A stretch of 64,000 nucleotides of DNA from Corynebacterium resistens DSM 45100. Lineage in GTDB: Bacteria; Actinomycetota; Actinomycetes; Mycobacteriales; Mycobacteriaceae. Shown one piece after another: positions 1 to 64,000 of the stretch. The DNA lies in assembly GCF_000177535.2 (NCBI RefSeq), contig NC_015673.1:248001-312000 (forward strand), written 5' to 3'. A model generated the notes under the pieces. The model saw only the letters and a program-made list of their open reading frames with translations. It was not told the DNA's origin and made no database searches. The position numbers and the translations under genes were made by a program. Position 1 is the first letter of the stretch; the number at the start of each line of letters is the position of its first letter.

Positions 1-1040
1 CCTTCGGGAACCGCTTCCAACATGCGGCGGAGCATCGTTGGCACCATGGCGATGGTGTAGGGGCGGTTCTTCTCGATAGCTTGCACGGCAGCTTCCGGGG
101 TGAACTTGCGTTGCAGGATCATGGTGTTGCGCAGTGCCAGCGATAGCTGGATCTGGGCAAAACCCCAGGTGTGGAACATCGGGGCGGCCAGGAAAACCGG
201 GCGGTGGTGCTTGAGTGGAATCCGGCTCATGATCGAGGCAGCCGGCAGGTAGCTCTTCGGCTCGGGGCGACGGGCACCCTTTGGAGTGCCGGTGGTACCC
301 GAGGTCAAGATGATCGTGCGCCCCATTCGAGGCCGAGTAGGGATCGTTAGATCCTTTGGGGTTGTGCGCAGCACTTCGTGCAGGCTTGCCCACTCAATGC
401 TGCGGGTGGCGTAGTCGCCGCTTGCAATTGCATCGCGTACGTTGCTTTGCGGTTTCTGTGCGGCTTCTGCTTCCCTGGTGAGCCCTAGAGTGTCACCGAA
501 CTCCCATGCCACGATGACGTGCGCACTGTTGAAATCTTTAGGCAGCAGCGGCAGAAACTCTTCGTCGATGAACATCACATCGATTTTCTGCTCGGCGAGG
601 ACAGCCCGCGTTTGTTCGGCGGAAGAACCCGTGTTGAAGAACACGATGTCCGTACCCAGGCGACCGTGGGCGCACAAGGTCAGGATGAGTCCTCGGTGAT
701 TGCGGCAAAGCACACCGATCTTGTCGCGTTCGCGCACACCTGTTCGGAATAGAGCTCGCGCCAGCGTACTGGTTTGTTCGTGCAACTCCTCGTAAGTCAT
801 GGAGCCTGCGTCATCGATGATGGCCGTGTGAAATGGGTCCCGTGCGGCGCCAATCGCCAAGAGGCCGGCGGGAAGGAAGCGCCACGAATAAATTGACTGC
901 AATGCCTTACCTGCAGCCATGGGGGACATGGGTCCCAGGACACCAGACTTGAAAAGTGGCAGAGTGCCCATCGCGAGCGTGCCCGCGTTATCCGCACGTT
1001 CCCGCAGGGTTAGTTTTGGAGGCATAGCTGCTGCGTTCAT
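1..1040 (-). CDS. Acyl-CoA synthetase / AMP-dependent ligase, 3' end outside window
   Basis: Reading leftward from an ATG at 1040, the frame is open to the window edge (about 346 codons). It activates a carboxylic acid, probably a fatty acid, as an acyl-adenylate and then as a CoA thioester. The diagnostic P-loop-like AMP-binding motif TSGTTGTPKGA lies near 310-270, followed by MFHTWGFAQ, typical of FadD-like ligases. The N-terminal part (RERADNAGTLAMGTLPLF, then MTYEELHEQTSTLARAL) matches the start of this family, so the 5' end looks complete and only the C-terminal adenylation subdomain is missing. It diverges from clpC across about 380 bp. The chain-length preference cannot be judged. Other members of the family (for example benzoate or bile-acid ligases) are possible but less likely given the long hydrophobic N-terminus. 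Confidence 0.85.
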   Translation of the reverse strand, partial: MNAAAMPPKLTLRERADNAGTLAMGTLPLFKSGVLGPMSPMAAGKALQSIYSWRFLPAGLLAIGAARDPFHTAIIDDAGSMTYEELHEQTSTLARALFRTGVRERDKIGVLCRNHRGLILTLCAHGRLGTDIVFFNTGSSAEQTRAVLAEQKIDVMFIDEEFLPLLPKDFNSAHVIVAWEFGDTLGLTREAEAAQKPQSNVRDAIASGDYATRSIEWASLHEVLRTTPKDLTIPTRPRMGRTIILTSGTTGTPKGARRPEPKSYLPAASIMSRIPLKHHRPVFLAAPMFHTWGFAQIQLSLALRNTMILQRKFTPEAAVQAIEKNRPYTIAMVPTMLRRMLEAVPE

Positions 1041-1221
1041 CAATCCCAACCTTCCCCAGCTGCAAATTCGGAGACCCCGAGCTGGTTTATTGTTCAAAGA
1101 TCTTGGTTTTTTCTGTCGTGATGACTTGGTTTGTGACGTTAGCGCAGTAGTTCTATCCAGGAAGGTGTTTTGGCGAAATATTTATTTCATTAGGAATACG
1201 ATTTGACGTCGCGGGAACCGA

Positions 1222-1242
1222 GTGTTCGCTGAAGGCGGACAC
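1222..1242 (+). promoter_or_regulatory. ClgR-type operator upstream of clpC
   Basis: An almost perfect 21-bp inverted repeat centred on CGCTGAAGGCG (1227-1237), which fits the corynebacterial ClgR consensus CGCYNANRGCG. ClgR activates clpC and clpP genes in corynebacteria and other actinobacteria (established knowledge). The site lies about 180 bp before the clpC ATG, upstream of the candidate stress promoter. Confidence 0.7.
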
Positions 1243-1311
1243 AGGCATTTTCTTTCTTAGATATATTGTTTGACCTGCGGATATTGTGTGTGGATGGGGT
1301 GGGGTGGCGTC

Positions 1312-1338
1312 GGAATAAAGGATGGAAAGGCGGTTGTT
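1312..1338 (+). promoter_or_regulatory. SigH-type promoter of clpC
   Basis: GGAATA at 1312-1317 and GTT at 1336-1338, separated by 18 bp, match the GGAAYA/GTT elements of corynebacterial SigH promoters. Heat or redox control of clpC by SigH is known in C. glutamicum. The assignment here rests on the motif alone. The rest of the 1041-1420 gap holds the ClgR-type box and, presumably, the leftward promoter of the acyl-CoA ligase, which I could not pick out. Confidence 0.45.
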
Positions 1339-1420
1339 GTACGGAAGGCAATCGTTGTTGTCGGGTCGCACCACTATGGTGGGCAGCAGACCTTCAACCA
1401 GAAAGAAGAGGGAGTACACC

Positions 1421-4087
1421 ATGTTTGAGAGGTTCACAGACCGCGCTCGTCGCGTTGTTGTGCTGGCGCAGGATGAAGGCCGCGCGCTGAACCACAACTA
1501 CATCGGCACGGAGCACATCTTGCTTGGCCTCATTCAAGAGGGCGAGGGGGTTGCTGCTAAGGCACTGGAGTCCATGGGTATTTCTCTCGACGCCGTGCGC
1601 ACCGAAGTCAAGGAAATTATTGGCACTGGCGGTCATCCACCGAGTGGGTACATCCCCTTTACCCCGCGCGCCAAGAAGGTGCTTGAACTCGCGTTACGTG
1701 AAGCCCTGCAGTTGGGCCACAAATACATCGGCACTGAGCACCTGTTGCTTGGGCTTATCCGCGAAGGTGAGGGTGTCGCCGCCCAGGTGCTGGTGAAGTT
1801 GGGTGCAGATCTCGCCCGTGTGCGCCAGCAAGTTATCCAGTTGCTCAGTGGTTACGAAGGTAACGAGGGCGCTGAGGATAGCGATGGCGAGCCAGCTGCA
1901 GCCGGAGTGGGTTCCAATTCCGGCGCTCCCAGTGGTTCCAAGATTGGGCAGAAGTCCAATTCGCTGGTGCTTGACCAATTTGGCCGTAACCTGACCCAGG
2001 CTGCCAAGGACGGCAAGCTGGATCCTGTTGTGGGGCGCGAGAAGGAAATTGAGCGCGTTATGCAGGTGCTCAGCCGCCGTACCAAGAACAACCCGGTTCT
2101 GATTGGTGAGCCCGGTGTGGGTAAAACCGCGGTGGTGGAAGGACTGGCGCTGGACATCGTCAACGGCCGTGTGCCGGAGACACTGAAGGATAAGCAGCTG
2201 TACTCGCTGGACCTAGGGTCCCTAGTTGCCGGTTCCCGTTACCGTGGTGACTTCGAGGAGCGCCTGAAGAAGGTGCTTAAGGAGATCAACCAACGCGGCG
2301 ACATCATCTTGTTTATCGACGAGATTCACACGCTCGTTGGCGCTGGTGCCGCCGAAGGCGCAATCGATGCCGCCAGCATCCTGAAGCCGAAGCTGGCTCG
2401 CGGTGAGCTGCAGACGATCGGTGCGACCACGCTTGACGAGTACCGCAAGCACATCGAAAAGGATGCTGCGCTCGAGCGCCGTTTCCAGCCGGTGCAGGTT
2501 CCCGAGCCTTCCGTTGACCTGACCATCGAAATCTTGAAGGGTCTGCGGGATCGGTACGAGGCACACCACCGTGTATCCATCACCGATGGTGCTTTGGCCG
2601 CTGCTGCACAGTTGGCAGATCGTTACATCACCGATCGCTTCCTGCCAGATAAGGCTGTGGACCTTATTGATGAGGCCGGCGCGCGTATGCGCATTAAGCG
2701 CATGACCGCGCCGAAGTCCATCCAGGAAGTGGATGAGAAAATCGCTGCAGTTCGCACCAAAAAAGAAGCCGCGATCGATGAACAAGACTTCGAGAAGGCT
2801 GCGGCTTTGCGCGATGATGAACGCAAGCTGACGGAAGAGCGCGAAGAGAAGGAAAAAGCTTGGCGCGCCGGCGAGCTCGATGAGGTTGCTGAGGTCGGTG
2901 AAGAGCAGATTGCTGAGGTCATGGGCACGTGGACTGGAATCCCAGTCTTCAAGCTCACCGAGGAAGAGTCCTCTCGCTTGCTGCGAATGGAAGACGAACT
3001 GCACAAGCGCATCATCGGCCAAGAGGATGCAGTCAAGGCAGTCTCCCGTGCCATCCGCCGTACCCGCGCGGGCTTGAAGGATCCGAAGCGTCCATCCGGT
3101 TCCTTCATCTTCGCTGGCCCATCCGGTGTGGGTAAGACGGAGCTGTCAAAGGCACTAGCCGAGTTCCTGTTCGGCGAGGACGATGCCCTGGTTCAGATCG
3201 ACATGGGCGAATTCCACGACAAGTTCACCGCCTCCCGTTTGTTCGGTGCTCCTCCGGGATATGTCGGATATGACGAAGGTGGCCAGTTGACCGAAAAGGT
3301 CCGCCGCAAGCCATTCAGCGTGGTGCTATTTGATGAGATCGAGAAGGCTCACACCGAGATCTACAACACCTTGCTGCAGGTACTGGAAGATGGCCGGTTG
3401 ACCGATGGCCAAGGGCGCATGGTGGACTTCAAGAACACCGTGCTCATCTTCACTTCAAACTTGGGCACGAGGGACATCTCCAAGGCTGTCGGCATGGGCT
3501 TCTCCAGCGGTGGCGAAGACGATGAAGCTACTCAGTACGCCCGCATGAAGGACAAGGTTCACGATGAGCTGAAGAAGCACTTCCGTCCCGAGTTCCTCAA
3601 CCGTATTGACGACATCGTGGTCTTCCACCAGCTCACCAAGGATCAGATCGTTCAGATGGTCGACCTACTGTTGCGTCGCGTGACCAACGCTCTGGAGCAA
3701 AAGGATATGGGCTTGGAGCTGACCGAGCAGGCTAAGAACCTGCTGGCCAAGCGTGGCTTTGATCCTGTGCTGGGCGCTCGCCCGTTGCGTCGCACGATCC
3801 AACGCGAGATCGAAGATCAGCTGTCAGAGAAGATTCTGTTCGGCGAAATCGGTGCTGGCGAGATCGTTACGGTCGACGTGGAGAACTGGGATGGTGAATC
3901 CAGTGGCAAGGACGCGAAGTTCGTCTTCGGTACCAAGGTCAAGCCACTACCAGAATCTGCAGAAACCACTCCGTCCGAGGAAGCTCAGGAAGCTGTAGTC
4001 GGCGCCGCCGATAAGCAGGTTCCGGAAGATGAGAGCTACGACAATACCCAAGAATCCAGCGAAGGGAATTGGTCTAAGGAGCAGTAA
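1421..4087 (+). CDS. clpC: ATP-dependent Clp protease ATP-binding subunit ClpC
   Basis: An 888-residue Hsp100/ClpC unfoldase that feeds substrates to ClpP. The start is the ATG of [17 protein letters not shown], preceded by GAAAGAAGAGGGAG; an upstream in-frame ATG at 1322 would add 33 residues that are not family-like. Order of domains: two Clp-N repeats (about 1-145), AAA-1 with Walker A GEPGVGKT and Walker [10 protein letters not shown], an M/UVR-type linker ([17 protein letters not shown]), AAA-2 with Walker A GPSGVGKT and the ClpP-type C-terminal region. The length is normal for actinobacterial ClpC. A ClgR-type box and a SigH-like promoter lie upstream, and a strong hairpin terminator lies just downstream. 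A long open frame antisense to it at 2222-3022 is a shadow. Confidence 0.98.
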
Positions 4088-4141
4088 ACCCCCGCTTGGT
4101 GCGGTGACTGACAAGCACTGCCACGAGGATTGCGAAATTTA

Positions 4142-4176
4142 AGCCCCCAGCGCTTCAACGAGCAGCGCTGGGGGCT
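4142..4176. terminator. Bidirectional hairpin terminator between clpC and the lipase gene
   Basis: A perfect 13-bp stem (AGCCCCCAGCGCT, 4142-4154, pairing with 4164-4176) with a 9-base loop. It sits between the convergent stops of clpC (4087) and the lipase (4188), and a short T run follows on the clpC strand. It can serve both genes. Confidence 0.85.
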
Positions 4177-4187
4177 TTCCCGATCAT

Positions 4188-5633
4188 TTACTTCGGAATC
4201 TGTCCACAGCTCGTGGTGGGATAGGGCTTCCCGCGGAAGACCGTGTCCAACCAATTCATCGCCGGCGCCTGGTTAGCAAGCATGGGAACCATGTGATCAA
4301 CCAACGGCGCCAATGGCGGGGCAGGTACTTCCTTGTAGTAGACCTTTGCGCCGGCCGTGCACCATTGACGGGCCATGGTACGTGCGCCCTGAACCGGAAT
4401 TGAATCATCATTCGTGCCGTGGCCTACGAAAACCGGAACGTTTGGAGTGTGGTGCCCAATTTCCTGCTCCCGGAGAAGGGACTTCAGTGGTTCTTGGCTA
4501 GCTAGTTCCGCCAATGGCTTTCCGGATTTAGTTAGCGTGCGGGTATCCACGTACGCGTGACGAATGAGGGATTGGGAAATACATTCATCGGCGGTCTGCT
4601 CGAGCAACCGTTTCCCTTTGTCATTGAGAAGTTCATCGATCAGCGGGCGCAGCTCTGGCTTAGAAGCGATAAAGCCGTTAATCGCATATCCCAGCACGCC
4701 GGCCAGTGGCTTGCCATCGATGTTTGCTGCGGTCTCGGCAAGATTGGCAGGCGTGCCACCTGCGTAGCCAGTCTTTAGATTCACATCCTTGCCGTAGGTG
4801 GGTGCTAACTCTAATGCTGCAGCCGCTGCGCCACCGCCTTGGGAATACCCATAGAATGCCACCGGGCTTTTCGCATCAATGCCCTTGATATTCATTCGCG
4901 TGGCGGCGCGGGCCATATCAATTGTCGCGTGTGCCTGATCCACACGATTCATGTATGTGTGCTGGCTCGGCGTGCCCAACCCTGGCAGGTCAGTGAGGGC
5001 AACGTTCCACCCACGCATCAACGCACCAGCTACTGGGATAGCTTCATATTCCAGCCCCACGGGCAACAACTTGCCCGGTGCACACGCATCACCACTGCCT
5101 TGTGTGCCAGGCGCGATGGTCAACAGCGGTCGGGGCCCCTTACCCGTCCACGGTGCAGAAGATTTCAGCACGGTACCGGTCACTGGAATGGGTTTTCCAT
5201 TGGAATCTGTGGATACATAAGCCACTCGCTCGGCCTTGGATAACGTCCAATCGACATAAGGCAACCCCAGTGCGAATTGGCTTGGCCCCCGCTTGATCAC
5301 TTGACCGGGCTCGCCGGAAACTGTGGTAGGCAATGAATCGTAGAAGCTCTGCGCATTGCGGTCTAAGGATCCCAGTGCGCGGGAAGACAGCATGTCGGAA
5401 GGGCCTTGCGACGAGCCCAGAGCCTGCGAGGATCCTAGGCCCGCCGCCTTGCGCGCCGAACCATCGGCGGAGCCGTAGCTTGAACTCGGCGCTTGTTCTG
5501 CAGTCGCTAGGCCGGCACCGCTCAAGCAACCACTAATTCCGACGCCCACCGCCAGCGCGATAGATGCCGATACTTTGGACACTCGTGGGGATTTGCCAAA
5601 ATTCTGCGAATTTTTCGTGAAAGGAAGTCTCAT
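4188..5633 (-). CDS. Secreted lipoprotein-type lipase (LIP family)
   Basis: A 481-residue triacylglycerol lipase of the secretory lipase (LIP) family common in lipid-requiring corynebacteria. Starting at MRLPFTKNSQ gives a short basic N-terminus, a hydrophobic stretch (ASIALAVGVGISGC) and a lipobox-like GISGC, so the protein is probably membrane-anchored or secreted. An upstream in-frame ATG at 5729 would bury the signal peptide. The nucleophile elbow is GYSQGGG; the acid and base are likely in NDDSIPVQGA and DHMVPM, in the usual order. Several cysteines in the mature part fit disulfides. It is convergent with clpC, shares the terminator, and is followed upstream by mutY on the same strand with a 52-bp gap. 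The natural substrate is unknown. Confidence 0.85.
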   Translation of the reverse strand: MRLPFTKNSQNFGKSPRVSKVSASIALAVGVGISGCLSGAGLATAEQAPSSSYGSADGSARKAAGLGSSQALGSSQGPSDMLSSRALGSLDRNAQSFYDSLPTTVSGEPGQVIKRGPSQFALGLPYVDWTLSKAERVAYVSTDSNGKPIPVTGTVLKSSAPWTGKGPRPLLTIAPGTQGSGDACAPGKLLPVGLEYEAIPVAGALMRGWNVALTDLPGLGTPSQHTYMNRVDQAHATIDMARAATRMNIKGIDAKSPVAFYGYSQGGGAAAAALELAPTYGKDVNLKTGYAGGTPANLAETAANIDGKPLAGVLGYAINGFIASKPELRPLIDELLNDKGKRLLEQTADECISQSLIRHAYVDTRTLTKSGKPLAELASQEPLKSLLREQEIGHHTPNVPVFVGHGTNDDSIPVQGARTMARQWCTAGAKVYYKEVPAPPLAPLVDHMVPMLANQAPAMNWLDTVFRGKPYPTTSCGQIPK

Positions 5634-5685
5634 GAAAAGAAACAGTAGTTTCCCCGGTGACAAAGTTTTGATAGGACGTGAAAAA

Positions 5686-6786
5686 TTATGTAGGTAACCG
5701 CAATCCCGTGATGCTGTCTCCGGCGCCAAATGCAGGGAGGATTTTCGACGGATTACCTTCCCGTTCTGGCATTATGCGTTCTGCGAGGCCGTCGTCAACA
5801 AGTGAATCCACGGCCCGCTTGAGCTGGACTTTGTCTGGCCACAGTAGGTCAATCTCGGCACTGGTAGCCGATGATGTCTGGCTTGCCCTTAATAAGCCCA
5901 TCACTTTGCCACGCACTTGGCGGTCGGTGCCTGCGAATTTCTGCACTCGCTTAGCAGCGGAAGCTTTCTGTTCTGCTGTGGGGGCAGGCTTGCCGAGGGC
6001 TATCCACTGGCAATGTTGCCGAACGGGGCACTGGTCGCACTGCGGGGATTTCGCGCGACAGATTAATGCCCCCAGCTCCATCAATGAGGCGGTCATCATT
6101 CGTGCATCTTCGCGTGCGTGGGGCTGGTGATGGGAGCGGTCGAAGTGGCGTCGAGCCAAAGAGGGATCATCGTCTACCCACGGCATTAGTTCGGCGACAT
6201 CCGCCAGATCGCGAGCTCGGGCGGGCCCTTGCAAATAGTTGCCGAAAACTGCCCGATGCAGCACGCGGCGCACATTGGTATCGACCACGGGGACAGCCTG
6301 GCCGTAAGCGAATGCCGCTACCGCGCGGGCAGTGTAGGAACCGATGCCAGATAGCGCCTCCAGTTCTGCGACTGTACGGGGGACATCGCCACCGTGGCGC
6401 TCCACGCAATCACGTGCGCATTCTTGCAAGCGCAATGCCCGTCGCGGATAACCGAGATTCGCCCACATGCGCAAAACCTCTGCTTTCGGAGCCACAGCTA
6501 AATCTGCGGGTGTGGGCCACTTTTTCAACCACGCTTCCCATAGGGGAATCACTCGGGCCACTGGGGTCTGCTGGGACATGACTTCGCTCACCAAAATCGC
6601 CCACGCGGAAGTATCCGTATCACGCCACGGCAGTACGCGCCCGTGCCGGGCGAACCAACGGTTTAGGTCCGTGGCGAACTGGGAACGATCTATGGGATAG
6701 CGGTGTTGCTGCGGCGTATCACTTTCCAGCTGCGGTGTTGAGGGCGGGGTTTCACCAAGGGCGAGGGGGTAACGAGGGGTCGACAT
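5686..6786 (-). CDS. mutY: A/G-specific adenine DNA glycosylase MutY
   Basis: A 366-residue base-excision repair enzyme that removes adenine opposite 8-oxoguanine. Visible hallmarks: LPWRD near the N-terminus, VSEVMSQQTPVARV with the catalytic Glu, the helix-hairpin-helix LSGIGSYTARAVAAFA, the catalytic Asp in VVDTNVRRVL, and a C-terminal 4Fe-4S loop with spacing C-X6-C-X2-C-X5-C (CRAKSPQCDQCPVRQHC). The start chosen, MSTPRYPLALG, is only 27 bp from the divergent carbonic anhydrase start; the open frame continues upstream into that gene but gives no MutY-like sequence. The mutY-carbonic anhydrase pair is conserved in mycobacteria, so the assignment is supported by context as well. Confidence 0.95.
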   Translation of the reverse strand: MSTPRYPLALGETPPSTPQLESDTPQQHRYPIDRSQFATDLNRWFARHGRVLPWRDTDTSAWAILVSEVMSQQTPVARVIPLWEAWLKKWPTPADLAVAPKAEVLRMWANLGYPRRALRLQECARDCVERHGGDVPRTVAELEALSGIGSYTARAVAAFAYGQAVPVVDTNVRRVLHRAVFGNYLQGPARARDLADVAELMPWVDDDPSLARRHFDRSHHQPHAREDARMMTASLMELGALICRAKSPQCDQCPVRQHCQWIALGKPAPTAEQKASAAKRVQKFAGTDRQVRGKVMGLLRASQTSSATSAEIDLLWPDKVQLKRAVDSLVDDGLAERIMPEREGNPSKILPAFGAGDSITGLRLPT

Positions 6787-6813
6787 AGCAATAACGAGCC
6801 TATCCAAGGCAAG

Positions 6814-7446
6814 ATGAATCACATGACTAGCCTGCATGAAATGACCCCCGAAGAAGCTTGGGAAGCGCTGCGCAGTGGAAACGAACGCTTTATGCAAGGC
6901 AATAGCGATCATCCGAACCAGGATCTTGGCCGCCGACACACCCTGACTCAGGGCCAACGACCTCACGCTGCGGTGCTTGCGTGCTCCGATTCCCGTGTAC
7001 CTGTGGAAATTGTGTTTGACCAGGGCTTGGGTGACCTATTCGTTATCCGTACCGCTGGTGAAATCACCGACTTATCCGTCCTAGCGAGCCTGGAGTTCGC
7101 CGTCGATGGCTTGGGGGTTCCGCTGGTTATCGTGCTTGGCCACGAAAGTTGCGGTGCGGTGAAAGCAGCGCAGAATGCGCTCGACGGAGGCGAGCTTCCC
7201 GATGGATTTCAGCGAGTGCTCGTGGAAAAGGTCACGCCCTCGCTGCTTTCCGCTCGCAAGAAAGGCTTCGATGGATCGGATGAGTTTGAGAAGAACCACG
7301 TCCGCGAAATCGCCGATCACATCGTCGACCGCTCGCCGGAAATCCAGCAACGCGTTAAGGATGGCCGTTGTGCAGTAGTGGGATTGCGCTACTGCCTATC
7401 CGATGGCTTTGCTGAACCACTTGTGGGCTATGGCATCGATGTGTAA
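6814..7446 (+). CDS. Beta-class carbonic anhydrase
   Basis: A 210-residue zinc enzyme interconverting CO2 and bicarbonate in the cytoplasm. The zinc and catalytic motifs are present in order: ACSDSRVPVE (Cys plus the Asp-Arg dyad) and GHESCGAV (His and Cys). The start at 6814 is preceded by AAGG; a second ATG at 6823 is equally possible. Divergent from mutY, so the two promoters must overlap in or near a 27-bp gap. It is followed by a membrane protein in the same orientation, as in mycobacteria, where the counterpart is the CanB-like Rv3588c. Confidence 0.95.
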   Translation: MNHMTSLHEMTPEEAWEALRSGNERFMQGNSDHPNQDLGRRHTLTQGQRPHAAVLACSDSRVPVEIVFDQGLGDLFVIRTAGEITDLSVLASLEFAVDGLGVPLVIVLGHESCGAVKAAQNALDGGELPDGFQRVLVEKVTPSLLSARKKGFDGSDEFEKNHVREIADHIVDRSPEIQQRVKDGRCAVVGLRYCLSDGFAEPLVGYGIDV

Positions 7447-7534
7447 CTAGCTGCGTACACAGTGGCCGGAATGCGCGCGATTTTCCGGGGGATCCACGTG
7501 TCATTACCGCAGGCGGGCGCCTAAATCGACTAGG

Positions 7535-8272
7535 GTGAGCGACGTGACTGATCCGAATTCCCGCAAGCCATTGCCCCGCGAGGTGTACATGCGCCGGCGC
7601 ATCGCCGCCATCGTTGCGCTGGTGCTTGTGGTTCTGCTTTTATGGTGGCTCATTGGGTCCCTAGGAGGGGACGATGACAAGCAGAACGCGGCGTCGGATC
7701 AAGTAGCCGAAACCAGCCAGTCAACCGCCGAGACTCCACAGAGCGAAAGCCCGAAGCCCTCTGAGTCGGAGAGTCAAAGTGGGGAACCCAGTGAGTCCGC
7801 CAAAGACGGCGAGAAGTCGACTGACCAGGCTTCCACGGCGAACGAGACCACTAAGGCCGACGAGAAGCCCAAGAAAAATACTTGTGAACTTGCTGATCTA
7901 GAGGTCGTAGCTAAGCCGGGATCCCCGTCTTTCGCGCCGGATGCGGTGCCGAATTTCTACGTGACCATCACTAACCCGACGGCGGCGGAGTGCACGATCG
8001 ACCTCGATAAGGACAAGCTCAGCTTCGAGGTTTTCACGCTCAATAATTATCAGCGCGTATGGGGTGACCTAGATTGCAATGAGGCAGGCGCATCGGGTGA
8101 ACGCAAGATCAAAGCGGGCGAATCCGCTAAGTACTCCCTGAACTCCTGGTCCCGCACCACTAGTGCCCCGAACGCTTGCGAGGCGCGTCAGCCCGTTGGG
8201 GCGGGTAGCTACCTGCTGTATGCCCACGTCGGTGACAATACCTCCAAACCGGCTACCTTTAACCTGCAGTAG
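7535..8272 (+). CDS. Membrane-anchored conserved protein (Rv3587c-like position)
   Basis: A 245-residue protein of unknown function. It has a basic N-terminus, one strong membrane helix (IAAIVALVLVVLLLWWLIGS, about residues 24-43), then a Ser/Glu/Lys-rich, low-complexity linker (about 50-115) and a C-terminal extracytoplasmic domain with four cysteines that reads like a small beta-sandwich. The start codon is GTG. Its place between carbonic anhydrase and radA matches the mycobacterial conserved membrane protein Rv3587c. The stop at 8272 overlaps the convergent radA stop by 14 bp, leaving no room for disA. Confidence 0.75.
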   Translation: MSDVTDPNSRKPLPREVYMRRRIAAIVALVLVVLLLWWLIGSLGGDDDKQNAASDQVAETSQSTAETPQSESPKPSESESQSGEPSESAKDGEKSTDQASTANETTKADEKPKKNTCELADLEVVAKPGSPSFAPDAVPNFYVTITNPTAAECTIDLDKDKLSFEVFTLNNYQRVWGDLDCNEAGASGERKIKAGESAKYSLNSWSRTTSAPNACEARQPVGAGSYLLYAHVGDNTSKPATFNLQ

Positions 8273-9695
8273 CCTTGGGGCCAGCTGCGGCTTGTCGCTT
8301 AGTTTCGACGCCCACATTCGCCCACCGCACCGCCTCATATAGGTGGCCAACTTCCGTGACTTTCATGTTCCTCGGCGCTTCGTAGACACAGTTTTTCGGT
8401 ACGACGGCAGTGGTGAAACCAAGGCGGGCAGCTTCCGCAAGGCGCTGGGTTAGCTGGGGGACGCGCCGCACTTCACCGCCTAGCCCCACTTCGCCCACGG
8501 CAACTGCCCCTAAAGGCAGTGGTCGACCTGAAGCGGTGCTTGCGAGAGCGAGAGCCAATGCAAGGTCTGCCGCTGGTTCCTGAATTCGCATGCCGCCCAC
8601 GGTAGCTGCGTAGACTTCCTTCTCTGTCAGCCTTAGCCCACAGCGTTCCGAGAGGACCGCGAGGTTCATGGATACCCGCCCTGCATCAATGCCGGTGACG
8701 TAGCGCTTTGGGTTGCGGATATCGGAGGTGACTGCGAGGGTTTGGACCTCCGTCACCATGGCGCGCCGGCCGTCCATGGTAACGGTGATGGCAGTGCCCG
8801 TAACGGACTCAGTACGGTGATGCAGGAATAATCCTGAAGGGTCGCTGACTTCGCGAATTCCGTGTGCGGTTTGTTCGAAGCAGCCGACCTCATCCGTTGC
8901 ACCGAAGCGGTTTTTGATACCGCGTAGGAAGCGTAGGGAGGAGTGCTTGTCTCCTTCAAAATTCAGTACTACATCCACGAGATGTTCGATGGTGCGGGGG
9001 CCTGCGACATTGCCTTCCTTCGTTACGTGACCAATGGCGATGACGGGAGTGCCGGATGCTTTCGCAAAAGTCGTGAGCGTGGAGGTAACTGATCGGGTTT
9101 GGGTAACACCACCCGCAACCCCTTCCACGCCTGTGGCCTGCATGGTTTGCAGTGAATCAACGATCACTAATTCCGGTTTGATCGCTTCAATATGGGCGAG
9201 AGCCCTCTCGAGATCATTTTCGTTCGCTAGATAGAGCCGATCATCAAGTGCTCCTGTGCGTTCAGCGCGGTGGCGCACCTGTCCTACTGATTCTTCTGCG
9301 GTGAGAATCAAAACAGTTCGGCCCAGTTTCGCCCATCGAGCGGCGACTTCTAATAACAGTGTGGATTTACCTACACCTGGTTCGCCGGCCAGCAGAACTG
9401 CACTGCCGGGGACAATTCCGCCACCGAGTACTCGGTCCAGTTCCGATAACCCACTGGGCCGATGGCTAGCAATCGTGGGATCAATCTTCGTTACTGGTTG
9501 CGCTGCGGCACTGCTGGGAATCAGGCCGGCGGAGCGGTTACTGGAAGAACGGCTGCCTACGATGGCTGTTGTGGGGGCTCTTTCCTCTAGCGTGCCCCAT
9601 TCCCCACAGGAAGGGCAGCGACCCATCCATTTGGAAATCTGATATTCACACGCAGTGCAGGTGTAGACAGTGTTTTTCTTCGAGCTCTTGGCCAT
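8259..9695 (-). CDS. radA: DNA repair protein RadA (Sms)
   Basis: A 478-residue branch-migration helicase used in recombinational repair. It shows an N-terminal C4 zinc finger (CTACEYQISKWMGRCPSC), a RecA-like ATPase core with Walker A GEPGVGKST, the RadA-specific KNRFG motif, and a C-terminal Lon-protease-like domain. The length is typical. The start MAKSSKKNTVYTC is clear. It lies downstream of the LpqE-like gene on the same strand, separated by a perfect hairpin that probably ends the upstream transcript. Confidence 0.97.
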   Translation of the reverse strand: MAKSSKKNTVYTCTACEYQISKWMGRCPSCGEWGTLEERAPTTAIVGSRSSSNRSAGLIPSSAAAQPVTKIDPTIASHRPSGLSELDRVLGGGIVPGSAVLLAGEPGVGKSTLLLEVAARWAKLGRTVLILTAEESVGQVRHRAERTGALDDRLYLANENDLERALAHIEAIKPELVIVDSLQTMQATGVEGVAGGVTQTRSVTSTLTTFAKASGTPVIAIGHVTKEGNVAGPRTIEHLVDVVLNFEGDKHSSLRFLRGIKNRFGATDEVGCFEQTAHGIREVSDPSGLFLHHRTESVTGTAITVTMDGRRAMVTEVQTLAVTSDIRNPKRYVTGIDAGRVSMNLAVLSERCGLRLTEKEVYAATVGGMRIQEPAADLALALALASTASGRPLPLGAVAVGEVGLGGEVRRVPQLTQRLAEAARLGFTTAVVPKNCVYEAPRNMKVTEVGHLYEAVRWANVGVETKRQAAAGPKATAG

Positions 9696-9711
9696 GGATT
9701 ACACATTAAAC

Positions 9712-9745
9712 AACCGGCTGGACACCCCATGGTGTCCAGCCGGTT
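9712..9745 (-). terminator. Hairpin between the lpqE-like gene and radA
   Basis: A perfect 15-bp stem (9712-9726 with 9731-9745) and a 4-base loop, followed on the minus strand by GTTTAATG. It lies 17 bp before radA starts, so it could end the upstream transcript or attenuate read-through into radA. Confidence 0.7.
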
Positions 9746-9814
9746 GAAAAATCGAACAGCGCAGCTAACCTAGCTATTTGTGCTGTTGGCTAGCGTTTAT
9801 GCGCCAATCGAGAT

Positions 9815-10411
9815 TTAGTGCTTATGCTCGCCGCCAGCCTTTGGGGCATCGGTGGAGACGTGGGTCTCAGAATCGCGGTTCAGCGTTCCGGCCTTAGGTG
9901 TGTAAGCCACGATAGGGGCATTGACCTTAGCGCTACCGGAATCGAACTTGATTTCAACTTCCTTTTGGCCACCAATGTGGGTGCCCGTCACACCGGAAAC
10001 GGTGGAAGTGACGTAGGTGTTGCAGGACCCTTTTTCTCCACCCTTCTTCATGGACTGAACAGCTTCCTTGTGGTCAGCAACTAGGGAGCAGTTTGGTCCC
10101 ACGGTCTTGTCGCCTTCCAGGGTGGCTTCCTTGCCATCGACCTTCACCGACTGGAGGTTAATCTTCTTGCCGACCTGTTCAGTGTTACCTGCGGTGAACT
10201 TCACGGACAGCTTGTTGTTGGGATCAACCACAAGCGCTACATCGCGTAGGGAAATCTGCTTGCCAGCTTGAGCAGACACACCGTTGACGGCGGGTACCTG
10301 GTTGGCCGTCTGAGAGATGTGACCTGCACCGCAGGCGGTCAAGGCCAGGGTGGAACCAGCGGCCACGGCTGCCAGTGCAGTACGCATGGCGGTCGACTTC
10401 TGGGACTTCAC
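9815..10411 (-). CDS. LpqE-like lipoprotein
   Basis: A 198-residue exported lipoprotein. I chose the GTG at 10411 because a GGAGG sits 8 bp before it; the ATG at 10426 lies upstream of that ribosome site. A signal peptide ends in a clear lipobox (LALTACGAG). The mature domain has two cysteines and conserved charged strands, and the C-terminus ends in a His-containing tail (GGEHKH), which might bind metal. Its position between radA and carD corresponds to lpqE in mycobacteria. The biochemical role is unknown. Confidence 0.8.
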   Translation of the reverse strand: MKSQKSTAMRTALAAVAAGSTLALTACGAGHISQTANQVPAVNGVSAQAGKQISLRDVALVVDPNNKLSVKFTAGNTEQVGKKINLQSVKVDGKEATLEGDKTVGPNCSLVADHKEAVQSMKKGGEKGSCNTYVTSTVSGVTGTHIGGQKEVEIKFDSGSAKVNAPIVAYTPKAGTLNRDSETHVSTDAPKAGGEHKH

Positions 10412-10691
10412 GATGAGATCCTCCATCTGAGGCGATAATGCAATAAACGTCTAGCCAATAGATTAAACCCTTAGCCCCGTTAATACCTAGTTGTATTTAT
10501 GACGCTGGCCTATGGTGGGGGCAAATGTGGTGTTTTTTGCCCTAAATAAGGGTAAAAGTGCCAGATTTTCCTGCTTTAGGAACCCCCGTATGGAATCCCG
10601 CGTGTCCACTCGTGGCAACCCAGCTGGGGTCAGGCCGGATATGCTTGCACAGTCTGGGGTAGAATCTCATAGTCAACTGGTTAAAACCGCT

Positions 10692-10725
10692 GGGGTGAAA
10701 GTCCCCATGCGAAGTGGTTCACCCC
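10692..10725 (+). promoter_or_regulatory. Structured leader of carD
   Basis: The 8-bp arms GGGGTGAA (10692-10699) and TTCACCCC (10718-10725) form a hairpin that ends just before the carD ribosome site GGAAGGATGAG. An alternative smaller hairpin (GGGG..CCCC, 10692-10706) shares the left arm. A possible -10 TAGAAT lies at 10660-10665, without a well-spaced -35. The rest of the 10412-10750 gap contains the lpqE-like promoter region and nothing else I can support. Confidence 0.4.
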
Positions 10726-10750
10726 CAAGGAAGGATGAGTTCTCTCACTC

Positions 10751-11350
10751 ATGGAGTTCAAGGTCGGAGACACAGTCGTTTACCCGCACCACGGTGCCGC
10801 CGTGATCGAGGGGATCGAGCAGCGCGAGTTCAAGGGTGAAAAGGTCGACTACCTCGTTCTCCGCATCAACCAAGGTGACCTTTCTGTGCGAGTCCCTGCC
10901 GCAAATGCGGAAAAGGTTGGCGTACGCGATGTCGTTGGTGAGGAAGGCCTTCGAAAGGTCTTCTCTGTCCTTCGCGAAACCGATGTCGAAGAGGCCGGCA
11001 ACTGGTCACGTCGTTACAAAGCCAACCAGGAGCGCCTCACCTCTGGTGATGTTAATAAAGTTGCCGAGGTCGTTCGTGACCTGTGGCGCCGCGATCAGGA
11101 CCGTGGCCTATCCGCTGGCGAGAAGCGCATGCTCGCCAAGGCTCGACAGATCCTCGTGGGCGAGCTCGCGCTTGCAGAGGGCGTAGATGATAAGAAGACT
11201 GATGCCCTGTTGGAAGAAATGCAGGAAGCAATCAAGCGCCACCGTGCAGCTGCAGAAGCTGCTCGCGCGGCCGGTATCGAGGATGAGGACGAGAAGAAGT
11301 CCAACACCCCGATCGATCTGGATGAAGAGCTCGACGGCGACGAGGACTAG
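10751..11350 (+). CDS. carD: RNA polymerase-binding transcription factor CarD
   Basis: A 199-residue actinobacterial transcription regulator that stabilises open promoter complexes by contacting the RNA polymerase beta subunit and upstream DNA. The N-terminal CarD_CdnL_TRCF Tudor-like domain ([20 protein letters not shown]) is unmistakable, the C-terminal half is helical and DNA-binding, and the tail is acidic. It is followed after 18 bp by ispD and then ispF in the same orientation, a conserved actinobacterial order, so at least part of its transcript may extend into the isoprenoid genes. Confidence 0.97.
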
Positions 11351-11368
11351 TTCTCACTTCTTAGCTTC

Positions 11369-12193
11369 ATGATCAATACCGAGCACGTTTTTGCCCTAGT
11401 TGCTGCGGCAGGTAGCGGAACCCGCTTGGGCTTTGATACCCCCAAAGCCTTCGTTGAGCTGCGTGGTCGCACGCTCTTGGAGCGTAGTCTCGATGCGTTG
11501 GCCGAATCCCAATCCGTTGGCCACGCCATCGTCTTGGTCAGCCCGGATATGCGACAGCGTGCCGAGGACATCATCAAACACCCAGAGAACAAACTGGCGT
11601 GGGCCCCGATGGGCGTCGGAATAGAACTAGGGGGCAGCGAGCGCGTTGACTCCGTCTACGCCGGCCTGCTGAAAGTACAGCCTCTTGCCGCCGGTCGGCC
11701 GGATTCTCTGGTTCTTATTCATGACGCCGCGCGCTGCTTGGTTCCGCCCCGCTTAGTGTCGGAGGTCGTCACAGCCGCGGGCGATGCACCTTCGGGGGCG
11801 ATCCCGGTGGTGCCGGTAGCGGATACGATCAAGGTTATCGAGCCTCTCGGGGTGCCGACTGGCCATACAACAGCACGTTTAGATGGGGCAGAGCGGGTGC
11901 TATCCACCCCGCCGCGCAGCACGCTGCGCGCCGCCCAAACCCCGCAGGTGTTCCGTCTTGACCAGTTATTGGACGCGAACGAACGGTACCTGAACGCCAT
12001 GGAGATCGGTTCGGCGCATCCCACTGAAAAGCATGGTTTGGATTCCGTGCGGGAGGCTACTGATGATGCCTCGCTGATGGAAATGGCGGGCTATGAAGTG
12101 GTTGCGGTGCCGGGGCACCACCTGGCGATGAAAATCACCACGGAAATGGATTACCGGGTGGCGGAGATGCTGCTGGACGGCCGGGAAAACTAA
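11369..12193 (+). CDS. ispD: 2-C-methyl-D-erythritol 4-phosphate cytidylyltransferase
   Basis: A 274-residue enzyme of the MEP isoprenoid pathway that couples MEP to CTP. The nucleotide-binding motif VAAAGSGTRLGFDTPKAF, IHDAARCLVPP and the substrate-binding DAxxP region are present in order. The protein is slightly longer than most IspD because of an extended internal loop. The gene sits 21 bp upstream of ispF; the pair works in consecutive stages of the pathway and is probably co-transcribed with carD. Confidence 0.95.
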   Translation: MINTEHVFALVAAAGSGTRLGFDTPKAFVELRGRTLLERSLDALAESQSVGHAIVLVSPDMRQRAEDIIKHPENKLAWAPMGVGIELGGSERVDSVYAGLLKVQPLAAGRPDSLVLIHDAARCLVPPRLVSEVVTAAGDAPSGAIPVVPVADTIKVIEPLGVPTGHTTARLDGAERVLSTPPRSTLRAAQTPQVFRLDQLLDANERYLNAMEIGSAHPTEKHGLDSVREATDDASLMEMAGYEVVAVPGHHLAMKITTEMDYRVAEMLLDGREN

Positions 12194-12214
12194 CAATCGA
12201 TAAGGAGCGACCCT

Positions 12215-12694
12215 ATGATCATTCCCCGCGTTGGAATAGCCACTGATGCGCACCAGGTAGAACCCGGCAAGGACTGCTGGATGGCGTGCCTGCTGTGGGA
12301 GGATCAAGACGGTTGCGAAGGGCACTCCGATGGTGACGTGGTGGCCCATGCAGTGGTGGATGCGCTGCTCTCTGCAGCGGGACTGGGGGATCTGGGAAGC
12401 TTCGTTGGGGTGGGGCAAAAGGAGTACGACAATGTCTCGGGCACGCGACTGCTGAAAGAATGTCGCGCATTGCTGGAATCAAAGGGATTCGTGATTGGAA
12501 ATGCCGCAGTGCAGATGGTGGGGAACAGACCGAAGATGGGCACCCGCCGTGAAGAGGCGGAAAAGGTGATGAGCGATTTGATTGGTGCGCCAGTTTCGGT
12601 TTCCGCGACGACGACTGATCACATGGGCTTCACCGGTCGGGGTGAGGGAGTGGCCGCGGTTGCTACAGCAGTGGTGTGGCAACCGGAGAATTAA
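12215..12694 (+). CDS. ispF: 2-C-methyl-D-erythritol 2,4-cyclodiphosphate synthase
   Basis: A 159-residue trimeric zinc enzyme of the MEP pathway. The metal motif DAHQV, the [17 protein letters not shown] segment and the C-terminal [15 protein letters not shown] are conserved. A good ribosome site (AAGGAG) precedes the ATG. Downstream of its stop an accessory cassette begins within 70 bp, which breaks the ispF-cysS adjacency seen in related genomes. Confidence 0.96.
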
Positions 12695-12697
12695 TTA

Positions 12698-12727
12698 TTG
12701 ACTTTGGACCAAAGGGGGGGGTAGTTT
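12698..12727 (+). promoter_or_regulatory. Candidate promoter with a G8 spacer tract
   Basis: TTGACT (12698-12703) and TAGTTT (12722-12727) are separated by 18 bp, and eight consecutive G bases (12714-12721) fill the end of the spacer. It immediately follows the ispF stop and precedes the small secreted protein gene. Length variation of the G tract would change the spacer and hence expression of the cassette. Confidence 0.4.
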
Positions 12728-12763
12728 TTCGGTAATAAGAATCACTACAGAGAAAGGAGCAGG

Positions 12764-13162
12764 ATGAGTAAGAAACTGCTCAATTGCCTGACCGTAGCGA
12801 CATTGTTGGCTACAATTCTAACCCCAGTCGCGAGCGCTAGCGTCATCAATTCCAGTTTGAGCGGGGTACGAACGGGTTTTAGTAGCCAGCGAGTTAAACA
12901 CCAAGGCTCGCATGCAGTGGAGGTTGGATTGGTTGCCTGCCGTAGTAACGCGCCTGCAGCAAATTCGAAACTCGACATTGAACTTCGAGAGCACCGTCGA
13001 TTCATGCCTGACCGTTCGAAAGGTATTCGCAATGGAAAGGGGTGTTTTAGCCGGCCGACCCGCGTGGGTTGGGGGTATCCCGGACATGCGACTTACTTCT
13101 TTAAGCTTCACACTTGGAATTGGCAATCGACGAGTGCGAGAAATTTCAACATGTACTTCTAA
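12764..13162 (+). CDS. Small secreted protein, bacteriocin-like candidate
   Basis: A 132-residue protein with an N-terminal signal peptide (CLTVATLLATILTPVASA, cleavage expected near residue 26). The mature part of about 105 residues is basic, contains two cysteines and ends in an aromatic-rich segment (YFFKLHTWNW then NFNMYF). I do not recognise a family with confidence; size, export signal and the C-terminus loosely recall the lactococcin 972 group. AGAAAGGAGCAGG precedes the ATG. It is the first gene of a tight four-gene unit with an ABC ATPase, a permease and a small membrane protein, so it may be the exported substrate, or a target that the transporter protects against. Confidence 0.6.
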   Translation: MSKKLLNCLTVATLLATILTPVASASVINSSLSGVRTGFSSQRVKHQGSHAVEVGLVACRSNAPAANSKLDIELREHRRFMPDRSKGIRNGKGCFSRPTRVGWGYPGHATYFFKLHTWNWQSTSARNFNMYF

Positions 13163-13178
13163 GTAAAAAGGATCTAAT

Positions 13179-13895
13179 TTGCGCGACACTGCAAATTTTA
13201 GTTTTCAGTATCCACGCTCACTGGAAGGCGTGAATATTCAAGAGCTGGACATTTCTGCCCAGCCAACCGTTCTGCTGGGAACTAACGGTGCCGGAAAAAC
13301 GACGTTAATGAAGTTGCTGGCTAGACAGTTGCAGCCAACAAGAGGGGAGGTACCCCAGCTAGGCAAAGTTGTCTATGTTCCCCAGCATTTCGAAAGTATT
13401 CGCGGGTTTCGATCAATCGACTATGTTTCCTATGTCGCGTGGCTTAACGGTGCAGGATGGTTGGAGAGTAAGAAAGAAGCGCACCACTGGCTTAACTTTG
13501 TGGGCTTAGGAGATCACGAGGAGAAGGAATGTTCGCGGTTATCAGGAGGGCAGCAGGCGCGTCTTCAAATTGCAACAGCTCTAAACTCCCGCGCGGAATT
13601 CGTTCTTCTCGACGAACCTAGCGCGGCTTTGGATCCACTTGCTAAACGGGATTTGCAAGATCTGTATGGGGCTATCGCCGATTCTGGAGTAGGTCTTTGG
13701 GTATCGAGTCATCAGCCCCTCGAAGTCGAGGAACCATTCAGAAAAGTTGTTGTTCTAAATCGAGGAACGGTAGATTTTCAGGGATCCGTTCAGAGCTTCC
13801 TTGACCTCGCTGACCTTTCTGATGAGTCGTGCGGACGCTCACTGTACTCAGAATATACCCGCGCCCTAGCTGCAGCTTTCAGAAGGGGACGGTAA
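13179..13895 (+). CDS. ABC transporter ATP-binding protein
   Basis: A 238-residue ATPase with Walker A GTNGAGKTT, signature LSGGQQARL, Walker B LLDEPSAALD and the His switch SSHQP. The start is TTG, with AAGGA 6 bases upstream, 16 bp after the secreted protein gene. This type of ATPase pairs with ABC-2 permeases that export peptides or give immunity to them; the next gene encodes such a permease. Composition is more AT-rich than the flanking ispF and cysS genes, in keeping with acquisition. Confidence 0.88.
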   Translation: MRDTANFSFQYPRSLEGVNIQELDISAQPTVLLGTNGAGKTTLMKLLARQLQPTRGEVPQLGKVVYVPQHFESIRGFRSIDYVSYVAWLNGAGWLESKKEAHHWLNFVGLGDHEEKECSRLSGGQQARLQIATALNSRAEFVLLDEPSAALDPLAKRDLQDLYGAIADSGVGLWVSSHQPLEVEEPFRKVVVLNRGTVDFQGSVQSFLDLADLSDESCGRSLYSEYTRALAAAFRRGR

Positions 13896-13897
13896 CG

Positions 13898-15079
13898 TTG
13901 AATCGCGTTTTTGTGGCCAACTTGGCTCTTCTTGGTGGGGGCATTCTGCTTGCGCTTTGGAGCATTAACCTTAACTCTATACCCGTCAGCACCACTTCAA
14001 ACATAGTGTCCAACAGCCTTGGACTGTTCTATGTCCTTGGCCCTGTATTGGGATTTATCGGCGCTAAAGAAATGGGCCGCTTCAAAGACTTCCTCGGGGC
14101 GTGTTCTTCGGGGAGGATTGTCGGCAGAATAGCGTTTCGGTCTTTAGGGTATGTGGTTGGGTTAGGAATTCTTATGCCCTTGGCTTACCTGCTGGCAGGA
14201 TTGTCGACGGTGCCAAACATCGACTTGTCATTGGATCTCCTCATGGGTGTGGTAACCATCGGTCTCCAAGCAGCCACGTGGAGCGCTTTCGGGGCTGTGC
14301 TAGGGCTCTACTTGCCTACAGTGGTGGCTGCTGCGCTGGGGCTATTCGTGCCATTTGTTTTCGCAGCTTACCCAGTCTCCATGTCGAATGTTGCGTGGAG
14401 GCAGATGTTTGGCCAACCGTACACCTCCTGCTGTTCGGTTTCGCAGGAAATTGATCCAATTCTATGGCAGTCGACGGCGTGGGTTTTGGGGTCAGTGCTG
14501 GCAAGTGCATTAATTTTGCTTTTTACGTTTCGCGGAACCAAGAAACTCGCTCTTTATGCCAAGATCTTTGCTGTCCTAATACTAGGTTTCTGCCTTTCAG
14601 CAGGCTACAGCGTTGGTGCAAAGGGGAATTATAATTCCGCTGTTTTGCGCTCCGCTGAATCGATGCTTTGCGAGAAAGACATATGCGCATGGCCAGAAAC
14701 TCCCGAGGCGCAGCGCGCAGTGAACACACGAATTTGGCGTTCCCTAGGAATCCACGGGTACCGATTGGTGGACTCCGAAGTTGCGAATAACGAAGAGGAT
14801 ATACTCTTTCCGCGCACAGCAGACGAAAATGAGGCCAAGAAGATCATCCTGACGCAGTTGCTTTCTCATGAGCCGGAACTGAAGAACACCGATTCCTGTT
14901 GGGACTCTGAAAACGGAAAGCTATCACTCGCAGAGGCTTTGCCTGACATGGGACTTAATGATTTGGACACCGTCTTGTTGACCCCGTCTGGTAAATGGCG
15001 TGGTCTGCATGGAACAAATGATGGTGTGGACGTCCGCGCTATAGCCGATCGCGTGAATAGGGAATGTCAGGGGCGATAG
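13898..15079 (+). CDS. ABC-2 type permease with a C-terminal extracytoplasmic domain
   Basis: 393 residues from a TTG start (AAGGGG 8 bases upstream, 2 bp after the ATPase stop); an ATG at 13829 in the same frame overlaps the ATPase and is unlikely. Residues 1-about 235 form roughly six to eight membrane helices; the last 150 residues are hydrophilic and contain paired cysteines (LCEKDICAWPE and later CWDSENG), suggesting an extracytoplasmic domain. Probably forms the channel for the preceding ATPase. No substrate can be named. Confidence 0.75.
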   Translation: MNRVFVANLALLGGGILLALWSINLNSIPVSTTSNIVSNSLGLFYVLGPVLGFIGAKEMGRFKDFLGACSSGRIVGRIAFRSLGYVVGLGILMPLAYLLAGLSTVPNIDLSLDLLMGVVTIGLQAATWSAFGAVLGLYLPTVVAAALGLFVPFVFAAYPVSMSNVAWRQMFGQPYTSCCSVSQEIDPILWQSTAWVLGSVLASALILLFTFRGTKKLALYAKIFAVLILGFCLSAGYSVGAKGNYNSAVLRSAESMLCEKDICAWPETPEAQRAVNTRIWRSLGIHGYRLVDSEVANNEEDILFPRTADENEAKKIILTQLLSHEPELKNTDSCWDSENGKLSLAEALPDMGLNDLDTVLLTPSGKWRGLHGTNDGVDVRAIADRVNRECQGR

Positions 15080-15666
15080 TGCGAGAGCCGTCGAGAGCAA
15101 CGCTATATCTTAAAGGGCATTCTGGTGCGCTCGTTTTTGTCATTCATTTGTTGTGCCTACTCGGTGCGATAGCGCTGGGAACAACCACCATCCACGTGCC
15201 GTGGGCTTCCTCGAATTCAGCCGGAGTCATTCCTTTTAATTTTGTATTTGCTATTGCACTGGTGAGTTCGAGCGTTGTGTTCTGGGAGAATCGGATCTCA
15301 GTAATGGAAGAAAACTCTAGTCAATCGTGGGTATGGGTTGATTGGTCGTTTTTTGTGATCTGTTTGGTTGAGTGCGGTGTTGTTGCGGCAATTGGCAACA
15401 GAGGTATGTTGCAATACGCTTTAATCTGCTTTGGCCTTCTGTTCACAGCATGTACCGTAACAACACTGCGGAAATCCTTCTACGCTGTGCTGCTGGTAAC
15501 GGCAGTTCAATGTGTTCTTATTTCGGTATTACCGAGTAGATACCTGCCCGTTTTTTGGCCGGATAGTGGAATTGTTATAGCCCTTGCTGCGATCCTGAGT
15601 ACAGGTCTCTTTGCCATAGTCAGATCTTCTATGAAGCGAGGTAATTCTTTCCTCGGCTGGAGCTAA
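15079..15666 (+). CDS. Six-helix membrane protein of the cassette
   Basis: About 195 residues with six predicted membrane helices and almost no soluble part. The GTG start at 15079 overlaps the permease stop (TAGTG) and has AGGGG upstream; an ATG at 15064 is an alternative. Translational coupling ties it to the permease. Likely a second permease subunit or an immunity protein; no recognisable family. Confidence 0.65.
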   Translation: MREPSRATLYLKGHSGALVFVIHLLCLLGAIALGTTTIHVPWASSNSAGVIPFNFVFAIALVSSSVVFWENRISVMEENSSQSWVWVDWSFFVICLVECGVVAAIGNRGMLQYALICFGLLFTACTVTTLRKSFYAVLLVTAVQCVLISVLPSRYLPVFWPDSGIVIALAAILSTGLFAIVRSSMKRGNSFLGWS

Positions 15667-15725
15667 GTCGGGAGAATCAGTCCATAGGATCCTATTGAGA
15701 TGGAATCCGTTTGGCAGGGATTTTC

Positions 15726-16598
15726 TCACTGAAACTTCACTCGGTTGCGGATTTCCCCAAGGCCATCAATGGCGATCCGCACCTCATCGTTGTGGGATAG
15801 GTAGCGCGGTGGTGTCATACCGTGTCCCACTCCCTCAGGCGTGCCGGTGACGATCACATCACCGGGCTCCAGCGTGGCGAAAGTGCTGATGTACCCTACT
15901 AATTCAGATGGTTTGAAGACTAAGTCCGCCACGGAGTGTTCTTGCCGTAGTTCCCCGTTGACCCATGTGCGCAGCATCGCGGCCTCGGCTACCGGATCAT
16001 ATTCATCGGCGGTGGTTAGCCACGGGCCGAAACCGCTGGAGCGATCCAGATTCTTCCCCTGCAGCCATTGCTGAGTGCGGTATTGCCAATCGCGCTGGGA
16101 CAAATCATTCATGATTGTGTAACCGGCGATTACCGGGCGAGAGCTGAGGCTATCGGAGGCTGCCGCGTCGGTTCCACTCGCACCAATCACCACCGCCAAT
16201 TCGCCTTCGTAGTCCACCTTGTCCTGCATACCCTGCGGAACAATCACATCGGCAAAAGGCGTGGCCACGGCACTGGCGTATTTAACGAACAGCGTGGGGT
16301 GATCGGGAATCGGATGTTCCATCTCCTCGATGTGTTCGCGGTAATTCAGACCCACGCAGAAAATCTTCCCAGGCTTCGGGATCACCGGACCCAACTGTTC
16401 AGCGGAAAAAGAAATCTCCGGCAACTGGGAAATGAGCTTCGAGTCGAGGGAGGCGGGGTAAGGGAAGTTGGCGTCGGAGGAAGAAGGCAACAACACCCCG
16501 CGACCGCAACCGTCTTCGAAAGAAAAACTCGTGACAGCGATGGGGGACCAACCGTGGCACCCCGATCCGAGTGGCATTTGGATGGTAGCTAGCTTCAC
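15726..16598 (-). CDS. Fumarylacetoacetate hydrolase family protein
   Basis: A 290-residue FAH-fold enzyme. The GTG at 16598 follows a GTAGGAGG ribosome site; an ATG at 16619 lies upstream of that site. Conserved elements are [12 protein letters not shown], the metal-binding [11 protein letters not shown] and [15 protein letters not shown] members act on 2-keto acids (hydratases, isomerases, oxaloacetate decarboxylases); the C. glutamicum relative Cg1458 is an oxaloacetate decarboxylase, but the substrate here is open. It diverges from cysS with only 20 bp between start codons, so each promoter must lie inside the other gene. Confidence 0.85.
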
Positions 16599-16618
16599 GG
16601 CAGATCCTCCTACGTACA

Positions 16619-18067
16619 ATGACGAATGTGACTCTGCGAATCTACGATACTGCCACCCGTCAACTCCGCGATTTCGAGCCTGTCCGTGAGGGGCATGCTT
16701 CGATCTACTTGTGTGGCGCTACCGTGCAATCCATCCCTCACATCGGGCACGTCCGCAGCGGCGTGGCCTTCGACATCTTGCGCAATTGGCTGCAGGCGAA
16801 GGGTCTGGACGTGGCGTTTGTGCGAAACGTCACGGATATCGATGACAAGATCCTCACCAAGGCCGCCGAAAACGGTCGCCCTTGGTGGGAGTGGGCTGCG
16901 ACGCACGAGCGGGCATTTAGCTGGGCTTATGACCAACTGGGTGTGGCGCCACCTTCCATCGAGCCACGCGCCACCGGGCACATCCCGCAGATGATTGAGT
17001 ACATGCAGCGGATCATCGACAACGGCCACGGTTACGCCGCTGATGGCAATGTTTACGCGCAGCCGGCGACGATCCAGAACTACGGGTTCCTGTCAGGCCA
17101 GAAGCTGGACGAGATGGACCAGGGTGAATCCGCAGGCACCGGCAAGCGCGACCCGCGCGACTTCACGATGTGGAAGGCCGCGAAGCCCGGCGAACCCGCC
17201 TGGGATACCCCGTGGGGCCGTGGCCGTCCCGGTTGGCACATTGAGTGCTCCGCCATGGCTACGACCTATTTGGGTGGTGAGTTCGATATCCACTGCGGTG
17301 GCTTGGACCTGCAGTTCCCGCACCACGAGAACGAAGCGGCACAGGCGACGGCAGCTGGCGATCGTTTCGCCCGCTACTGGATGCACAACGGTTGGGTAAC
17401 CATGAGCGGCGAGAAGATGTCCAAGTCTTTAGGCAATGTCCTGAGCATCCCGAACGTGCTTAAGCTGGTGCGCCCCGTGGAGCTGCGCTACTACTTGGGC
17501 AGCGGACATTACCGCTCCATGCTGGAATATTCCGAGACCGCCCTGGGCGAGGCCGCTGCCGGGTACCGTCGCATCGAGAAGTTCCTGCTGCGCACGGCTG
17601 CTTCTCTTTCTGATAGCGACGCCACGAGCTTGCCCGAGATCATTCCGACCGGTGAAGTGACGGATGCTTTCGCCGCGAAGATGGATGATGACTTGGCTGT
17701 GCCACAAGCATTGGCCTTGATTCACGAGCGGGTACGTGAGGGCAATAAGCTGCTTGAGGGCAAAGTGGATGACGCCAAGCGTGCTCAGCTGCAGAAAATT
17801 GGCGGGGAAGTCCGCGCGATGGCGGCTGTGCTGGGAGTTGATCCGTTTAGTGATACGTGGTTGGAATCCACCAAGGCAGCAGCAGGTGGCTCGGATGCTG
17901 CAATGGGCGCGCTGGATGTTCTGGTGAAGTCGGAGTTGGCGCGCCGGGCAGAAGCTCGCGCGGCGAAGGATTGGGCGACGGCGGACGAGGTTCGCGATCG
18001 CTTGGCTGAGTCCGGCATCGAAGTCACGGATACCGCAGATGGCGCGAAGTGGGCGCTGAAGGGGTAG
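16619..18067 (+). CDS. cysS: Cysteinyl-tRNA synthetase
   Basis: A 482-residue class I synthetase charging tRNA-Cys. The HIGH-type motif (HIGHVRSG), the KMSKS loop (KMSKSLGN), and the zinc-binding Cys and His residues in YLCGATVQ and WHIECSAM are present; the substrate cysteine is bound by that zinc. Length is typical. No ribosome site is visible at the ATG, so the mRNA may be leaderless or nearly so, in line with the 20-bp divergence from the FAH gene. Between its stop and 18226 lie a few small inverted repeats (for example 18153-18172) but no clear terminator with a T tract. Confidence 0.97.
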
Positions 18068-18225
18068 CAGCTCCCGGAGGGACGTAGTCCGCTTAAAGCG
18101 TAGGGAGCGAGCCGCCCGGGGACTGCATGGGCAACCAAACAATGCAGGGCGAACTGCCCGAAGGGGGGCAGTGCCTGCTAATGAAGTGGCAGTGCTAGTC
18201 GCACTTGTGGCAGCGCTGGGCCTAT

Positions 18226-18801
18226 TTAGGCATTTACCTCGATGACGAGGTCTGCCAACCGACTGATGTAGTCGGCGACGAAATCCCGGGTATCGGGGTT
18301 CGCAAACGTGCCATCTTCAGAAATGAGAGTGGGGGACTGGCCGAGGAATACTTCGGGTTGCCCCACACTTGGCATATCGAAATAGGACAGTGCTAGGCGA
18401 AGGTTCTTCTGGGAGCTATACCCGCCCATGCGGCCAACCGAATGGCTGATGATGCCCATTGGCTTGTTCCTCCACGCCACATCCGAATTGGGTTTCGATC
18501 CAATGTCGACTGCATTTTTCAAGCAAGCCGGGATGGTGCGGTTATTCTCTGGAGTGACGAAAAGAATGCCGTGCGATTGCTTAATGGAGTGGCGGAATTG
18601 CTGGTATTCACGTGGCTCATGGACATCTGTGACGTTTGGATCGTCGTATTCGAAGTTGTAGAGCGGAAGTTTGCTGATGTCCACAATGCGCACTTCCCAA
18701 TTCTGCGGGAAAAAGGTCATGGCCTGCTTGGCGATTTTGAGTGCGTAAGAGTCGCGGCGTAGGCTGCCGACCAGCACACTGATTGTGTAATTAGGGGACA
18801 T
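18226..18801 (-). CDS. NADPH-dependent FMN reductase family protein
   Basis: A 191-residue flavodoxin-fold reductase of the NADPH-dependent FMN/azo/chromate reductase family. The FMN phosphate-binding loop GSLRRDSYA and the PENNRTIPACLKNAVD segment are typical. The start is set by AAAGGAG 8 bases before MSPNYTISVLVGS; an ATG at 18861 is upstream of it. It is the third gene in the direction nrdI, nrdF, reductase, with 151 bp after nrdF. An attractive inference is that it supplies reduced flavin or reduces NrdI, but a general quinone or chromate reductase role is equally compatible. Confidence 0.85.
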   Translation of the reverse strand: MSPNYTISVLVGSLRRDSYALKIAKQAMTFFPQNWEVRIVDISKLPLYNFEYDDPNVTDVHEPREYQQFRHSIKQSHGILFVTPENNRTIPACLKNAVDIGSKPNSDVAWRNKPMGIISHSVGRMGGYSSQKNLRLALSYFDMPSVGQPEVFLGQSPTLISEDGTFANPDTRDFVADYISRLADLVIEVNA

Positions 18802-18952
18802 GGTAAAACTCCTTTCGCGAGTTTTATTTGTTAAAGGGGATGGGGTTGAAGGAGATTGCATCGGCCACTCTCATTGATGGGTAGTAGCCGTTTTCGATAG
18901 CGGGGTGATGCGGCCTCACGGATGATGCAATTTCGCTCGTGAGCGCATTTGG

Positions 18953-19957
18953 TTAGAAATCCCAGTCAGTGTCCGCGGTTTCCTCGGCTTTGCCCATGAT
19001 GTAAGAGGATCCAGAGCCGGAAAAGAAATCGTGGTTTTCATCTGCGCCTGGGGTTAACGCGGAGAGTATTTCTGGGCTGACATCGGTCTCCTCCGCCGCG
19101 AAGTGTGGGTGATATCCGAGGTTCATCAGCGCCTTATTCGCGTTGTATTTCACGAATTTCACAACATCAGGCATGAGCCCCAGCGGTTCGTAGAGCTCCG
19201 CGGAGTACAGGACCTCCAGTTCGAAGAGCTTCTCAAGTAGTGCATGAGTGAATTCCGAAAGCTCTGCGGTGCGTTCCGGGTGGTTTTCCAATCCGCGTTG
19301 GAATTTGTATCCGGAGTAGTAACCGTGGACCGCCTTGTCCCTCAGAATCAACCGGATCATATCGGCGGTGTTCGTAAGCACCCCACGAGTGGAAAAGTGC
19401 AGCGGAAGGTAGAAGCCTGCGTAGAGAAGTACCGAGGAAAGGAGGGTAGCCGAAACCTTTCGTTTCAATGGATCCTCACCAAAGTAGTGTTCCAATACGG
19501 AGCGACACCGTTGCTGTAGCACGTCATTGTTGACGGCCCATTCATACGCTGCGTTAATCGACGGGGTGTTCGCCAGCGTTGAAAACACACTCGAGTATGA
19601 CCGAGCATGAACTGACTGCATGAATGCGATATTGGTATATACCGCTTCTTCATGCTCGGTTTGGGCGTCTTGAATTTGACTAATTTCGCCCACTGTTGCC
19701 TGCATGGTATCCAGCAGGGTAAGCCCCGTGAATACCCGCATTGTCAGTGTTCTTTCAATATCGGACAACCCATTCCAATCTTTGAGGTCATTCGACAATG
19801 GAACCTTTTCCGGCAGCCAGAAGTTTGCGGTGAGACGCTGCCAAACTTCTAGGTCTTTGTCATCCTGGACTTTATTCCAGTTGATGGGCCGAATTCTTAC
19901 CCGTGGATTGTATTTGGCTTTCGGAGGTGTAACCGATTCGGCAATTGTCATGTGCAT
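18953..19957 (-). CDS. nrdF: Ribonucleotide reductase R2, class Ie (QSK variant) NrdF
   Basis: A 334-residue R2 radical-generating subunit with the full NrdF fold and the R1-binding tail (ADTDWDF). In metal-dependent NrdF the dinuclear site uses one Asp, three Glu and two His. Here Asp83, His117, His211 and the radical Tyr121 are kept, but the Glu positions are Gln114 (FMQSVHARSYS), Ser174 (TLLSSVLLYAG) and Lys208 (LRDKAVHGYY). I confirmed the three codons as CAG, TCC and AAG. This Gln-Ser-Lys set defines the metal-free class Ie subgroup, in which Tyr is converted to a DOPA radical with help from NrdI (established knowledge). nrdI lies 178 bp upstream on the same strand. No nrdE is nearby. 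Start at MHM or the second Met cannot be separated. Confidence 0.95.
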   Translation of the reverse strand: MHMTIAESVTPPKAKYNPRVRIRPINWNKVQDDKDLEVWQRLTANFWLPEKVPLSNDLKDWNGLSDIERTLTMRVFTGLTLLDTMQATVGEISQIQDAQTEHEEAVYTNIAFMQSVHARSYSSVFSTLANTPSINAAYEWAVNNDVLQQRCRSVLEHYFGEDPLKRKVSATLLSSVLLYAGFYLPLHFSTRGVLTNTADMIRLILRDKAVHGYYSGYKFQRGLENHPERTAELSEFTHALLEKLFELEVLYSAELYEPLGLMPDVVKFVKYNANKALMNLGYHPHFAAEETDVSPEILSALTPGADENHDFFSGSGSSYIMGKAEETADTDWDF

Positions 19958-20115
19958 CCTTCTCCTCTGGATCTACTGTCAACTGATAGTTTCTGGTCTG
20001 GCAGCGCCACGTGTTGCTAGCGCGTTGCGCTACCAAGGTGCGGTACTGCCGGCGTTTTGTTGCGCTGATGTGACATCCGCAAAGCGCTGTTGTACTAATG
20101 CAGTTGCGGTGGGCG

Positions 20116-20141
20116 ATGTGAAACACGGACGTGTTTCACAT
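20116..20141 (-). repeat. Inverted repeat over the nrdI stop codon
   Basis: Perfect 12-bp arms (ATGTGAAACACG and its complement) with a 2-base centre, spanning the nrdI stop at 20136-20138. It lies in the 178-bp gap before nrdF and lacks a T tract, so it may stabilise the nrdI message or act as a protein site rather than terminate. Confidence 0.6.
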
Positions 20142-20624
20142 TGATTCCTTGGGCAACCGTTTCCAGAATTCTGTGAGTCCATCCTTGACTCTCTGTACGT
20201 CACGGTCGGTGCCGAGAAGTTCAAAGCGGTACAGTTCGGGCACTGAACACTTCTTCGCGATGATGGGACCTGCGATGCAGAAGTGCTCACCGAAGTTGGT
20301 GTTTCCACTAGTGATCACCCCACGAATGAGCTTGCGATTATCGGGGATGTTCAAAAACTGGATTACTTGCTTCGGCACGGCCCCTTTGAGCTCTCCGCCA
20401 CCGTAGGAAGGAACCACGAGTACGTAAGGGGACGTCACTCGAATCATGCCTTCGACTTTTGGCCTTAAGGGGATGCGCAGTGCTGGTCGGCCCAGTTTCT
20501 GGATGAAACGATGGGTATTCCCCGACGCGCTTGAAAAATAGACGAGATCAGGGGTTTTTTCAGTTTCTACACTGCTTCCTAGGCTGGCGTTAACCGTGAG
20601 CGTGCTGTTGCTGATGGCGGACAT
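20136..20624 (-). CDS. nrdI: Flavodoxin-like protein NrdI
   Basis: A 162-residue NrdI. The flavodoxin FMN loop [16 protein letters not shown], the [17 protein letters not shown] segment and [15 protein letters not shown] are all typical of the family, whose members deliver oxidant (superoxide or peroxide) to the R2 subunit. In class Ie systems NrdI is needed to hydroxylate the tyrosine to DOPA. The N-terminal 25 residues are an extension of low complexity. Upstream lie AT-rich repeats that look like an operator. It probably heads a transcript with nrdF. Confidence 0.95.
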
Positions 20625-20668
20625 ACACAGAGTTTTACCACGGCTTGAAATTAAAGTCTAAGTAGCTA

Positions 20669-20700
20669 TGAACTTAAAAGTTCAAAGGATTGAACTTTGA
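20669..20700 (-). promoter_or_regulatory. Repeated TGAACTT half-sites upstream of nrdI
   Basis: TGAACTTAAAAGTTCA (20669-20684) is a near-perfect inverted repeat, followed by another TTGAACTTTGA (20690-20700). On the minus strand a TTGAAC inside it lies about 18-19 bp from TAGACT, so the site would overlap the -35 of nrdI. It could bind a repressor; it does not resemble the NrdR box. Confidence 0.4.
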
Positions 20701-20713
20701 TCGGGTGAGTGGT

Positions 20714-21289
20714 CTAGGTGCGGGGGAGTGGGAACTCGCTGGTTTCCCCTTTTGTGTCCGAGTGGTCGTCGGACGGAAGTGGAAAATCATCACTCTGAGT
20801 TGCATCAAGTGGGGGTAGCTCATTGCGCTTCGACCACATTGGGTTCAGTCCGGGCATGAACCACATGGTGATGGCAACGATGGCTGCAATGATGCATCCG
20901 CCCACGGTGGCCCACCTGGGTGGGATGTACCAAAATCCCGCTATGACAAGTAGTCCCATTGCTCCAACGATTACGGGGACGATGAGGGCAAGGTTCAAGC
21001 GGCGGGCAACCTGGTGCTCCTTCCAATCGGCACTAGGGAAACGGCCGCGCGCTTGGGCTCGAATTCGACGTGGGGTTTTTATGACGGGCACGGCACAGGC
21101 GATGAGGGTAAACGCGAAGCCGGCGCTGGCGACGATGAAGTCCCCGATAACGGCACCATAGGCCATTACGCCGAGCGCCACAGTAAGGGCGAGTCGCTCT
21201 GAGGGGGACAGAGAAATCGACACATGGGGGTCCACTTCGGGGTAGAGCGTTTCGAGTGGGTTTTCGATGTGGTTGTTCATTTTTGTCAT
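20714..21289 (-). CDS. Four-helix membrane protein of unknown function
   Basis: A 191-residue protein with two pairs of hydrophobic helices (about 28-65 and 95-140), a basic loop between them (TPRRIRAQARGRFPS), and an acidic Asp/Ser-rich C-terminus with a repeated FPLP motif. A second ATG three codons in, with AAGAGA upstream, is an alternative start. It lies upstream of nrdI on the same strand and diverges from htaA. I do not recognise the family; similar small membrane proteins are common in corynebacteria. Confidence 0.6.
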   Translation of the reverse strand: MTKMNNHIENPLETLYPEVDPHVSISLSPSERLALTVALGVMAYGAVIGDFIVASAGFAFTLIACAVPVIKTPRRIRAQARGRFPSADWKEHQVARRLNLALIVPVIVGAMGLLVIAGFWYIPPRWATVGGCIIAAIVAITMWFMPGLNPMWSKRNELPPLDATQSDDFPLPSDDHSDTKGETSEFPLPRT

Positions 21290-21375
21290 CTCTTAGGGTG
21301 TGACGGGAGGGGGTATTTGGGGGGCTGTGCCGAAGCAATCTCTAGGCGACGGGGGGCTGTCATGCTAGCTTTTGC

Positions 21376-21394
21376 TTAGGGTTGCCTTACCTAG
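21376..21394 (+). promoter_or_regulatory. DtxR box upstream of htaA
   Basis: TTAGGGTTGCCTTACCTAG matches 15 of 19 positions of the DtxR consensus TTAGGTTAGCCTAACCTAA. It lies about 90 bp before htaA, as expected for iron repression of the heme cluster. Confidence 0.8.
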
Positions 21395-21400
21395 TTAAGT

Positions 21401-21419
21401 GTAGGCTACGCTAACTTTC
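21401..21419 (+). promoter_or_regulatory. Second, weaker DtxR-like box
   Basis: GTAGGCTACGCTAACTTTC matches 12 of 19 positions of the DtxR consensus. It starts 7 bp after the first box, so two DtxR dimers could bind side by side. Confidence 0.45.
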
Positions 21420-21482
21420 AAAGTGACCTGGTAAGAGAAACCGCTTCCAATCTCCACAGTTTTCGTTTCAAGTAGGAAATAC

Positions 21483-23432
21483 ATGTCCCTTTCACTTTCT
21501 GGATCACGACGGAGCCTGCTTCGCCGGTTGATTAACCGCAGGTCGATGGCCATGGGCGCAGCTACTACGCTTATCTGCGCGCCTATCGTGGCAACTATCG
21601 GCGATACTCCCGTCGCGTTTGCGACCAGCACCTGTGAATTCAATTGGGGGATTAAACAGAGCTATCGCCAGTACATTCAAGGCCCCGTCGCCAAGGGTGG
21701 CTGGGGTGGCGACGGTATTGGCTTCACCGGCGATAAAACCGGCGCTAACGGTGCATTCAAATTCAGCCCCCAAAAACCACAGGTGACAGGAGACACTGTC
21801 ACAGTGCCCCTTAACGGTGTGCTTCACTTCAATGGACACAACTACGGCGGCGAGGATTTATTGGACATGACGTTGTCCGATTGGAAGATTCGCGCCAACG
21901 GGAACAAGGCCGACATCCTGGTGGATTACGTCTCCTACGAATCCGACATGGTGACCAAGACTAAAAAAGGTGACAAGATCACCGGGGATGATGAAGTAAT
22001 CGCCACAATCAAGCTCGCCAAACCCGTCAATACTGCTTCTGGAGCGGTTGATCTATCCGGGAGTACAACCCTTACAGAGGGCGGCCACCGCTTGTTCCTT
22101 GCCTACGACGCAGGGATATCAATGGATCCGACCAGCGGTGGCGTTGCTCTTGATGGCAGCTGCGGGTCTGGATCAGGTTCTGGTGCAGGCACCGGTCCCG
22201 GTTCCAAACGTCCTCTGACCACCATCGATGGTAATTTCACAGGGTTCAACAAAGAAGCTATGTCGATTCTGTCTGAGACGAATGACACCATGAACGCGCT
22301 TACGACGTTCATGGGGAACACCCAAGCATTCCTCGATGAGTACGAATCCTTCGTGAAACGTGGCGGTGGCAATACCGTTTCAGGTGGCAGTGCGTCCGGT
22401 GGTACCACTTCCCACACCTCTTCCCCATCGGGTAATTCTGCTGGAAACAGCACAAAGTCCAACGCGGACGCCACAGGAGCTAGCCACGGCACGTCCGAAA
22501 AAACGTCGGGGACCAACAAAAAAGCCGCATCTCACAGTGGAAATGGTTCACCCCGGAGAGCAGCGGTGGCTGGCGACGGTGCAAATCGTGACGCAGGCGG
22601 TGCTGGCAGCAAATGTGCGGCTGTGAAGTCGGTTGAAAGTGGCGAGGCCGCATGGGCAGTAAAAGAATCTTTCCAGTCCTATATCACCGGATCCATTGCC
22701 AAAGGCAAGTGGGATTTGAATGGAGTGGGCTTCAATAGTGGTCAATTCCAATTCACGGCCAATGGCGGCAACGTTGATACCGATGCAAAACAGGGATCCA
22801 TCTCCTATGGAGGAACCCTGCACTTCACAGGCCACAATGGAATCTTGGATTTGAGTATTTCCAACCCTGAAATTCAGTTTGAGGGTGAATCAGGAAAGCT
22901 CGTTGCCGATGTTCGTTCATCAACTATGGAAGGTGAAAAGAAGGATTTCGGCCGCACGGTCTTGGCAGATCTGAGTTTCACATCGCTTGATGTTTCGGAT
23001 GTTTCGGCACGGGGTAAGGCAGACGTTTCGTTGACCAGCGATGGGTCTATGGCTTTCGCAGAGTTTTACGAAGTAGGAACCAAACTAGCGCCCATCTCAT
23101 TTAGCTCACAACTGGGTGGTCAAGGTGACTGTGCCGGGGTGGGTGGCTCCACAACTTCTGGTTCCTCAGCGGGACAGGGCAATGCAGGTTCTGCGGCTTC
23201 GCGCACAGCCGCTGCTGCCAAACTTGCTGCGAAGGGCCGGGGTGGCGATGCAGGCACGAAGGGTCATTCCTCCTCCACAGGTTACGAAAACGGTTCTGAC
23301 AAATTCAAGATCAAGTCGGCCGCAGCTGAAGACAGCGGATCAAACCCAACAACCTACCTGCTCCTTCTGATCGCGGGATTTGTTGTTGTAGGCGGAAGCA
23401 TTGGCCGATTGGTCGCAAACAACCCATCTTAA
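21483..23432 (+). CDS. htaA: Heme-binding surface protein HtaA
   Basis: A 649-residue exported protein that captures heme at the cell surface and passes it inward. An Arg-rich signal sequence (cleavage near residue 48) is followed by two HtaA repeats at about 50-225 and 388-560, a Ser/Gly-rich linker between them (300-375), a second linker, and a C-terminal membrane helix (YLLLLIAGFVVVGGSIG) with a short tail. Each repeat keeps the heme Tyr and the partner His known from HtaA proteins: Tyr64/His119 and Tyr400/His451. Two DtxR-type boxes lie upstream and hmuTUV follows, so heme import is iron-repressed. Confidence 0.95.
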   Translation: MSLSLSGSRRSLLRRLINRRSMAMGAATTLICAPIVATIGDTPVAFATSTCEFNWGIKQSYRQYIQGPVAKGGWGGDGIGFTGDKTGANGAFKFSPQKPQVTGDTVTVPLNGVLHFNGHNYGGEDLLDMTLSDWKIRANGNKADILVDYVSYESDMVTKTKKGDKITGDDEVIATIKLAKPVNTASGAVDLSGSTTLTEGGHRLFLAYDAGISMDPTSGGVALDGSCGSGSGSGAGTGPGSKRPLTTIDGNFTGFNKEAMSILSETNDTMNALTTFMGNTQAFLDEYESFVKRGGGNTVSGGSASGGTTSHTSSPSGNSAGNSTKSNADATGASHGTSEKTSGTNKKAASHSGNGSPRRAAVAGDGANRDAGGAGSKCAAVKSVESGEAAWAVKESFQSYITGSIAKGKWDLNGVGFNSGQFQFTANGGNVDTDAKQGSISYGGTLHFTGHNGILDLSISNPEIQFEGESGKLVADVRSSTMEGEKKDFGRTVLADLSFTSLDVSDVSARGKADVSLTSDGSMAFAEFYEVGTKLAPISFSSQLGGQGDCAGVGGSTTSGSSAGQGNAGSAASRTAAAAKLAAKGRGGDAGTKGHSSSTGYENGSDKFKIKSAAAEDSGSNPTTYLLLLIAGFVVVGGSIGRLVANNPS

Positions 23433-23484
23433 CAATCGCGAATGACGAGAAGACGAGATTGAGAAGAGTTAGAAAGCACGTTTC

Positions 23485-24576
23485 ATGGTTAAAACCCTAG
23501 ATTCAACCGTAAAGGTTGCGATCCTCGCTCTCGCCGCTCTCATGTGTGCGACAGTCCTGTCCGCATGTGGTGTGAAAGGTGCCTATAGTTCCGACGGTGA
23601 TTCTTCCTTGCGCGATAGCCTCAAAAGCGCAAGCGAACTACAAAATCCCCATAGTTTTGAGGGGGTTTCCCATGTTAAGGATTTCGCCGATGTGAAACCA
23701 ATCACCGACAATCCTTCCCCGGTTCTACCAGTGGAATTAACGGACGCAGATGGCAATGAGGTGAAGGTTGAAAGTGTTGAGCGAATCCTGGCTCTCGATT
23801 TGTATGGCACCTATACCAAGACCCTGACTGGTCTGGGCTTGGCGAGAAACATCGTGGGTCGAACGGTTTCCTCCACAGAGGGCATTTTGGCGGATAGGCC
23901 GGTGGTCACTCAGGGAGGGCACAATATCAACGTCGAAGCGGTTCTTTCGCTGAAGCCCGATGTGGTTATCGTGGATCACTCCATTGGCCCACGCGATGCC
24001 ATCGATCAGATTCGTTCAGCGGGAGTGACCACAGTCGTTATGGAGCCGACCCGGACCATTGAATCGGTCGCTGAAGATATCAAAACTCTGGGCGCAGTCG
24101 TGGGCCTCGTGGATGATGCGAAAAAACTAGCTGATCGTACTGTCAAAGAGATCGATCTGGATAGGGAAGCCATTAAGAAGATGGTCCCCGCCAACCCTAT
24201 GCGCGTGGCATTCCTTTATGCCCGCGGTAACGGTGGCGTCTTCTTCATCATGGGCAATGGCACTGGAGCGAAGGACCTCATCGAAGGAATCGGTGCGATT
24301 GATGTAGGAACCGAAAATAATCTCTCCTACATCGAACCAGCTAACGCAGAAGCCCTTGCCCGATTGAACCCAGATGCATTCATCATGATGACCGGTGGTT
24401 TGAAATCGACCGGTGGCATAGACGGTCTGCTGAAACGGCCCGGGGTAGCACAAACAAAGGCCGGACAAAAACGGCGTGTCATTACGATCCCCGACGGTCA
24501 GTCCCTTGCTTTCGGACCAATGACCGGGCAGACACTATTGCGGACGGCGCAGGCGCTATATGACCCACGCGGCTAA
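23485..24576 (+). CDS. hmuT: Heme ABC importer substrate-binding lipoprotein HmuT
   Basis: A 363-residue lipoprotein with lipobox LSACG after a hydrophobic signal. The mature part is a class III periplasmic-binding fold (RILALDLYGTYTKTLTGLGL, EAVLSLKPDVVIVD). In C. diphtheriae HmuT takes heme from Hta proteins and hands it to HmuUV. The 3' end overlaps hmuU by 17 bp, so the genes are coupled. Confidence 0.95.
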   Translation: MVKTLDSTVKVAILALAALMCATVLSACGVKGAYSSDGDSSLRDSLKSASELQNPHSFEGVSHVKDFADVKPITDNPSPVLPVELTDADGNEVKVESVERILALDLYGTYTKTLTGLGLARNIVGRTVSSTEGILADRPVVTQGGHNINVEAVLSLKPDVVIVDHSIGPRDAIDQIRSAGVTTVVMEPTRTIESVAEDIKTLGAVVGLVDDAKKLADRTVKEIDLDREAIKKMVPANPMRVAFLYARGNGGVFFIMGNGTGAKDLIEGIGAIDVGTENNLSYIEPANAEALARLNPDAFIMMTGGLKSTGGIDGLLKRPGVAQTKAGQKRRVITIPDGQSLAFGPMTGQTLLRTAQALYDPRG

Positions 24577-25609
24577 AACACACGCGGTCTTTCAGTCTCG
24601 GACGCGGCGCCGGATAAGCGTATTCAGCTTGCTCGGGGTCCTCGTCATCGTAGCGGCATTGCTGTCCATTGTGTTGGGGCAATACTACGTTCCTCTCAAT
24701 CATTTGGGAGCCATCTTGTTGGGAAGGGATCATCACGCGGATCTCGCATCCAGTGTGGTGTGGGATATCCGCCTGCCCCGTATCCTCCTTGGCCTCCTCG
24801 TAGGCGCGTGCCTTGGAGTGGCAGGGACACTCATGCAGGCAGTATTTGCCAACCCGTTGGCCGAGCCATCGATCATTGGGGTCACGGCTGGAGCAGGTGT
24901 CGGCGCCGCCCTCGCAATCGTGTTCAACATTGCCTTCTTGGGCACGTTCACCACCCCATTTTTCGCATTTCTCTCTGCACTTATTGCTACCGGGCTGATC
25001 TACCAACTCGCCCGCAACAACGGTCGAGTGGTGGTGATCAACCTGGTTCTGACAGGCATCGCAGTCAACGCAGTTTGTGGCGCCATCATCTCGTTCATGG
25101 TGTACCTAGCGCCAACCACGAGTAGAGAAGAGATCATTTTTTGGCAAATGGGTTCCCTCAATGGTGCTCAGTGGAAGCACGTGTGGGTGGTGCTTCCCAT
25201 CGCAGTGATAGCGGTAGCTGTCGCTTTGCGTCTTGGCGGTGCACTAGACGTGCTGGCTTTGGGGGATAAAGCAGCTGGCCACACAGGAATCAACGTTGGC
25301 CAGTTGCGGGTGATTGCGATTGTTGTCTCAGCCGTGCTCACAGCGGGAGCTGTCGCGTTCGCGGGTCTCATCGGTTTCGTGGGACTCATCATCCCGCACC
25401 TGTTGCGCACAGTGATGGGACCGGAGAACCACTTGCTCATACCCGCTTCGGCCTTGGGTGGCGCGGTGCTCATCGGACTATCCGATGTGGCTGCTCGCAC
25501 GATGATCGAATTTGCAGATCTTCCCATTGGTATCTTCACCGCGCTCGTTGGTGGTCCCACGTTTTTTGTAATGCTTCGACGCATGATGAGGAAGGGGATG
25601 CATTCGTGA
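24560..25609 (+). CDS. hmuU: Heme ABC importer permease HmuU
   Basis: A 349-residue FecCD/BtuC-type permease with about ten membrane helices. The conserved GRDHHADLASSVVWDIRLPR start and the GLIGFVGLIIPHLLR coupling segment are visible. It overlaps hmuT at its start and hmuV at its end (GTGA), as is usual for hmuTUV operons. Confidence 0.95.
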   Translation: MTHAAKTHAVFQSRTRRRISVFSLLGVLVIVAALLSIVLGQYYVPLNHLGAILLGRDHHADLASSVVWDIRLPRILLGLLVGACLGVAGTLMQAVFANPLAEPSIIGVTAGAGVGAALAIVFNIAFLGTFTTPFFAFLSALIATGLIYQLARNNGRVVVINLVLTGIAVNAVCGAIISFMVYLAPTTSREEIIFWQMGSLNGAQWKHVWVVLPIAVIAVAVALRLGGALDVLALGDKAAGHTGINVGQLRVIAIVVSAVLTAGAVAFAGLIGFVGLIIPHLLRTVMGPENHLLIPASALGGAVLIGLSDVAARTMIEFADLPIGIFTALVGGPTFFVMLRRMMRKGMHS

Positions 25610-26451
25610 CCATTAATGCTGACGACGTTGCCATCGAAGTAACCGCGCTCAACGTCAACATTGGAACAAAGCAGTTGCTGAGTGATATCAGCTTCACCGC
25701 CCGTAGGGGCGAGGTCACCGGCCTGATCGGTCCGAATGGCGCAGGAAAATCGACCTTACTGGCTGCATTATCTGGAGACCTAACTCCGTCTTCGGGGACA
25801 ATTTCTGTCGGTGGACTTAACCCGACGCTTGGCGACGCAAAGACAATGGCTCGCCGTCGGGCGGTGTTGCTCCAAGACGTCTCCGTATCCTTCGAGTTCT
25901 TGGTTCGGGATGTCGTCGCAATGGGCCGGAGACCTTGGCGAGGTGAGGCCGAGGGTAGCTACGACGAGCTCGTCATTGAGGCGGCCCTAGAAGCTACAGA
26001 TACAGCCACACTTGCAGACCGAGATATCGTCACTCTTTCCGGCGGCGAGCGAGCACGTGTTGCCCTAGCCCGGGTGTTAGCACAGCAAACACCGATCCTC
26101 TTCCTCGACGAACCGACCGCGCCGATGGACATTCGGCACCAAGAACAAGTCCTTAGCCTGCTCCGAGAAATCGCTCACGAAGCCGGCACTGCGGTGGTGG
26201 TTGTCTTGCACGATCTCAACGCGGCGGCTGCGTATTGCGACCACATTACGTGCCTCTCGGGTGGTCGCATCGTCGCCGATGGGTCGGTCGATGAAGTCTA
26301 CACCGACGAAACCTTGTCGGGTATCTACGGATGGCCGGTCGAGGTTACGCGGGGAGTAGACGGTCGCGTTACCGTCTGTCCGCGGCGGAGGGATCCGCCC
26401 GAATCAGTAGGTCGACTGCTTAAACAATACAAATCTCACTCATTTCATTAA
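25606..26451 (+). CDS. hmuV: Heme ABC importer ATPase HmuV
   Basis: A 281-residue ATPase: Walker A GPNGAGKST, Q-loop LLQDVSVSFEF, signature LSGGERARVALARVL, Walker B FLDEPTAPMD and His switch LHDLN. GTG start overlapping the hmuU stop. The HmuTUV complex imports heme across the membrane, powered by this subunit. Confidence 0.96.
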   Translation: MTINADDVAIEVTALNVNIGTKQLLSDISFTARRGEVTGLIGPNGAGKSTLLAALSGDLTPSSGTISVGGLNPTLGDAKTMARRRAVLLQDVSVSFEFLVRDVVAMGRRPWRGEAEGSYDELVIEAALEATDTATLADRDIVTLSGGERARVALARVLAQQTPILFLDEPTAPMDIRHQEQVLSLLREIAHEAGTAVVVVLHDLNAAAAYCDHITCLSGGRIVADGSVDEVYTDETLSGIYGWPVEVTRGVDGRVTVCPRRRDPPESVGRLLKQYKSHSFH

Positions 26452-26475
26452 CCCCATCTCACGAGGAGTAACTCC

Positions 26476-27510
26476 ATGACCTTTAAGTCGCTTCGCACTA
26501 CATTGACTGCTGGTGCTTTAACCCTTGCACTTGGCAGTTCTGCGCTCATGGTTCCTTCTGCAGCAGCAGAAGAGAAGCAAGGATCCTTACCTGCTCAGTG
26601 CAAAACGTTAGTCACCGGCGGCACGTTTAACTGGGGAGTGAAGAGGAGTTTCCGCCAATACATCCAGGGGAATATCGCGCGGGGCAGTTGGAGCTTGGAG
26701 GGCAACGTTAAAGAATCTGACCCAGGCAACCGTGCGGGCAAAGACTTCCAGTTCAAGTTTGAAGTGGATCCCAAAACCTCAACAATTGAAGTCAATGATG
26801 AGGGGAAGGTTACGAAGGCGGATATTCGTACGAAGCCGTCAAAAATCACTTTTGAGGGCCACAAAGGCTCGTTGTACACGAATTTCTTGAACCCGTATGT
26901 GATCGCGGAAGGTGATGGCATCCAGGGTGGCGCAGGTTACCTCGCGTACTACGTGCCGGGGAAGGGAATGACTGAATACACGCCTAAAGACCGTATTGAG
27001 AAGAACAGGGTCACCGGCAGTGATGTGTTCTCGAAGGGGCAGGGAACGTGGACTGTTGGCACAGGCACCATCAAACTGGATGCCTCCAACATGATGTATG
27101 TACCCAAGCCCGGTACGGATTCATGGAAAGGCATTCTTGAGGGAATTGATGCCTTGTTCATGGGGATGTACAACGCTGATTACAAGCCGGAACTGGATGA
27201 CATCAATGTCGAACTGACTACCAAGAAGGAGTGCAGCCCCCCTCAGACTCCGGCAGACGATCCCGATTCAAACATGAAGCCCGGCGGAAAAGACACGCAG
27301 GGTGCTGGCAACCACAACCAGGGGAGCTCCAATAGTGAAATGGCCTCCGGCCATTGGAAGAAAATTGCAGAGGTATGGAATTACCTACTGGGTGCCGCAG
27401 GGATTCTCGGAATGTTCGCGATCCTCGCCCATGCTTTGAAGGTTTCGGGAGTCTTCGAGGGCGTGAGTAAGCAGATCAATGACTTTTTGCACAAAGGCAA
27501 GTTTCGTTAG
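26476..27510 (+). CDS. htaB: Heme-binding membrane protein HtaB
   Basis: A 344-residue exported protein with a signal peptide (to about residue 31), one HtaA repeat (50-250) with Tyr62 and His129 in the heme positions, a hydrophilic linker rich in Asn, Gly and Ser, and a C-terminal membrane helix (LGAAGILGMFAILAHAL). GGAG precedes the ATG. It likely relays heme between HtaA and HmuT at the outer face of the membrane. It is 24 bp behind hmuV and belongs to the same operon. Confidence 0.92.
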   Translation: MTFKSLRTTLTAGALTLALGSSALMVPSAAAEEKQGSLPAQCKTLVTGGTFNWGVKRSFRQYIQGNIARGSWSLEGNVKESDPGNRAGKDFQFKFEVDPKTSTIEVNDEGKVTKADIRTKPSKITFEGHKGSLYTNFLNPYVIAEGDGIQGGAGYLAYYVPGKGMTEYTPKDRIEKNRVTGSDVFSKGQGTWTVGTGTIKLDASNMMYVPKPGTDSWKGILEGIDALFMGMYNADYKPELDDINVELTTKKECSPPQTPADDPDSNMKPGGKDTQGAGNHNQGSSNSEMASGHWKKIAEVWNYLLGAAGILGMFAILAHALKVSGVFEGVSKQINDFLHKGKFR

Positions 27511-27553
27511 CACATACACATGATGTACGCACTCTCCTGAAAGGAATGGAACA

Positions 27554-28216
27554 ATGACGGCTCCTACAGCCACCAACTACGCCACCGCGCCTCTTTCTGA
27601 GGTTTTGCGTCATGCAACCTCCATTGCTCACGAACATGCAGAGGGTTCGATGTTCATGACGAAGCTTCTCAGCGGAGACCTCAATGCCAATGCGATTTCC
27701 TCGCTTGCGGGCCAACTGTGGTTCATTTATGACGCCTTAGAAAACGCCGTTCGTCGGGTTTCCACCACACCGGTTGTGGCGCCAATCATGGATACTCGTT
27801 TGGAGCGACGTGCTGCGCTGGAAAACGATCTTTCGAGATTAATCGGCGGTGGTTGGCTCGACGAGATACGAATTCTTCCTGCGACAAAAAGATACGTCGA
27901 TCGTCTGAATTCCTTTGGGGAAGTGGACGCGGCCCGGGTTATCGCCCACCACTATGTCCGTTACCTCGGAGATATCTCCGGTGGACAAGTCATCGCAGCG
28001 CGTCTAGCCAGCTTCTATGGTATCGATTCGGAGGCATTGAAGTTCTATGATTTCGCCGCCATCGGCAAGATTCCTCCATACCGGGCCAACTACCGCCGAC
28101 AGCTCGATCAGCTTCTCCTCACTGAGGAACAACGCGTCGAGCTGATTGAAGAAGCCAAAGAGGCCTTTGCATTGAACACTGCGGTGTTCATGGATCTATT
28201 TGAGGTCTGCACATAG
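27554..28216 (+). CDS. hmuO: Heme oxygenase HmuO
   Basis: A 220-residue heme oxygenase that opens heme to biliverdin, CO and iron. The proximal His is His26 (IAHEHAEGS), and the distal helix IAHHYVRYLGDISGGQ is nearly identical to C. diphtheriae HmuO. It has no signal peptide, so it acts in the cytoplasm. It sits between htaB and htaC, 43 bp after htaB, without an evident promoter or DtxR box of its own, so it probably shares the heme-import transcript. In C. diphtheriae hmuO is at a separate locus. Confidence 0.96.
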   Translation: MTAPTATNYATAPLSEVLRHATSIAHEHAEGSMFMTKLLSGDLNANAISSLAGQLWFIYDALENAVRRVSTTPVVAPIMDTRLERRAALENDLSRLIGGGWLDEIRILPATKRYVDRLNSFGEVDAARVIAHHYVRYLGDISGGQVIAARLASFYGIDSEALKFYDFAAIGKIPPYRANYRRQLDQLLLTEEQRVELIEEAKEAFALNTAVFMDLFEVCT

Positions 28217-28390
28217 CTGGTCCCAAAACGGTCAGCGAACAATAACCCGCGCATCCCTGCACCCCACCTGGCGTCCAAACTGCGCCCCAGTTCCGACGTC
28301 CCGGCCCCGATGCCCACCCCATTCACCTACTTCTCTATCGTTCATCCGGGAATCCCCCTCGCGGATTTCCGCTAATCAAGGAGGCTATCC

Positions 28391-29260
28391 ATGTCCCGTA
28401 CCGCTACGCGCGGCCTCATCGCCGCTTCTCTAACTGGCACCGTCGCTTTCAGTGGAATGGTCGTTCCGCTGGCTCATTCTGCGGAGCCATCCAACGGAAA
28501 TACGCCGATCCTGGAAAATGGCACCTTCGCGTGGCCTATCAAAGCCTCGTTCCTTAACCATGTTCAAGGACCTCTTGCCCGTGGCACGGTTACCGCCAGT
28601 GGTGGTGCCAGATTCAAGGGAAACCAGTTCGTGTTCCCCGTTAACTCGACTAATACTTCTCTAGATGCACAGGGTAACGGAACCATCAGGCTGGATGGCG
28701 CTGCGCACCTCGTGGCGTATCGAGGTTTGGGACCTAACGGTGGCCCAGCTCTCGATGTAAAGTACTCAGACCTCCAATTAAGAGTCGCTGGCACTCGGGT
28801 TTCCCTACTTGGTGACTATGCCCTATCCGGGAGAACCGCGAATGATCCAACGCAGTTGGATAAGCGCGGCGATGATGAGGTCCTCGCTACGTTCACCGTG
28901 GATGCGCCGATTCGGCCGGGGACAGACTTCACCGCGATGGATCGCCCCACGGCAGCAGGAATCGGGTTGCAGCACTCCTTGCTTCGCTACAAAGAAGGTG
29001 AGGCATTCAAGGATGCGGATGTGGACCTTGTGCTCGACTATGCCGATAATAAGAAGGCTGATGATGTCACCCCGGTAGAACCAAAAGGCAGTGCGACTGG
29101 CTCGACGGGCCCTTCTCACGGCACCGCTAACGGGTCCTCCACAACCGGAACCGTCATTGGGGTAATCGTGGCCCTCATTGCAGCCGCGGGGGGTGGCGCA
29201 CTCGCGTTGGGAATGGTGGGGTGGCAGGGCATCCTGAAGAACCTCGGCATTCGTCTGTAG
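28391..29260 (+). CDS. htaC: HtaC-like HtaA-domain membrane protein with swapped ligand residues
   Basis: A 289-residue exported protein: signal peptide to about residue 31, one HtaA repeat (43-225), a Ser/Gly-rich linker and a C-terminal membrane helix (VIGVIVALIAAAGGGALAL). GGAGG precedes the ATG. Where HtaA and HtaB have the heme Tyr (SFRQYIQG) this protein has His57 (SFLNHVQG), and where they have the partner His (FEGHKG) it has Tyr110 (LVAYRG). The two residues appear exchanged, so heme binding may be preserved with altered chemistry. The 174-bp gap before it is C-rich and contains no recognisable regulator site. Confidence 0.85.
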   Translation: MSRTATRGLIAASLTGTVAFSGMVVPLAHSAEPSNGNTPILENGTFAWPIKASFLNHVQGPLARGTVTASGGARFKGNQFVFPVNSTNTSLDAQGNGTIRLDGAAHLVAYRGLGPNGGPALDVKYSDLQLRVAGTRVSLLGDYALSGRTANDPTQLDKRGDDEVLATFTVDAPIRPGTDFTAMDRPTAAGIGLQHSLLRYKEGEAFKDADVDLVLDYADNKKADDVTPVEPKGSATGSTGPSHGTANGSSTTGTVIGVIVALIAAAGGGALALGMVGWQGILKNLGIRL

Positions 29261-29370
29261 GTAGCCAAGTCAGTTCACTTCACTGGGGTAAGGTGGTGCC
29301 CAGCTGTGGCAACGACTGCATCGTTGCGACAGCGTCTCGCCCCGTCGGACTGGTTTGCTCCGCTGTCGCG

Positions 29371-30759
29371 CTATGCCAGCGCCTTACCCCGCTGTTCTGG
29401 CAGCATGAACGCCGCGATTGCCGCGACAGCGAAAGCCGCCCCGAACACGGCGAATAGCAGGCCTTGCCCACCGAAGGTCAAAATCGGCGGCACGATCAGA
29501 GGCGCTGCGATGGATGCGATACGCCCGAATCCAGCTGCTGCGCCCGTGCCAGTTCCGCGCAAGTGCGTGGGGTAAAGCTCCGGGCCCACGGCATATAGCG
29601 CGCCCCACGCACCCAAGTTGAAGAAGCTCAGCAAACAACCCGCAGCGATAATCTGCCATTCGGCATTCGCAACACCGTATAGCCCAGCAGCGACGGCCGA
29701 GCCCGCCAGGAACGTCGCCAGGGTAGGGCGCCTCCCCCAGCGTTCAATCAGAAACGCACTCACCGCATAACCCGGCAGCTGCGCCAGCGTGATAATCAGG
29801 GTAAAAGTAAACGACTTCACCAGCGTGAACCCCTGCGCATGCAGCAGCGACGGAATCCAGATGAACGCCCCGTAGTAGCTCAAGTTGATGCAGAACCACA
29901 CCGTCCACAGCGCTGCCGTACGTTTGCGCAGGTTGGTCGCCCAGATGGAACTCGCGCTTGCCAGCTCCTCTTCTTCGACCGACGCCACGACGTGCCCGAA
30001 TTCGCTTTCCTTCGGCTGCTTGTTCAGCGCGGGGGAGGCCTCGAAGTCGCGGACGATCTTCTCGGCCTCGTCGTGGCGCCCGTTATTTTCCAAGAAACGG
30101 ACGGATTCGGGCAATCCTAGCCGGATCACGAGAGCGTACAGAGCGGGGACACAACCTAGGGCGAGGGCCCAGCGCCACCCGGCATCGGCGGAAGAAACGA
30201 CAAACGCACCGATGCAGGCTGCTGCGATCCAACCGGCAGCCCAAAAGGCCTCCAGCAGAACGACCATGCGGCCACGTACAGCGCGAGGGGAGAATTCGGA
30301 GACCAGCGTGGATGCCACGGGAAGTTCGGCACCAAGGCCCAAACCCACGACGAAGCGGAGCGCGATCAACACTGCGAGCGATCCCGCTAATGCGCTGGCC
30401 CCCGTCGCCAGACCGTAGATGAGCAACGTGGCTGCGAAGATGTTGCGTCGGCCGAATTTATCGGCCAGTAAGCCACCCAATGTTGCGCCGATGGCCATGC
30501 CGATAAAACCAGCAGACGCAAGCCATGAGGTTTCAGTTTTCGCTAGGTTCCATTGCGCAGCTAGGGCAGCCATGATGAAAGAGATGAGGCCGACATCCAT
30601 GGCATCCAGCGCCCACCCGATCCCGGAACCGGTGAGTAGTTTCACGTGGCGGCGATTGACGGGGAGCGCATCGAGTCGGTCGTTCCGCGAGAGCTGGCCG
30701 GCCTCGGCAGAGTTTGAAGCAGTGGCGGGGAAGCTAGGCTGCGGAGCGGGGTTTGTCAT
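29371..30759 (-). CDS. MFS transporter, sugar/aromatic-acid porter type
   Basis: A 462-residue protein with twelve membrane helices in two halves and a long cytoplasmic loop. The MFS signatures LADKFGRRNIFA (loop 2-3) and RVVGLGLGAELPVASTLVSEFSPRAVRG-like sequence after helix 4 place it near the SP/AAHS families that carry organic acids or nicotinate. The start at MTNPAPQPSF is family-like; the frame upstream to 31134 is not. The substrate is unknown. It diverges from rlmB across about 100 bp. Confidence 0.82.
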   Translation of the reverse strand: MTNPAPQPSFPATASNSAEAGQLSRNDRLDALPVNRRHVKLLTGSGIGWALDAMDVGLISFIMAALAAQWNLAKTETSWLASAGFIGMAIGATLGGLLADKFGRRNIFAATLLIYGLATGASALAGSLAVLIALRFVVGLGLGAELPVASTLVSEFSPRAVRGRMVVLLEAFWAAGWIAAACIGAFVVSSADAGWRWALALGCVPALYALVIRLGLPESVRFLENNGRHDEAEKIVRDFEASPALNKQPKESEFGHVVASVEEEELASASSIWATNLRKRTAALWTVWFCINLSYYGAFIWIPSLLHAQGFTLVKSFTFTLIITLAQLPGYAVSAFLIERWGRRPTLATFLAGSAVAAGLYGVANAEWQIIAAGCLLSFFNLGAWGALYAVGPELYPTHLRGTGTGAAAGFGRIASIAAPLIVPPILTFGGQGLLFAVFGAAFAVAAIAAFMLPEQRGKALA

Positions 30760-30860
30760 AGAAATGAAAATAGTACATCTGCCGAGCCAACCGATAGGAT
30801 AGGCGAAAGTCATCAATGAAAAATTAATGCACGTAATCGAGCATGCAGAGGGGCCAGATA

Positions 30861-31811
30861 ATGGCAGGAAATTCACGTCGCACGGGTGCGGTACGTAAGA
30901 CCGAGCGCAAGGGGGCGGCAAAGGGGTCGGGCGGTCAACGGCGTAAAGGTCTGCGTGGTAGGAAGGCCACGCCAAAGGCGGAAGACCGCACGTATCACCC
31001 AGCCCATCGCCGCAAGAAAGAGGCCGAGCGCCGAGCTTCAGGTGCGCATAATCGGCATGAGCGCGCTGATGCAGTGGAGCTCGTCGTGGGGCGAAACCCT
31101 GTTGTGGAGTGCCTGCACGCCAATGTTCCAGCAACCGCGTTGTATGTAGCAGAGGGCACTAAGAACGACGAACGCCTCTCCGAAGCAGTGCATACCTGTG
31201 CCGACCGCGGAATCTCGGTGCTGGAGGTCAGCCGCCAAGAGCTGGATCGTATGACTGGTAACGGAATGCACCAGGGCATTGGTCTGCAAATTCCGCCGTA
31301 CAAATATACCGAGGTCGAAGACCTTATTGAATCCACCGCGAACGCGGCTACACCAGGCATGATCGTCGCACTCGATAACATCACTGATCCCCGCAACTTG
31401 GGTGCGGTCATTCGATCAGTAGCGGCTTTCGGCGGTCACGGTGTAGTCATTCCGGAACGACGCAGCGCTTCCGTGACTGCAGTTGCATGGCGTACCTCTG
31501 CTGGTACCGCTGCACGCCTTCCTGTAGCTAAGGCCACGAACATGGTCCGTACCCTGAAGCAGTTCCAGCAAGCGGGCTACCAGGTGGTCGGTTTGGATGC
31601 CGGAGGGGACCACACTTTGGATACTTACGATGGCACCACGCCGGTGGTGATCGTGGTGGGTTCCGAAGGCAAGGGCTTGTCTCGCCTAGTTTCGGAAACC
31701 TGCGACACGATCATGTCCGTCCCCATGGCTAAATGGGTGGAATCGCTCAACGCATCCGTTGCTGCCGGTGTGGTGCTCAGCGAATTCGCGCGTCAACGTC
31801 GAGCGAAGTAG
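30861..31811 (+). CDS. rlmB: 23S rRNA 2'-O-methyltransferase RlmB (TrmH/SpoU family)
   Basis: A 316-residue SPOUT-class enzyme methylating a ribose 2'-OH, predicted 23S rRNA G2251. A basic 70-residue N-terminal extension (Lys/Arg-rich) is followed by the substrate-binding domain ([13 protein letters not shown]) and the knotted catalytic domain with [25 protein letters not shown] and [24 protein letters not shown] 8 bases before MAGNSRRTG sets the start; a Met six codons upstream is less likely. The cysS-rlmB order is conserved in mycobacteria, but here accessory genes and the hmu region lie between them. Confidence 0.93.
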
Positions 31812-31819
31812 CTCAGCAG

Positions 31820-33466
31820 CTAGCTCAGAATCCTAGAGAGGTCGATCTGCTCCCAGGCCCGCCGTAGTTCAGCTTGGGGGTCCTGCTGGAGATCCTCTGC
31901 GTGGGGGAAGTTGGCGTCGAAAATAAGAGTCGAGTAGCCAGATGAGTAGGGCGCGAAGCCCGGGTCTCCGTCATGGATGAAGGCACGCCAACGATTGTGC
32001 ATCGCCACCGAGGTGGCATTCAGTTGGGCACGGCCTCCCATCAATAGCGCGATGCGTCCTTTATCTTCCCGGTAACGACGGAAGAGAATTGGCAGGTCGA
32101 GAGCGTGCATGGAACCTATGCCGGAACGGCGCAAGAAGGGGGTGGTGGTATCCAATCGATATAGCCATGTTTTTTCGGGGGAGTGATTGCGAGCCATTTG
32201 CCACGTTGGTGCGGTGAAGATTGAATCGCCGAAGAAACGACCGGTCATTAGGCGAGAGGTTGCCGAGTCGTAGTGTTTTTCGAGGATGTCCATGCCATGT
32301 TCGCCATGTACGCGCGCGAAGTTGGTGGCGCGTTGTCGTTGCACACGGCGGGGGTTCGGCTCCAAGCGCATCATGTCGTATTCATTCATGTTGGTGCCGG
32401 TTAGCAGCGGAATATCCAAGGTTGCGCCGGGAGCCAAGGGGTGCTGAGGTAGTAGATCGCCATCGATCACTGGAGCGAATGGGCCGGAGATACTGTGAGG
32501 ATTAGCGGCTTGGTAGCGCACAAGCTCATCAGAAAGCTGCCCCAGCAACAGCGCATCGGCTTGGAGCATCTCCTTGGTCGCCTGCCGTAGTTCATCCGCG
32601 CTGAGCTCGGGCGGTGAAACTCGCACATTGGTGCGTTCCTTCACAGGTAATTCCTGCTCTCTACTGAGGCGATGGAACCAGCGGGCAGCAAGGTCGGTCC
32701 ACTCGCGGGCGTGCTGAGGGGAATGGGCAATGTTGCCAGCAGGGGATTGGGAAATCGCACCACGGATGATTCCCTGCAATGAAGGTGTGGCTAGGAGAGC
32801 GTTGACCATGGAGCCACCAGAGGATTCCCCCATGATGGTTATCCGGCTCGCATCGCCGCCGAAAGCTGAGGCATTCTCGTGGACCCATTGGATTGCGGCG
32901 ATGAGGTCGGAATGCCCGGGGTTCGTTTCGGCATCGTCGGGGCCGAAAGTTCCTTCGCGGACCGCTAGCTGGCCCAGCAAGCCGACTCGGTAGTTCACAG
33001 CCACGAATACGCAATCCATGGACGTTGCGAAGTACTCTCCCGAGAATAGTGGCTGCGCTGCCGAGCCGTGCACATTGGAACCACCATGAATCCAGATGAC
33101 AATGGGGCGGTTAGCGCTGGAACTAAAAACTTCGCCCGCGTCCGCGCCTGCGTCGGGGACTACGACATTGAGCCATAGGCAGTCCTCGCTGCCGAATTGC
33201 CTGCCGCCAGTTTTCTTCGGTTTTGGGCGGTATTGTGCGCAGAAGGGGCCAGAGTCGTCGGCACGGTACACCGTGGTCCAAGGGGTTTTGGGCTGAGCGC
33301 GTTTGAAACGCAAGGGGCCTACGGGCGGTTCAGCATAAGGGATTCCGCGGAAGGCTGCCACGCCGTTTTCCTTGTGTCCCTTGACCGGTCCCGTGGTGGT
33401 CTCGACGATCCATGGGCTGTTTGCGTGGTGTGAACTGTGGGGATTCGAAGAAATAGGCACAGCCAC
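31820..33466 (-). CDS. Type B carboxylesterase
   Basis: A 548-residue alpha/beta hydrolase of the carboxylesterase/cholinesterase family. Signatures: EDCLWLNVVVP, the oxyanion segment IHGGSN, the nucleophile elbow GESSGGS, and a catalytic His in SMHALDLPILF. No signal peptide is visible, so it is probably cytoplasmic. Convergent with rlmB, the stops only 8 bp apart. Substrate unknown; esters of short acids are usual for this family. Confidence 0.9.
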   Translation of the reverse strand: MAVPISSNPHSSHHANSPWIVETTTGPVKGHKENGVAAFRGIPYAEPPVGPLRFKRAQPKTPWTTVYRADDSGPFCAQYRPKPKKTGGRQFGSEDCLWLNVVVPDAGADAGEVFSSSANRPIVIWIHGGSNVHGSAAQPLFSGEYFATSMDCVFVAVNYRVGLLGQLAVREGTFGPDDAETNPGHSDLIAAIQWVHENASAFGGDASRITIMGESSGGSMVNALLATPSLQGIIRGAISQSPAGNIAHSPQHAREWTDLAARWFHRLSREQELPVKERTNVRVSPPELSADELRQATKEMLQADALLLGQLSDELVRYQAANPHSISGPFAPVIDGDLLPQHPLAPGATLDIPLLTGTNMNEYDMMRLEPNPRRVQRQRATNFARVHGEHGMDILEKHYDSATSRLMTGRFFGDSIFTAPTWQMARNHSPEKTWLYRLDTTTPFLRRSGIGSMHALDLPILFRRYREDKGRIALLMGGRAQLNATSVAMHNRWRAFIHDGDPGFAPYSSGYSTLIFDANFPHAEDLQQDPQAELRRAWEQIDLSRILS

Positions 33467-33489
33467 TAGCCTATAAAATAATTCTTAAG

Positions 33490-34473
33490 TTATAAATGCT
33501 TCTCGGAGAATGGGTCGCCTAGGTGGTGGGATGGCTCGGAGCTCTCGTTGGAATGCTCGGCCACATTGCCGCTAGCTTTCGCTGCTGCCACGCTACCCAC
33601 TTCTGTATATTCGCGCGCTTTGTGTTCATCCGCATTCATCGTTCGTGCCCGCGCCCAAGCAATCCCTCGACAAAGCAGGTAGATCAGGAAACTGAGGGTG
33701 GTCACGAACACCGAAACGGGCAACCCCGGTGCCAGAGAAAGCACAAGACCTCCCACCGCAGCGACGACGGAAAACACTCCGGATAGTGTTACCGCAATAA
33801 CAGGATTATTCGTGACCTTGACTGCCGCTGCGCCAGGGGTGATTAGCAGCGCGATCAGCAGCAATGCTCCGACAATTTGCACACCCTGGCTGGCCACTAC
33901 ACCAATCAATACGGCGAAAACCAGTGAAAGCAGCCTCACTTTCACCCCGCTGGCAGCCGCTAGCACCGGATCCACGGTCGCGAACAACAAGGGGCGCCAT
34001 AGCAAGGCCACTACTACGACAATGGCCACTGTTATCACGGCTAACAATCCCAATGAGCTGGAGCTCACACCAACGATCTGTCCAGTTAGCAAACTGAATG
34101 CGGCCGAACTACGCCCGGGATATAGGTAGATGAAAAGCACCGAAAGTCCCATGCCGAAGCTCAAAACGACCGCAACGATTGAGTCTTGTTCCTTCATCCC
34201 CAAAGCTGCCAACACGACAGCGGCTAGGACCGCACCGAGTAACGCGCCCCAACTGACTCCCACGCCGAAAAGGAGAGCAGCCGAAGCACCCATCAGTGCC
34301 AGCTCACCCGTTGAGTGTGCTGCAAAGCTCATGTTGCGCATCACAATCAACGGAGCGATCGCGCCGGAAACGATGCCCAGTAGTAGCGCTGCCAGAATCG
34401 CATGCTGTACGAAGTCGACTTGCAGAAGCGCGATCGTATCGTCCCACCACATGCCGGTGTGAAACTCGTTCAT
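33490..34473 (-). CDS. znuB: Zinc ABC importer permease ZnuB
   Basis: A 327-residue ABC-3 type permease with about eight to nine membrane helices (IVSGAIAPLIVMRNMSFAAHS, GALLLIALLITPGAAA). Its ATG overlaps the ATPase stop by 4 bp. The long, charged C-terminal tail is unusual but carries no motif. With znuC and znuA it forms a zinc uptake operon; manganese is the main alternative, but the His-rich binding protein favours zinc. Confidence 0.9.
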   Translation of the reverse strand: MNEFHTGMWWDDTIALLQVDFVQHAILAALLLGIVSGAIAPLIVMRNMSFAAHSTGELALMGASAALLFGVGVSWGALLGAVLAAVVLAALGMKEQDSIVAVVLSFGMGLSVLFIYLYPGRSSAAFSLLTGQIVGVSSSSLGLLAVITVAIVVVVALLWRPLLFATVDPVLAAASGVKVRLLSLVFAVLIGVVASQGVQIVGALLLIALLITPGAAAVKVTNNPVIAVTLSGVFSVVAAVGGLVLSLAPGLPVSVFVTTLSFLIYLLCRGIAWARARTMNADEHKAREYTEVGSVAAAKASGNVAEHSNESSEPSHHLGDPFSEKHL

Positions 34474-35171
34474 ATAACGATCAACCTTCCATCGACATTG
34501 AGGACACGCACATCGGTTTTGTACAGCTCGGAAAGAGATTCACTCGTCATAACTTCATCCACGGTTCCGACCGTGTGTCCATGCGGTGTGAGGTACAGCA
34601 CGCGATCCGTTACCCCCAGAATCGGATTAATACCGTGCGTTACGAACACCACTGCGGTGTTCTTTTCCCGTCGCCGCCTATCCAACAGCTGGACTGTCCG
34701 CTTCTGCGCCCGCATATCCAAAGAAAGCAGGGGCTCATCACACAACAACAGTTCGGGATCATTGGCAAAAGCTTGTGCCTGCCAAATAAGCTGCTGCTGG
34801 CCCCCTGAAAGCTGACCAATTCTGCGCTCGGCCAGCCCTGTTGCTCCTACCTCTTCGAGCGCCTTTTCTACTTTCGCAGCTTTCGCCCTTCTTTTTTTGA
34901 CGACGCCATGTGCCACCGCGAGACCGACTAGATCCTTGGCACGAATGGGGATATTGGGATCAAACATCCGTTGCTGGGGAATGTAGCCGATTCGGCCACT
35001 GACCTCGCAGTGCCCGCTGGTGAGTTTGCGAGTGCCTAGCGCAACGTTGAGGAGCGTGGATTTACCCACCCCATTGGTGCCTAAGACTGCGAGGAACTCA
35101 CCTTGCGCGACCTCAAGACTGAGGTCGCGCCATAGTGGGTCCACCGCGGCGTCGGTAAAAGAAAGAACCAT
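34470..35171 (-). CDS. znuC: Zinc ABC importer ATPase ZnuC
   Basis: A 233-residue ATPase with Walker A GTNGVGKST, signature LSGGQQQLIWQA, Walker B LLLCDEPLLSLD and switch His in VTHGIN. It lies 19 bp after znuA and overlaps znuB by 4 bp, so all three genes are translationally coupled. Confidence 0.92.
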   Translation of the reverse strand: MVLSFTDAAVDPLWRDLSLEVAQGEFLAVLGTNGVGKSTLLNVALGTRKLTSGHCEVSGRIGYIPQQRMFDPNIPIRAKDLVGLAVAHGVVKKRRAKAAKVEKALEEVGATGLAERRIGQLSGGQQQLIWQAQAFANDPELLLCDEPLLSLDMRAQKRTVQLLDRRRREKNTAVVFVTHGINPILGVTDRVLYLTPHGHTVGTVDEVMTSESLSELYKTDVRVLNVDGRLIVI

Positions 35172-35190
35172 GGTGGTTTAATTTACGCTC

Positions 35191-36222
35191 TTACTTGGTC
35201 GCAGCTTCAAGGTCGGAGATGAGTTTGTCCGCGTACTGCAGGTAATCCTGATCATTATCGGGGGTTTCATTCACGTTGATGATCTTGATACCGGCTTGCT
35301 TGGCAGCTGAGGTGAGCTGCTGGGCGGCTGGGGTTTGCGACTGCTCATTCGTGATGAGAATGTCGGCCTTTTTGGAAGTGATGACTTCGCGTGCGGCAGC
35401 GAGGTCAGCGGCGGAAGGTTCAGATTCCGCGAAGACTGTTTTCGCGAAAGCGTCAGGGGTGACATCCTTGAGTTCGGAGTCTTTTACCACGTCAGATGCG
35501 ATGGATTCCGTGAGGACGACGTTCTTGCCCTTCAGGGCCTTGATGCGGTCCGCGAACTCGTTGGTTTTCTTCTTGAACTCGGCGGGATCCTTGGAGATGG
35601 AGTTGTCCTTGGAATTCAATTCCTGCGCGAGCTTATCGGCAAAACCATTGACTGTGTCCATGTCGAACCAGATGTGTGGATTTTCGCCGTGGTTGTAGCC
35701 TTCGTGGCTGTGATTGTGCTCGCCTTCGCTATGGCTGTCCTCACTTTCGCCGTGGTTATGGCCTTCATGCCCGTGGTCATCATGGCCTTCATGTCCACCG
35801 GTTGTGTCGGAGCCGTGGCTTTGCTCCCCGTGGTTTTCAGATCCGTGATCGTGGTGATGGGCTTCGCCAACTGGCTTAGCCGTCACTAGCGGAGTGCCTT
35901 GCTCAACGTGGTCAGTCAACCAATTGTCGTAACCTGCGCCATTGCCAACCACGATGTCGGCATTCTTGAGCTCCGCCAGGTCCCTTGCCGTGGCTTCGTA
36001 CTCGTGTGGATCGTCTTGGTTATTGTCCAAAATGGTCACGACCTTTACATTGTCGTGCCCTTTGGCTACTTCCTCGGCAATGTCCCCCCATACGGATGTG
36101 GAGGCGACGACCTTGATTTCCTTACCATCTGCGGCCTGATCGGAGGATCCGCCGTCTGCACATGCTGTTACACCAAAGCCCAAAGTAAGGGTGGCTGCGA
36201 TTCCGGCCAAAGTCTTCTTCAT
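35191..36222 (-). CDS. znuA: Zinc ABC importer binding lipoprotein ZnuA
   Basis: A 343-residue cluster A-I metal-binding lipoprotein: signal peptide with lipobox VTACAD, N-lobe, a long His/Asp/Glu-rich loop (about residues 120-190, some twenty His), then NPHIWFDMDTVNG and the C-lobe. The His-rich loop is typical of zinc-specific members (ZnuA/AdcA). The ATG at 36222 is chosen because the next upstream frame to 36357 reads through AT-rich non-signal sequence. A 15-bp palindrome 29 bp upstream is a likely Zur operator. Confidence 0.93.
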   Translation of the reverse strand: MKKTLAGIAATLTLGFGVTACADGGSSDQAADGKEIKVVASTSVWGDIAEEVAKGHDNVKVVTILDNNQDDPHEYEATARDLAELKNADIVVGNGAGYDNWLTDHVEQGTPLVTAKPVGEAHHHDHGSENHGEQSHGSDTTGGHEGHDDHGHEGHNHGESEDSHSEGEHNHSHEGYNHGENPHIWFDMDTVNGFADKLAQELNSKDNSISKDPAEFKKKTNEFADRIKALKGKNVVLTESIASDVVKDSELKDVTPDAFAKTVFAESEPSAADLAAAREVITSKKADILITNEQSQTPAAQQLTSAAKQAGIKIINVNETPDNDQDYLQYADKLISDLEAATK

Positions 36223-36250
36223 ATTAAACGCTCTCGTTTTATCTCGAATG

Positions 36251-36265
36251 TGACAACCGTTATCA
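36251..36265 (-). promoter_or_regulatory. Probable Zur operator of znuACB
   Basis: TGACAACCGTTATCA is a 7-1-7 inverted repeat with one mismatched pair, close to corynebacterial Zur sites of the form TGAxAACxGTTxTCA. It lies just before the znuA start. Confidence 0.6.
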
Positions 36266-36483
36266 GTGCCTATCCAAAACATCATACAAGTGGGTGGAAA
36301 ACAGGCATAGGTGAGGATGGGGAGGGTCTGAGTTTGGTTTTTGGGGGTGATTGGCACTAGATACTGCCAAACCGATGTTCGTGATGGGCGTCACTCAGGT
36401 AGCGTGTCTGTGAGTCACAAACCGTGGCGCGCCATGAGGCTTCTGGCAGGAGCCTCCCAATTAGCGAAACTGAACTTTTTTCG

Positions 36484-37974
36484 ATGAGCAATAGAGACAC
36501 GATTTCATCCGGTAACCCCGGGACTGTGGACGACATCTCCTTCGCAGAAGACGACGGCCTTCACAAGGGGCTCGGGCAACGACAGATTCAAATGATCGCG
36601 ATGGGGTCAGCCATCGGTACTGGCCTGTTCCTCGGAACAGGTGGCCGACTTGCAGTAGCCGGTCCAACGGTGGCGGTGTTGTACCTCATCTGTGGTTTGT
36701 TTGGATACTTAATCCTGCGTTCCCTCGGTGAGATGATCATCTATCGTCCATCTTCGGGTTCGTTCGTTTCATACACGCGTGAATTCTGGGGTGAGAAGGC
36801 GGCATACACCGCCGGTTGGCTGTATTGGTTCAACTGGGCGATGACGGCTGTGGCTGATGCGACAGCTATTGCGATCTATATCCAGTGGTTCAAACAGTAT
36901 TGGCCAGCGATCGGCGATATACCGCAGTGGGTTTATGCGCTGGCTGTGGTGGTTCTGGTGGTGGCTGCCAACTTGGTGTCCGTCAAACTCTTCGGGGAGA
37001 TGGAATTCTGGTTCTCCATGGTCAAGGTCGGATCCCTGCTGATTTTCCTTGTGGTGGGAACTTTCTTCGTAATTTTCGGATCCCCAAGTGGTGAACCCAC
37101 CGGCCTATCGCTGATTAACAGTGCCGGCGGCATGCTGCCGAATGGGCTCCTGCCAGCAATCGTTTTGATCCAAGGCGTAGTTTTCGCTTACGCAGGTATC
37201 GAGCTGGTGGGAACCGCTTCCGGTGAAGCCAAGGATGTGGAAAAGGTCATTCCAAAGGCAATTCGCCTGACCATGGTTCGCATTAGCCTGTTTTATGTTG
37301 GCTCTGTTGTCCTACTGTGCTTGCTGTTGCCATACAACAAGTACTCGGATGACGAATCACCATTCGTGACCTTCTTCTCCTCCATTGGAGTGGGCGCCGC
37401 CGGTCCGATTATGCAGTTGATTGTTATTACTGCTGCATTCTCGTCTCTGAACGCAGGTCTGTACTCCACCGGCCGTATCTTGCGATCGCTTTCCATGGCG
37501 GGCTCGGGCCCTCGATTCGGCGCCAAGCTCAACAAGAAGGGCGTGCCGTTTGGCGGAATCCTGTTGACTTCCGTCGTCGCCTTCGCCGGTGTGTTCCTCA
37601 ACTTCATCGTCCCAGACGCAGCTTTCGAGGTTATGTTGAACCTAGCTGCGCTAGGAACCATGGCAAGCTGGGCAGCAATTGTCTTGTCTCACATCCGGTT
37701 CGTCCAACGCGCCAAGAGGGGCGATGTAAAACGGCCACACTATCGCGCGCCTCTCACACCCTTCATGGACTACCTCACCCTGATATTCCTCGTCGGTGTG
37801 GTCATCCTGATGGCCTTCGATTACCCAGTCGGCACGTACACCCTAGCGACCTCAGTTCTGTTCTGGCCGGCGCTGTACTTCGGGTGGAAAGCGTTGAAGA
37901 ACCACCACCCTGTGACACAGGCCGAAGTAGATGCTGGAAAGGAAGCTACACCCCCCGGCACTCCTAAAAACTAG
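36484..37974 (+). CDS. Amino acid permease (AAT family)
   Basis: A 496-residue APC-superfamily transporter with twelve helices. The consensus RQIQMIAMGSAIGTGLFLGT and the SLGEMIIYRPSSGSF segment place it in the AAT family (asparagine, proline, GABA, aromatic or basic amino acid permeases). I chose MSNRDTISS; no clear ribosome site exists at either this or the upstream ATG (36424). It precedes ornithine cyclodeaminase by 59 bp in the same orientation, so uptake of ornithine or a related amino acid is a reasonable guess only. Confidence 0.88.
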   Translation: MSNRDTISSGNPGTVDDISFAEDDGLHKGLGQRQIQMIAMGSAIGTGLFLGTGGRLAVAGPTVAVLYLICGLFGYLILRSLGEMIIYRPSSGSFVSYTREFWGEKAAYTAGWLYWFNWAMTAVADATAIAIYIQWFKQYWPAIGDIPQWVYALAVVVLVVAANLVSVKLFGEMEFWFSMVKVGSLLIFLVVGTFFVIFGSPSGEPTGLSLINSAGGMLPNGLLPAIVLIQGVVFAYAGIELVGTASGEAKDVEKVIPKAIRLTMVRISLFYVGSVVLLCLLLPYNKYSDDESPFVTFFSSIGVGAAGPIMQLIVITAAFSSLNAGLYSTGRILRSLSMAGSGPRFGAKLNKKGVPFGGILLTSVVAFAGVFLNFIVPDAAFEVMLNLAALGTMASWAAIVLSHIRFVQRAKRGDVKRPHYRAPLTPFMDYLTLIFLVGVVILMAFDYPVGTYTLATSVLFWPALYFGWKALKNHHPVTQAEVDAGKEATPPGTPKN

Positions 37975-38033
37975 GAGAGACGTATCGTAGGTAGGGAAAG
38001 CTTAATTCCAACACCAAAGGAGAAAGCAAAAGT

Positions 38034-39080
38034 ATGATGCAGAAGGTTCAGCAGCCAAAGCTCATCGATGTAGACGCTATGGCACGATGGGTACGCGACA
38101 ATGGTGTAGAAAACATCATCACCGGTATGGCTGATGCCATTGAAACCGATTTCAAGCGCTGGGAACGCTTTGACAAGGTTGCTCGCGTTGCTAGCCACAC
38201 CCCAATCGGTGTTATTGAGCTGATGCCGACCTCCGATGGCGAAGAATACGCGTTCAAGTACGTTAATGGTCACCCATCCAACCCTGCCCGCGGTTTCCAG
38301 ACGGTGACCGCGTACGGCATGCTCGCCGATGTCGATAACGGTTACCCCACCTTCTTCGCAGAAATGACGCTGCTCACCGCACTGCGCACCGCTGCGGTTT
38401 CTGTTATGGTCGCACGCCACCTGGCCCGTCCAGATTCCAAGGTGGCGGCGTTCCTCGGTGCTGGCTCCCAGTCCGAGTTCCAAGCGCTAGGAATGCGCGG
38501 AACCCTAGGTATCGAAGATGTACGAGTGTTCGATACCGATCCGGAGGCATCCGAGAAGTTCCGCCGGAACCTCGAGCCACTGGGCTTCAAGGTCACGGTC
38601 TGTGATACCGGTGAAGAGGCCGTACAGGGTGCGGACATCATCACAACCTGTACCGCCGACAAGGCAAACAACACCATCTTGACCAATGACATGGTTAAGG
38701 AAGGCGTGCACATCAACGCCATCGGTGGGGACTGCCCAGGTAAGACCGAGTTGGAAGGCTCCATCCTCGATCGCGGACCAGTCTTCGTAGAGTTCCCACC
38801 ACAGACCCGTGTCGAAGGTGAGATTCAGCAAAAGCCAGAGGACTTCCCTGTCGTTGAGCTGTGGAAGGTATTCAATGGCCAGGAGCCAGGCCGTGAGTCC
38901 GCAGAGCAGATCACCATCTTCGATTCTGTCGGCTTCGCCATCTCGGACTTTTCCGCACTGCGCTACCTGCGCGATTCCACCAAGGGATCCGATCTTCTCA
39001 AGGAGATCCAGGTCATTGCGGATCCGGATGATCCAAAGGATCTGTTCTCCATGGTTAACTCTCCTCTGCTAGTGAGCTAG
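38034..39080 (+). CDS. ocd: Ornithine cyclodeaminase
   Basis: A 348-residue NAD-dependent enzyme of the ornithine cyclodeaminase/mu-crystallin family, converting ornithine to proline and ammonia. The Rossmann loop FLGAGSQSEFQ, the substrate lysine region (FKYVNGHPSNP) and the catalytic Asp in INAIGGDCPGKTEL are present. AAAGGAG precedes the ATG. It may be co-transcribed with the upstream permease and is followed by a LacI regulator, which is a plausible local regulator. Confidence 0.9.
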   Translation: MMQKVQQPKLIDVDAMARWVRDNGVENIITGMADAIETDFKRWERFDKVARVASHTPIGVIELMPTSDGEEYAFKYVNGHPSNPARGFQTVTAYGMLADVDNGYPTFFAEMTLLTALRTAAVSVMVARHLARPDSKVAAFLGAGSQSEFQALGMRGTLGIEDVRVFDTDPEASEKFRRNLEPLGFKVTVCDTGEEAVQGADIITTCTADKANNTILTNDMVKEGVHINAIGGDCPGKTELEGSILDRGPVFVEFPPQTRVEGEIQQKPEDFPVVELWKVFNGQEPGRESAEQITIFDSVGFAISDFSALRYLRDSTKGSDLLKEIQVIADPDDPKDLFSMVNSPLLVS

Positions 39081-39116
39081 CCTCACTGCGAAACTGAGTT
39101 GCCCAACACGTAGATC

Positions 39117-40265
39117 ATGAATCGTCGTTCAGTTCGTCGCGGCACCCTCGCCTCAATTGCGGCAGAAATCGGGGTGTCGCGTACAACTGTTTCAAACGCC
39201 TACAACCGGCCAGACCAGCTTTCCCCCGAGCTTCGCGAGAAGATTCTCGCTACCGCAGAACGCGTGGGCTACCCGGGGCCAGATCCCACCGCTCGTTCGC
39301 TGCGTATGCGGCGTGCAGGAGCTATCGGTGTGCTGCTCACCGAGGACATGACCTACGCTTTTGAGGATCAAGCCTCCGTGGAATTCATGGCGGGCGTTGC
39401 CGCTGCATGTGGCAGCCTGAACTCCTCGATGCTGGTGCTACCCGCGGGCGTCGGCGCCCCAACAACCGATGAAACGGCAGCGGCCACCCGTGCCACCCAA
39501 TTGGTCAACCAAGCCAGCGTGGATGGTTTTATCGTTTACTCTGTTGCTGCCGATGATCCACACTTAGCCGCGGTGCTAGCACGTGGCCTTCCCACCGTGA
39601 TCTGCGATCAACCTATTGCGCCGGCATCCAAGGGAGAATTCGGCTTCGTCGGAATTAACGATCGCGAAGCCATCAAACCCGCAGCTAGGGCTGTCGTGGA
39701 AGCTGGACACACCCGCATCGGAATTCTGTGCATCCGCCTCGATCGCACGCCCAACGATGGGCCCGTTTCTCCGGAGCGCCTAGCGAAGGCCCAGATGCAC
39801 GTACAACGCTCGCGTGTGCAAGGGGTTTTGGATGTTATTTCCGACGCCACACTGGACCCAACCCAAGTACCCGTCGTGGAACGCCACATTAATAATCGCG
39901 AGACTGCGAAAGATGCCGCCCGCGAGCTACTCACTTCTCATCCAGAGTTAACAGCGATTGTGTGCACCACAGACTCTATGGCGCTGGGGGTTGTGGAATA
40001 CGCGCGGGAGCAGGGGATCGAAATCCCTTCCCAGTTGAGTGTGACGGGCTTCGATGGCATACCGGAAGCAGTGAATGAAGGCATCACTACGGTGCGCCAG
40101 CCAACCCAACACAAGGGCCGCGAAAGCGGGGAGATGCTGGGAGCGCTGCAGGAAGCCCAATCGGAAAGAACCCCTGCGGAAATGCCGACCAGGGTGATTT
40201 TGGAGACGTCCCTTAAGCCCGGGAACTCAGTTGCTCCACCAGCTGCTGCAAATAGTCCCGCATAG
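39117..40265 (+). CDS. LacI family transcriptional regulator
   Basis: A 382-residue regulator: an N-terminal HTH (LASIAAEIGVSRTTVSNAYN) with hinge helix, and a periplasmic-binding-like effector domain (about 60-340). The 3' end overlaps otsB by 53 bp tail to tail. In C. glutamicum a LacI-type gene also flanks otsB, so control of trehalose synthesis or of the upstream permease/ocd pair is possible. The effector is unknown. Confidence 0.93.
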   Translation: MNRRSVRRGTLASIAAEIGVSRTTVSNAYNRPDQLSPELREKILATAERVGYPGPDPTARSLRMRRAGAIGVLLTEDMTYAFEDQASVEFMAGVAAACGSLNSSMLVLPAGVGAPTTDETAAATRATQLVNQASVDGFIVYSVAADDPHLAAVLARGLPTVICDQPIAPASKGEFGFVGINDREAIKPAARAVVEAGHTRIGILCIRLDRTPNDGPVSPERLAKAQMHVQRSRVQGVLDVISDATLDPTQVPVVERHINNRETAKDAARELLTSHPELTAIVCTTDSMALGVVEYAREQGIEIPSQLSVTGFDGIPEAVNEGITTVRQPTQHKGRESGEMLGALQEAQSERTPAEMPTRVILETSLKPGNSVAPPAAANSPA

Positions 40266-41055
40266 CGACTGTCGAACCGAGCCCGAATTCCGCGGCCGTG
40301 GGTTTGCCAGTACGATCCGAATCCACATGGATACCGATATCGTGGCCGTGCCGCAGCACCTGAAGCACCGATTCATCCGTGGTGTCATCACCGGCGAAAA
40401 TAACGCGGTCAATACCGTGTTCAGCGCAAAAGGCTTGGATGTAGTCACCCTTTGAGGTGGCATCTACCGCGACTTCCAAAATCGACTTTCCCTCGGTGAT
40501 CTTCGCAGCTGGCTGAGTTTCGGCGAATTTGCGATAGCGTTCGGTTGCCATGGCTGCAGCATGGGGGTCCTCCGCGGTACGGCTGTGGAGCCCTACCGCG
40601 AGAGGTTTGAGCTCAACCCATACACCAGGAGCTGCTTTGGCTGCCTCATGAGCGACCTCACTAAGACGCTGCCACAAGTGCAGCTGCTCCGGAGACAGCT
40701 GGGGGTGGGGTTGGCCAAGTTGGGCATCAATTGTGCCTCCCGTGGTGGGGGCGGGTTCAGCACCGTGGCTGCCCACCAGATGAACCGCGCTCGGAAGTTG
40801 AAGTTGGGTAGCTGTAATCAAGTTTCCCAAGTTACGTCCGGAGATCACCATGGATTCCACACCAGGTAGGGCCGCGGCGTTTACCAAAGCCTCAATTGCC
40901 CCATCCTCGGCACGGCAGGCGAGTGGATTGTCAGAAAATGGCGCAAGCGTGCCATCGAAATCCATCGCGATGAGTAGTTTTTCTTCACGAGGAAATTCTG
41001 GAATAGCCGGGACCGGAAGGCCTGCAGAGTGAGTGGCTGACGTAAACGAACTCAT
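40213..41055 (-). CDS. otsB: Trehalose-6-phosphate phosphatase
   Basis: A 280-residue HAD-superfamily phosphatase completing trehalose synthesis. Motif I DFDGTLAPF, motif II SGRN and motif IV GDDTTDE are visible. Trehalose is needed for mycolate transfer to the envelope in this order of bacteria. It lies 25 bp behind the lipoprotein gene that follows otsA. The last 53 bp overlap the convergent LacI gene. Confidence 0.95.
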   Translation of the reverse strand: MSSFTSATHSAGLPVPAIPEFPREEKLLIAMDFDGTLAPFSDNPLACRAEDGAIEALVNAAALPGVESMVISGRNLGNLITATQLQLPSAVHLVGSHGAEPAPTTGGTIDAQLGQPHPQLSPEQLHLWQRLSEVAHEAAKAAPGVWVELKPLAVGLHSRTAEDPHAAAMATERYRKFAETQPAAKITEGKSILEVAVDATSKGDYIQAFCAEHGIDRVIFAGDDTTDESVLQVLRHGHDIGIHVDSDRTGKPTAAEFGLGSTVAMRDYLQQLVEQLSSRA

Positions 41056-41080
41056 GGGAAGCTTTGCCTTTCGGGTACTA

Positions 41081-41578
41081 CTAGCGCTCTTTTTCGGGGC
41101 CGCTGATGAACTCTAAGGCCGGCTTTGTTTGCCAGTCGGGCTGGTCGCCACCCCGGAGCTCTAGCCGCAGTGTCGTATCATTTGGACGGACGATGTCTAG
41201 GTCATGATCAGCCAATACTTGCTTCATACGGTCCGCATTATCCTCATCTCCGGGCAAACACGTGGCATCCTCGCGCGTGTCGGTAGAGACATCCCGGAAC
41301 CGGAGAACTGTCTTGTTCTCCAGCCATTCCACGTGTCCCCGGAAAGAGATGCAACCGCTTGCACCTGTGAAGTCCTTATCTCCGAACACAAGGAACGCCC
41401 GACCCTGCTGATTATCGGGAATGAGGGAGGGCCTGGTGGCGTCGGTGGTAATTTCAGTGACCTGCCACTGGGTTGTACCCAGTGGTGTTTCCTGAGTGGC
41501 GCAAGCAGTCAAAGGCAGACATGCAAGCGCGACCAAGAATAGGTGTTTGGGGGTCCGATTCAACGAGCCGGTTCGCAC
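41081..41578 (-). CDS. Lipoprotein between otsA and otsB
   Basis: About 165 residues, a signal peptide with lipobox LTACAT, then a small domain with two cysteines resembling META/HslJ-type beta domains (GASGCISFRGHVEW). The GTG start overlaps the otsA stop (TAGTG), so translation is coupled. A gene of this type occupies the same place between otsA and otsB in C. glutamicum, hinting at a link to trehalose or envelope, but no function is established. Confidence 0.8.
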   Translation of the reverse strand: MRTGSLNRTPKHLFLVALACLPLTACATQETPLGTTQWQVTEITTDATRPSLIPDNQQGRAFLVFGDKDFTGASGCISFRGHVEWLENKTVLRFRDVSTDTREDATCLPGDEDNADRMKQVLADHDLDIVRPNDTTLRLELRGGDQPDWQTKPALEFISGPEKER

Positions 41579-43056
41579 TAGCTGTTATCTACTTTCTGAA
41601 GTTGGCGAAGGAAGGATTCAGCCCAACGGTTTACGTCGTGGGCCCGTACTTGTTCCCACATATTCAGCATCCGCTGCCGGCGGGAATTGGGGTCATCGTT
41701 GACCGCGTGAAGTACAGCAGCTGCCGTGGATTCTGGATCATGGGGATTGCATAGATATGCCTGCGTGAGCTGTGTAGCAGCACCGGTGAATTCAGAAAGT
41801 ACTAGCGCGCCAGAACCATCGGAGTGGCAAGCAACGTATTCCTTGGCGACCAGATTCATGCCGTCTTTCAGTGCTGTCACCAGCAGAATATCAGCCGCGG
41901 AATACAGGGCGGTGATGTCTTCGAAGGGCAGGCCCGCGTGCGTGTAGTGCACCACTGGGCGCCCCAAGGAACCGTGGTTGCCGTTAATGCGAGAAACGAT
42001 CCTTTCGACCTCCTCGCGTACCCGCTGGTAGTCCTCCAGGCGTTCGCGGGATGGAGTGGCTACTTGTACCATCACTACGTCCTGGGCTTGCAGCTCCCCA
42101 GAATCCAGCAGATCTTCTAGGGTCTCAAGGCGGTGTGTGATGCCTTTGGTGTAGTCCATCCGATCCACACCAGCCAGCAGTAACTTCGGATTGCCCAGCT
42201 GGGTGCGTAGCTTTTCAGTGCGTGCCATGACTTCCGGGGACATGGCCGTGGTGTTGACGTGCGCTGCATCGATGGAAATAGGGAAAACCCCTACCTTGAC
42301 TTCGCGGGTGGTTCCATCGTGATCCTCAACCCGTACGGTGCCCACGATGTCGCCGGGCTGGGGCAAACGCGCACCGCGCACGAATGTGTGCTCGCCTTCG
42401 GCATGCAGGTAGGAAACATCCTCCCCGAGAGCCTGCAAGGTATCGAGGAAGTTAATCGCACCATCTGCAGTGTGGAAACCGACTACATCCGCGCCCAATG
42501 TGCCTCGCAGAATCTCCCTGCGCCAAGGCAGTTGCCGGAACAGCTCCGGGGCAGGGAAAGGGATATGCAGGAAGAATCCGATGCATAGATCGGGCCGCTT
42601 ACTTCGCAGCTCACCGGGCACCAGGTGCAACTGGTAGTCCTGCACCCACACGGTTGCGCCCTCGGCGGCTTCATCGGCTACTGCCTCGGCAAATCGCTGA
42701 TTGACCTCTCGATAGCGCTCCCAGAAAGCTTTATTGAAGTTCGGGCTCACGATGAGGTCGTGGTACAGCGGCCACAGCGTGGCATTAGAAAAACCTTCAT
42801 AGAAAAGCTCGTGATCCCCAGCATCGAGGTTCACCGGCAGCATTCGCACCCCGGCTTCCTTGACGGAAGGCATCTCGGAGACATTGACTTCATCAATGCA
42901 CCCAGGCCACCCGACCCATGCGCCCTCGCGACTCTGCAGAACCGGCTTCAGGGCAGTAACCAGCCCGCCAGGCGATGGTTTCCACTCGACCTGATCTCCG
43001 CTTTGTACTCGATCGACTGGTAGGCGGTTGGCGACAACGATGAAATCGCTAGTCAT
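41578..43056 (-). CDS. otsA: Alpha,alpha-trehalose-phosphate synthase
   Basis: A 492-residue GT20 glycosyltransferase joining UDP-glucose to glucose-6-phosphate. Visible motifs: FIVVANRLPVDRV, SPGGLVTAL, WVQDYQLHLVP, and VDRMDYTKGITHR in the donor site. It starts 8 bp after the lysine-rich protein gene and shares its stop with the start of the lipoprotein gene, so the whole block 43442-40213 is one operon. Confidence 0.96.
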   Translation of the reverse strand: MTSDFIVVANRLPVDRVQSGDQVEWKPSPGGLVTALKPVLQSREGAWVGWPGCIDEVNVSEMPSVKEAGVRMLPVNLDAGDHELFYEGFSNATLWPLYHDLIVSPNFNKAFWERYREVNQRFAEAVADEAAEGATVWVQDYQLHLVPGELRSKRPDLCIGFFLHIPFPAPELFRQLPWRREILRGTLGADVVGFHTADGAINFLDTLQALGEDVSYLHAEGEHTFVRGARLPQPGDIVGTVRVEDHDGTTREVKVGVFPISIDAAHVNTTAMSPEVMARTEKLRTQLGNPKLLLAGVDRMDYTKGITHRLETLEDLLDSGELQAQDVVMVQVATPSRERLEDYQRVREEVERIVSRINGNHGSLGRPVVHYTHAGLPFEDITALYSAADILLVTALKDGMNLVAKEYVACHSDGSGALVLSEFTGAATQLTQAYLCNPHDPESTAAAVLHAVNDDPNSRRQRMLNMWEQVRAHDVNRWAESFLRQLQKVDNS

Positions 43057-43064
43057 GAGAGGAT

Positions 43065-43442
43065 TTACTCCGCAGATTTAGTGGTTTTCTTCGTGGTCTT
43101 CTTGGCTGCTTTGGAGGCCTTCTTGGTGGTTTTCTTCGCTGCCTTGGAAGCCTTCTTCGTCGCTTTCTTCGTGGCCTTCTTGGCAGCCTTCTTCGCCCCA
43201 CGCTTGGTGGTCTTGCGGGTGGCCTTCTTGGCCTCGGCTTCTTGAGCTTCCAGCTCTGCTACAACGCGACGGTGGATGAGCCCCTCCGGCTCTACTCCAA
43301 GCATGCACATCAGCGTGGCTGCATCGAGGAAGTCCTCAGAAAAAGTCGCGACGATTCGCTGCGCTGCTGCGGCGGTCTCCGCCTCCACAGCGTGGAGGGA
43401 CTCGGAATTGTTAGAACGATTGTCGGTGACCTTCGGCGGCAC
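43065..43442 (-). CDS. Lysine/alanine-rich histone-tail-like protein
   Basis: A 125-residue protein whose first 70 residues are helical and neutral, and whose last 55 residues are almost only Lys, Ala and Thr in repeats (KKATKKATKKASKAAKK). The GTG start has AAGGGG upstream. Such tails resemble those of HupB or histone H1-like proteins and suggest non-specific nucleic acid binding, but no DNA-binding fold is seen. It heads the otsA block. The lysine repeats give a strongly repetitive DNA stretch at 43080-43210. Confidence 0.75.
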   Translation of the reverse strand: MPPKVTDNRSNNSESLHAVEAETAAAAQRIVATFSEDFLDAATLMCMLGVEPEGLIHRRVVAELEAQEAEAKKATRKTTKRGAKKAAKKATKKATKKASKAAKKTTKKASKAAKKTTKKTTKSAE

Positions 43443-43563
43443 GTGCGCAACCCCTTTTCTCTCTTGGTTCGGGCCTAATTTAATAGGGTCAATTTCACTA
43501 GGGGCTTTCCCGAAAACCCCTCAACCTACAGTATTTTACGCGAAAGCTTTCGGGTTGGCTCGA

Positions 43564-44988
43564 TCAGTCTTCCTTGGGCTCTTCAGGGTTCGGCATTTTG
43601 TGGTCAAGCTGCCACAGGGATTCGGAACCTTTCTTTTGTCGACGCCGCCAGTGCAGTGGCTGACGAACTCGACCATCGACCGCCATCCGCGGTTGGGAAT
43701 CATCCCTGCGACGTGCGATTCGGGGGCGAATGAGCTGCTGGTAGCGATTGATAATGCGGCGTGGGCGACGAATGCGACGCGCCGTCCACTCACCTAGAAC
43801 CACACCCGCAGCCAACGTTGTGGCGGTAGCTAGTGCCAAGGCAAGGTTGGAGATACCGACCACAAACTGCGAGCTGAGCATAGAGCTCATTCCGCGATAA
43901 AGCGCTAGACCGGGTAGTAGAGGCGTGATGCCGGCGGCAGCCGTGATCTGGGGTGGAATCATGTATCGACGGGAAAGTAGACCACCGGCGAAGCCCACGG
44001 CCAGCGCGCTCGTACCGTTGGCGAACATGAGGCTCCAGCCAGCCACTGACTGGATGGAGAAGAACGCTGTAGATGCCACCAAGGCGGTGAGCCCAGCCAC
44101 GATGGTGGCGCGTCGCTCGGTGAAGCACGCGATGCAGAAGAAAATCGTGGCGAAAACGCCCGAGATGATCTGCAGGGGGACCGAGCCAAAGTCACCAGAT
44201 GTTTGCGAAGTATCGATGGGTGGCAAAGTAATGCCGAACCACGCCATCGCTTGAATACCCGCGCCGATTCCGGCGATGATTCCGCCAGTCTGCAGCAACG
44301 TCTCGAAGAAGCGTGCCGAGGAAGTTACAGGAGCTCCGGTAATGCCATCTTGTAGAGCTTGAACCAGCGTCAAACCAGCAAGCAAAGCGACGATACAGGA
44401 AGCGATAACCAGCGATGGTGGTAGGAAGAAACCTAATTCCACACCTGCGGCATACGTCAACGCGGCGGGAATCACGGAGGCGAAACCGCCAAGTACGTTT
44501 TGGAAGAAGACCGGCAGGGACTTTGAGGCGAGCCATGCGTTAGCGAACACTATGAAAATGGTTGTTATGCAAGCGACAAACGCCATGATCCAGCCTCCGC
44601 CGAGCAAAAGCGCAACGGATCCAGCAAACCCGCCCCACGCGAGCAGTGCGTAGCGATTGCGAAACGGCAGGTTCGAGGTCTCGATATCGAACAAGATTTG
44701 CTGTGCCATCTCGAGGGGTGTGGCGCCGGCAACGATGGACCGCACAAGGCGATCAACTTCCGTCAGACGGGAAAAGTCCGTGGTGACCTTATGCACTACG
44801 CGGAATACGGATGTCGCGGGTTGATTTTGGTTGAAACGGGCGTAGACCGTGATGGTGTTCAACGTGATATCGACGTGGGTGTAGTGCAGTCCGTAGGCGC
44901 TCGCAATCGCGCGGACGTGCGCCTTGGCATCGGTATTTCCCGTGCCAGCGGCGAGCAGTTGATCGCCGATACGTGCGGCTAGATCCAT
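43564..44988 (-). CDS. thrE: Threonine/serine exporter ThrE, 5' end frameshifted
   Basis: 474 residues from the first ATG in frame. It carries the N-terminal ThrE/ComB-like domain (ARIGDQLLAAGTGN, the cytoplasmic part) and about ten helices; the C-terminus is Arg-rich. The C. glutamicum ThrE begins further upstream, and the same sequence can be followed here: PSPLAPVDLSDPAKVHAVM continues upstream of the ATG in frame, then a stop appears, while residues resembling the true N-terminus (from a GTG at 45137, ending RATIDAIRLAPP) lie in another frame. One missing base in a C-rich run at about 45034-45049 would explain both. The exporter may thus be truncated, or the sequence may carry an error. 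Confidence 0.85.
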   Translation of the reverse strand: MDLAARIGDQLLAAGTGNTDAKAHVRAIASAYGLHYTHVDITLNTITVYARFNQNQPATSVFRVVHKVTTDFSRLTEVDRLVRSIVAGATPLEMAQQILFDIETSNLPFRNRYALLAWGGFAGSVALLLGGGWIMAFVACITTIFIVFANAWLASKSLPVFFQNVLGGFASVIPAALTYAAGVELGFFLPPSLVIASCIVALLAGLTLVQALQDGITGAPVTSSARFFETLLQTGGIIAGIGAGIQAMAWFGITLPPIDTSQTSGDFGSVPLQIISGVFATIFFCIACFTERRATIVAGLTALVASTAFFSIQSVAGWSLMFANGTSALAVGFAGGLLSRRYMIPPQITAAAGITPLLPGLALYRGMSSMLSSQFVVGISNLALALATATTLAAGVVLGEWTARRIRRPRRIINRYQQLIRPRIARRRDDSQPRMAVDGRVRQPLHWRRRQKKGSESLWQLDHKMPNPEEPKED

Positions 44989-45275
44989 TACCGCATGAAC
45001 CTTCGCCGGATCACTCAGGTCAACCGGGGCCAGCGGGGAAGGGGCGGGGCTAGGCGGATCGCATCAATGGTTGCGCGATTGCCGGTGAATAGCACATCAG
45101 CGCCCTTATTCACCGCGTCCCTCAGGAAGTTACTCACTCGTCACACGCTACATTGCACCGATCACCTTGTCAGCAGACCCCGGCGGTTTGGTGGTTAGGT
45201 AGGCCGTACTGGTACGCTATTGTTTGCTCAATATGACGCCGCGCCGCATGCTGGTGCTGTGCATCATTGGGATCT

Positions 45276-45351
45276 GCTGGAGTGGCGCAATCGGTAGCGC
45301 AACGGTCTTGTAAACCGTAGGTTGCGAGTTCAAGTCTCGTCTCCAGCTCCA
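45276..45351 (+). tRNA. tRNA-Thr (anticodon TGT)
   Basis: A full cloverleaf: acceptor arm GCTGGAG with CTCCAGC, D arm GCGC with GCGC, anticodon arm ACGGT/ACCGT around loop CTTGTAA, T arm with TTCAAGT, discriminator T and encoded CCA. The anticodon TGT reads ACA. Confidence 0.95.
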
Positions 45352-45417
45352 TTTCTTTTTGTGGGGGGATTCGGATTCTATCGTGGGGGATTCGGAACCC
45401 GGCGCTATCGTTGCAGT

Positions 45418-45873
45418 ATGGAAAGCAACAAGAAACTGTGGGAACCCAGCGAATCGTGGCTTCGGAACCACACCTCCAGTGACCTCGTCTACAGCGTGGT
45501 TGTGCGTTTAGATTCCAAAGAGGCCGTCGATAAGGTCTGGCAGCAGTGTGCTGCGCGCGATCTTGTTGACGATGCCGAGCGAACAGTGACCAAGGAATCT
45601 GAGCAAGATATCGAGAGACTGTCCCAAGGCGCGCTGTCGCATGATGTGGGTACCGCTGAAGCGGGTAGCAATGGCCCCAGCTATGGAAAGGTCTTGTGGG
45701 GCGGAGCGAGCCTAGCTCGTATCGGAGATAAAGAAATAGAGGCTTGCAGTGGAGGGGAAGATGCGCTTGATTCCCTCGAGGATTGCATCAATGAACTACT
45801 TGTCGAGGTAATCAAGGATGCGGGCGTGGCTACCGAAATTCACGTTACTTCAGAGTTTCGGCATGAAGCGTAG
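45418..45873 (+). CDS. Conserved hypothetical acidic protein
   Basis: A 151-residue, acidic, cytoplasmic protein starting at MESNKKLWEPSESWLRNHT. The N-terminal half alternates strands and helices (YSVVVRLDSKEAVDKVWQQC), the C-terminal half ends IHVTSEFRHEA. No motif or family is recognised. It stands alone between tRNA-Thr and the acetyltransferase, with stops almost touching the convergent gene. Confidence 0.6.
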   Translation: MESNKKLWEPSESWLRNHTSSDLVYSVVVRLDSKEAVDKVWQQCAARDLVDDAERTVTKESEQDIERLSQGALSHDVGTAEAGSNGPSYGKVLWGGASLARIGDKEIEACSGGEDALDSLEDCINELLVEVIKDAGVATEIHVTSEFRHEA

Positions 45874-45888
45874 GAAGTGGCAGAAGCT

Positions 45889-46437
45889 CTACTCCCGATC
45901 GAATTCGTAGTACATAACTTTGCAATCGCCGGATTCGGCGAGACCCCGGTGCTGGTAGCCGATTCTTTCGTAAACATGCTCCGCGCGATCATTGCCGAAA
46001 TCTACAGCCAAGCTGATGCCCGGGGCGCCAGAGGTCTTCGCTAAGACCATTGCGCGTTCCATGAGTAACGAGCCCAAACCGGCACCTGGATGCCCGGGGG
46101 CAAGCGCTAAGGCGACCTCAGGGACGTCTTCACTTATGAAACCACTGCAGTGCTCGTCTTCGGTTCCGATACGGAACCAAGCTGCACCGATGTCCATGCC
46201 GTCTTTTTGAATGACGATTCCGCCTTGATCTTCTGTCCAGAGGCCGACGTAACGATGATTGTCGTCCTCGAACCCTTCGGGTAATTCGCGGTCCGCGTCG
46301 CCGAAAGTCTCAGCCTCGCGAAACATCTGCTCGATAAACGGACGGTCAGTTTCAGTGGGGCGGCGGAAGGTAATCAGAGATCCATCTCGGGCAGTGGTAG
46401 GGGAGAAAGGATCATTGAGGTCGGGTGAATCGGGCAT
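45889..46437 (-). CDS. GNAT family N-acetyltransferase
   Basis: A 182-residue GCN5-related acetyltransferase. The acetyl-CoA loop HPGAGLGSLLMERA (motif A, R/QxxGxG/A-like) and the C-terminal AEHVYERIGYQHRG are typical. GGAG four bases before MPDSPDLND sets the start. The substrate is unknown. It ends the well-conserved part of the chromosome before the IS3-family element. Confidence 0.88.
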   Translation of the reverse strand: MPDSPDLNDPFSPTTARDGSLITFRRPTETDRPFIEQMFREAETFGDADRELPEGFEDDNHRYVGLWTEDQGGIVIQKDGMDIGAAWFRIGTEDEHCSGFISEDVPEVALALAPGHPGAGLGSLLMERAMVLAKTSGAPGISLAVDFGNDRAEHVYERIGYQHRGLAESGDCKVMYYEFDRE

Positions 46438-46505
46438 GTACTCCAAAATAGCAAAACCCGGCCCTTAGAAATGAACTGGCCCCCGAAAGTTGGACTGGTT
46501 TAATT

Positions 46506-47394
46506 CTAGGCGGTTAGGGCTTCAAGGGTCTGATTCCGATATTGCATCGGGGTCAGGCCCTTGAGTCGTTGTTGGACGCGTTCGGTGTTGTACCACCCGA
46601 TGTACTCGTCGATCGCTTGGTTGAACTCTGCGACCGTGTCGAAGACTTCACCGTGGTACATCTCGGTTTTCAAGTGCCCGAAGAAGTTCTCCATGACCGC
46701 GTTGTCGTAACAGTTGGCTTTACGCGACATCGACTGAACACCACCGTTGTCACCGATCAGATCACGCCACGAGGCATGCTGGTACTGGAAACCTTGGTCA
46801 GTGTGCATCATCCACCCGGGTTCAGGCGCACTCGCCGCGATCGCCTTGGACAAAGAATCGGTGGTCAACGCTGTCGACGGTGATGTAGCCACGGTGTGGG
46901 CGACGATTGAGCGGTCGAACAGGTCCATCACCGGCGACAAATACACTTTGCGGCCTTGGACCCTGAACTCGGTGACGTCGCTGACAAAGACGGTGTTTGG
47001 CTGATCCGGGCTGAACGTTGCGGTCAAGTTTGTTGTCAGCGATGTGGCTGATCGTCCCGGTGTAGGAAACATAAGGTCTACGTTGGCGAATCTTGGCTCG
47101 CAGACCCATCTCACGCATGAGTTTGTAGACGAGTTTGTGGTTGACCACCCAGCCTTGGTTACGCAGGTCAAGTAGCACTCGTCGATAGCCGTAGCGATGC
47201 TTGTTACGTTCAAAACTTGCCCGGATCGCGTCTTTGAGCTCGGCGTGCTTATCTGGCTGGCCGAGGCGTTTCTGGTGGTAGAAGAACGTCGACCGTGGGA
47301 TACCTGCTGCCTCTAGGAGGTACTCCAAGCGGTGGTGCGTCTTGAGGATGACAATCGCCTGGACTTTTAGGCGCGTCCCTGATTCCTCAAGTCC
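46506..47394 (-). pseudogene. IS3-family transposase OrfB, frameshifted
   Basis: The DDE integrase part of the transposase. The first section (EYLLEAAGIPRSTFFYHQKRL, HIADNKLDRN) is read in one frame to about 47018, and the catalytic part (PDQPNTVFVSDVTEF, then the DDE core ending in WYNTERVQQRLKGLTPMQYR) continues in another. An extra G in AACGTTC explains it, so the element is probably inactive by itself. The orfA/orfB overlap near 47380 contains CCTAAAAG, a plausible programmed slip site. Confidence 0.85.
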
Positions 47395-47849
47395 CGCAAT
47401 TTTTTTAGATAAGCGTTTTCCGCTTCCAATCGCGCGATCCGGCGCCGCAGCTTCTCCTCTTCGGTCAGCGGCTTTGGCGCAGCCGAGCCTTTGGGTCTGC
47501 CCTTCGGCTTCGGTTTTAACGCCTCATCGCCACCTTTGCGCCATTCCCAGGACCAACTAGTGACGAGCTGGTCTGACGACAGGCCAAACTCACGCGCAAG
47601 ATCCATCTTTGTCTCGCCGGCAAGATAGCGTTGGACAACTTCCTTCTTGATCTCGAACGAGTACTGCTGCTTTGTCGGTTTCTCCACAAGACATAGCCTG
47701 CCATGCAGCTGAAACCGACGACAGAGCATACGGGCGGCATACTTGGAGACACCAAGGGCATTGGCAGCGGCTGTATAACCCATGCCTTGCTCAAATAGTT
47801 CAACCAACTGCTCGCGCTGATACTCACTCAGCGAACTTCGTGCTCTCAA
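47367..47849 (-). CDS. IS3-family OrfA helix-turn-helix protein
   Basis: A 160-residue DNA-binding subunit from a TTG start. Two helix-turn-helix units (YQREQLVELFEQGMGYTAAA and AREFGLSSDQLVTSW), a basic linker and a C-terminal leucine-zipper coil (EEEKLRRRIARLEAENAYLKKL). The two-HTH N-terminus is typical of the IS150 group. In an intact element OrfA is fused to OrfB by frameshifting. Confidence 0.88.
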   Translation of the reverse strand: MRARSSLSEYQREQLVELFEQGMGYTAAANALGVSKYAARMLCRRFQLHGRLCLVEKPTKQQYSFEIKKEVVQRYLAGETKMDLAREFGLSSDQLVTSWSWEWRKGGDEALKPKPKGRPKGSAAPKPLTEEEKLRRRIARLEAENAYLKKLRDLRNQGRA

Positions 47850-48100
47850 TGAAAACTACTCCCCACTAGTCGGTAACTGATTTCTCAGTCCAACTAATGG
47901 GGAGCAGTTCATTCACCGAAGGGGTTTCTTTTTGCCTATAGCGACGATTATGACACTACGGAACGAACCCCCAGCTCAACCCTTACAGTTGTCGGAAATA
48001 GGCCATTGGACGAACTGATGTTCATCCACGGCCACCATAATCCCTTACTCATGCGTGTCATGCATATTCAGGCGATTACTCAAGGCAGTACTGTGCAGAC

Positions 48101-48297
48101 ATGGACGATAAGACTCTCACCGTTCTCGAGCCCGCTTAACTAACGGGTAAAGCACGCTCCACCATCACGCGTAATATAAGAGCAGGTCAACTCCCAAATT
48201 CGCAGAAACGAGACGGTGGCGCCTACACAGTGCAGTTGCACGATCTCATTCAAGCTGGACTCGTAGATACAGTTCGTGCAAGCACGAATGCACAAGA
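48101..48297 (+). pseudogene. Remnant of a small HTH DNA-binding protein gene
   Basis: From ATG 48101 the frame reads MDDKTLTVLEPA, a stop at 48137-48139, then LTGKARSTITRNIRAGQLP and on to VQLHDLIQAGLVD before losing meaning near 48297. This is the form of the HTH proteins of corynebacterial plasmids and mobile elements. The TAA stands where CAA (Gln) would be expected, so a single change could have killed the gene. Confidence 0.55.
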
Positions 48298-48702
48298 AAG
48301 TACGCCCTATTCGACGTTCTCAACACCCCGGAAGACAAGCGCCGGCGTGTGCCGGACTCTATGGCGAAATTCCCCTACGTCAACGGCTCCCTATTCGCCG
48401 AACCTATGCCAATGGAGCACTTAACCAACGACATGCGCGAAGCCCTGTTGGCAGCCAGCCGGCTCCACTGGACACGCATTAGCCCCGCGATCTTCGGTTC
48501 CATGTTCCAACTGGTGAAGTCGAAGGAGGCTCGCCGTGGTGACGGCGAGCACTACAACCCGCTAGCGATGGCACCAGAATTAAAGGCACACGACGCGCTG
48601 GATCGTGAAGTGGATAAAGCCTTTGGCGCGTCACGCAAACACACCACCGAGCGCCAGCGCCAAGAGCTGCTGTTCGAGAACTACGCCACACTAGCGTCCT
48701 AA
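48298..48702 (+). pseudogene. Internally deleted remnant of a type IIG-like DNA methyltransferase
   Basis: The 135 codons KYALFDVLNTPEDKR..FPYVNGSLFAEPMP..LHWTRISPAIFGSMFQ are the segment that precedes the methyltransferase domain of MmeI/BREX PglX-like enzymes. After RRGDGEHYNPLAM it jumps to KAHDALDREVDKAFG..ERQRQELLFENYATL, the C-terminal end of that family. The catalytic domain (NPPY and SAM motifs) is missing, so it is an in-frame deletion of about 600 or more codons. The frame overlaps the preceding remnant. It shows that a large restriction-modification gene once lay here. Confidence 0.7.
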
Positions 48703-48746
48703 CGGTGTAACACTAAAACGTTAGCGCCATAACGTGTTAACGTTAA
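48701..48746. repeat. Cluster of AACG inverted repeats
   Basis: Several overlapping palindromes: GTGTAACAC, AACGTT and TAACGTGTTAACGTTA, in 46 bp just after the methyltransferase remnant. It resembles an operator of a controller protein or a recombination site, without a match to a known one. Confidence 0.4.
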
Positions 48747-48789
48747 GCATCAATATGAAAACCGCTCGTGATCGTCAGCCAGATGGTAA

Positions 48790-49227
48790 ATGGGGGTACC
48801 AATTCCGTTTCTGATTCCTGCCCGCATAGCGAAAAAGGCATCTACATTCCTTTTAATTGGTGTTGTGGGAGCCTTATTTGACTATGGCACACGGACACTG
48901 CTGCTTCATTTAGGTATCCCAGCGTTCACAGCCCGTGGATGCAGTTATATTGTTGGAAGTGTAGTTGCTTATTATCTAAATAGTTTTTATACATTCGATG
49001 GAAATAGGTCAGCTTCGGAGAAGTTACGAGCAGCTGTTGTTTATTTATTTTGTTTTGCAGTGGCGGTAGTTTTTGATTTTACGGTAAGGAAGCTATATCC
49101 TGACGCTTCCCATATCTTGTTTATTTCTTGGTTTATTTCTCAGGCGGCCGCTACTCTGTGTAACTTCACACTACAAAACTTTTGGGTTTTTAGGTCAAGC
49201 GGGAATACAAGAATTAAGGAAAATTAG
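48790..49227 (+). CDS. GtrA-like membrane protein
   Basis: A 145-residue protein with four membrane helices (FLLIGVVGALFDYGTRTLLL, YIVGSVVAYYLNSFYTF, AVVYLFCFAVAVVFDF, ISWFISQAAATLCNF) ending in NFWVFRSSG, the pattern of the GtrA/DPMS flippase-like family that moves lipid-linked sugars. AT-rich compared with the core genes. It lies between the methyltransferase remnant and a low-confidence ORF, without envelope-sugar genes nearby. Confidence 0.82.
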   Translation: MGVPIPFLIPARIAKKASTFLLIGVVGALFDYGTRTLLLHLGIPAFTARGCSYIVGSVVAYYLNSFYTFDGNRSASEKLRAAVVYLFCFAVAVVFDFTVRKLYPDASHILFISWFISQAAATLCNFTLQNFWVFRSSGNTRIKEN

Positions 49228-49254
49228 GTATCTCAGTGGGGGTAAAATTAAAGA

Positions 49255-49500
49255 TTGAGAATTTTCGCAAGGACAGAGGGGGTGTGGAGGATGGTACTTA
49301 GTGTGCGTGATTTTCACTTCTATAAGAACCTGGCAAAGCGACCGTTGGTGACTTTGCCAGTTGGTTTATCTGGTTTGAGCGTCCCTGTTGCTCATACACA
49401 GGAAGCTCCAGCGCCGGTTAACAACTTGTCCGCAACGGGTTCAGTGCAGGGACTCTTGAAACTTTGTGGCAGCAAGAAAAGTACTGAAAGCGTCAATTAG
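49255..49500 (+). CDS. Possible small secreted protein
   Basis: An 81-codon frame from TTG, or 69 from ATG 49291, which has GGAGG directly before it. After a short basic stretch there is a weak hydrophobic segment (RPLVTLPVGLSGLSVPVA) and an Ala/Pro-rich end with SVQGLLKLCGS. It may be a degraded secreted protein. The following 49501-49685 holds nothing recognisable. Confidence 0.25.
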   Translation: MRIFARTEGVWRMVLSVRDFHFYKNLAKRPLVTLPVGLSGLSVPVAHTQEAPAPVNNLSATGSVQGLLKLCGSKKSTESVN

Positions 49501-49685
49501 CGTACACCCCAGGCGAACACTTTGTGAATCACAAGACTTCCTGTGTGGATGTGATCGATATATGGCGTGGTTCTGTGATCGCTCTGTGGCGTGCAGGCCC
49601 GACACCGCACCGAAAGCTGTCATCTTAAACGGGGTCGCGATATGTAGAGGGGCATGAGGTTTTGTATCCGATCGTGCCCTGCCCC

Positions 49686-50249
49686 TCACACAGCTTCAGG
49701 GTCGGGAGGGAACGCCACCGCTCTGATAGCTGCGACCGTCTGCTCCTGGGTCAGCGAGGAAACGTCAATGTCGGCAAACGCGCATCGGAGCCATGCCGCC
49801 TGTTGAAAGACTGGGAAGTTGTTCAGCCGCCATCGCAGAGCATCAGGCTCTTCGGTGTCTTCTTCTGCGCGGCGTCTATGTTCTATCGGGTCGATGTTCA
49901 GGACCACAGGCGTGAGTCGGATTGATGGATCAAGGCCTGAAGTAATCTCCGACCAGTAGCCCTCCACCGTCACGGTCTGGGGAACAACGATGATCATAGG
50001 GCTGTCTTCCGGCAACTCCCGGTGGACAGCGTTGAGCGTGGCAGCCACAAGCCTCCTCCACGCGGGCCACTCCTGCAAGTCGTGGATTGGCACCGCCGGC
50101 TGAAGAACAGGCCTTAAAAGAGCCCCAATCTCTTCAGGGTCCACGATCACCGCACCTGGAGCTTTCTGTGCCAACAACTTCGCTGCCGTTGTCTTGCCCG
50201 AACCGAACGCGCCGTTGATCCATATGACGTGTGGCTGAGTCTGCTGCAT
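49686..50249 (-). CDS. P-loop nucleotide-binding protein, TmrB-like
   Basis: A 187-residue AAA-type kinase-like protein. The P-loop WINGAFGSGKTTAAKLLA is followed by IVDPEEIGALLRP, as in TmrB, an ATP-binding protein linked with tunicamycin resistance. The GC content is clearly higher than in the neighbours at 48.7-49.5 kb and 52-57 kb. It diverges from a second P-loop gene across 164 bp that contains a repeated CCGTTGACC. Confidence 0.72.
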   Translation of the reverse strand: MQQTQPHVIWINGAFGSGKTTAAKLLAQKAPGAVIVDPEEIGALLRPVLQPAVPIHDLQEWPAWRRLVAATLNAVHRELPEDSPMIIVVPQTVTVEGYWSEITSGLDPSIRLTPVVLNIDPIEHRRRAEEDTEEPDALRWRLNNFPVFQQAAWLRCAFADIDVSSLTQEQTVAAIRAVAFPPDPEAV

Positions 50250-50413
50250 GCAGGCAATTTACCTTTCGCTACCTCGTCCTCACTCGAAGTGGCCTACTGC
50301 CACACACGCGACAAGGTCATGACATCACTAGGTAGAGAAACCGTTGACCAGCGCCTCGACGGTGAGCAAGCCGTTGACCGTCCTCCAGCCTCCGGACATG
50401 TCATCATGAGCTC

Positions 50414-50923
50414 ATGAACAGCCCGCACATGCTCCTGATCGGAGGACGGTCCGGCGTGGGAAAGTCCACCGTCGCCTTCGCCCTCCATGACCTACTGTCA
50501 GCACGCGGCGTCCAGCACGCCGTCATCGAGGGCGATGCGCTCGACCTCGCATACCCGGCACCGTGGGAACAACAGATGGCAGAGCGAAACCTCAAGGCCA
50601 TATGGAACAACTACGCCGCCGACGGGTATCGCCGACTGATCTACACCAACACCGTCAGTGTTCTGGAAGCAGACAAGCTAGCCCGGGCACTGGGGGAAGA
50701 TACCGAAGTAACTTCCGTGCTGCTGCAAGCATCCGACAAGACAACGGAAGAGAGACTAGGGCGCCGTGAACAACGCGACAGCCTGAGAGACCACGTCAAC
50801 AGGAGCGCACGAGCTGCCCGATTCCTCGACGCCCGATCTCCACGCGCCGCCCACCGGATCACCACCGACACCCTAGAGCCCGACGACATTGCCGAGGAGA
50901 TCATCCAGATCCTTGGATGGTGA
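50414..50923 (+). CDS. P-loop kinase-like protein
   Basis: A 169-residue protein with P-loop GGRSGVGKSTVA, the conserved EGDALDLAYP motif and a C-terminal arginine-rich lid (RREQRDSLRDHVNRSARAA). The fold is that of adenylylsulfate kinase/chloramphenicol phosphotransferase-like proteins; the target is unknown. Its pairing with a TmrB-like gene in a patch bounded by an IS6 element suggests an imported resistance or nucleotide-metabolism pair. Confidence 0.7.
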   Translation: MNSPHMLLIGGRSGVGKSTVAFALHDLLSARGVQHAVIEGDALDLAYPAPWEQQMAERNLKAIWNNYAADGYRRLIYTNTVSVLEADKLARALGEDTEVTSVLLQASDKTTEERLGRREQRDSLRDHVNRSARAARFLDARSPRAAHRITTDTLEPDDIAEEIIQILGW

Positions 50924-50959
50924 CCCCATACATCTCCGTCCGTAGAGAAAACATATAAA

Positions 50960-51796
50960 GGTGCTGTTGCAAAGTTGGGCCAGGGTCGAAAAGCCCAACC
51001 TCAAGACATTAGTTGTCCTTGCTCCGGGGTGCTTAAGCTGTCTCGAATATCCGGCTGACGATCACCGCGTCTGGGTTCGGGTGCCCGTAGGCAAACATCG
51101 TGCCCTGGCCTTTCCGTAATGAATGCATCGCTTCGATCCCTTTCAACGTCCGGTAGGTGGAAATTCGGTTTTTGAACGCTCCCTTCGACCCCAGGATTCT
51201 TTTAAGTCGGCCATGATCTCCCTCGAGAACGTTGTTCAGGTATTTCACCTGCCGGTGCTCCACCGTCTGAGGGCAGATTCCCTCCGCTTTCAGCTCGGAT
51301 ATTGCCTTGGCCAGAGCTGGTGCCTTGTCGGTGTTGATGATCCGCGGGGGCCCGGCTGTCGTATTCGATCGCAGCGTCTTGGCCAGGAAACGCTTGGCCG
51401 CCGCGACATTGCGCTTCGGAGAGAGATAAAAGTCCAGGGTCTGCCCACCGGCGGTAATCGCCCGGTAGAGATAGCACCACGTGCCGCCGACCCGGATATA
51501 GGTCTCATCCACCCGCCAGGAACTGGCCTGCCAGTCGGGTACCTGCCGGTCCCACCGAGTGTGCTTATCCAGCTCAGGGGCGTATTTCTGCACCCAGCGG
51601 TAGATCGTGGTGTGATCGACTGGCACACCCCGCTCGGTCATCATTTCTTCGAGATCGCGGTAGCTCACCCCGTAGCGGCAGTACCACCGCACCGCCCACA
51701 GGATGATGTCACGGGGAAATGCCGACCGGAGAAGATGCCCATGGCTGTGATTATTTCACGCCGGTCTTTCTACTGACCCAACTCTGCAACAGCAGC
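50960..51796. mobile_element. IS6-family insertion sequence
   Basis: 837 bp between 20-bp inverted repeats GGTGCTGTTGCAAAGTTGGG (50960-50979) and its near copy at 51777-51796 (18 of 20 matched). It holds one transposase gene. Flanking 8-mers (CATATAAA and AAATAAAA) are not a clear target duplication. IS6 elements often join unrelated resistance or toxin modules into cointegrates, fitting the region. Confidence 0.92.
51033..51742 (-). pseudogene. IS6-family transposase with an N-terminal frameshift
   Basis: A DDE transposase: KRNVAAAKRFLAKTLRS, HRQVKYLNNVLEGDHGRLKR and the catalytic residues in WRVDETYIRVGG are intact in a frame open from 51692. The expected start MGIFSGRHFP lies in another frame from ATG 51742, and the frame changes at TTCCCCGTGAC, where one missing C would restore FPRDIILWAVRWY. 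The 219-residue part alone retains the DDE core, but lacks the N-terminal HTH. Confidence 0.85.
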
Positions 51797-51983
51797 AAAT
51801 AAAAGCACATCGACAGGGCGTTTGGGGTGAGCATAACCTCAAATTGAACATAAATCAAGTCTGCGGGATCCATTAAGTCAATTAACTCGATATACGCTTA
51901 CGGGAAATGACCAATTGCTGACTCTCAAGATAGTGACATAAGCAATTAAGAGAGTAATGAACCATTTCCGAATGTGCGGGCAG

Positions 51984-52919
51984 CTATAATATTGAACGCG
52001 GAGGCTGCTTTAAATGACTTGATCTTCTCCATATCCTGAAGCGGGGACTATAGACATCGGAATTTGCTAAAATAACGACCCCAATCATTATGAAAGCAAA
52101 AGAAAAAATCCCGATAAAAAGCGCGATAAATAAATGGAAAATAACCGCGCAGATCAACGCTACCCGCCGTATTTGCACACTGCCGATGGCGATAGTTAAA
52201 GCCATTAGGAATTCAAATAGGATAGTTCCCCAGGTGAACGTTAGGGTGACAATAGGGAAACCAACAATGAAGTCAACAGGCTTAATCAACCAGCCGGACA
52301 CTCCGAACATCTCACTTTTCGTGATGTAATAAAATGCAGTACCTGTTTGCCATTCTTCTGGAAAAAGCTTGGCAACGGCTGCATTTAAGTAGATGTAGGC
52401 CACTTGGAACCGTAGCCCCCAAGCGGTTGCCAACCCAATTCCGATACGTACTCCCAAAGGGGAAGAACGAGGTTGGGCGAGATACCAGTGATTTCGTCTG
52501 TTATCGGCTAGGCTCAGAAATAGCAACGCTATCACAGCTGGGATAGCTACAAAATCGCCACCATCCGGAACGGTAATAAAATCCGTCAAGCAGAATGTGA
52601 TGTAAAGATGAATTACCGATATAAAGAATGGAAAGAAGCCTATTACAATAATGAAGAGAAGCCCCGCAAATAAGTAGCTAACTAGCTGTTCATTCCCCTC
52701 CATCAGGCAGTAAGCGTTAGCGGACTTTATCCCCTCGCACCTATTCTCCTCAGTTAAAACACTATCTGGAGAAAGTCTGCTGGCTGAGGTGAAAAGCAAG
52801 GTCGAGATCTGCGCAACTGCGATCATGCTTCGTCCGAGGCCTTGAAATGGACTCCAGTAACAAAGTGAGGTTACGGAAAGATTACGCAAACCCGATTTTT
52901 CCTCTTCTAGTATTAGCAT
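51984..52919 (-). CDS. sdpB: SdpB-like HTTM membrane protein
   Basis: A 311-residue protein with about seven to eight membrane helices of the HTTM/vitamin-K-carboxylase-like fold. Segments such as FQVAYIYLNAAVAKLFPEEW and GTAFYYITKSEMFG match the SdpB family, which with SdpA is needed to mature the SDP toxin. The ATG at 52919 overlaps the sdpA stop by 7 bp. It is the last gene of the operon. Confidence 0.85.
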   Translation of the reverse strand: MLILEEEKSGLRNLSVTSLCYWSPFQGLGRSMIAVAQISTLLFTSASRLSPDSVLTEENRCEGIKSANAYCLMEGNEQLVSYLFAGLLFIIVIGFFPFFISVIHLYITFCLTDFITVPDGGDFVAIPAVIALLFLSLADNRRNHWYLAQPRSSPLGVRIGIGLATAWGLRFQVAYIYLNAAVAKLFPEEWQTGTAFYYITKSEMFGVSGWLIKPVDFIVGFPIVTLTFTWGTILFEFLMALTIAIGSVQIRRVALICAVIFHLFIALFIGIFSFAFIMIGVVILANSDVYSPRFRIWRRSSHLKQPPRSIL

Positions 52920-53488
52920 TTAACAGCAACGTATTGGTATGACTCAGAGGTTCTCCGTTCATTTGAAAAGTCTCGATATGACCAAATGGTCGGCTTGGTG
53001 TGAAGGAGAATGAGATTTCCGCATATTGTTTTATCCTTTGAGGTGTTCTCTGCGACCATGCTTGTTTGACGGTTTTTTGCCTCTACCAGGCATTCGCTAA
53101 TGACTGGGGATTTGCATTCTTTCCACTCGTTCTGCTCGGCAATCTGCGCCATTTCAGGACCCTGGCTGCGTTGACTTCTTGATATACCGAAATGATTCGA
53201 TGGGGACGAGTTAGGGAAAGAGTCTGCTCTGGAAGTTTGTCCAGAGTCATCAACGATATACGCTCTGTATTCTCCGTCGAGTTGCGGTTTGACAAAAAAA
53301 CCCCATGCCTGGGGGAGAGATGAAGAGAAAAACGTTCTATACGTTCCTCCATCCCGTATGCTTAGTACGTTGCTCGGCATAGTGAAAAATATCCCAGTGA
53401 GTATCAATAAAGCTATTAGTATTGATGTGATGTAAAATGACAGGTAAAAGCGAAAGCGCAGTACTGCGCTTTCGCTTTTACCTGTCAT
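52913..53488 (-). CDS. sdpA: SdpA-like toxin maturation protein
   Basis: A 191-residue protein with one N-terminal membrane helix (SFYITSILIALLILTGIFF) and an outside domain. The SLPQAWGFFVK segment and the overall size are those of SdpA, a maturation factor of the SDP toxin. I chose the ATG at 53488 with AGGA about 9 bases upstream; a TTG six codons earlier is less likely. The start codon and the first 17 codons lie inside a perfect 58-bp palindrome. Several cysteines occur in the outside part. Confidence 0.85.
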   Translation of the reverse strand: MTGKSESAVLRFRFYLSFYITSILIALLILTGIFFTMPSNVLSIRDGGTYRTFFSSSLPQAWGFFVKPQLDGEYRAYIVDDSGQTSRADSFPNSSPSNHFGISRSQRSQGPEMAQIAEQNEWKECKSPVISECLVEAKNRQTSMVAENTSKDKTICGNLILLHTKPTIWSYRDFSNERRTSESYQYVAVKC

Positions 53489-53491
53489 TTT
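53434..53491. repeat. Perfect 58-bp palindrome at the sdpC-sdpA boundary
   Basis: Two 29-base arms (53434-53462 and 53463-53491) pair without any mismatch or loop. The right end enters a run of T bases on the plus strand, and on the minus strand the arm ends in TTTT. It contains the sdpA start codon and its first codons, 8 bases after the sdpC stop. It would form an extremely stable RNA hairpin that could both attenuate transcription and hide the start codon. Confidence 0.95.
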
Positions 53492-53498
53492 TTTATTC

Positions 53499-54188
53499 CT
53501 AGGCAAAGGCTCTCGCTAGTCTTGCTGTGATTTCCTGACGCTCAAAATCGGTCATCGCATTAGGGTTAGCTTCATCGTCTTCTAGGTATACCGCGAGCGT
53601 TACGACGGCTCCGGCAGCGAGTGCCATCGTGGCCACAGCAACGTTTGCATAGAGTAATCCGTTGGCGAGTACGACAACTAGTGCTGCACCACAAGCAGTT
53701 TTTCCGCAGAATCCATAGGGAGTTACTACTTTTTTATTTTCCAAGTTGACTAGGCGGTCGCTCTGCTTAAGGTATCGCACGAAATCATCTGAAAAGCGCT
53801 TCAATCCGGTTTTTACTTTGCGGGGATTGTTTGAAGTTAGCGATTGTCTAATCGTGGGGTATTCTTTGCTATATTTGAGATATTCAGAAATTACTGTGTC
53901 CAGTGCCGAATTATCTGTATGTGGCTTCTGGGGATCAAAATTCATTGCCTTGAGCAAATCTGGGTTTTCTTCAGCAATCGGACCTTGCCCTGCGAGCAGG
54001 AAGTAAAGGAGGTCTTTGTCGGAGCGTTTTGCGATAGTGTCCGACTTACTTGCAATGTGAGAGGTGGGTTCTTGTTGACCCCCTAGGGCGCCGGCGGCTG
54101 TTGCGGTCGTAGCTCCCGTCGCTAATGCTACAGATATAGTAGTTGCGCAGAAAGCCTTAAACCATTTAGTGCTTCTGTTTTTATTCAT
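53499..54188 (-). CDS. sdpC: SdpC-like SDP toxin precursor
   Basis: A 229-residue precursor with signal peptide (MNKNRSTKWFKAFCATTISV to about residue 30) and the family-typical LLYFLLAGQGPIAEENP near residue 60. Two Cys close together (Cys161 and Cys166, FCGKTACGA) are followed by a long hydrophobic segment (ALVVVLANGLLYANVAVATM), just as in the B. subtilis SdpC toxin, where the Cys pair forms a disulfide and SDP is cut out from this part. The ATG at 54188 has no strong ribosome site. The order SdpI, SdpC, SdpA, SdpB differs from Bacillus sdpABC. Confidence 0.88.
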   Translation of the reverse strand: MNKNRSTKWFKAFCATTISVALATGATTATAAGALGGQQEPTSHIASKSDTIAKRSDKDLLYFLLAGQGPIAEENPDLLKAMNFDPQKPHTDNSALDTVISEYLKYSKEYPTIRQSLTSNNPRKVKTGLKRFSDDFVRYLKQSDRLVNLENKKVVTPYGFCGKTACGAALVVVLANGLLYANVAVATMALAAGAVVTLAVYLEDDEANPNAMTDFERQEITARLARAFA

Positions 54189-54207
54189 ATTTAGGAGTTC
54201 TTTTCTC

Positions 54208-54579
54208 TCAGTTATTAGAGCGGTAGAGTTGTTGATTTGCTGCGCGGTTTGCAAGAATTCCCTGGATTGCCAGCAGAGGAATTAGACTTCCATAGGTGAC
54301 TGCGGTAATCAATACATACCGAGCCTCGGTTGTTTTCTCGGGAAATATTAGAAGTAGTCCACCGATTAGAAAAATAGCGGAAGACAGCGCAGGTATCCCC
54401 CAAGTTTTTTGATGAGACGCTTTCCATGCCTCGTCAGATTTCAGGGTGTTCACCAAGCGGATTCCCACAATAGAGTTCCGAGGTAGAGTGCGACGCTTGC
54501 TCTTGATAGCGATGATTCCGAATAGAAGTGCACAAACTAGTGTGAGCACCCCAGTTGTGGGGGATATCCATGCGTCCAT
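54208..54579 (-). CDS. sdpI: SdpI-like immunity membrane protein
   Basis: A 123-residue protein with three membrane helices. The sequence after the first helix (VGIRLVNTLKSDEAWKASHQ) is the hallmark of the SdpI family, whose B. subtilis member gives immunity to SDP. GGAG 5 bases before the ATG. It is the first gene, 19 bp before the toxin gene. No SdpR-like ArsR repressor is present, unlike in Bacillus. Confidence 0.85.
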   Translation of the reverse strand: MDAWISPTTGVLTLVCALLFGIIAIKSKRRTLPRNSIVGIRLVNTLKSDEAWKASHQKTWGIPALSSAIFLIGGLLLIFPEKTTEARYVLITAVTYGSLIPLLAIQGILANRAANQQLYRSNN

Positions 54580-54797
54580 TGGTCTCCATTCTATTTGGGT
54601 TAGACTACCATATATATTAGCTTACCGGAAGGGTCGAGGTTCGGCAAGGGTAAGTATTGTTTATTCACGTTGATTGGAGGGCTCGTTATTTCAGTTGAAA
54701 CTTCTCCATTTTTACTGACCTCCCTAGTCTGCACACCTTTTTGAGTTCATACATGGGTACACTCTAAGTAAACGCGTCGCGAACAACGGTTTTCCCG

Positions 54798-55439
54798 TTG
54801 GCTAGGGTGGGTTTCACGGATAAACGAACAGAACCGTCACTACCTCTAGACATTACTGAACAACCTGAGGTGATTTCCGGTCAGAAGGTGGGTTATGCTC
54901 GGGTGAGTACCGGTGAGCAGAATTTGGATCGGCAGGTTGCTCAACTCAAAGCAGAGAAAGTGTTCACCTACTTCACGGATAAACGTAGCGGGGATCACGG
55001 GAGCGTCCGGGGTTGGATGAGGCGATGCGTTATGTCCGCGCGGGTGATCAGTTAGTCTTCACGGCGATGGATCGGTGCGCGAGGTCACTCATTGATCTGC
55101 ATTCCATTGTTGAGGAGTTTGTGCAGCGTGGGGTGTCGGTGAAGTTCATTAAAGAAGGACAGACCTATTCAAAAGATTCCACAACGGTAGCAAAACTCAT
55201 GTTGGGGTTGTTGGGTGCGGTGGCGGAGTTCGAACGCTCCATCATCATCAGCGAGCGTCAGGCAGAGGGGATCGCTCGGGCGAAGGCACGGGACGTGTAT
55301 CGGGGCCGGGCAAAGGTGTTAAGTAAGGCCCAGGTTACTCAGATGAAACAGTGGGTGGAGTTAGGGGTTCCGAAAGCGGAGGGGGGCACGCCGGTTGGGG
55401 ATCGATAGGACCAGCGTCTACAACTACCTCAAGCACTAA
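54798..55439 (+). pseudogene. Serine recombinase (resolvase) with two frameshifts
   Basis: A resolvase/invertase-family enzyme: VGYARVSTGEQNLDRQVAQL with the catalytic Ser, then (in another frame) LDEAMRYVRAGDQLVFTAMD, GAVAEFERSIIISERQAEGI and the C-terminal HTH ARRLGIDRTSVYNYLKH. The first frameshift is near 55005, the second in the GGGGGG run near 55381-55386. With both restored a 190-200 residue enzyme results. The N-terminal part before VGYARVS repeats a piece of its own sequence (see findings). It was probably the recombinase of a lost mobile element. Confidence 0.85.
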
Positions 55440-55865
55440 GGTGAGATCGCATTGTTGCTTATGAAGAATCGCTGCGCCTTTTCCGCTTACGGGGCAACGT
55501 GAGCAGGCATAAAAATAAAAGACCGAGTTGAGTACAGTGACTTACCTCATCCTCTGATTTTTTCTAATATTATTCAACATAGAACACTATATCTAGTGTG
55601 TATAAATCAAAAAAGGCGAGGGGTAATGCTTTATAGAGGTACATTTATTTCTTGTTACAATACAATCCTAATTGCGCGCGACCACTACATGGAAACCAGA
55701 AAGGTGATCATCAAATAAGAAAGAGTGTCCGCTGTTGACACTCCAGTCAAGAACATTTTCTGCTCAACTCACACTATATAGTTGTTTACGTCACTCAGGT
55801 AAAGATACTTTTTCAGTGAGACCAAGGTAATCTGTACTACAGTAGGCTATCATAAGAAAAGGTGA
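55440..55865. other. AT-rich intergenic region without a clear gene
   Basis: 426 bp between the recombinase remnant and the three-gene secreted-protein cassette. It holds a possible 30-codon ORF (55626-55718, ATG after AGGGGTA) and a 7-bp hairpin GAGTGTC/GACACTC (55723-55743). Nothing else is recognisable. Confidence 0.4.
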
Positions 55866-56330
55866 CTACTGTACAATGCACTCGGTCGTCTCTTTTCCAG
55901 ATTCGCTAACGCGGATAGCTCTAGTGCGACTAGGAAACTTTGCAGGGAATTCATCCCAATCTATTTCTAAAGAAGATGAGATATCCCTAAGGGTTTCATC
56001 ATCCATATTATCTACTTTCACTATCGTAACAAGTAAGAAAACTGCATAATTTTCTTTTTCCGAATCGGTGAAAGGATCCCCAAAGCTCTCTATCTCATCA
56101 AGTAGTAGTGTAAAGGTCGGCTCGGAATGTCCCAAAGCGTAGGCTTGTTCTGAGGAGAAAAGAATGGAATGCTTTTCCCTAACTGAATCGGTGACCTTTT
56201 GGTAGCGGATTTTGGCTTCCTTAAGGTCTTCATAGTGACATACGAACTTGGTTAGATAAGCCCACGTTGTTGCAGAGTTTATTGCATCACCGTTTGCATG
56301 TGGTAATTTACGAGAATCAGTAGAGGACAT
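55866..56330 (-). CDS. Acidic cytoplasmic protein of the secreted-protein cassette
   Basis: A 154-residue acidic protein without signal or membrane segment, predicted mostly helical (MSSTDSRKLPHANGDAINS to ECIVQ). Its ATG overlaps the stop of the upstream gene (TAATG). No family is recognised. In a toxin cassette it would suit an immunity or regulatory role. Confidence 0.65.
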   Translation of the reverse strand: MSSTDSRKLPHANGDAINSATTWAYLTKFVCHYEDLKEAKIRYQKVTDSVREKHSILFSSEQAYALGHSEPTFTLLLDEIESFGDPFTDSEKENYAVFLLVTIVKVDNMDDETLRDISSSLEIDWDEFPAKFPSRTRAIRVSESGKETTECIVQ

Positions 56331-56686
56331 TATCTTGGTTGCCAATCTGTACCATAGGCGCCACTTTGTCGATACTTTTTCACTGTATGGCAATGCCTTT
56401 TGGTAGGACGTTTTTCGAGTTTTTCTGGATCATTGAAGCGTGAAACGAAATCATTAGCTTCTTTTTCAGCTTCTGCCGGATCTTTTCCATGGTTACCCAC
56501 TACGTATCCAACAACCGGGTTACCGGGTTCGTTTAAATGAACTTGGCATTCTACTGTATATAATCCTAAATTATTCTTAAACCTAGGGTCACCTTTTCCT
56601 ACAGCATGAGAAGGTGAGGTTAGGATGGTGGATGCGAGAGTCAAAGATAGTGCGCCGACAATAACATTTTTCTTAAGTGCAGACAT
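56330..56686 (-). CDS. Small secreted protein with two cysteines
   Basis: A 118-residue protein: signal peptide (MSALKKNVIVGALSLTLAST, cleavage near AHA-like SHAV), then a hydrophilic domain with two Cys (TVECQVHL, RHCHTV) and charged helices (DPAEAEKEANDFVSRF). AGGA sits 9 bases before the ATG; a TTG six codons upstream is less likely. It starts 11 bp after the first gene of the set. No homologue is recognised. Confidence 0.68.
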   Translation of the reverse strand: MSALKKNVIVGALSLTLASTILTSPSHAVGKGDPRFKNNLGLYTVECQVHLNEPGNPVVGYVVGNHGKDPAEAEKEANDFVSRFNDPEKLEKRPTKRHCHTVKKYRQSGAYGTDWQPR

Positions 56687-56697
56687 TGTTGAAAATC

Positions 56698-57171
56698 CTA
56701 ACAAAGTACAATACCGTCGATTCGACCGCTGACTAGTGGACCAATATTTGTTCGAGTTCCTGGCTGGACAGATTTACATGAAGTGTCTGGACCGAAAGCG
56801 ATTTTCACCTTCACCCTTTGCGGATCTGATCCGCCACAATTGTTGTAAACTTGAATAAACCCACCTTTTTCCACCTTGGCCTCTATGCAATTTGGAGCGG
56901 GAACTTCTACCTGAAAAAGATTTTGCTTCAGGTCAAGTTTTTTATGAAAACTAATCTGAGCTTTTTCTCCCTTATTAAATGTTGCTTTCTCTCCAGGATT
57001 AAGGATGACCTCCCTTTCCCCAGATGCGGATAGATGAGTAGAAACTGCAGTGCTACGAGAAGCATCTTCATGATCCCCCGCAGAGGCAGCCTGAGCTGCC
57101 GGAACAAAAGTGAATGCGCAGGCGATGGCGGTTATCATACCACGCAGAACGATAGAGTCTTGGCGCATCAT
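56698..57171 (-). CDS. Secreted protein with four cysteines, tendamistat-like pattern
   Basis: A 157-residue protein: signal peptide (ITAIACAFTFVPAAQA), then a hydrophilic linker and a C-terminal beta-rich domain of about 70 residues with Cys in the pattern C-16-C-19-C-24-C (APNCIEA, NNCGG, TSCKS, final C). The order NC..NNC..VKVKI..C..C recalls small disulfide inhibitors such as tendamistat (alpha-amylase inhibitor), but identity is low, so I give this only as a suggestion. AAAGGA precedes the ATG. It is the first gene of the cassette. Confidence 0.65.
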   Translation of the reverse strand: MMRQDSIVLRGMITAIACAFTFVPAAQAASAGDHEDASRSTAVSTHLSASGEREVILNPGEKATFNKGEKAQISFHKKLDLKQNLFQVEVPAPNCIEAKVEKGGFIQVYNNCGGSDPQRVKVKIAFGPDTSCKSVQPGTRTNIGPLVSGRIDGIVLC

Positions 57172-58032
57172 TTGGCTTCCTTTGAATCTGATGCAGATGC
57201 AACGTTTATAACGATCTTATCGCATGCGGTTGACTTTCTAAAGGGGTTTTGGGGGCTGATGTATGATTGGGCGGCAGTTGATAATGGCATTCCGCGAAGT
57301 TCTCAGCAAATTTCATAATGGGATCGTACTCGACGGGGACTCAATCAGCTTAGTTGCGCCTGGCAGGAGTGTCGATGAGTGTCTATTGTCCATTACTTTG
57401 CATTTGCGTGCTTAGGCTGGACTGCTTTCCGGTATCTGCTTTTGAGGTAATCCATCACCTGGAGGGTAGGAGAGGGACCTTGACTTGTGGTTGTATAAGC
57501 AACGACAGGACAAAAAGGGGTATGTCATCTGTCACTGACATGTAGTCATCGCCACTCAACTACCCACGAACCATCGCATCAGCAATGATTGGGAATATCT
57601 CAATATCCCCGCCAGTAACTCATCAACACCGCAGTTCAGGGCGTAAAAAAGATTCAATAAAATTGCCTAAAACCGTTTCGTTGTACTGTGTTCGGGTATT
57701 TAATAGAGGTACATCACACGGAAGGAATGATCTCCATGTTCACCAGTTCCGAGCCCAGGGACTGACTCAGCTACCTGTCGTTGTTGACAACAAGGGAGAC
57801 ACCTTCACTGGGTTCCGCTATGGACGACACAACTGCGCGCATCACCACCCAGTAAACACACCACTGACAGCCGGCCCCAGACCGCCCCACAACCACCCCG
57901 TGGACTCACGTCCACTCCGGTGATCCATCTCAGCTACTCGAGCTTCGCCAGGTCACCGGTGAAAATCACTCACACCTTTGGCACATCATGTGAATCGGGT
58001 TTTGTTGTGACGAAATAGGTTAGCGTGGACGC
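57172..58032. other. No convincing gene
   Basis: 861 bp of AT-rich then C-rich sequence. Open frames exist but lack motifs, ribosome sites and sensible codon use. A C-rich stretch at 57840-57920 contains repeated ACC/CCC units. It separates the secreted-protein cassette from the zinc-finger remnant. Confidence 0.4.
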
Positions 58033-58417
58033 ATGAAAAACACTTCAGAAAGCCCTGACCTACGGTGCGTTGAGTGCGGCACGTTATTGCTCTATGCAAG
58101 GTGTGGGTCGTAGGCCTCGGTATTGCAGTCAGACGTGTCGCAGTGCGGGCCAAGCCGCAGAAGCACGCACTGCACATTTGCGTACTCAGGGAGGGAGACA
58201 GGAAGTCGACCTCATCTTGCAACGCTACGACGGAAAAGTACTAGCCTTCGAAGTGCAGCTGGCTTCAACTCCTACCGATGCCGACACACGCCATTTACAC
58301 TGGTTGGGAGAACAACTCGGATCTCGATTGATAGACAAAGTCATCGTTATCACAGGCACACATGCCTATAGGAGAGATGACGGGGTAGCAATCGTGCCAC
58401 TCGCCCTGCTCGGGTAG
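58033..58417 (+). pseudogene. Chimeric remnant: zinc-finger start fused to a DUF4143 end
   Basis: From ATG 58033 the frame gives LRCVECGTLLLYARCGS and then a stop; in a neighbouring frame the same gene continues GRRPRYCSQTCRSAGQAAEA, the second half of a C2-type zinc-binding domain common in actinobacteria. In that frame it runs straight into EVDLILQRYDGKVLAFEVQL..RDDGVAIVPLALLG, the C-terminal end of AAA-ATPase/DUF4143 proteins. So one frameshift and one deletion fused two genes. Confidence 0.65.
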
Positions 58418-58519
58418 TTATCGATAGCGAAGGCAGCTGGTGGCACGGGGCACATGATATGACTTACATTCCCCACACTACCCAGCCTGTGAACGTAGCG
58501 AATGCGTTTCAAAGGTAGT

Positions 58520-60535
58520 CTAGGACTCCCGACCACGCGTCCAAGCCACCCACATCTCAGCGTAGCGGCCCGCTTGGGCAACCAATTCATCATGCGTTCC
58601 GCTTTCCACAATTTGGCCTGATTCCATCACCAGCACTCGATCGGCAGAACGCGCTTGATCTAACCGGTGGGCAACCACCAACGCAGAACGATCGCGAAGC
58701 ACTTCTGCGGCTGCCCCCTCCAACGCGCTAGCCTGCGCGGACCCAGCTTCCGCGGTAGCTTCATCCATCACCACCACTGGCGGATCCATCAACAGCACTC
58801 GCGCTAATGCCAGTTGTTGGGCAATAACCGGACTGAGGCGCATGCCGCGCTCCCCCACTACCGTGTCTAAACCATCGGGCAGGGAATCCAACCATTGAAG
58901 CGCACCAACGCGAGTCACAACGTTAAGGATTTCCTCATCGGTGGCGTCTGGCCTAGCGAGGTTGAGGTCTTCACGCAGCGTGCCGGCGAAAGTGTGTACC
59001 TCCTGCGTGACCATCGCGATGCGCTGGGCGCGTTGGGCGTCGGATAAAAGAGACACCGGCGCACCAGCGACCAAGACGTCGCCGGAATCGGGAACCCGAA
59101 GGCCCATCAGCAAAGAAGCCACCGTAGTTTTGCCGGCTCCGGAGGCACCGACGAGTGCGACGGTCTCGCCGGGTTGGATGCGGAAGGACACATCGTCAAC
59201 TGCGGTCGCAGTGGTGGTAGGACGGCCGTTGTGTCCAGAGATCACCGTTCCACCTTGAGCTGAGGTGGTGGCGTAGCTGAAGACCACGTGGCGCAGTTCT
59301 ACGGCTGGTCGCTGGGACGATAAGGCAACGGGATTGCGATGTGGTGCGTCGCCGGATACGACATCGAGATCCGGGCCACCAGCACCGGCATAATCGGGCA
59401 CATGCTCGGGCGGATGCACGCTCACACCGACGATACGGGACAAGCTGGCATAGGCGGATTGAATGACGTCCAGCTCGCGCATGACGTGCATAATCGGCCC
59501 GCGCAGGCGAATCACCATCAGCCCGGCACCCGTGACCGCACCGACAGTTACCCATCCGACACGAACGAAGTAGAAACCACCGATCAACACGCTCGCGGAC
59601 AGCAGAAATTCGCCTCCGACCATCCAGAGCTGCAGGCGAAACAGTGCCATGCGGGCGTGTAGGCCCTTCTGGACGACATCCCAGCTGGCATACGCGATGC
59701 GGTCGTGCATGGCGTTTTCCATGCGGAACGCCTTAATAGTGGCCCGGCCATGGATTGCTTCCAGCACCCGGCGCGCACGTTCGGCCATGCCGGCGCGTTC
59801 GGCCGCGAAGCGTTCCGGTGCGACACGCAAGTAGCGCCGCGCTCCCCACCAGTATGGAATGACAGCCACCAACGCACAGAGCAATAACCGCGGGTCCACT
59901 GCCACCAAGGCGGTGGCCGTTGCCACGATCAGGAACACGGACTTGCTCAGCAATGGGAGGGTCTCGGTGATGGCAGCGGAAACCTCTGCCACATCGTCAG
60001 TGGATCGACTGACAAGGTCTGCCGTTCCCGCGTCCTCCACTTGGTGCAGCGGGAGCCCCAGCGCAGTCCCCACCATCGTTTCGCGCAGGTTCGCGATCAC
60101 GCGTTCGCTGACCTTCGACATCAGGTAGTAACCAGCCGCGGAGGCAACACCACCAACCATGGCCGCCACCAGCATCTTCAGCCCAATCGCACCCAGCCCC
60201 GAATCCACGATGAACGTCCACCATTGATTCGCAGTATCAGCGTTACCTGCCTGATCCACACCATTCCCATCGGCCGGCCCCGTTACGGTCGCACCCTCAC
60301 CAGTTACCTGCCTCACGACATCCACGGTCTGCCCCAGCAGCCGCGGCACGCTCACCGTCGCCCACGCACCGATTGCCATTAACACCAGAGCGATTAAGCT
60401 CAATCGCCGGGCACCCGGTACCGCGCGAATCTGCGCCCCAATTTCTTTGCGCACCTCTGCCCAGGTCGCCAAGGGGAATCGCTGTGCTACTTCGGGCACT
60501 TCCACGATGTTCTGCCTCATCCGTGCACTACGCAT
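58520..60535 (-). CDS. ABC exporter half-transporter with a degenerate ATPase
   Basis: A 671-residue type I ABC exporter: six membrane helices (about 45-320) with the intracellular coupling segment, and an ATPase domain with Walker A GASGAGKTT. The signature is LSPVIAQQ instead of LSGGQ, and after Walker B (VVVMDEATAEAGS) the D-loop Asp is missing, so its own composite site is degenerate. Such proteins pair with a catalytically competent partner, which should be the gene directly upstream; that gene is truncated (next entry). It overlaps that gene by 8 bp. Confidence 0.9.
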   Translation of the reverse strand: MRSARMRQNIVEVPEVAQRFPLATWAEVRKEIGAQIRAVPGARRLSLIALVLMAIGAWATVSVPRLLGQTVDVVRQVTGEGATVTGPADGNGVDQAGNADTANQWWTFIVDSGLGAIGLKMLVAAMVGGVASAAGYYLMSKVSERVIANLRETMVGTALGLPLHQVEDAGTADLVSRSTDDVAEVSAAITETLPLLSKSVFLIVATATALVAVDPRLLLCALVAVIPYWWGARRYLRVAPERFAAERAGMAERARRVLEAIHGRATIKAFRMENAMHDRIAYASWDVVQKGLHARMALFRLQLWMVGGEFLLSASVLIGGFYFVRVGWVTVGAVTGAGLMVIRLRGPIMHVMRELDVIQSAYASLSRIVGVSVHPPEHVPDYAGAGGPDLDVVSGDAPHRNPVALSSQRPAVELRHVVFSYATTSAQGGTVISGHNGRPTTTATAVDDVSFRIQPGETVALVGASGAGKTTVASLLMGLRVPDSGDVLVAGAPVSLLSDAQRAQRIAMVTQEVHTFAGTLREDLNLARPDATDEEILNVVTRVGALQWLDSLPDGLDTVVGERGMRLSPVIAQQLALARVLLMDPPVVVMDEATAEAGSAQASALEGAAAEVLRDRSALVVAHRLDQARSADRVLVMESGQIVESGTHDELVAQAGRYAEMWVAWTRGRES

Positions 60536-61037
60536 GATCCGCCCCCGTCGTCTTGTTTATCGTCTCGCTCGCTCCGTCACTCACAGGCCGGTTTGCTGCC
60601 TCGGTTGTGCTTTCCCCGAGTGCTTCGCCGCCTGCACCACTATCTGCCTGACTATCGCTGGCCACCACATGCCACGCCGGGGCTTCGGTCAACACCACGG
60701 TCACCTTGTCCGCCCGAGCTCTCGCAACGGCTTCAGCGATTCGTTGCTGAGTCACAGAATCCACCGCCGTCGTGGGCTCCTGCAGCACCAATACCTCCGG
60801 ATCAGCTGCAATCGCTCGCGCCAAAGCCACGCGTTGCCGCTGCCCACCAGAGAGTAGCCGGCCTTCCTCCCCCACGCGTTTATCCACCCCGCCGGGAATA
60901 TCGCCACATTGCGCAACTTCCAAGGCCCAAGCTGCCACCTCGGGATCCACGTGCACGTTCTCGCCCACGGTTCCGTCAAACAGCTCGGCCTCGTGCGGCG
61001 CGACCACGAATCCGCGCACCCGCGCAAATTCATTCAT
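60528..61037 (-). pseudogene. C-terminal fragment of the partner ABC ATPase
   Basis: 169 codons: Q-loop VVAPHEAELFDGTVGENV, canonical signature LLSGGQRQRVALARAIA, Walker B VLVLQEPTTAVD (Gln in place of the usual Asp just before Glu), then a Ser/Thr-rich tail. The membrane domain and the Walker A are missing, so it cannot act as a normal half-transporter. It joins the XPB fragment by a 4-bp overlap (ATGA). Confidence 0.85.
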
Positions 61038-61543
61038 CCTCGCCCCGCGTCCTCCTCCTTGCGCAGAGCCGTCACACCTTCGTCGATCGCTGTGCCCAAC
61101 ATCGGCTTGATCTTTTTATGACGCCGGATCTCCGTTAGTACGGCCCTGTCCGTCGTTTCCAACACCAGCCCGTGCGCCGGGTGCTTGATAAGTTTCAGTC
61201 GCCCGTAGCGATCCATTGTGTCTGCAATGTCAATGAGCAGTGGCTGGGGAACCGGGAACCGCGAATAGTTTTCGAGCACATCCATGACTTGTTCCGCGTC
61301 GTGGCCTGCGGCACGGGCATTCCACAGCGCCAGCGGGGTAATGCGGTAGGTGTGCACGTGCTCGGGTGCACGCTCGAGCTCTGCGAATGGTGCCAGCGCG
61401 GTGCGCGCCTCTTGAGCTTGCTCGTGGTCGATCTCCAGCAGCACGGTCTTATCCGACTGCACAATGAGCGGTCCGTTTCCAATGCCCACGCTGTGTGTCA
61501 CTTCCTTTTTGTTTATCGACGCCACCGCGACGGTGTTGCTCAA
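61034..61543 (-). pseudogene. N-terminal fragment of XPB-type DNA helicase
   Basis: About 150 codons matching the N-terminal domain of bacterial XPB/ERCC3 helicases of actinobacteria (GPLIVQSDKTVLLEIDHEQ, ELERAPEHVHTYRITPLALW, KIKPMLGTAID). After LGTAID the sequence departs from the family and ends EEDAGRG, without any helicase motif. The start codon (TTG 61543, or a GTG at 61501) is uncertain. A deletion seems to have removed the rest and part of the adjoining ABC gene. Confidence 0.82.
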
Positions 61544-61603
61544 GCCAAAGACATCATTTTACGCTGCAGTGGTGCGAACTCGTGCTCCACTATACTGAGA
61601 CCC

Positions 61604-62464
61604 ATGATTGCTCAGACGGGAAATCTGCGCCAATGGCAGTATTTCGTGGCTTTAGCGGAGACCGGTAGTTTTACAGCGGCGGCAGCGCGACTGGGAGTGA
61701 GTCAGCCGCCTGTCTCCAATGCCATTAAGCGCTTAGAAGCTGGTGTAGGTACACCGCTATTTATCCGAGGGGCGGGGGAAGTGAAACTAACCGAGGCAGG
61801 GTTGACCTTGCTTCCATATGCCCGGGTGATTAATCGCGATCTTCAGACTATGCATTCGATGATTGACGGTATCCGAAGTGGTGCGCAAAGCGGGTTTCGT
61901 TTGGCCATCAGTAGTGCGCTTCCAAGCGAGATAGGATCGCGTATTGCAGCAAAGGCACAGCAGCATGATGGAGTAGTTTTGTCGTCACTGCCTTCTGTTG
62001 AGATTCTTGCCCGTGTTGAAGAAGGCGCTATTCATGCGGGGCTTGTTCAAGCTCCGGTTCCCTTGGGTACTCACCGCAGTGCGAGGCAGTTTTCTCTGTC
62101 ACGTGATCTAGTGGTGCCGCCGGGGTATTCAAGGTTGGATAAGACCTTGTCTCAATTGAATCTGCTGGTGGAGAACCTGAATGACAATTCAAGTGCAGCC
62201 AGTGGTTTGGCGAGAGAGCTATTTCGGTCGGGTGTGTCTTGCGAAATTAATGATTCAGAGGATGCTCTAGGTAGGGGCTTATTGATTGGAAGAGGGGAGG
62301 GGATGTCTTTGGTATTTCGCGGTTTTCACCAGTTTGACAATGCTATTGAGCTTCCTTCCCGTTTCGATTTTTCCGTGGATGTAGTGGTTCGCCAAGGTGG
62401 GATGGACAATGGCGCCGAGGCCATGGCGGTCGCCGAAAGAATTTGTCGAAGGATTAACCAATGA
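61604..62464 (+). CDS. LysR family regulator linked to a beta-lactamase-like gene
   Basis: 286 residues from ATG 61604: an N-terminal winged HTH (FVALAETGSFTAAAARLGVSQPPVSNAIKRLE) and a type 2 periplasmic-binding effector domain. The frame further upstream belongs to the shadow of the helicase fragment. The 3' end overlaps the next gene (ATGA), so regulator and target are co-translated, unlike the usual divergent AmpR arrangement. Confidence 0.92.
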   Translation: MIAQTGNLRQWQYFVALAETGSFTAAAARLGVSQPPVSNAIKRLEAGVGTPLFIRGAGEVKLTEAGLTLLPYARVINRDLQTMHSMIDGIRSGAQSGFRLAISSALPSEIGSRIAAKAQQHDGVVLSSLPSVEILARVEEGAIHAGLVQAPVPLGTHRSARQFSLSRDLVVPPGYSRLDKTLSQLNLLVENLNDNSSAASGLARELFRSGVSCEINDSEDALGRGLLIGRGEGMSLVFRGFHQFDNAIELPSRFDFSVDVVVRQGGMDNGAEAMAVAERICRRINQ

Positions 62465-63291
62465 CTGCACGGATGGAGATGGCCCTGGAAAACGTGTTGA
62501 TGCGGTCGGGGTGTGAGGGATGGTGGTGTGCATCGCGACTGCACGATGGGGTGACTATCGGACGCAAACAAGACGAGAAAATTCCGGTGGCATCCTTATA
62601 TAAAATCCGGCTCCTCCACCTCACTTTGGAAGCGATTCAACGAGGTGATCTGGATCCTCGTCTTCGTGTTGACGTTGCACCGTCCAAAGGAACTTACGAA
62701 GGGTATGGGTTCGCTGCCTTTGATGACGCAGTGAACGTGAGTCTCCGAGACTTAATGAAACAAGTCGCATCGGTGTCAGATAACGTGGCCGCCCACGAGA
62801 TTTTGCGTCTACTGCCTGCGTGGGCTCGAGAAGCATTTCTTAAACGGTTTCCACCTCATTATGACTTGCAAGATCGGAATAGCTTAGTGACGGCGGAGAA
62901 ACAATTGCGTCAATATGTTCAATCCCAAGGGGGGAGAAGTACAGATATAGCGTTTTCTGCAGTCTCTTCGTTGGCGGAAATAACTAATGACTTGGAACAG
63001 GTTTGGAAAGACGATAGTGCAGCGGTACGTCGATCTATGTGTGAACTCTTGGGGTTGCAGGTGTGGCGTCACCGTGTTCCTTCAGGCTTTCCTCCAAGCG
63101 GCGTTGATATCTATGGAAAAACGGACACTGTAGGACTTCTCCATGGTGAAGCTTCGATTATCCAGGTTGAGGGCGAGGAGCCCATTGTGGTGTCCATCAT
63201 GCTGAAACAGGTGGTGCCAGAACAAGCAATGAGTACTCACGATGGTGCTATTGGCGAAGTGGCTAGACTGCTCGTGGACGCTCTTCGTTAG
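62461..63291 (+). CDS. Class A beta-lactamase-like serine hydrolase
   Basis: A 276-residue protein of the serine beta-lactamase/transpeptidase fold: S45-L-Y-K48 (SxxK), S106-D107-N108 (SDN) and K220-T221-D222 (KTG variant). I see no omega-loop Glu166-ExxLN motif, and there is no signal peptide. So it is probably a cytoplasmic hydrolase or a decoy rather than a secreted lactamase. The ATG overlaps the LysR stop. Confidence 0.85.
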   Translation: MTARMEMALENVLMRSGCEGWWCASRLHDGVTIGRKQDEKIPVASLYKIRLLHLTLEAIQRGDLDPRLRVDVAPSKGTYEGYGFAAFDDAVNVSLRDLMKQVASVSDNVAAHEILRLLPAWAREAFLKRFPPHYDLQDRNSLVTAEKQLRQYVQSQGGRSTDIAFSAVSSLAEITNDLEQVWKDDSAAVRRSMCELLGLQVWRHRVPSGFPPSGVDIYGKTDTVGLLHGEASIIQVEGEEPIVVSIMLKQVVPEQAMSTHDGAIGEVARLLVDALR

Positions 63292-63404
63292 AATTTCTGC
63301 CACTTGAATACACACTTCTACCATCGCCTATATGTGAATGAAATGAGACAATTGCATTATGTGATATTGGTGGCATCCAATGCGTCTCACTTAAAGTCAC
63401 TCCC

Positions 63405-64000
63405 ATGATGACTAAGCACAATCGTTTCCGTCAGTCGGTGATTGCACTCTGTTCGCTCTCCGCAGTGATGTTGAGCAGCTGTTCAGCTCTACCGTGGGAA
63501 TCAGACTCAGACGTATTTCTCAAAGCTTTCAACGCGGGAGATGACAGCAAGGCTGCACGGTATCTGGATCATCCAGACCCGGAGCGCGCCCTTCATGAAT
63601 TTCGGCAGTCACTTCATGGTGTGAAGGTCAACATCGAAAAATCTGATATTTCCAATGGAAAGCAGAATACTCATGTGACTTGGTCCAAAGATGGTGTGGA
63701 GTTGGAGAGCAATGGTCGGCTCGTCCTTAGTGGACAGGATGGTAAGCCTCAATGGTTGCCTTCGATCTTCGAAGCTCAGTTGAGCGATGATTCCGCACTC
63801 TTTTTTGCTGAAGATAAACAGTACGATCTTCCAATTAAAGATCGCTTGGGCAATGAATATATGACCTGGACGAAAGTTATTCAGGTACGAGGTCGCAAAG
63901 ACATAGCCTCTAGAGCGCAGGAATTGGCCCAGATTTTTGCACAAGTGTCTCCCACAACGACTAAGGAGTGGATCGAGCAGACCTTGGGAGAGTCTCAGGA
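63405..64000 (+). CDS. Penicillin-binding lipoprotein with MecA_N-like domain, partial
   Basis: The first 198 residues of a protein cut by the window. Signal peptide with lipobox LSSCS, then an NTF2-like domain (DVFLKAFNAGDDSKAARYL, THVTWSKDGVELESNGRLVL, RLGNEYMTWTKVIQVRGRKDIASRAQ) as at the start of PBP2a/MecA and the mycobacterial PbpLipo. The transpeptidase domain must lie beyond the window. Together with the beta-lactamase-like gene and LysR regulator it suggests a beta-lactam-related locus. Confidence 0.88.
   Translation, partial: MMTKHNRFRQSVIALCSLSAVMLSSCSALPWESDSDVFLKAFNAGDDSKAARYLDHPDPERALHEFRQSLHGVKVNIEKSDISNGKQNTHVTWSKDGVELESNGRLVLSGQDGKPQWLPSIFEAQLSDDSALFFAEDKQYDLPIKDRLGNEYMTWTKVIQVRGRKDIASRAQELAQIFAQVSPTTTKEWIEQTLGESQ

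What the first reader, a model, noticed from the sequence alone, without database searches (positions are those of the whole stretch)
18953..19957. NrdF carries the metal-free class Ie (Gln-Ser-Lys) signature
The three glutamates that bind the dinuclear metal centre in other NrdF proteins are Gln114, Ser174 and Lys208 here, while Asp83, His117, His211 and the radical Tyr121 remain. I checked the codons directly (CAG, TCC, AAG). This QSK set is the known hallmark of class Ie R2 proteins that use a DOPA radical and no metal. In a Corynebacterium it implies deoxynucleotide synthesis that could survive iron and manganese starvation, in a genome region next to iron-regulated heme uptake.
Basis: partly seen in the sequence, partly recalled or inferred. 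Interest (0 to 1): 0.92.

Follow-up and report, generated by a model that had tools for sequence, protein, structure and literature searches.

The report
Manganese-controlled metal-free DNA-precursor enzyme subunit
This bacterium carries a spare subunit of the enzyme that makes DNA building blocks which appears to work without any metal, and a nearby control sequence suggests that it is switched on when manganese, needed by the ordinary subunit, runs short.

Summary
The ORF at 19957-18953 (minus strand) is an NrdF with Gln114, Ser174 and Lys208 in place of three metal-binding glutamates; Asp83, His117, Tyr121 and His211 remain. It falls in one fully supported clade with all 93 QSK proteins compared, Gardnerella's included, for which DOPA and activity are published. 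The family and its nrdI-nrdF arrangement are published too, so this is a new member of a known kind.

Three things go further. (1) The genome also has a Glu-type nrdF but only one nrdE, which both R2 proteins presumably share. (2) A 22-bp palindrome (20677-20698) precedes nrdI. In this genome the same box precedes mntH and sodA and lies between mntR and a Mn-type transporter gene; it is absent from the Glu-type nrd and dtxR loci. Published C. diphtheriae data list nrdI-nrdF2 as MntR-regulated. I infer derepression of the metal-free R2 at low manganese; direct iron (DtxR) control is not supported. (3) A flavin reductase gene, X (18801-18226), travels with QSK nrdF and, where it lies elsewhere, has such a box in 8 of 14 genomes: a candidate NrdI reductase. 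I found no paper joining class Ie to MntR, but the key 2021 MntR paper could not be read.

The parts
18953..19957 (-). nrdF of class Ie, QSK type (R2e): D83 (19711-19709), Q114 (19618-19616), H117, Y121, S174 (19438-19436), K208 (19336-19334), H211
20136..20624 (-). nrdI, flavodoxin-like activator next to this nrdF
   Evidence: PF07972 E 5e-46, TIGR00333 above cut-off; NrdI of QSK and Glu-type operons separate with two changes on a tree of 137
18226..18801 (-). gene X: NADPH-dependent FMN reductase-like protein (191 aa from ATG 18801, preceded by AAAGGAG), 151 nt after nrdF
   Evidence: PF03358 E 4e-29 (longer reading frame); PDB relatives 1rtt, 3u7r, YieF 3svl; adjacency
20677..20698 (.). MntR-type operator, palindrome AAAGTTCAA-N4-TTGAACTTT, 52 nt between it and the nrdI start codon
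   Evidence: 30.0 bits with the window and its closest relative left out of training; next best site in the 64-kb window 12.3
20669..20684 (.). second, overlapping palindrome TGAACTT-TT-AAGTTCA sharing a half-site with the operator; possible second binding register
   Evidence: seen in the window's own promoter only

Best explanation
The genes nrdI-nrdF(QSK) encode an alternative, metal-free R2 subunit of ribonucleotide reductase that stands in for the manganese-dependent R2b when manganese is scarce. Steps: (a) with enough Mn, MntR binds the palindrome at 20677-20698 and represses nrdI-nrdF; (b) at low Mn, MntR releases, as for the Mn importers; (c) NrdI is reduced, reacts with oxygen and delivers the oxidant that hydroxylates Tyr121 to DOPA and makes the radical; (d) R2e passes the radical to the single NrdE, which it shares with R2b through a very similar C-terminal tail. 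The reductase X, in the same regulon, may supply electrons from NADPH to NrdI. Shown here: the residues, the gene set, one nrdE, the operator and its recurrence at Mn genes. Inferred: MntR as the binder in this species, DOPA and metal-free chemistry, sharing of NrdE. Least certain: the role of X.
For: Residues and clade: (93 of 93 QSK NrdF in one clade, support 1.0, one change of state on a tree of 151). One nrdE, two nrdF, two nrdI in the genome. R2 tails ...SGSGSSY..GKAE.T.D.DWDF alike, and W47, Y121, Y319 kept. Operator: in this genome the box precedes nrdI (30.0 bits), lies in the divergent gap before sodA (27.1; an LDH-like gene is on the other side), precedes Nramp/mntH (23.7) and lies between an MntR-like gene and a Mn/Zn-type ABC binding protein (23.4); the Glu-type nrd locus (13 kb, best 7.7) and the dtxR locus (3.3) have none. 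In the 18 genomes there are 49 box sites: 18 at QSK nrdI and 31 elsewhere. Of the 31, 14 are at Mn-type genes: 5 Nramp, 1 ABC transporter, 1 mntR/ABC gap, 5 sodA, 2 X; of the 16 that score 20 bits or more, 12 are. Leave-one-out, 29 of 63 distinct nrdI-nrdF(QSK) upstreams score 15 bits or more, against 1 site in 652,612 positions elsewhere in such loci. Published: nrdI (DIP1923), nrdF2 (DIP1924), mntABCD, sodA, piuB and an 'oxidoreductase' (DIP2262) of C. diphtheriae are listed as MntR-regulated (PMC13001254 Table 3, passages; sodA with the opposite sign). QSK R2e of Gardnerella holds only traces of metal, forms DOPA when co-expressed with NrdI and is then active (PMC11846895, sections read).
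Against: 34 of 63 distinct nrdI-nrdF(QSK) upstreams do not reach 15 bits. Part of them carry a different palindrome, AACTACG-N6-CGTAGTT, which in the 12 genomes that had it was found only at QSK nrd loci and not at Mn genes, so control by this type of box is not universal. 17 of the 31 other box sites are at no gene that I tested for, among them 4 of the 16 strong ones. A site of 15 bits or more also turned up in 1 of 11 Corynebacterium Glu-type nrd loci (G191, 17.0) and 1 of 45 named Glu-type loci (16.5). The 18 genomes were picked because their nrdI had the box. Binding was not shown by experiment here.
Confidence: 0.8

Rival explanations
1. The gene pair belongs to the iron-starvation (DtxR) response together with the adjacent heme-uptake genes.
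For: htaA and an hmuT-like gene lie next door and a DtxR-like site is at 21376-21394. In a C. diphtheriae dtxR mutant high iron represses these genes (PMC13001254).
Against: That site is over 670 nt from the nrdI operator, beyond another gene, and in front of htaA; no site within 5 mismatches of the recalled DtxR consensus lies before nrdI. DtxR did not bind the nrdI promoter of C. diphtheriae, and the authors ascribe the effect in the mutant to iron acting on MntR.
Confidence: 0.06
2. R2e is an oxidative-stress or superoxide-adapted R2 rather than a substitute for missing manganese; MntR control only reflects that Mn protects against oxidants.
For: NrdI, sodA and a flavin reductase share the operator; R2e chemistry is thought to use a superoxide-type oxidant (PMC11846895).
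Against: The other targets include Mn importers, and the ordinary partner R2b needs Mn, so substitution is the simpler reading. No search for OxyR- or SoxR-type sites was made.
Confidence: 0.15
3. Gene X has nothing to do with R2e chemistry: it is a general flavoprotein (quinone or chromate reductase type) of the Mn-starvation regulon that merely sits nearby.
For: X occurs without the Lys-type nrdF in 7 of 84 X-bearing Corynebacterium genomes, and there can have the box (G226, 29.3 bits; G030, 15.6; the other five below 15). X relatives at 60% identity or more occur in Psychrobacter, Tenacibaculum and Neisseria. 33 of 110 Lys-type genomes lack X.
Against: 77 of 84 X genomes have the Lys-type nrdF, against 33 of 158 without X; in 63 of the 77 X is within 2.5 kb of the Lys codon. 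Beside nrdF in 15 of 35 named QSK loci, in six genera and the orders nrdI-E-F-X, nrdI-F-X and X-nrdF, and in 0 of 45 named Glu-type loci. Relatedness was not corrected for.
Confidence: 0.55
4. The QSK gene is an inactive remnant kept by chance.
For: The genome has a complete Glu-type nrdI-nrdE-nrdF set; one relative, G130, has an internal stop codon in its QSK gene.
Against: Intact frame, seven site residues invariant in the loci compared, a matching nrdI lineage and a conserved operator; activity of the Gardnerella protein (PMC11846895).
Confidence: 0.03

Closest known systems
Class Ie R2 QSK (R2eQSK) of Gardnerella vaginalis / Bifidobacterium vaginale (PDB 8RAG, 8RAH; PMC11846895)
   Same: Q, S and K at the three Glu positions; D, H, H, Y kept; NrdI partner; a G. 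vaginalis protein (L036) is 67% identical and in the same clade
   Different: [quoted passage not shown] here nrdI-nrdF stands without nrdE beside a Glu-type system
MntR-regulated nrdI-nrdF2 of Corynebacterium diphtheriae (DIP1923-1924; PMC13001254, citing Peng et al. 2021, not readable here)
   Same: nrdI-nrdF order, MntR/Mn regulation; companion targets mntABCD, sodA and an oxidoreductase numbered next to sodA
   Different: The main text of PMC13001254 has no mention of class Ie, metal-free or DOPA; here X sits beside nrdF, in G039 (probably that species) beside sodA
Class Ib R2 (NrdF) of C. ammoniagenes (PDB 1kgn, 3mjo)
   Same: family and length; 1kgn matched at E 3e-129, 3mjo at 5e-109
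   Different: metal-binding glutamates and a dimanganese-tyrosyl radical (established knowledge; PMC11846895 text)
NADPH-dependent FMN reductase / chromate reductase family (PF03358; YieF 3svl, chromate reductase 3s2y, 1rtt)
   Same: sequence family of gene X
   Different: no link of a member to NrdI was met in two narrow looks (one paper; one four-term search)

Membership tests
Class Ie R2, QSK type | three metal-ligand Glu replaced by Gln, Ser, Lys | tested here: met
   codons; alignment
Class Ie R2, QSK type | Asp, two His and the radical Tyr kept | tested here: met
Class Ie R2, QSK type | common descent with a characterised R2eQSK | tested here: met
   93 of 93 QSK sequences, three Gardnerella loci included, form one clade with support 1.0
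Class Ie R2, QSK type | NrdI activator encoded alongside | tested here: met
Class Ie R2, QSK type | DOPA at the radical tyrosine | not testable with these tools
   needs mass spectrometry
Class Ie R2, QSK type | no metal in the active protein | not testable with these tools
   needs metal analysis
Class Ib R2 (Mn/Fe NrdF) | four carboxylate metal ligands | tested here: not met
   three of the four are Q, S, K, although NCBIfam models name it class 1b
MntR regulon | MntR-type regulator in the genome, distinct from DtxR | tested here: met
   two DtxR-family genes; L239 is nearer the MntR than the DtxR model (157 vs 83 bits, below both cut-offs), L240 is nearest DtxR (284 bits, just below its cut-off of 290); L239's PDB relatives include SloR and ScaR above DtxR/IdeR
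MntR regulon | same operator before Mn transport genes of the same genome | tested here: met
   L232 Nramp, L239 mntR/ABC binding protein gap, L219 sodA
MntR regulon | Mn-dependent binding and repression | not testable with these tools
   reported for nrdI-nrdF2 of C. diphtheriae according to PMC13001254 (passages)
DtxR regulon | DtxR box before the operon | tested here: not met
   no site within 5 mismatches of a recalled consensus before nrdI
NrdI reductase (role proposed for X) | reduces NrdI from NAD(P)H | not testable with these tools
   only family, adjacency and shared operator are known

The most novel reading that the evidence does not exclude
Corynebacteria possess a three-part manganese-starvation module under MntR: a metal-free R2e, its own NrdI, and an NADPH-flavoprotein (X) that is the missing physiological reductase of NrdI. 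On loss of manganese the cell swaps the R2 on a single shared NrdE from the dimanganese to the DOPA-radical form. This would answer what class Ie is for in organisms that already have a metal-dependent R2.
Probability: 0.3. Interest if true: 0.78.

Novelty: new member of a known kind. Interest (0 to 1): 0.6.

Why it matters
Why many bacteria keep a metal-free R2 beside a metal-dependent one is open. An MntR-type operator in front of the metal-free version, shared with Mn importers and absent from the metal-dependent version of this genome, gives a direct, testable answer: it is the low-manganese R2. It also joins two literatures that I did not find connected: published MntR regulation of nrdI-nrdF2 in C. 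diphtheriae and the class Ie chemistry. Animals withhold manganese from bacteria during infection (established knowledge), so such a switch matters for how commensal and pathogenic corynebacteria replicate. Gene X is a concrete candidate for the reductase of NrdI.

Tried and rejected
Direct iron (DtxR) control of the operon: rejected (and PMC13001254). X as a partner found only with QSK: rejected, its family is broad and 7 of 84 X genomes lack the Lys-type nrdF. A first Gln-codon pattern (58 of 242 genomes) missed variants such as FMQA and was replaced by the Lys-codon pattern (110 of 242); both patterns can miss unusual codons or residues. Reading AACTACG-N6-CGTAGTT as the same MntR box: not supported. 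Promoter scan found nothing above shuffles; Rfam found nothing at gathering scores in 15-26 kb. Structure prediction was not run, since crystal structures of the QSK homologue exist. Phylogenetic correction of the X/QSK association was not done.

Thresholds (15 bits; 15 points; 20 bits for the strong sites) were set after seeing the data. In one search, 40 of 63 distinct QSK nrdI-F, 12 of 25 QSK nrdI-E-F and 0 of 55 Glu-type nrdI-E-F upstreams passed; single shuffles passed rarely but not never (maxima of 20 shuffles reached 15 or more in several regions), and the Glu-type set looked at only 300 nt before nrdI, so promoters further up were not covered there; one search covered whole loci. Of the six own-genome sites, three are at nrdI, sodA and mntH; the others score 13.2, 14.3 and 24.3. 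In one search the reversed control pattern had 0-3 matches per genome, so chance matches elsewhere would not have been surprising. Boxes before X where X is not within 2.5 kb of the Lys codon (14 genomes): 15 bits or more in G039, G139, G225, G148, G036, G188, G134, G133; less in G090, G120, G171, G112, G080; in G124 the site before X was not scored apart from that before nrdI. Several of the eight are close relatives. In G133, G134 and G188 nrdI itself has no such box.

Literature on novelty: searches (open-licence PMC only). PMC11846895: abstract, sections 4, 5, 11, 13 and found passages. PMC13001254, PMC9936198, PMC11933003: found passages only. All others: listing only. Peng et al. 2021 (PMC8459757) is not held, so whether it names nrdF2 as class Ie is unknown to me.

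Full report
What is there. The finding's ORF is real and on the minus strand (19957..18953, 334 aa). The closest solved structures are 8rag and 8rah, the QSK R2e of Gardnerella (PMC11846895).

Family. On a tree of 151 distinct NrdF proteins from the fetched loci, all 93 QSK proteins form one clade (support 1.0) and one change of state suffices. In the 80 named loci, 35 NrdF genes are complete QSK and 47 complete Glu type, two of the latter being second copies in Bifidobacterium loci; there is no intermediate. PMC11846895 already reports QSK in 266 genomes, all Actinomycetota, 105 of them Mycobacteriales, with the arrangement nrdI-nrdF in 104 cases, and infers that R2eQSK can work with an R1 that also serves a dimanganese R2. 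The protein is therefore a new member of a known kind.

One R1, two R2. The genome has two nrdF, two nrdI and one nrdE, the last in a Glu-type nrdI-nrdE-nrdF region. Both R2 proteins keep a similar C-terminal tail and the Trp and Tyr positions that I associate with radical transfer (the role of those residues is recalled). NrdI proteins of QSK and Glu-type operons separate with two changes on a tree of 137. Across 242 Corynebacterium genomes the Lys-type codon pattern occurs in 110 and the Glu-type pattern in 237; the five genomes without the latter (G048, G065, G177, G189, G190) lack the former too. So 110 of 110 Lys-type genomes also have a Glu-type nrdF. This disagrees with PMC11846895, which counts 40 Corynebacterium species with QSK as sole RNR; its genome set (GTDB r214) differs from mine and I cannot resolve the discrepancy.

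The operator. Before nrdI lies the perfect palindrome AAAGTTCAA-N4-TTGAACTTT (20677-20698). Related palindromes occur before QSK nrdI in many Corynebacterium genomes. With a weight matrix that left out the window and G018, the site scores 30.0 bits and the next best in the window 12.3. Leave-one-out, 29 of 63 distinct nrdI-nrdF(QSK) upstreams reach 15 bits; elsewhere in the same loci 1 of 652,612 positions does. A broader palindrome rule with the same spacing is met by 40 of 63 such upstreams, 12 of 25 QSK nrdI-nrdE-nrdF upstreams and 0 of 55 Glu-type ones.

What binds it. A scan of 18 genomes whose nrdI has the box gave 49 sites: 18 at QSK nrdI, 31 elsewhere. I fetched the flanks of all 31. 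Fourteen are at Mn-type genes: Nramp importers (this genome, G098, G121, G200, G170), a ZnuA-type ABC transporter (G005), an mntR/ABC gap (G240), sodA (this genome, G018, G120, G121, G240) and X (G139, G225). Of the 16 sites with 20 bits or more, 12 are of this kind; 17 of the 31, including 4 strong ones, are at no gene that I tested for. In this genome and G018 the sodA site lies in a divergent gap with an LDH-like gene on the other side, so it could serve either. A further copy in this genome lies between an MntR-like gene and a Mn/Zn-type ABC binding protein (L239). The Glu-type nrd locus (L196, 13 kb) and the dtxR locus (L240) have none. Such a set is that of MntR. Independently, PMC13001254 lists mntABCD, nrdI, nrdF2, sodA (opposite sign), piuB and DIP2262 'oxidoreductase' of C. 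diphtheriae as MntR-regulated, and shows that DtxR does not bind the nrdI promoter. I recalled, but could not read, a C. glutamicum MntR box (TGTTCAATGCGTTGAACA), which fits.

Gene X. The next gene, 18801..18226, encodes a ChrR/YieF-like NADPH-FMN reductase. Beside QSK nrdF it is found in 15 of 35 named QSK loci from Corynebacterium, Brevibacterium, Leucobacter, Mycetocola, Actinotignum and Actinomyces, in different gene orders, and in 0 of 45 named Glu-type loci (matches under 35% identity were left out). It is absent from the flanks of the other 20, among them Streptomyces, Bifidobacterium and Gardnerella. In Corynebacterium 84 of 242 genomes have X; 77 of these have the Lys-type nrdF, and 63 of the 77 have X within 2.5 kb of it (Fisher p 5e-28, relatedness not corrected). 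Of the other 14, 8 have a box of 15 bits or more in front of X (15.2 to 24.8), some of them close relatives of each other; of the 7 genomes with X but no Lys-type nrdF, 2 do (G226 29.3, G030 15.6). X is thus often a member of the same regulon and often a neighbour in the same orientation. NrdI needs a reductant; X is a good candidate, but a general role in manganese starvation fits as well or better, and I put the specific role at about 0.3-0.4.

Iron. An HtaA gene and an hmuT-like gene are there (hmuT by eye), and a DtxR-like site sits before htaA at 21376-21394 (consensus recalled), but it is not placed to control nrdI. Iron may act indirectly: PMC13001254 reports strong repression of the MntR targets by high iron in a dtxR mutant, probably through MntR.

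Limits. No experiment was possible; DOPA, metal content and Mn response in this species are inferred. Thresholds were chosen after inspection. In some species a different palindrome (AACTACG-N6-CGTAGTT) stands before QSK nrd genes: in the 12 genomes that had it, chosen for it, all 16 sites are at QSK nrd loci (14 placed by fetched coordinates, the two on G156:C49 by position only); some promoters have neither palindrome. The main prior study of the MntR regulon could not be read, so the statement that class Ie and MntR have not been joined in print rests on the searches alone.

Noticed in passing
G106, G129, G149, G156, G179, G027, G074, G232, G052, G056, G071, G224 (e.g. L129, L128, L127): A different palindrome, AACTACG-N6-CGTAGTT, sometimes in tandem, lies before QSK nrd operons; at up to one mismatch its 16 sites in these 12 genomes are all at QSK nrd loci. 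It may be the site of an unidentified regulator of class Ie RNR.
   Followed up: partly
L190 (G120), L245 (G030), L246 (G111): A second MntR-family gene (45-46% identical to this genome's MntR) lies near X, with variant palindromes (GTTCG/CGTAG arms) between them: candidate regulator for the variant boxes.
   Followed up: no
110 Corynebacterium genomes: Every genome with the Lys-type pattern also has a Glu-type nrdF, in conflict with the published count of 40 Corynebacterium species relying on QSK alone (PMC11846895).
   Followed up: partly
G130:C34:15991-16953 (L175): The QSK nrdF of this genome has an internal TAG stop: a decayed gene or a sequencing error; a Glu-type nrdF is present.
   Followed up: no
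G032 and G156: Two QSK-type nrdF genes in one genome; in G156 one is in an nrdI-F arrangement (L127) and one follows nrdE (L103).
   Followed up: no
L028, L033 (Actinotignum): X stands directly upstream of QSK nrdF, where nrdI usually lies, and no nrdI was found within the fetched 8-kb flanks.
   Followed up: no
L233:2451 (G000:C1:100450): A 24.3-bit operator-like site about 86 nt before a lipoprotein-like gene (by eye) of unknown function; possible further member of the regulon.
   Followed up: no
L179:7112 (G191): A 17.0-bit operator-like site between nrdE and the Glu-type nrdF of a genome without the Lys-type pattern: R2b itself may be Mn-regulated there.
   Followed up: no
21376-21394 +: DtxR-like site (4 mismatches to a recalled consensus) 88 nt before htaA, consistent with iron control of the heme-uptake genes.
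   Followed up: partly
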